Shown here piece after piece: positions 1 through 17,325 of a DNA stretch of 17,325 nucleotides. The DNA lies in contig DBCW01000125.1 of the NCBI GenBank assembly GCA_002293265.1, positions 1,638 to 18,962 on the forward strand, given 5' to 3'. Each line of letters starts with the position of its first letter. Within the stretch, counting starts at the first letter, position 1. Under the pieces are notes generated by a model that ran no database searches, had not been told where the DNA came from, and saw nothing but the letters and a program-made list of their open reading frames with translations. This DNA comes from Eggerthellales bacterium UBA948 (GTDB lineage: Bacteria; Actinomycetota; Coriobacteriia; Coriobacteriales; UBA8131). The position numbers were made by a program, and so were the translations under genes.

Positions 1-915
1 ATGCTTCTTGAGCAAACACAAGGAACCGGCGTCAATGTCTACACCAATGGCGAAATGCTTCCTGCGCATGGTTATCCGGAGTTAAAGAAATACCCACAGT
101 TAAAGGGCAATTTTGGCACAGCATGGCAAAATCAGAAAAAAGAGTTCGACAATATCCCGGCACCGATCCTGTTTACAACAAATTGTTTAATGCCGCCCAA
201 GACGAGTTATGCAGATCGCGTATATACAACATCAGTTGTAGGTTTTCCCGAGATAAAACATATCAACACCAATGCTGATGGCAGCAAAGACTTTAGTGCA
301 ATCATCGAGCAAGCAAAACAACTGGGTGGTTATAGCCAAGATACTCTGATTCCCGGCATCAACGGTGGCGCTTCCGTAATGACAGGATTTGCGCACGGGA
401 CAGTACTTGGTGTGGCTGATACTGTGATTGATGCTGTGAAGTCCGGAGCAATTCGCCAATTCTTCTTAGTTGGTGGATGCGATGGAGCAAAACCGGGGCG
501 CAATTACTTCACAGAGTTTGTTAAGCAGAGTCCATCCGACACCGTGATACTTACATTGGCTTGCGGCAAGTTTCGCTTCAACGACTTAAATATTGGCGAG
601 ATCGGCGGTTTGCCACGCATAATGGACATGGGTCAGTGTAATGATGCTTATTCGGCGATTATGGTTGCCGTTGCTTTAGCAGAAGCTTTCGATTGCGGTG
701 TCAATGATCTACCGCTAACTCTAGTACTTTCATGGTACGAGCAAAAAGCTGTAGCGATCTTACTCACATTACTGTCACTCGGAATACACAACATCTTGCT
801 CGGTCCATCCCTGCCGGCATTTATCTCACCGGCAATTTTAGACTTCCTGGTCAAGAACTTCAGCATTATGCCCATTTCAACGCCGGAAGCAGATTTAGCT
901 AAAATTCTCGGATAG
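1..915 (+). CDS. hcp: Hybrid cluster protein / hydroxylamine reductase, C-terminal part (5' end outside window)
   Basis: Hcp is a cytoplasmic Fe-S protein with a hybrid [4Fe-2S-2O] cluster. It reduces hydroxylamine to ammonia in vitro and NO to N2O in vivo. The visible 304 residues contain the hybrid-cluster ligands in family order: Glu18 (in YTNGEMLP), Cys62 (TTNC), the persulfide-type Cys160 (GGCDGAKPGRNYF), Cys188 (LACGKFRFN), Cys213 (MGQCNDA), and Glu247 with Lys249 (WYEQKA). Full-length Hcp is about 530-550 residues, so roughly the first 240, including the N-terminal Fe-S cysteines, lie upstream of the window. The ATG at base 1 is almost certainly an internal methionine. The gene ends in TAG and is followed by a strong terminator. 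Its position near two nitrite reductases fits protection against NO and hydroxylamine made during nitrite reduction. The family call is secure; which reaction dominates here is inferred. Confidence 0.96.
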   Translation: MLLEQTQGTGVNVYTNGEMLPAHGYPELKKYPQLKGNFGTAWQNQKKEFDNIPAPILFTTNCLMPPKTSYADRVYTTSVVGFPEIKHINTNADGSKDFSAIIEQAKQLGGYSQDTLIPGINGGASVMTGFAHGTVLGVADTVIDAVKSGAIRQFFLVGGCDGAKPGRNYFTEFVKQSPSDTVILTLACGKFRFNDLNIGEIGGLPRIMDMGQCNDAYSAIMVAVALAEAFDCGVNDLPLTLVLSWYEQKAVAILLTLLSLGIHNILLGPSLPAFISPAILDFLVKNFSIMPISTPEADLAKILG

Positions 916-985
916 CTTTATGCGGATGTGAGCGCCGGCAAAGCGCTGGTGCTTGCAAAGTCTGTAATTAGTCCTCCTTGCTCAA

Positions 986-1021
986 GCGGGAACCACGGGG
1001 GTTGTGGTTCCCGCATTTTTT
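986..1021 (+). terminator. Intrinsic terminator of hcp
   Basis: A perfect 11-bp stem (GCGGGAACCAC at 986-996 with GTGGTTCCCGC at 1004-1014) closes a 7-base loop and runs straight into ATTTTTT. It lies 70 bases after the hcp stop codon, so it should end the hcp transcript and separate it from the downstream peptidase gene. Confidence 0.93.
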
Positions 1022-1226
1022 GTGATTTCAATAATGATGTCTTGCCATAATTTCTTAACAATTTTTTTGTACCTACTTGTCCTTTTGCCGCAGTCATAGT
1101 ATCTTCACATGCAAATATAGTATTTTGAGTTTTGTTGGATGGGGATTTATTAAGCTGGTTTAACGAAAGTAAATACGGCTATGACCAAGCTGGTGTTAAG
1201 GCTAAAAGAAGGGGAATCTCAAAATC
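1022..1226 (+). other. Intergenic region upstream of the peptidase gene
   Basis: AT-rich spacer between the hcp terminator and the YpfJ-type gene. It must hold that gene's promoter. A TATAGT hexamer at 1116-1121 is a possible -10 element, but no good -35 is correctly spaced, so I do not call a promoter. A purine-rich stretch (AGAAGGGGA, around 1207-1215) is the likely ribosome site. No coding sequence or RNA gene is visible. Confidence 0.4.
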
Positions 1227-2132
1227 ATGAAATGGCAGGGCAGACGACAAAGCGGCAACGTAGCAGATCAAAGAGGATCATCAAAGGGTAAGATCGCAAT
1301 AGGCTCAGGAATTGGATCCATTGTTGTGGTTGGTCTAATAGTGTTTGGTCTGTTTACCGGTTACGACACTTCAGGACTTGCAAATCTCGCGCAAAATCTC
1401 ACAGGATCTTCAACACTATCCACAACCACAGTTGATAACTATGAGCCAACAGAGCAAGAACAAGCTCAACTAGATTTTGTAGAGACCATCTTGGCTGGTA
1501 CTGAGGATACTTGGACAAAAATATTTACAGAAAACAATATGACCTATCGGCCAACAACGTTGGTGTTATTTTCCGGAAGTGTACAGACAGCAAGTGGTGT
1601 GGCAACTTCAGAAATAGGACCATTTTACTCACCGTCAGAAGAAAAGATTTATGTTGACCTGTCGTTTTTTCAGGAACTCAGAGACGACTATGGCGCAAGA
1701 GTTAAAACTGACATTGCAGGTGACAGCGGAGATTTCGTTGTTGCTTACGTGATCGCTCATGAAGTAGGACATCATGTACAAAACCTATTGGGTGAGCTAG
1801 ATGAAGTGAGTCAGATGCAAAACACTTTACCCGAAGCTCAAGGCAACGAGTGGTCAGTGGCTTTAGAGCTGCAAGCTGACTATTATGCCGGCATATATGC
1901 GCACTACGAATCTGAACTCTATGGCTCATTGGAAGAAGACGATATAACTGCTGCGACCGAGGCGGCTGCAGCTATTGGCGATGATGCGATTCAAGAGCAA
2001 GCATATGGGCAAGCAAACCCGGACACTTTCACACACGGAACATCAGATCAGCGCTCCGAGTGGTTTACGCGTGGCTACAAAGACGGTACGCTGGCAGGTG
2101 GAGACACTTTTTCAGAGCTGGGATTAGAGTAG
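1227..2132 (+). CDS. ypfJ: YpfJ-family neutral zinc metallopeptidase, membrane-anchored
   Basis: A 301-residue protein of the neutral zinc metallopeptidase family (Pfam PF04228, YpfJ). It opens with the family hallmark MKWQGRRQSGNVADQRG. A single hydrophobic segment follows at about residues 23-45, and the rest should lie outside the membrane. The zincin motif HEVGH is at 178-182 (two His ligands and catalytic Glu179), followed by another His and by ELQADYYAG starting at Glu214, which matches the third-ligand region. The usual ADC of the family reads ADY here. Physiological substrates of this family are not established. The gene stands alone: a terminator precedes it and it converges on the DUF2804 gene 45 bases downstream with no visible terminator between them. 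ATG at 1227 is chosen because the family N-terminus starts exactly there and a purine-rich ribosome site precedes it. Confidence 0.93.
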   Translation: MKWQGRRQSGNVADQRGSSKGKIAIGSGIGSIVVVGLIVFGLFTGYDTSGLANLAQNLTGSSTLSTTTVDNYEPTEQEQAQLDFVETILAGTEDTWTKIFTENNMTYRPTTLVLFSGSVQTASGVATSEIGPFYSPSEEKIYVDLSFFQELRDDYGARVKTDIAGDSGDFVVAYVIAHEVGHHVQNLLGELDEVSQMQNTLPEAQGNEWSVALELQADYYAGIYAHYESELYGSLEEDDITAATEAAAAIGDDAIQEQAYGQANPDTFTHGTSDQRSEWFTRGYKDGTLAGGDTFSELGLE

Positions 2133-2177
2133 CAAGATATATCAAATAGAATTGCCTTAAAAGAATGCTGCGAACTG

Positions 2178-3266
2178 CTAATACTTGTTGCGCACAACTT
2201 CAGCTGAGCCTATGAGGTCTCCAACTATGAAATCACTGCCGTCGTCCAGAATCACTTTGCCGAAAAGTTTGCCAAAGACCTGATGTTGATCGCTGATTAT
2301 CAGTCCTACATCGGTTACATCTGCGCGGTCGACAATAGGCTTAAACGATAGATCGAGCCTACCTTCATCATCATAGATATGCCAAGGCTCAAGTAGTTTG
2401 TAACGCTGCTCAAGTCGAGATACTTTCTTTGACAGAACCTCTTCTTCAGGGATATCAAAAACAACACGACCTAATTTGTGGGCAATGCCATCAACAAAGA
2501 CCATGTTTTCGGAGGCTGCAGAAGTATCTCCAAATCCATAACCCAAGTTAAAGCCAAAGCTATGTGTGCCAAAAGTGTTATTGCCCTTGCCGTCTTGCCA
2601 GCCTCCGGCTACTCCCCAAAACCAAGTGTTATCACGCGTCCAAACGCCGCGGCCCCAATCCAGCAGACCAAACGAGTTACTGTTCTCAAATGTATGAGTT
2701 ATTGCGCCTTTATTAAAGCTCCCCTTAGCTCGCATGGCAACTATTTTTTGATTGTAATAAAAAGCTGATGGATCTTCTTTCCAAGGCGTGGCTATGACCA
2801 TGGAGTCACGAGGCTCGTCGCTGAGCACAGCTTCGAACGTCAGAGCCTCATCGCCATCAAAACGTGCAAAACTAGCGGTGAGTTTACGTTTTTTGTCAGC
2901 TACTTCAAAGCAAAGAGACACGCGGGAGTTTTTGAATTCTGAGATGCCGTTTGCTGAACTTTCGGGCATGTGAAAACGACCCATGGGAAACGCAGTTAGC
3001 ACACTGGTCGTTTTATATTTGGCGTGCACGAGATCAACAACAGATGCCGATATCAGCCCCATATACCCCATGTCGGCTATGGTTAGAGCAATGGCATACT
3101 CATCATCATTTACCAAATAATAATCCCACTCTTTGATCCGCCAAGATGGTGCCTTGACTCGCGAGCGCTCATAGGACATGAGCAAACTGGTGGCAAAGCC
3201 AGGATTCAAAAGCCTGCCGGCATCATCGAGGAGCTTGCAAGGTTCAGAAATACGATTCTCATTCAT
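2178..3266 (-). CDS. DUF2804 domain-containing protein
   Basis: A 362-residue protein matching the DUF2804 family (PF10974) along its length. Recognisable blocks are the early segment around SWRIKEWDYYLVND, the central DWGRGVWTRDNTWFWG motif, and the glycine-rich FGFNLGYGFGDTSAASEN stretch followed by FVDGIAHKL. No signal peptide or membrane helix is seen, so it is probably cytoplasmic. The function of the family is unknown to me; its fold has been likened to lipocalin/tocopherol-cyclase-like beta barrels, which suggests lipid or hydrophobic ligands but proves nothing. The start is supported by a GGAGG ribosome site on the minus strand (about 3274-3278), 7 bases before the ATG. It is transcribed away from nrfA copy 1 and has no clear functional link to its neighbours. 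Confidence 0.85.
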   Translation of the reverse strand: MNENRISEPCKLLDDAGRLLNPGFATSLLMSYERSRVKAPSWRIKEWDYYLVNDDEYAIALTIADMGYMGLISASVVDLVHAKYKTTSVLTAFPMGRFHMPESSANGISEFKNSRVSLCFEVADKKRKLTASFARFDGDEALTFEAVLSDEPRDSMVIATPWKEDPSAFYYNQKIVAMRAKGSFNKGAITHTFENSNSFGLLDWGRGVWTRDNTWFWGVAGGWQDGKGNNTFGTHSFGFNLGYGFGDTSAASENMVFVDGIAHKLGRVVFDIPEEEVLSKKVSRLEQRYKLLEPWHIYDDEGRLDLSFKPIVDRADVTDVGLIISDQHQVFGKLFGKVILDDGSDFIVGDLIGSAEVVRNKY

Positions 3267-3626
3267 ATTTGGCCTCCAAGATTAGGGAAGCATCGGTTGG
3301 TGGATTAATGGGCACTTCCTAAGATTATTTATGTGAGAAGTATAGTACGGCGCAAACGTCATAAGCAATCAATGACATCAACTTTATTGCGGTAGTTTTG
3401 ACTTTTTATTTGAACCGTTTTTTACAAAAAGCGAGTCATGCGTAATCTGTTTGGAGTATGATATACCAGCAGAACATAGAGTTGATATTACGATGTCTCA
3501 GACTCGTGATAATGTGGGTGGTTCTAATAAGTACAGATTGTTATATAAAAAGAAGTTGCTTGGGTAAATAGCCGAGACTTCTTTGTGCGTAGAGCACGTG
3601 TGATAACGCTTTTGGAGGGAACGATC
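3267..3626. other. Divergent intergenic region between DUF2804 gene and nrfA copy 1
   Basis: This 360-base AT-rich region carries the control signals for two diverging genes. For the minus-strand gene, TATACT (3344 down to 3339) with a weak TTGCTT 18 bases upstream is a poor promoter candidate. For the plus strand, TTGACT (3398-3403) has no good -10 at 17 bases; TATGAT (3457-3462) and TATATAAA (3542-3549) are possible -10 boxes without convincing -35 partners. The last ~80 bases form the hairpin leader listed separately. No tRNA or small gene is visible. Confidence 0.4.
3549..3597 (+). promoter_or_regulatory. Two adjacent hairpins in the nrfA copy 1 leader
   Basis: Hairpin 1 pairs AAAGAAGT (3549-3556) with ACTTCTTT (3577-3584). 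After a two-base bulge it continues with CTTGG (3559-3563) against CCGAG (3572-3576), one G-T pair, leaving an 8-base loop. A smaller stem, GTGC (3585-3588) with GCAC (3594-3597), follows directly. Both lie just upstream of the GGAGGG ribosome site (3614-3619). They could be an attenuator, an mRNA-stabilising structure or a ligand-binding leader. The pairing is visible; the function is inferred. Confidence 0.45.
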
Positions 3627-5387
3627 ATGTATTGTCCAAATTGTGGATCTAAAAACCCAGACTCGGCAAACTTTTGTCGGAGTTGCGGAACAGCTATGGG
3701 TCAGCCGATAATGACTCAAGGTGTGATACCGCCTGCAAACAACCAGGGCTTTCCTCCCGGTCAATATGCACAAAATCCAAATCAAAACACCGGTGCAAAT
3801 TATCCGCAAGATCCATACCAGCAAAACCCATACCAACAGGATGTATATCGGCAAGACACATATTCACAAGGCGCGACTCCACAAGGCGCGTATCCTCAGG
3901 GCACGACTCCACAAAACGCGCCGACTCAATCCCAAGTCAAGAAACCGGTTCCGGTGCGTATGATAATAATCATCGCAGCAGCAGCTGTGGTGGTTTTAGC
4001 TTTCGTAATATTTATTCTCGTCAGATTTGTTGGTTGTTCCGGATCCGAAGCAGTATATGTGCCTGCTGTCTCGCAAGAGGTTACCGACGCAACGCAGCCA
4101 AACGATCCTCAAGATAGCGAGGCGAGCTCACCGGATTTAGGAACTCCATCAGAGCCAAAAACGCCCACTATAGCCAAGAACGAAAATGGTGTCTGGACTG
4201 CAGATGCTTGGAAAGACATCTATCCTCATCAATATGAGACGTTTAGCGACAATGAACTCAACAGCACGAAAGGAAGCACCGACCCATACTTTGCGTCGCG
4301 TGAGGATATGGTAAAACTTTACCCTCAGATCAAGACTATTTGGAATCCATCTCCGTTTAATACTTATTACAATGAACCTAATGGTCATCCATATGCGCTG
4401 GAAGATGTTAGGGCTACAGGACGTATTTTTGATGCTGCAACACAAACATATAAGCCAACTGCTTTTGCTAATTGTTACACATGCAAGTCTGCTGACTACA
4501 CAGCACTGCTTGCTAAGGATGGCAACGCTGTAGTTAGTATTCCTTTTGGAGATGCAGCGCTTAACAAAAAGATCAATGAGCCAATAAGCTGTTATAACTG
4601 TCACGCAAACAATCTTGAGACCGATGCTACGAGCACCAGCCTTGAGGTAACTCAGCCGTTCTTTACAGCAGGCAAAACAGTAGACATCGCATCGCAAACA
4701 TGCGGACAATGTCATAACGAGTACTACTTCAGTGTTGCCGATAAATCTGTGACTAATCCCTATAGCAGCACCAAAGACATGACTCCTCAAGACATGTATG
4801 AGTACTACAAGACTGCCGGAAAAGACGGCGATAGATTTAACGACTACATAAATCCGTTGACAAAAGTAGGCCAGCTCAAGGCACAACATCCGGAGTTTGA
4901 GTTTGTCTTTGGTGGCAGTGGTTCCTCTATGGCAAAACGTACTAATCCCAATACGGGAGAACTATTTGGTTGCGCAGATTGCCACATGGGCGAGAAGCAA
5001 ATTGCTGATGATGGCATAGAATACACATCTCACCTGCTTATTAGCCCCTTAGACAACCCGGATCTCTTAGAATCAACCTGCGAAATTGCCGGCTGCCACA
5101 CAGACTTACAAGCCCAAGTGGAGGCTTGGCAAAAAGAGTCAGAAGATCGTGTAATGGAAATCGGTAACAAGATAGAAGACCTGACCAAAAAATTAGCCGA
5201 CGCAGTAGCAGCCGATTCACTGGACAGCAAGCAACTTTCAGAGGTGCGAACACTAAACCGCCAAGCTGTTTGGTATTGGGATTTTGTAATGGTAGAAAAT
5301 AGCGAAGGTGCTCACAATCCAACACTTTCAAACGACACGCTTGATCTTGCAGAAGAGGCCGTTGATAAAGCTCTGGGGTATTTCTAG
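3627..5387 (+). CDS. nrfA: Pentaheme ammonia-forming nitrite reductase (NrfA) fused to zinc ribbon, linker and TM anchor; copy 1
   Basis: A 586-residue predicted cytochrome c nitrite reductase (nitrite + 6 e- to ammonium) acting outside the membrane. Domain order: zinc ribbon with Cys3, Cys6, Cys17, Cys20; Tyr/Gln/Pro-rich low-complexity linker, about 25-108; transmembrane helix about 112-135, preceded by Lys/Arg (N-terminus inside); acidic linker; NrfA domain from about 183. Hemes: CYTCK 283-287 (catalytic, lysine-ligated), CYNCH 322, CGQCH 359, CADCH 449 and an unusual CX4CH (CEIAGCH) 485-491. The active-site Arg262, Tyr366 and His421 are present, as are the calcium ligands Glu365, Lys418 and Gln420. 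The start is ATG 3627, 7 bases after GGAGGG; an upstream in-frame start has no ribosome site and would push the zinc ribbon inward. About 80-85% identical by eye to copy 2 over the catalytic domain, with a two-residue indel. No NrfH partner is adjacent. The enzyme call is strong; the role of the N-terminal module is unknown. Confidence 0.93.
   Translation: MYCPNCGSKNPDSANFCRSCGTAMGQPIMTQGVIPPANNQGFPPGQYAQNPNQNTGANYPQDPYQQNPYQQDVYRQDTYSQGATPQGAYPQGTTPQNAPTQSQVKKPVPVRMIIIIAAAAVVVLAFVIFILVRFVGCSGSEAVYVPAVSQEVTDATQPNDPQDSEASSPDLGTPSEPKTPTIAKNENGVWTADAWKDIYPHQYETFSDNELNSTKGSTDPYFASREDMVKLYPQIKTIWNPSPFNTYYNEPNGHPYALEDVRATGRIFDAATQTYKPTAFANCYTCKSADYTALLAKDGNAVVSIPFGDAALNKKINEPISCYNCHANNLETDATSTSLEVTQPFFTAGKTVDIASQTCGQCHNEYYFSVADKSVTNPYSSTKDMTPQDMYEYYKTAGKDGDRFNDYINPLTKVGQLKAQHPEFEFVFGGSGSSMAKRTNPNTGELFGCADCHMGEKQIADDGIEYTSHLLISPLDNPDLLESTCEIAGCHTDLQAQVEAWQKESEDRVMEIGNKIEDLTKKLADAVAADSLDSKQLSEVRTLNRQAVWYWDFVMVENSEGAHNPTLSNDTLDLAEEAVDKALGYF
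3800..3934 (+). repeat. Degenerate short repeats encoding the YxQ/PQG linker of nrfA copy 1
   Basis: In-frame low-complexity tract encoding repeated DPYQQ, NPYQQ, DVYRQ, DTYSQ units and then GATPQ, GAYPQ, GTTPQ units, giving a period of about five codons. At the DNA level CGACTCCACAA occurs twice, 30 bases apart (3874-3884 and 3904-3914). Such tracts expand and contract by slippage and typically encode flexible cytoplasmic or wall-spanning spacers; here it lies between a zinc ribbon and a membrane helix. Confidence 0.7.
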
Positions 5388-5419
5388 ACTTTTTTGCATA
5401 AAAACGCATAGTATCGGAC

Positions 5420-5448
5420 TTGACCAAGTTGTAGTTTTGCATTAAGAT
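5420..5448 (+). promoter_or_regulatory. Candidate promoter for metNIQ
   Basis: TTGACC (5420-5425) and TAAGAT (5443-5448) are separated by exactly 17 bases, a plausible sigma-70/SigA-type promoter. It would give a leader of roughly 140 bases before metN. A short palindrome CATAC-TG-GTATG (5474-5485) downstream could be an operator or chance. Confidence 0.45.
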
Positions 5449-5496
5449 ACCGCGCATGTCTTTTCGCTTTTCACATACTGGTATGATGATGCATGA

Positions 5497-5555
5497 GCCT
5501 GAGTTTAGGGGTCGCTCCTAAAGCTCGGGCGTTAAACTATGCCGTAATTTACGGC
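5497..5555 (+). promoter_or_regulatory. Structured leader of metN (two hairpins)
   Basis: Stem 1 pairs GCCTGAG-TTTAGG (5497-5509) with CCTAAA-G-CTCGGGC (5517-5530): 13 pairs with one bulged G, one G-T pair and a 7-base loop. Stem 2 pairs GCCGT (5541-5545) with ACGGC (5551-5555). No U-tract follows either stem, so neither is an ordinary terminator. Position and length would suit a riboswitch or protein-binding leader for methionine uptake, but I cannot match it to any SAM riboswitch class or to a T-box. Confidence 0.45.
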
Positions 5556-5595
5556 GCAATAGCTGCTCAGTAACTATCAGTAGGAAGGCTTCCCC

Positions 5596-6348
5596 TTGAT
5601 TGAATTTCGCAACTTGAGCAAAACCTTTGAAAGCAAAGAGGGTACTCATAAAGCGCTTCATGACATAAATCTAACAATCGCAAATGGCGACATTTTTGGC
5701 ATTATCGGTTCGTCCGGTGCCGGAAAGTCTACGCTTGTGCGCTGCATTAACCTGTTAGAGCGACCTACATCAGGTGCGGTGCTCATTGATGAGATAGATG
5801 TTACAAATTACAAGGGTCGCCAACTGCTTGATTTACGAGCACGTATCGGCATGATATTTCAAGATTTTAATCTCTTTTCACAACGCACTGTGTTGCAAAA
5901 CGTAACATTTCCCTTAGAGATCCGCCACGACAAGCATGAGCATGCCGTGCAAAGAGCACGTGAGCTACTGGATCTGGTAGGGCTTACAAACATGGAGAAG
6001 CGCTATCCGGCTCAATTGTCCGGCGGTCAACAGCAACGTGTATCGATCGCACGTGCACTTGCCAACCATCCTGATTACCTACTTTGCGATGAGGCGACAA
6101 GCGCGCTGGACACACTAACAACGGATTCGATTTTAGAACTCATAAAACAGATCAATCGCGATCTTGGAGTAACTGTAGTGATCATTACCCATGCCATGTC
6201 GGTTGTGGAGGCGGCTTGCAACAACGTAGCCGTTATCAACGACTCATGCATCGTGGAGCAAGGTAGCGTTAATGATGTGTTTAGCTCACCAAAAGCAGAT
6301 ATTACTCGCCGCTTGCTAAGACTGGAGGTAGGTGAAGCAAATGCCTGA
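5596..6348 (+). CDS. metN: Methionine ABC transporter ATP-binding protein MetN, short form
   Basis: A 250-residue ABC ATPase that would power methionine uptake with MetI and MetQ at the inner face of the membrane. Walker A GSSGAGKST begins at residue 38, the Q-loop region reads FQDFNLF, the signature is LSGGQQQRV, and Walker B LLCDEATSALD is followed by the His-switch ITHAM. Typical MetN is about 340 residues with a C-terminal NIL regulatory domain that binds methionine and inhibits transport. This protein stops after the ATPase core and lacks that domain. The start codon is TTG, supported by AGGAAGG (5582-5588) 7 bases upstream. It overlaps metI by 8 bases, so the two are translationally coupled. 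The assignment as methionine rather than another NlpA-type substrate rests on the family resemblance of all three subunits. Confidence 0.9.
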   Translation: MIEFRNLSKTFESKEGTHKALHDINLTIANGDIFGIIGSSGAGKSTLVRCINLLERPTSGAVLIDEIDVTNYKGRQLLDLRARIGMIFQDFNLFSQRTVLQNVTFPLEIRHDKHEHAVQRARELLDLVGLTNMEKRYPAQLSGGQQQRVSIARALANHPDYLLCDEATSALDTLTTDSILELIKQINRDLGVTVVIITHAMSVVEAACNNVAVINDSCIVEQGSVNDVFSSPKADITRRLLRLEVGEANA

Positions 6349-7024
6349 TGTATTTGGATGGCTGCAAGCGTTCTTTGCAAAAAACGGCGATCTTTTTCTT
6401 GATGCTACCGTTGACACATTAATAATCGTCAGCGTTTCAACCCTCATATCGTATGTGTTTGGCATCTTTATAGCGATGATTTCAAAGGTCACAGAACCGG
6501 GTTCTTTGCACCCACTACCCCTAATTAATGCCATACTCGGCTGGATCATTAATATGGGGCGCTCTATTCCGTACGTGATACTTATGGTTGCTTTAATACC
6601 GCTAACACGTCTGATCGTTGGAACAGGTATAGGCGTTGCAGCCGCGATCGTACCGTTGACAATTGCCGCAATTCCGTTTGTGGCTCGCATGGTCGAAAAC
6701 TCGTTTTCCGAGGTCAGTCCGGGACGTATCGAAGCCGGCAAAGCATTTGGTGCAAGTACGATACAGATTCTACTTAAGGTATATATTGCAGAAAGCTTGC
6801 CTTCCATAATTCGCGGAGCGGCAATAACTTATATTACTTTGATTGGTTATTCTGCAATTGCCGGAGCATTTGGAGCAGGCGGTCTTGGCGATGTTGCAGT
6901 ACGTTTTGGGTACCATCGCTATCAGACTGAAATAATGATCGCTACGGTAATCATTTTAATAATACTGGTGCAAATAGTTCAAAGTTTGAGTGACTTGATA
7001 GCACGTCGTTTGGATAAGAGATAA
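6341..7024 (+). CDS. metI: Methionine ABC transporter permease MetI
   Basis: A 227-residue integral membrane permease of the MetI family with about five hydrophobic segments. It carries the cytoplasmic EAA coupling motif (IEAGKAFGAS and downstream ILLKVYIAESLP) that contacts the ATPase, and the typical opening with a long first helix followed by a segment ending in MGRSIPYVILMVALIPLTR. The length fits the family (about 217-230). ATG at 6341 is preferred: GGAGGT at 6324-6329 lies 11 bases upstream, whereas an in-frame GTG at 6332 would be only two bases from it. The start lies inside the end of metN. It would form the membrane channel for D/L-methionine import. Confidence 0.93.
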   Translation: MPDVFGWLQAFFAKNGDLFLDATVDTLIIVSVSTLISYVFGIFIAMISKVTEPGSLHPLPLINAILGWIINMGRSIPYVILMVALIPLTRLIVGTGIGVAAAIVPLTIAAIPFVARMVENSFSEVSPGRIEAGKAFGASTIQILLKVYIAESLPSIIRGAAITYITLIGYSAIAGAFGAGGLGDVAVRFGYHRYQTEIMIATVIILIILVQIVQSLSDLIARRLDKR

Positions 7025-7086
7025 ATCGGCACTTCCCAGGATAAACAAGGGGTCGAAGAGGAATCGACTAAGATAATAAAAATAGG

Positions 7087-7106
7087 GATGACTGCTTTTG
7101 GTCATC
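7087..7106 (+). other. Small hairpin in the metI-metQ gap
   Basis: GATGAC (7087-7092) pairs with GTCATC (7101-7106) around an 8-base loop, ending just before the metQ ribosome site. A weaker GTCGA/TCGAC pair occurs about 30 bases earlier. Stems between permease and binding-protein genes often stabilise the binding-protein mRNA, which is needed in excess; that role is inferred. Confidence 0.35.
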
Positions 7107-7126
7107 GAAAAAAAGGAGAAACTAAA

Positions 7127-8041
7127 ATGAAAAACAAAACTGTATCGGTAAGTAAAATCAAGAAAGCATTTCTGCTGTTGGCAAGCAGCGTGCTTGCGTT
7201 AAGTCTGAGTGGCATTCTGGTTGCTTGCGGAGGCGGCAGCACTACGACCGGCAATACTGCAAGCACCTCAGGCTCTTCAAACGCCACAAGCAGCTCTGCA
7301 GCGCAGGACACAAAAACCACTCTTACAATTGGTGCCTCACCTGCTCCGCATGCAGAGATTTTAAGTGCAATTAAAAATGACCTGTCCGCTAAGGGTGTTG
7401 AACTAGACATTATCGAGTATTCTGATTACGTAAAACCAAATTTAGACACCGATGCCGGTGATATAAAAGTCAACTATTTCCAACACAAACCATATCTCGA
7501 TGAGTTCAACGCGGAAAACGGCACTGATCTTGTTTCGGTAGCGGCAATACATTTTGAGCCCCTGGCGATCTATCCCGGAAAAACAACCAGCTTGAGTGAT
7601 CTTCCTGATGGCGCCACTGTCGCTGTGCCAAATGACACCACCAATGAAGCACGCGCCTTGCATCTGCTTGCAGCTCAAGGTCTTATCACCTTGCCGGCAA
7701 ATGCAGATCTGACCATCACTCCGCGCGACATTGTTTCCAACCCAAAGAACTTGCAATTCTCTGAGTTAGAGGCCGCCGCTCTTCCTGTTTCGGTCGCTGA
7801 TGTAGACATCGCAGTAATCAACGGAAACTATGCTCTTGGTGCAGGCTTAGACATCTCAAAAGTATTAGCATCTGAAGACACAGGGTCACAGGCTGCTCAG
7901 ACTTATGCAAACATCATAGTGGTAAAAGCCGGCAACGAAAACGATCCCGCTGTGCAAGAATTGGTAAAGGCTCTTACATCATCTGCGGCAAAGAAGCACA
8001 TTGAAGACACATACAAAGGTGTTGTAATCCCGGTATTCTAG
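7127..8041 (+). CDS. metQ: Methionine-binding lipoprotein MetQ (NlpA family)
   Basis: A 304-residue substrate-binding lipoprotein. A Lys-rich start and hydrophobic helix lead to the lipobox LVAC, with Cys34 as the lipidated residue. A Ser/Thr/Gly-rich spacer follows, then the NlpA/MetQ fold beginning at TLTIGASPAPHAEIL. Family blocks visible are DIIEYSDYVKPN, VNYFQHKPYLDEFN, IHFEPLAIYPGK, VAVPNDTTNEARAL and AVINGNYAL. It would capture methionine outside the cell and deliver it to MetNI. The start at ATG 7127 is fixed by AGGAG (7114-7118) with 8-base spacing; an upstream in-frame ATG at 7088 would add a charged, non-signal extension. It is the last gene of the metNIQ operon and converges on the MocR gene 33 bases away with no ordinary terminator between. 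Confidence 0.94.
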   Translation: MKNKTVSVSKIKKAFLLLASSVLALSLSGILVACGGGSTTTGNTASTSGSSNATSSSAAQDTKTTLTIGASPAPHAEILSAIKNDLSAKGVELDIIEYSDYVKPNLDTDAGDIKVNYFQHKPYLDEFNAENGTDLVSVAAIHFEPLAIYPGKTTSLSDLPDGATVAVPNDTTNEARALHLLAAQGLITLPANADLTITPRDIVSNPKNLQFSELEAAALPVSVADVDIAVINGNYALGAGLDISKVLASEDTGSQAAQTYANIIVVKAGNENDPAVQELVKALTSSAAKKHIEDTYKGVVIPVF

Positions 8042-8074
8042 TCTCTATTTGTTAGCTAAAATTACGGTCAGCTT

Positions 8075-9571
8075 CTACCCAAACCAAGCTTTCGCCAATC
8101 TGGCAATTCCTGAATCGATCATGCTTTCAGGAATTGCCGAAAAGCCGATAAGCACATAATTGTTCATTTGATGATGGGTGCCCATCCAGTAGCGATTGGT
8201 CTCGTATACTCTAACACCTGCCTTTGATGCAAGTTGTATCAGCTCACTTTGATGACGCCCATCAAGAACTCCCACTAATATATGATGCCCACAGTTGCCA
8301 TCCATGATGTCAACAAGTCCACCCATGTATTTGCTAAACGCACTTAACAAAGCGGCGTGTTTGCGTTTGTTTACTGATTGGGATTTGCGCAGGTGCTTGT
8401 TTAAGTGCCCCTTTTCGATATACCTTGTTAATACAGCCTGAGATAACCAAGGAACTTCTGAATGATAATTGGCGTATAGTTTATGCCATTCAAACAATAG
8501 ATCCGGCGGAAGCACTAAATAACTCAGACACATTGCCGGCGAGAGCGATTTGGAAAAGGTGCCCATGTAAACAACGCGGTTGTGTTTATCGATAGACTGT
8601 AAAGAGGGTAGAGGGCGAGTGGTATACCTAAACTCTCGGCAATAATCGTCTTCTAATATATATGCATTTTCTGTAGTTGCCCATTTTAATAGCCGCTGCC
8701 TTATTGGCAGTTGTAAAACTTCTCCGGTGGGGAACTGACCGGATGGTGTGACATATGCAAGTTTTGCATGTGAGTTATAAAGAGCATCAATAAAAGCATC
8801 ATTACTTTGCCCTATCGTAATCGGAAAGACCCTGAATCTTGCATTCTCAAAAACCGAGCGTGCTCCATCATAACCCGGCTCCTCCATGGCAATCACATCG
8901 CGAAGAGGATCAAAAAGAGTTAAAAGGTTGCTCAGACCAAACTGAGTACCGGCTTGCAAAACTATTTGCGAAGGATGGCAATTTACGCCGCTTTTTATGC
9001 GAACCATTTGCGCAATTTGCTCTCGCAAGGCTTTTTCCCCGAGATTATTGGTATATGTGCTTGCTCCCACAATGTTGGAATCACCCAGAACTTCATTGGT
9101 AAGCCTGCGCCAAAGTTGTGCAGGAAAACTCGTTTGCATCATGTTTTCATGAGTAAAGTCAAATTCAATTTGTGATGATAATGGCGCACGTATGCCTTCG
9201 ATAGATATGTTTTCTTTAATGCGAAATTCTTCTCTCGAGTTTTTTAGACTTTCCCAGATATTTGTCTGATCCAGACGCTTAAAAAATGGATCTGCATTTG
9301 GCGAATAACTCAAGGTCACCTTGTCGTTTATGTTTCTGGGATCTTCGACCAAAAAGCCGCTACCGGTTCTGCTGGTCACGTATCCCTCTTGACTTAGTCG
9401 CATGTATGCAGATTCGACAGTGTTGCGGGAGACTCCAAGCTCATCTGCCAGCGTGCGAATAGGCGGTAGTTTTGTTCCTCTTTGATAGGTTCCGTCTTTG
9501 ATTTGACTTTGAAATTGTTCATAGATCTGTTGGTATTTTGGAATCTTGCTGTTCAGGTCAATTGTAATCAT
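8075..9571 (-). CDS. MocR-family transcriptional regulator (GntR wHTH fused to class I aminotransferase-like domain)
   Basis: A 498-residue regulator. Residues 1 to about 75 form a GntR winged helix-turn-helix (YQQIYEQFQSQI, LPPIRTLADELGVSRNTV, GYVTSRTGSGFLV). The remainder is a fold-type I aminotransferase domain that binds PLP, with QAGTQFGLSNLL, the EEPGYDG block, the LEDDYCREFR block, and a candidate Schiff-base lysine, Lys341, in GTFSKSLSP. Known MocR members (GabR, PdxR, TauR-like) act as PLP/amino-compound-responsive activators or repressors, often of a divergent gene. Here the divergent neighbour is nrfA copy 2 and the convergent one is metQ, so the target cannot be named. I chose ATG 9571 because the conserved start MITIDLNSKIPKYQQ fits the family; a TTG at 9604 in the same frame is the alternative. 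A perfect inverted repeat lies inside the 3' coding end. Confidence 0.9.
   Translation of the reverse strand: MITIDLNSKIPKYQQIYEQFQSQIKDGTYQRGTKLPPIRTLADELGVSRNTVESAYMRLSQEGYVTSRTGSGFLVEDPRNINDKVTLSYSPNADPFFKRLDQTNIWESLKNSREEFRIKENISIEGIRAPLSSQIEFDFTHENMMQTSFPAQLWRRLTNEVLGDSNIVGASTYTNNLGEKALREQIAQMVRIKSGVNCHPSQIVLQAGTQFGLSNLLTLFDPLRDVIAMEEPGYDGARSVFENARFRVFPITIGQSNDAFIDALYNSHAKLAYVTPSGQFPTGEVLQLPIRQRLLKWATTENAYILEDDYCREFRYTTRPLPSLQSIDKHNRVVYMGTFSKSLSPAMCLSYLVLPPDLLFEWHKLYANYHSEVPWLSQAVLTRYIEKGHLNKHLRKSQSVNKRKHAALLSAFSKYMGGLVDIMDGNCGHHILVGVLDGRHQSELIQLASKAGVRVYETNRYWMGTHHQMNNYVLIGFSAIPESMIDSGIARLAKAWFG
8102..8138. repeat. Perfect 13-bp inverted repeat at the 3' end of the MocR gene
   Basis: GGCAATTCCTGAA (8102-8114) and TTCAGGAATTGCC (8126-8138) are exact reverse complements around an 11-base spacer. 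The element lies about 60 bases beyond the metQ stop and inside the last ~21 codons of the convergent MocR gene, where it encodes part of FSAIPESMIDSGIARLA. No T-run follows on either strand. It may define the 3' end of the metQ mRNA by RNA folding. Confidence 0.7.
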
Positions 9572-9866
9572 AAGAAAATATCCCAATCCCCATTTGCTTG
9601 ACAACTCTAACGCTATCTATTGCGTAAGAATCTACCAAAACTTCCTTGATTGTCCGTATCTCAATGCTTTGATAATAAACTAAAATTGACCCCATCGAAA
9701 GCCCAAATTTCAATTAAATTTAGCTTAAATGCCTATACTTTATCTTGATATGAGGTATATGTTCTTAAAGTGTACCCAAGAAAATGATGAAGAAGCATCC
9801 CTGTTTGAATTGTGACTACATAGCTAAACTGATTAACAACGTTAACCAGGAAGGAGGATATGCTTA
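9572..9866. promoter_or_regulatory. Shared control region between the MocR gene and nrfA copy 2
   Basis: A 295-base AT-rich region between divergent genes. Candidate plus-strand -10 TATACT (9734-9739) lacks a good -35 at 17 bases. TTGACC (9686-9691) with TTCAAT (9709-9714) at 17-base spacing is an alternative. TTGAT occurs three times (9646-9650, 9669-9673, 9745-9749) and could be direct-repeat operator half-sites or FNR-like half-sites, but no proper inverted pair was found. A strong GGAGG (9853-9857) serves nrfA copy 2. No small gene is seen. Confidence 0.4.
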
Positions 9867-11273
9867 ATGGAAAGGAAGGAAATGACTACTAAAAGTGAAA
9901 TGCATAAAAAGTTCCTTGTAGTAGCAGCAGTTTTTGTTATGGTAATCGCTTTGGTTTCACTGGTTGCATGTCAGCAACCTGCACCGTCTACCCCCAGCGC
10001 ACCAGCTGAGGATACGACACCTGCAGGAAAAGACTCAGAGCCGGCAACACCAACGATGGCCAAGAACGCTAACGGCGTTTGGACGGCAGAAGCTTGGAAA
10101 GACATCTACCCAAACCAGTATCAAACATGGAAGGATAATGAGGCCAACAGTACAGAGGGCAGCACCGATCCTTACTTCGCAGCTCGCGAGGATATGGTAG
10201 AGCTTTATCCCCAGATCAAAACGATCTGGAACCCATCTCCGTTCAACACTTACTACAATGAGCCTAATGGACATCCCTATTCACTAGAAGATGTTCGTGC
10301 AACACAACGTATCTTTGATGCAGCAACACAGGCTTACAAGCCAACGGCATTTGCAAATTGCTACACTTGCAAATCTGCTGACTACACCGCACTTTTGATC
10401 AAAGACGGTAATGCAACTGAGAATATCCCATTTGGCGATATTAAGGACAAAATCAACGAGGCCATCAGCTGCTACAACTGTCACTCTAATAATCTTGAGA
10501 CTGATGCTACAAGCGATAGCCTTCAAGTAACCTCACCGTTCTTTACGGCCGGTTCATTTGCTGATGTTGGATCACAGACCTGCGGTCAGTGCCATAATGA
10601 GTACTACTTCAGACCAGCTGACAGATCAGTTCAAAACCCCTACACCAACCAAGCTGACATGACCCCTGAGGCCATGTATGAGTTCTACAAGACTGCCGGT
10701 GCAGAGGGTAAGCCATTTAATGACTACTCCAACCCACTAACAGGCGTTGGTCAGCTCAAGACCCAACATCCTGAGTTCGAGTTCGTATTTGGCGGAAGTA
10801 AATCTTCAATGGCAAAGCGCACTAACCCGAACACTGGCGAGACCTTTGGTTGTGCTGATTGCCATATGGGCGAAACACAAGTTTCCGCTGATGGCGTAAA
10901 CTACACATCACATCTACTCATCAGCCCGCTGGATAATCCGGCGCTGCTTGAGTCAACATGTGAGATCGCCGGTTGCCATACAGACCTTGCTGCTCAGGTA
11001 GAGGCTTGGCAGAAAGAGTCTGAGGATCGCGTACATGCTATCGGCGACAAGATCGAGGATCTGACAAAGAAACTCGCTGACGCTGTTGCCGCTAACAGCC
11101 TTGATGAGACCAAACTCGCCGAGGTTCGCGAACTTAATCGTCAGGCCGTATGGTATTGGGACTTCGTAATGGTGGAGAACAGCGAAGGCTCCCACAACCC
11201 TGATCTATCCAATGACACTCTTGATCTCAGCGAAGATGCTGTAGACAAGGCATTGGCATATTTCGTGGGATAA
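9867..11273 (+). CDS. nrfA: Pentaheme ammonia-forming nitrite reductase (NrfA), lipoprotein form; copy 2
   Basis: A 468-residue predicted cytochrome c nitrite reductase. The N-terminus is a lipoprotein signal: basic start, hydrophobic helix and lipobox LVAC with Cys35, so it should be tethered to the outer face of the membrane. Hemes: CYTCK 165-169 (catalytic, lysine ligand), CYNCH 202-206, CGQCH 239-243, CADCH 329-333 and CX4CH (CEIAGCH) 365-371. The active site retains Arg144, Tyr246 and His301; Glu245, Lys298 and Gln300 match the calcium site. The late NSEGSHNP His is the likely distal ligand of one bis-His heme. ATG 9867 is preferred (GGAGG nine bases upstream); ATG 9882 is possible. Codons look more C-ending than in copy 1, and the strong ribosome site plus two downstream terminators suggest high expression as a single gene. 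It lacks the zinc ribbon and linker of copy 1. No NrfH is encoded nearby, so its electron donor is unknown. Confidence 0.95.
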   Translation: MERKEMTTKSEMHKKFLVVAAVFVMVIALVSLVACQQPAPSTPSAPAEDTTPAGKDSEPATPTMAKNANGVWTAEAWKDIYPNQYQTWKDNEANSTEGSTDPYFAAREDMVELYPQIKTIWNPSPFNTYYNEPNGHPYSLEDVRATQRIFDAATQAYKPTAFANCYTCKSADYTALLIKDGNATENIPFGDIKDKINEAISCYNCHSNNLETDATSDSLQVTSPFFTAGSFADVGSQTCGQCHNEYYFRPADRSVQNPYTNQADMTPEAMYEFYKTAGAEGKPFNDYSNPLTGVGQLKTQHPEFEFVFGGSKSSMAKRTNPNTGETFGCADCHMGETQVSADGVNYTSHLLISPLDNPALLESTCEIAGCHTDLAAQVEAWQKESEDRVHAIGDKIEDLTKKLADAVAANSLDETKLAEVRELNRQAVWYWDFVMVENSEGSHNPDLSNDTLDLSEDAVDKALAYFVG

Positions 11274-11288
11274 ATTAGCTAACGTATA

Positions 11289-11320
11289 TAAAAGAGGAGA
11301 CAGGGCGTTCTCCTCTTTTA
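11289..11320 (+). terminator. First terminator after nrfA copy 2
   Basis: TAAAAGAGGAGA (11289-11300) pairs perfectly over 12 bp with TCTCCTCTTTTA (11309-11320) around an 8-base loop. The stem can extend with flanking GCTAAC (11277-11282) and GTTAGC (11322-11327). The U-run is part of the stem, and the A-run on the other side makes it potentially bidirectional. Confidence 0.85.
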
Positions 11321-11359
11321 TGTTAGCAAATGCACATCCAAAAATGGTTAACGGCTAGG

Positions 11360-11385
11360 GGAGGAGACAATAAGTCTCCTCCTTT
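11360..11385 (+). terminator. Second, tandem terminator after nrfA copy 2
   Basis: GGAGGAGAC (11360-11368) pairs perfectly with GTCTCCTCC (11374-11382) around AATAA, followed by TTTT. It shares the GAGGAGAC core with the first terminator 40 bases upstream, so it may be a duplicated element. Together they isolate nrfA copy 2 from the ccm operon. Confidence 0.85.
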
Positions 11386-11445
11386 TGCATTTGCTGCCAT
11401 CTCTCGCCTGTTGAAATTCTGATGCTTTTATTTTGCACAATTTAG

Positions 11446-11454
11446 TGCTATCTT
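11446..11454 (+). promoter_or_regulatory. Candidate extended -10 promoter of the ccm operon
   Basis: TGCTATCTT fits an extended -10 (TGn plus TATCTT at 11449-11454). The -35 region (TTTTAT) is poor. Because two terminators lie just upstream, a promoter for ccmE is expected about here; the exact element is uncertain. Confidence 0.35.
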
Positions 11455-11518
11455 TAGTAGGTAGAAAGGCATGATGGGGAAGCGAGTGGAACTCGCAAAT
11501 ATTCACAGGAGGATTACC

Positions 11519-12184
11519 TTGAATACAAAAATGAAGCGCCGACTTACCGCAGTGACCGGTGCCATAGTGATTGTTGTAGCAGTTGTTCTTGCAATTGTTG
11601 CCGGTACAACCAGTGCAAAGACTGTGACGGTTGCGGAAGCAGCGGAAGGTGCCTACAAGGGCTCAAAGATCGAAGTTACCGGTAAGGTTGTAGATAATTC
11701 TTTCACTTACTCCAGCAGCTCACTGGCGTTTTCTATTTATGACGAAGCCGGAGATGTGGCAAAAACCCTCAAGGTCATCTACGATAAAGGCGTTCAGTCT
11801 TCTTTTGGAAATCAGATCACAGCTACTTGTACGGGCGTAATAGATGAGCAAGGTACACTGCGCTGCAGCGAGCTTGTAACACAATGCCCATCTAAATATG
11901 AGGGCGCAACAGATGCGCTTACAGTGACACAGATGTCAAACTACGGAGCTGAAATAATCGGCAAACCGGTCAAGGTTACAGGCACGATCAAGGCCGGCAC
12001 GATGAAAGCAGCCGGACAAGGTGACCGTTTTGTGATTACTGATGAAAGTGGCGAAAACGAATTTTCGGTAGTATATGAGGGGGCTTTGTCAGATGAAGTC
12101 AAAGACGGCGCTGCGGTTGTATTGTCCGGAGCACTTTCTGACCCTGATAGTTTCATTGCTACTGACGTAGCCTTAAAAGGCTAA
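11519..12184 (+). CDS. ccmE: CcmE-type heme chaperone, CXXXY class, with a second OB-fold domain
   Basis: A 221-residue membrane-anchored protein: basic start, one hydrophobic helix (about residues 10-30), then extracytoplasmic beta-rich domains. Domain 1 (about 35-130) ends in CPSKYEG, with Cys123 and Tyr127. This is the CXXXY form of the CcmE heme-attachment motif known from archaea, Desulfovibrio and some Gram-positives, replacing HxxxY. Domain 2 (about 135-221) again looks CcmE/OB-like (IIGKPVKVTGTIKAG, RFVITDESGE, FSVVYEGALSDEVKDGAAVV) but ends before any His/Cys-xxx-Tyr motif. Normal CcmE is about 130-160 residues with one OB fold. It would accept heme from CcmABCD and pass it to CcmF. 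The start is TTG 11519 because AGGAGG (11507-11512) sits six bases upstream; an earlier in-frame ATG at 11471 would place charged residues in front of the anchor and lacks this site. Confidence 0.85.
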   Translation: MNTKMKRRLTAVTGAIVIVVAVVLAIVAGTTSAKTVTVAEAAEGAYKGSKIEVTGKVVDNSFTYSSSSLAFSIYDEAGDVAKTLKVIYDKGVQSSFGNQITATCTGVIDEQGTLRCSELVTQCPSKYEGATDALTVTQMSNYGAEIIGKPVKVTGTIKAGTMKAAGQGDRFVITDESGENEFSVVYEGALSDEVKDGAAVVLSGALSDPDSFIATDVALKG

Positions 12185-12231
12185 TCAGCTTGACGCACGC
12201 AGTTTAAGGTTGATTAAAGCCTATAGCGATA

Positions 12232-12265
12232 AACTGGCTGCCTGATAAGGATAGGGCGGCCAGTT
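12232..12265 (+). terminator. Hairpin between ccmE and ccmF
   Basis: AACTGGCTGCC (12232-12242) pairs over 11 positions (one G-T) with GGCGGCCAGTT (12255-12265) around a 12-base loop, followed by GTAGTTTTAG. The U-tract is broken, so it may be a partial terminator or processing site tuning ccmE against the downstream genes rather than a full stop. Confidence 0.5.
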
Positions 12266-12317
12266 GTAGTTTTAGTGGATTGTGACATTTGGTCGTATAA
12301 GAGGATAAGGAAAATAC

Positions 12318-14648
12318 ATGCACATATTGGGTGTAGCCTCATTGGGCTTGGCGTTTTTTGCTGTTTTAGTTTCGGTTGTGGCTTTCATTGTCAATCGTGT
12401 AATGGAAGGCTCAATTAGATCAGCCGATAAGAAGTCCAAAGAATCATTAATTAAAACAAGCCAAACTGTTAGCCTCATAGGTTATATTGGTGTTTTCACA
12501 GCAGCTTTTGCTTTGCTTTTTGCATGCGCGCTTATTCTCTATAGCTTTATTGCCGGTGACTACTCACTTGAATATGTGGTGAAATATCACACTGATACAA
12601 CCAGCGAGTTGGCTTTGTTGTATAAGATATCCGGTCTTTGGGGCGGGCGCGAAGGATCGCTTTTATTCTGGGCATGTCTCATTGCTATTTTTAACGCCGT
12701 TGTTGCTGTTCGCACAATAAAGAAGCGCGAGAGCCTGGACAACATGGCATTATTTGTGGCTCAGCTGGTCTTACTTGCTTTCGTTGCTGTATTGCTGTTC
12801 TCAGATTCAAACATGCCTTTTGTGCCGCTGGATGCTCGCTACTTTGATGCTGACGGAAGCCTAAAGACCTATACGGCTTTGATGCTGGAATCTAGTGCCG
12901 GTGCTGTGGGTATATCCCCGGGCATAGTTGCCGGCATGAATCCATTGCTTGAGCATTGGGCGATGGCAATTCATCCACCTACACTGTTTATCGGTTATGC
13001 CGGACTTACAATTCCGTTCGCGTATGCGATCGCTGCGCTCATTGTTAATGATCCTTCAAAGAAATGGGTGGAGCGCGCACAGCGTTACACCATGTTTTCT
13101 TGGGTATTCCTAGGAATCGGCATTGGGCTTGGAGCCGTATGGGCATATGTGGTCTTAGGATGGGGCGGATACTGGGGCTGGGATCCTGTAGAGAACGCCA
13201 GTTTGCTTTCATGGATTGTTGCCGTTGCTATGGTGCATAGCTTTACCGTATATCGTCAACGTGGTGCATTTAAAGCCTGGGCAATATTTTGCGCCTGCCT
13301 AACATTCTCTTTTGTTATCTTGGGCACCTTTATTACCAGGTCGGGCGTAATACAAAACTCGGTGCACGCCTTTGATGGTGACACAGTTTCTATGTGGTTA
13401 TTCCTGGGACTAATAGTATTCTCACTGCTTGCAGGTATTGTCGGTCTGATAATTCGATGGAAGAGGTTTAAGGCAGATAACGACGACACCTTAGGCGATT
13501 CGATGATGACAAAAGGAGTCATGTACTTCTTTAACAATGTGATCTTAGTCATCAGTGCGGTGGTGATTGCATATCTCACTCTGGCAACTGCCTTGCCAAG
13601 TTGGCTGCCTTTTGGAGGCTATTCATTCTCAGCACAAACATATAATGCCATTGCCAGGCCTCTAACAATTATCTACGCCACTATTATGGCAATAGGCCCT
13701 CTGCTTTCGTGGATCAAGACCGATTGGACCAGCTTTAGGAAGAAAGCACTTGTACCGGGCATTTTGGCTTTAGCGACTTTTGGTGTTCTCTTATTCAGCT
13801 TCTTTACTTACCTCGTGCCCAGCTACAATGCAAGTATTGCTGCAGGCGGTTCACATGCTGAGGAAATGTTGGCATTTGGGTCACCCATATATTATTTTGG
13901 TCTAACCATTTTAGGCATGTTGGTTGCATCGATCCTGTTCTTCAACTCGCTGTTCTTGATAGGCAGAACCATATCAGCTCAGGCTAAGGCAAAAAACCTC
14001 AACCCATTTGCAGCGTGTTTTTCCGCCATGCGAAACAGAGCTTCGGCGTTTGGAGGGTTTTTAGCGCACCTTTCAATTGCCGTCATACTTATAGGCCTTA
14101 TCGGATCTTCGATGTACGTAACCCATAAGACCAGCTACATTCCATTTGATCCGGAAACCGGTAAAGTTACTGAAGCCTTTGTGATCAACGATTATCGCAT
14201 GGAATTTGTTTCCAGTAATGTGGAGGTACTTAGCGCCGACGACCGAGTTTACAGCGTTACCTTTAATGCGTACAAAGGCGATCAATATATCGGTCAAGTG
14301 ACGCCGGGAATGCACTCTACGCAGTCAACTCAGCAACGAATTGCCAGAGCCTCAGTCATTACCGGACCGGTAGAGGATTTGTTTGTTGTCTTTAACGGAA
14401 TCACCGAAGATAACTCGATGTCTATGGCCGGTTATGTGAATCCGTTTGTTATCTACGTTTGGATCGGCTTTGGCATCTTGGTGCTTGGCACGACTATCGC
14501 AACAGTTGGTAGGCGAACTTCAAGGGCTTCGGCTAATGGAGACGTGGTTGCGGTTGAGACCTTGAGCAGTGAACCTGCACCGGCCGATGAAGAAGCAGCA
14601 GGCGTTGCAGAAGACGCAGACAAAAGCGAAGTCGATGAAAAAAAATAA
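12318..14648 (+). CDS. ccmF: CcmF/NrfE-type cytochrome c heme lyase
   Basis: A 776-residue polytopic membrane protein that transfers heme from CcmE to the CXXCH cysteines of apocytochromes on the outer face. The WWD heme-binding domain is clear: WGGYWGWDPVENASLLSW begins at residue 282. HWAMAIHPPTLFIGYAG lies before it and VHSFTVYRQRGAFKAW after it; both carry the conserved His region that flanks the WWD domain. There are many hydrophobic helices, a large external domain before the last helix (near the ICVWIGFG-like segment VIYVWIGFGILV), and an acidic Glu/Ala/Asp-rich cytoplasmic tail of about 45 residues. CcmF is usually about 630-680 residues, so this is long. ATG 12318 follows an AGGATAAGGA purine stretch. 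Its last codons overlap the ccmA start. It is the only heme lyase in view and must handle, or be helped with, the CXXCK and CX4CH motifs of NrfA. Confidence 0.95.
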   Translation: MHILGVASLGLAFFAVLVSVVAFIVNRVMEGSIRSADKKSKESLIKTSQTVSLIGYIGVFTAAFALLFACALILYSFIAGDYSLEYVVKYHTDTTSELALLYKISGLWGGREGSLLFWACLIAIFNAVVAVRTIKKRESLDNMALFVAQLVLLAFVAVLLFSDSNMPFVPLDARYFDADGSLKTYTALMLESSAGAVGISPGIVAGMNPLLEHWAMAIHPPTLFIGYAGLTIPFAYAIAALIVNDPSKKWVERAQRYTMFSWVFLGIGIGLGAVWAYVVLGWGGYWGWDPVENASLLSWIVAVAMVHSFTVYRQRGAFKAWAIFCACLTFSFVILGTFITRSGVIQNSVHAFDGDTVSMWLFLGLIVFSLLAGIVGLIIRWKRFKADNDDTLGDSMMTKGVMYFFNNVILVISAVVIAYLTLATALPSWLPFGGYSFSAQTYNAIARPLTIIYATIMAIGPLLSWIKTDWTSFRKKALVPGILALATFGVLLFSFFTYLVPSYNASIAAGGSHAEEMLAFGSPIYYFGLTILGMLVASILFFNSLFLIGRTISAQAKAKNLNPFAACFSAMRNRASAFGGFLAHLSIAVILIGLIGSSMYVTHKTSYIPFDPETGKVTEAFVINDYRMEFVSSNVEVLSADDRVYSVTFNAYKGDQYIGQVTPGMHSTQSTQQRIARASVITGPVEDLFVVFNGITEDNSMSMAGYVNPFVIYVWIGFGILVLGTTIATVGRRTSRASANGDVVAVETLSSEPAPADEEAAGVAEDADKSEVDEKK

Positions 14649-15381
14649 TCAAAACACGATCAAGACGGACACCTTAGCCATTGAGGCTAAGGGTCTGTCT
14701 AAGCTATTTGGCGTGCGCAGAGCACTTGACGGCTTGGATCTAAAGCTGCCCCAAGGAGCGTTTTTGTCTATATTTGGACCAAACGGTGCCGGTAAGACCA
14801 CCTTGCTTTCTATTCTGTCTACACTTGCACGTCCAACCAAAGGCAAGGCAAAGGTGCTCGGCTTTGATCTGAATGAGAACTCCGATGACATTCGCGGACA
14901 AATAGGGCTGATATCACATCGCTCTATGCTTTACCCAGATTTGACAGCTGAAGAAAACTTGCTCTTTATTGCACGCCTGTATGGGCTAAAAGATCCCAAA
15001 GGTCGTGTAGATGAGCTGCTAGATGCTGTTGAGCTTACTTTGCGTAGACACGACACAGTACGCACTTTTTCGCGTGGCATGACTCAGCGTTTGTCTATTG
15101 CGCGGTCACTTATCTGCGATCCAAAGTTGATATTTTTGGATGAGCCATACTCCGGTCTTGACCCACACGCGGTTGATATTTTAGACGGATTGATTGCACA
15201 GATACGTGATGGACGCAGTTTTGTGATGGTCAGCCACGATCTGCAAAAAGGTTTTGACCTTAGTACGCATGTGTTGATGCTGGCTAAAGGCAAAGAAGTA
15301 TTATTTTCCGAGAAAGAAAACCTGGATTTTGAGGCATTTGCCCAGCAATATCGCGCTACTGTTGGTATGGGGGTGGTGTAG
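14635..15381 (+). CDS. ccmA: Heme exporter ABC ATP-binding protein CcmA
   Basis: A 248-residue ABC ATPase. Walker A GPNGAGKTT starts at residue 48, the signature reads FSRGMTQRLSIARSL, and Walker B LIFLDEPYSGLD is followed by the His-switch VMVSHD. CcmA works with CcmB to release holo-CcmE from CcmC/D by ATP hydrolysis. ATG 14635 overlaps the ccmF end by 14 bases, indicating translational coupling. An ORF open from 14569 would overlap far more and lacks sequence resemblance before this point. The gene stops immediately before the ccmB GTG. The CcmA name rests on the operon context as much as on sequence, since isolated ABC ATPases of this type look alike. Confidence 0.9.
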   Translation: MKKNNQNTIKTDTLAIEAKGLSKLFGVRRALDGLDLKLPQGAFLSIFGPNGAGKTTLLSILSTLARPTKGKAKVLGFDLNENSDDIRGQIGLISHRSMLYPDLTAEENLLFIARLYGLKDPKGRVDELLDAVELTLRRHDTVRTFSRGMTQRLSIARSLICDPKLIFLDEPYSGLDPHAVDILDGLIAQIRDGRSFVMVSHDLQKGFDLSTHVLMLAKGKEVLFSEKENLDFEAFAQQYRATVGMGVV

Positions 15382-16149
15382 GTGGAGAGTAAAAGTGGTG
15401 CAAATGAACAAGTTGTCGAACAGGCCAATATAGCTCACTCTATACTAAAGACTCCATCAACATTTTCTCAATACAAGGCGCTGTTGGCCAAAGATATCAG
15501 GCAAGAATTTCGTACTCGTGAGATGCTGACGTCTATGGGTATTTACGCTTTGCTGGTGCTGATCATCTTTGGTGTAGCGTTTTCGCAGATGCCCAGCAGT
15601 TATGAGATTATGCCTATAAGTGGCGGACTCATTTGGGCGCTGATAGTTTTTACCTCGTTGCTAGGCTTAAACCGCTCTTTCTCGCATGAAAAAGAAGAGG
15701 GGAGTTTGCAAGGGATATTGCTTGTGCCTTTGGACAGGGCGGTGATATTTCTCTCCAAGGCCACTTCTAATCTATTGTTTTTGGCAATTGTCGAACTTAT
15801 CACCATTCCTTTGTTTTACTTCTTTTTTCTCTCATCTGAGATAGTGGCTGACACTTTATGGTTGGCTGTTATACCTATTATTGTTGGTACTGTTGGGATC
15901 GCCGGCATAGGTACACTACTGGCAACGATAACAATGAGTACGCGAGGTAAAGATGTCTTGCTGGCAGTTTTGTTTATCCCGCTTTCATATCCGCTGCTTT
16001 TTGCATGCGTATCGGCTACCTCAGCTGCAATTGTTGGCGATAGTATGATGATGAGTAATTACATTTCCTCTGTAGCATTGGCTGCAGGTTATGATGTGGT
16101 GATGATACTGGTCTCGTGGCTGCTTTACGACTATGTTGTGAGCGCCTGA
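15382..16149 (+). CDS. ccmB: Heme exporter membrane protein CcmB
   Basis: A 255-residue membrane protein with about six hydrophobic segments, partner of CcmA in the CcmAB complex. The family pattern is visible from LLAKDIRQEFRTREMLTSMG through the loop SFSHEKEEGSLQGILLVPLDR, which is typical of CcmB. Family members are about 220 residues; this one has an extra hydrophilic N-terminus of about 35 residues. The start is GTG, directly abutting the ccmA TAG with no gap, and the purine-rich GGGGGTGG end of ccmA can serve as ribosome site. No better in-frame start is visible. It acts in the cytoplasmic membrane. Confidence 0.92.
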   Translation: MESKSGANEQVVEQANIAHSILKTPSTFSQYKALLAKDIRQEFRTREMLTSMGIYALLVLIIFGVAFSQMPSSYEIMPISGGLIWALIVFTSLLGLNRSFSHEKEEGSLQGILLVPLDRAVIFLSKATSNLLFLAIVELITIPLFYFFFLSSEIVADTLWLAVIPIIVGTVGIAGIGTLLATITMSTRGKDVLLAVLFIPLSYPLLFACVSATSAAIVGDSMMMSNYISSVALAAGYDVVMILVSWLLYDYVVSA

Positions 16150-16175
16150 TAATACAAGGGAAGGTAGGACGATGA

Positions 16176-16940
16176 ATGAATGAGAATGTAAAAGTAGGTG
16201 GAATTCTCGATCAGTTGGCGAATGTCGCTTTGGTGCTTGGTCTGTTACTGACAACCGCATCATTCATATTGACGTTTACCATTGTTCCGGTTCCACAATC
16301 CAATCTCAACGTGGTGCCGGCTGATCAGCCGCCGGCAGAGATCGGCGGTCTATACGTGACCAATGCGCTGATGTTTTCACAAAAGATCTTTTATTTTCAT
16401 ATGCCTGTAGCGGTAATAAGCTTAGGCATCCTGTTTTTTACGGCTTTGTTTGGCATCATGTTTTTGATCAAGCGCGACCATCGCTGGGATCTTAACGCCA
16501 AAGTAGCCACCGAAGTATCACTGGTGTTCATTTTAATGACCATGGCAACCGGTGAGTTTTGGACAGCTTACGAATGGAACGCCTGGTGGGTCTGGGAACC
16601 AAGACTTACAACATATCTAATACTTACACTACTGGTGATAGGTTACTTCATTTTACGCAATGCGGTTGATGACCCTGAGCGCCGAGCAGTATTTGCCTCA
16701 GTCTTTGGCATACTAGCCTTCATAGACGCAGTAGTAAGCCTGCTAATAACCCGCATAATCCCCTCAAGCAGACACCCGGTAATTACCAGAGAAGGTGGTC
16801 TGGAGCCCCTAATGGTAATGGCACTAGTAGTCTGCATATTTGGCATGATTTTCCTAGCATACGGAATCTACCGCACCAGAATTAGAGAACAAAGGCTACG
16901 CATTCGCCTTGACACCATCAAAGAGAGGTTGGAGGACTAA
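16176..16940 (+). CDS. ccmC: Heme handling protein CcmC
   Basis: A 254-residue membrane protein of the heme-handling (WWD) family that loads heme onto CcmE. Six hydrophobic segments are visible. The WWD motif reads WNAWWVWEPRLTT (Trp134 to about 146), where Glu141 and Pro142 stand in the positions usually given as WDxR. The two conserved external histidines are present: His75 in FHMPVAV and His200 in SRHPVI. Two overlapping ATG codons precede the start in other frames and close at once; ATG 16176 is the only one that opens the frame, with GGGAAGGTAGG just upstream. A 26-base gap separates it from ccmB. It would work with CcmD to form the holo-CcmE complex. Confidence 0.94.
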   Translation: MNENVKVGGILDQLANVALVLGLLLTTASFILTFTIVPVPQSNLNVVPADQPPAEIGGLYVTNALMFSQKIFYFHMPVAVISLGILFFTALFGIMFLIKRDHRWDLNAKVATEVSLVFILMTMATGEFWTAYEWNAWWVWEPRLTTYLILTLLVIGYFILRNAVDDPERRAVFASVFGILAFIDAVVSLLITRIIPSSRHPVITREGGLEPLMVMALVVCIFGMIFLAYGIYRTRIREQRLRIRLDTIKERLED

Positions 16941-16942
16941 AA

Positions 16943-17122
16943 ATGGATCCAATTCTGCAAGAGATTTACAGCACCGTTTTAGGTGGAGCTCCATTTGTAA
17001 TAGGTGCATATGCCTTGCTATGGGTAGTGTTGCTGGTATACATTTTATACATAAGCCTGTCGTTGAAAAAGACGGAAAAACAGATGGCGGCGCTTGAAGA
17101 AGCGCTTAGAGAGAAGAAGTAA
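16943..17122 (+). CDS. ccmD: Small membrane protein, CcmD-like
   Basis: A 59-residue gene beginning two bases after ccmC. GGAGG (16931-16935) lies 7 bases before the ATG. The product has an external N-terminus (MDPILQEIYSTVLGGAPF), one membrane helix (about residues 17-40, ending near LYISLSL) and a short charged, helical cytoplasmic tail (KKTEKQMAALEEALREKK). Size, topology, charged tail and position directly after ccmC are those of CcmD, which stabilises the CcmABC-CcmE complex and aids release of holo-CcmE. CcmD sequences are poorly conserved, so the name relies mostly on context. A longer overlapping frame over the same bases has no such features. Confidence 0.8.
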   Translation: MDPILQEIYSTVLGGAPFVIGAYALLWVVLLVYILYISLSLKKTEKQMAALEEALREKK

Positions 17123-17185
17123 GATTTTCTTGTCTACTAAAACGCTAAGCCTGAGTTTGTGGCGTGTTTGGTTGTAGCTATAGCG

Positions 17186-17206
17186 TAAGCACGCACTGCG
17201 TGCTTA
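17186..17206. repeat. Palindrome after the ccm operon
   Basis: TAAGCACG (17186-17193) and CGTGCTTA (17199-17206) form an 8-bp stem around CACTG. It is followed by ATAAAAAAC rather than a T-run, so it is not a typical terminator for the plus strand, although it is the first hairpin after ccmD and may end that transcript by another route. Confidence 0.5.
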
Positions 17207-17225
17207 ATAAAAAACTCCGGACGCA

Positions 17226-17294
17226 GACTCGGCGCGAAGCAGCCGAGTCCAAAGGGCAAAGCCGCGACACAGGCTCGGGCGAAGCAACCGAGCC
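17226..17294. repeat. Pair of related stem-loops with GCGAAGCA loops
   Basis: Stem A: GACTCGGC (17226-17233) with GCCGAGTC (17242-17249), loop GCGAAGCA. Stem B: GGCTCGG (17272-17278) with CCGAGCC (17288-17294), loop GCGAAGCAA. The stems differ by compensating changes while the loop core GCGAAGCA is the same, as in a family of interspersed palindromic repeats or a structured RNA. The tract is more GC-rich than its surroundings and is cut by the window end. Confidence 0.55.
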
Positions 17295-17325
17295 CAAGGC
17301 AGGGGAGAGAGATAGGGGAGATCTA

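Follow-up and report, generated by a model that had tools for sequence, protein, structure and literature searches.

The window, by which we mean the whole stretch of 17,325 nucleotides that was analysed, contains two copies of the gene for the nitrite reductase NrfA (Table 1). One copy (P0001) is joined in frame to an N-terminal zinc ribbon, a low-complexity linker and a predicted transmembrane helix, and has DUF2804, zinc peptidase and metNIQ genes as neighbours. The other copy, here called the sister, has a lipoprotein signal and is followed by the System I genes for cytochrome c maturation; in this cluster, ccmA (Pfam ABC_tran) and ccmC (Pfam Cytochrom_C_asm) were assigned by position. The gene for the hybrid cluster protein (hcp, PF03063) at the left edge of the window is split over different frames (window 1-915 and L218:904-1722), with an N-terminal part that matches positions 1-217 of the profile and a C-terminal part that matches positions 221-512; the split is either a frameshift or a sequence error. 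A promoter and terminator scan of window positions 3200-5700 remained at chance level. The fusion is known from a single contig of one draft genome, which consists of 180 contigs and is 83% complete.

Table 1 Positions of the fused nrfA gene, its parts, the sister gene and the genes next to the sister
Feature	Position	Strand	Basis
Shine-Dalgarno-like GGAGGG, seven bases ahead of the ATG at 3627	3614..3619	+	sequence
Fused gene P0001, 586 aa	3627..5387	+	single open frame
Zinc ribbon CPNC-X10-CRSC, residues 2-23	3630..3695	+	PF13240
Low-complexity P/Q/G/Y linker, residues 24-104 (about 80)	3696..3938	+	sequence; pLDDT <50
Predicted transmembrane helix, residues 110-135, KK ahead	3954..4031	+	AlphaFold helix; hydropathy
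Cys137 just beyond the helix, in a context (FVGC-SGS) that fails the lipobox pattern	4035..4037	+	
Predicted extracytoplasmic linker, scant likeness to sister gene	4038..4148	+	7-12/30 nt identical in windows starting at or before 4119
NrfA catalytic part, residues 175-586, homologous to sister copy	4149..5384	+	homology start; PF02335; fold
Heme-5 attachment motif CEIAGCH (CX4CH)	5079..5099	+	
MocR/PdxR-type regulator, divergent from sister nrfA	8075..9604	-	NF052282, 421 bits, cut-off 320
Sister NrfA, 468 aa, lipoprotein signal ending LVAC-QQP	9867..11273	+	lipobox pattern
ccmE, ccmF, ccmA, ccmB, ccmC (System I cytochrome c maturation)	11471..16940	+	Pfam

Domain layout of the fused protein

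A sequence-only reading of this DNA had proposed that a single frame encodes a zinc ribbon, a low-complexity linker, a transmembrane helix with a basic flank and NrfA, and the open reading frame, Pfam, hydropathy and the AlphaFold model all bear this out. The frame is uninterrupted from the ATG at 3627 to the TAG that ends at 5387. Pfam detects Zn_Ribbon_1 (PF13240) at residues 2-23 (34 bits, cut-off 25) and Cytochrom_C552 (PF02335) at residues 193-582 (214 bits, cut-off 24.1); two narrower NCBIfam models stay below their cut-offs (NF008339: 179.5 of 595, TIGR03152: 135.6 of 692.5), as they do with the sister. Hydrophobicity peaks at residues 113-131 (mean Kyte-Doolittle 3.47), preceded by KK and R. 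The AlphaFold model, built on a 51-row alignment (mean pLDDT 77, pTM 0.71), has a pLDDT below 50 at residues 25-105, followed by a helix at residues 110-135 and then by the NrfA fold. The best solved matches of the model found by Foldseek are the NrfA of D. desulfuricans (E 6.4e-19) and then that of D. vulgaris; the TM-score with E. coli NrfA (2rdz) is 0.73 by target length. Judged by sequence and model, P0001 is a protein with an N-terminal C4 ribbon, a flexible linker, one transmembrane helix and an outer domain, and the four cysteines of the ribbon probably bind zinc.

The same reading had considered a stop or frameshift between the helix and the NrfA domain, and a translation start that lies only after the helix. 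No stop or frameshift is present between these two parts on this contig, and in no forward frame is there another strong hydrophobic stretch between helix and NrfA (best 13-residue means 0.68, 1.39 and 0.76), which leaves the NrfA part without any other visible export signal. The only full-length match of P0001 in its own genome is P0001 itself.

The enzyme half and its origin from the sister gene

Residues R266, Y366, H421, E365, K418 and Q420 of P0001 are invariant in the 51-row alignment and presumably correspond to the active-site Arg, Tyr and His and the calcium-site Glu, Lys and Gln of the solved NrfA structures. The hemes are represented by five motifs: the first is of the CXXCK type (CYTCK 283), the second to fourth are regular (CYNCH 322, CGQCH 359, CADCH 449) and the fifth is CX4CH (CEIAGCH 485), whose Cys and His are in the aligned position. 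The claim of an intact NrfA with its active-site residues stands for these residues and for the number of heme sites; what it had overlooked is the fifth motif, which is not CXXCH. Compared with the solved NrfA proteins (E. coli 1gu6/2rdz, D. desulfuricans 1oah and D. vulgaris NrfHA 2j7a), the fold, the CXXCK of heme 1, the residues of the active site and calcium site and the five heme sites are alike, whereas the N-terminal zinc ribbon, the linker, the transmembrane helix and the CX4CH of heme 5 are particular to the fusion, and no NrfH was found in its genome.

Several tests point to constraint on the enzyme half. Among 90 columns that are at least 90% conserved in the 49 other rows of the alignment, P0001 deviates at four: two gap columns and V548, which it has in common with the sister, and Gly136, which falls into the region of helix and lipobox. 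Over 400 aligned codons, fusion and sister have identities of 0.855, 0.893 and 0.425 at codon positions 1, 2 and 3, with a dN of 0.135 and a saturated dS; this codon-position pattern, as read from the two sequences, means strong purifying selection on NrfA coding. As identity is 43% at third positions and 89% at second positions, the enzyme half of the fusion looks functional and would be expected to convert nitrite to ammonium.

The unusual heme-5 motif is not restricted to the fusion. CEIAGCH is present in both NrfA copies of the window, and 119 proteins of the best 120 of 874 database matches could be classed into 86 with CX2CH, 15 with CX4CH and 18 with CX5CH, so the longer spacings are found in 33 of 119 (P0001-P0029, P0041, P0050, P0074 and P0102). 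On a 45-row tree that was built with the motif columns kept, the fewest changes needed are three between CX2 and longer spacings and ten among the three states. In open-licence literature, no papers were found on CX4CH together with NrfA or on CX5CH together with heme; PMC5566968, in its available passages, merely counts CX3CH and CX4CH motifs. The heme-5 spacing of this clade may be a more general surprise than the fusion and bears on the question of how much variation in motif spacing System I maturation tolerates in a respiratory enzyme.

The sister NrfA is 82% identical to the fusion (400 codons), and in the 45-row maximum-likelihood tree the two pair together with 99/98 support. Next outward are P0004 (84/34, weak) and then P0003, which is 91% identical to the NrfA of G017, the only genome of the same genus that was searched; the G017 copy itself is not part of the tree. 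As fusion and sister pair in the tree, the duplication happened within the source lineage, and the fusion is, by its sequence, a copy of this genome's lipoprotein NrfA that is specific to the lineage. That the two end branches are nearly equal (0.15 and 0.13) is a sign that purifying selection acts on both copies.

The homology between the two copies ends sharply at 4149. In a gapless DNA alignment, windows that start at 4149-4209 have 22-27 of 30 nucleotides identical and windows further downstream have 18-25; identity falls to 17 of 30 at window 4134 and to 7-12 of 30 before. With a break at this position, the duplicate took the catalytic part from just past the signal and spacer of the sister. 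The DNA also speaks to the suspicion that the fusion is an assembly artefact, or two genes joined by a sequencing error, which the draft state of the genome (180 contigs), the hcp frameshift on the same contig and the failure to find a second genome with the fusion could nourish. We hold this to be extremely improbable: the longest exact run common to both copies (17 nucleotides) is at 4206, away from the junction, which makes a repeat-driven misassembly at the junction unlikely; a strong hydrophobic stretch between helix and NrfA is missing from every forward frame; the GC content of the segments is 0.41-0.52 with no abrupt change; and the protein database lists P0001 on two contigs, which are perhaps not independent.

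An inheritance of the transmembrane helix from the lipoprotein signal of the sister was considered and is unsupported, because upstream of about 4134 the two DNAs match no better than by chance: a local score of 16 between the upstream sequences (shuffled mean 10.8, maximum 18, n=300) comes from the junction stretch itself. Against this rejection, the linker behind the helix, compared at the protein level with the N-terminal part of the sister, beats all 500 shuffles (z 4.3); we put this likeness down to some mix of low complexity and the SEP-TPT-AK end that lies at the junction.

The surroundings of the sister are only partly conserved. A mocR gene is found at most 1500 nucleotides upstream of nrfA in 15 of 74 relatives' loci with enough flank, and ccmE/F at most 2500 nucleotides downstream in 27 of 72 relatives' loci. 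The MocR/PdxR-type regulator at 8075-9604 is a candidate regulator of nrfA.

Membrane attachment of NrfA in the clade and rarity of the fusion

The sequence-only reading had taken an NrfA with only a plain signal peptide as the standard; this is not the norm of the clade, in which NrfA is typically a predicted lipoprotein. The lipobox pattern used, which we take to be that of PROSITE PS51257, fits 109 of the 117 proteins with enough N-terminus among the best 120 of 874 matches, including the sister and excluding the fusion. The 109 fitting proteins have G, A, S, T, V or M at position -4, mostly Leu (93) or Phe (nine) at -3, and Ala (106) or Gly (three) at -1. The eight misfits are the fusion, two incomplete entries, four FMN_bind fusions and P0035, which has Pro at -3. 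Going by the pattern, lipid anchoring is the predicted rule in the clade, the FMN_bind fusion is one exception and the zinc-ribbon/transmembrane fusion is another, seen once.

Cys137 of the fusion requires a closer look, as it sits in a lipobox-like context (FVGC-SGS), in a column that is Cys in 51 of 51 rows of alignment A1, and the sister is a lipoprotein by pattern. Signal peptidase II might cut before Cys137, followed by lipidation, and the product would be an ordinary lipoprotein with ribbon and helix as an oddly long signal peptide. We regard this as improbable: Arg at -4 breaks the lipobox pattern, more than 100 residues lie ahead of the helix, and the DNA homology to the sister starts only 38 residues later, so that Cys137 need not have come from the sister.

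According to the relevant passages of PMC3475470, known NrfA proteins are soluble and the NrfA of B. azotoformans is predicted to be a lipoprotein, which might also hold for two other Firmicutes; the nrfAH genes of B. azotoformans are linked to ccm genes. The fusion resembles such lipoprotein NrfA of Firmicutes and Coriobacteriia (B. azotoformans BAZO_03255, as treated in those passages, and the sister in the window) in its predicted membrane attachment and in the link to System I ccm genes; it differs by a transmembrane helix in place of the lipid and by the additional zinc ribbon, and B. azotoformans, again by the same passages, has NrfH. The four FMN_bind-NrfA proteins (PF04205 plus PF02335: P0037, P0095, P0109 and P0113) also have an extra N-terminal domain and no lipobox match, with a flavin-binding family where the fusion has the zinc ribbon. 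The fusion would represent another route of NrfA membrane attachment beside lipid anchors and FMN_bind fusions, and the swap is caught next to the unswapped sister gene.

Some NrfA proteins, the four just named among them and by record title from Oscillospiraceae and other Clostridia, have an N-terminal transmembrane helix together with FMN_bind; by eye, this is also seen in L045, L056, L064, L065 and others. It is possible that this arrangement provides a built-in flavin electron route.

A search for further proteins that combine ribbon, transmembrane helix and Cytochrom_C552, as the sequence-only reading had suggested, returned no second fusion from 80 loci, 33 genomes of the family and 396 genomes of the class. 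In the 80 related NrfA loci from named genomes, the upstream frame was read and contained no zinc ribbon; two of these loci reach contig ends, with the own signal of L003 still visible and L005 uninformative. PF02335 is present in 18 of the 33 family genomes with 27 matches, and among the 25 that were read (the partial L152 and L161 were left out, and L154 is without its N-terminus) the fusion alone has a ribbon. Of the 396 class genomes, 97 have an NrfA match (with at most three candidates scored per genome) and none of the listed matches except the fusion starts before residue 110. As a ribbon with a different linker might escape alignment, the upstream frames of the 12 other class-genome matches with open frames of at least 507 aa were read as well, with no ribbon upstream in frame in any of them. 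In a search of 5.8 billion proteins (7997 candidates scored), PF13240 is found only on P0001 among the best 120 of 874 matches, and a fusion in a distant NrfA could lie beyond this range. Protein searches with residues 1-190 or 1-45 of the fusion returned only P0001, the 1-45 search with this single candidate.

In open-licence literature, no papers were found on NrfA with a zinc ribbon, on zinc ribbons and Coriobacteriia, or on the combination of zinc ribbon, transmembrane helix, extracellular domain and Firmicutes. The words 'fused' and 'fusion' are absent from the main text of PMC10716430, and heme-5 spacing goes unmentioned in its available passages. The fusion is a real new combination of known parts and a singleton.

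The zinc-ribbon module and its likely role

The N-terminal half of the fusion belongs to a layout that is common in the family. Zinc ribbons of the PF13240 type are over cut-off in all 33 family genomes. A survey of 55 zinc-ribbon ORFs in sampled loci, which cover part of the matches (30 of 58 in the own genome), identified 19, the fusion among them, with an N-terminal ribbon, one transmembrane helix and an outer part of at least 60 residues; of the rest, 20 lack a transmembrane helix and 16 have several. The linker consists to at least half of P, Q, G, Y, A or S in 16 of the 19. Two of the 18 others are from the genome of the window: L083 and L091, the latter again in L085. The N-terminal half of the fusion beats 500 shuffles against both (z 10.5 with L091 and z 8.8 with L083), as would be expected from the common ribbon, composition and helix.

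With BLASTP at E 0.001, the outer parts of the 19 module proteins form 12 groups, of which one is the fusion's NrfA and 11 are others. Among the 18 others, the only Pfam-named outer domains over cut-off are MORN (L130) and YARHG (L206), and none is an enzyme; NrfA is the only recognisable enzyme on the module among the 19, and the fusion is the one ORF with at least two CXXCH motifs among 60 zinc-ribbon ORFs of the sampled loci. In short, the other zinc-ribbon/linker/helix proteins of the family (L083, L091, L130 with MORN repeats, L206 with YARHG) are like the fusion in their N-terminal half, from the four-Cys ribbon and the usually P/Q/G/Y/A/S-rich linker to the basic residues and the single helix, and unlike it in their outer parts, which are other than cytochromes. 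Staphylococcal TcaA is presumably a similar protein of zinc ribbon, linker, single transmembrane helix and outer domain. A module that is found on many different outer domains is not nitrite-specific, and the ribbon that accompanies them most plausibly belongs to a general anchor.

The module occupies the place of the lipid-anchor signal of the sister. We consider it probable, with clear room for doubt, that a generic zinc-ribbon/transmembrane module replaced the lipid anchor and produced an NrfA tethered by a helix, with the ribbon mainly as a folded cytoplasmic element. The catalytic part of the sister (from residue 175) would have been joined in frame behind this module, which comprises a cytoplasmic N-terminal zinc ribbon, a flexible P/Q/G/Y linker, basic residues and one transmembrane helix of N-in orientation. 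The module would export the NrfA part and keep it tethered by the helix to the outside of the cell membrane. Hemes would be attached outside by the System I machinery whose genes lie next to the sister, and the fused enzyme would reduce nitrite to ammonium like the sister, at the membrane surface. As in the other module proteins, the ribbon would chiefly be a folded element on the cytoplasmic side that serves as a stop or for insertion or clustering. A helix could be of use over a lipid by placement near a membrane electron donor, by resistance to shedding or by clustering with module proteins.

Several points speak against replacement of the lipid anchor by a generic module. The fusion is a singleton, with no second fusion sequence to show selection on the N-terminal module; the assembly is 83% complete and has the hcp frameshift at the left edge of the window; Cys137 sits where a lipobox Cys would; and with no Pfam-named enzyme on the 18 other module proteins, a role as an enzyme anchor is without precedent in that set. 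The electron donor also counts here: NrfH (PF03264) has no match at E 0.001 in the source assembly, with a control search that found the E. coli protein, and no FMN_bind protein was found in the same assembly, even though two NrfA copies are kept.

The lack of a detected NrfH is, at the same time, in favour of the most serious functional rival, an active scaffold. The ribbon could recruit a partner, for instance an electron donor, a maturation factor or other module proteins, into a complex that does not include the lipoprotein copy. Consistent with this, many proteins of the family share the layout and the fused enzyme has been kept beside its lipid-anchored sister until third positions were saturated. 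We nevertheless judge scaffolding to be rather unlikely, because none of the neighbours of the fusion is a recognised partner gene, and a search of the 80 relatives' loci for proteins with at least 40% identity to hcp, peptidase, DUF2804, metN, metI, metQ or ribbon returned one MetN at 40%, with many flanks being short; no conserved neighbourhood of the fusion was seen across these loci.

Sensing is a further option. Four-cysteine zinc sites can react with NO or oxidants, and hcp, an NO-related gene, is present in the same window; the cytoplasmic ribbon might read NO or redox state, or turnover of the enzyme outside might be signalled across the helix, and the protein would be sensor and enzyme of nitrite respiration in one. 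This is very doubtful: the same layout carries different outer domains, the linker is predicted to be disordered, no coupling is evident across a single helix, and Pfam detects no output domain in P0001. Of the three roles that the sequence-only reading had left side by side (sensing, scaffold or anchoring), anchoring is favoured by a layout that recurs on many outer domains and is placed here at the position of the sister's lipid signal, and nothing specific was found for redox or NO sensing.

The zinc-ribbon/transmembrane module is common but little understood. With the fusion and its sister, nature provides a matched pair in which the effect of the module on its cargo, in this case an easily assayed enzyme, can be studied. 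The own genome also has at least six short proteins that start with MCFRP (L092, L094, L096, L099, L108 and L110) and carry one or two zinc ribbons, and most of them end in a tail in which P, G, A and K abound.
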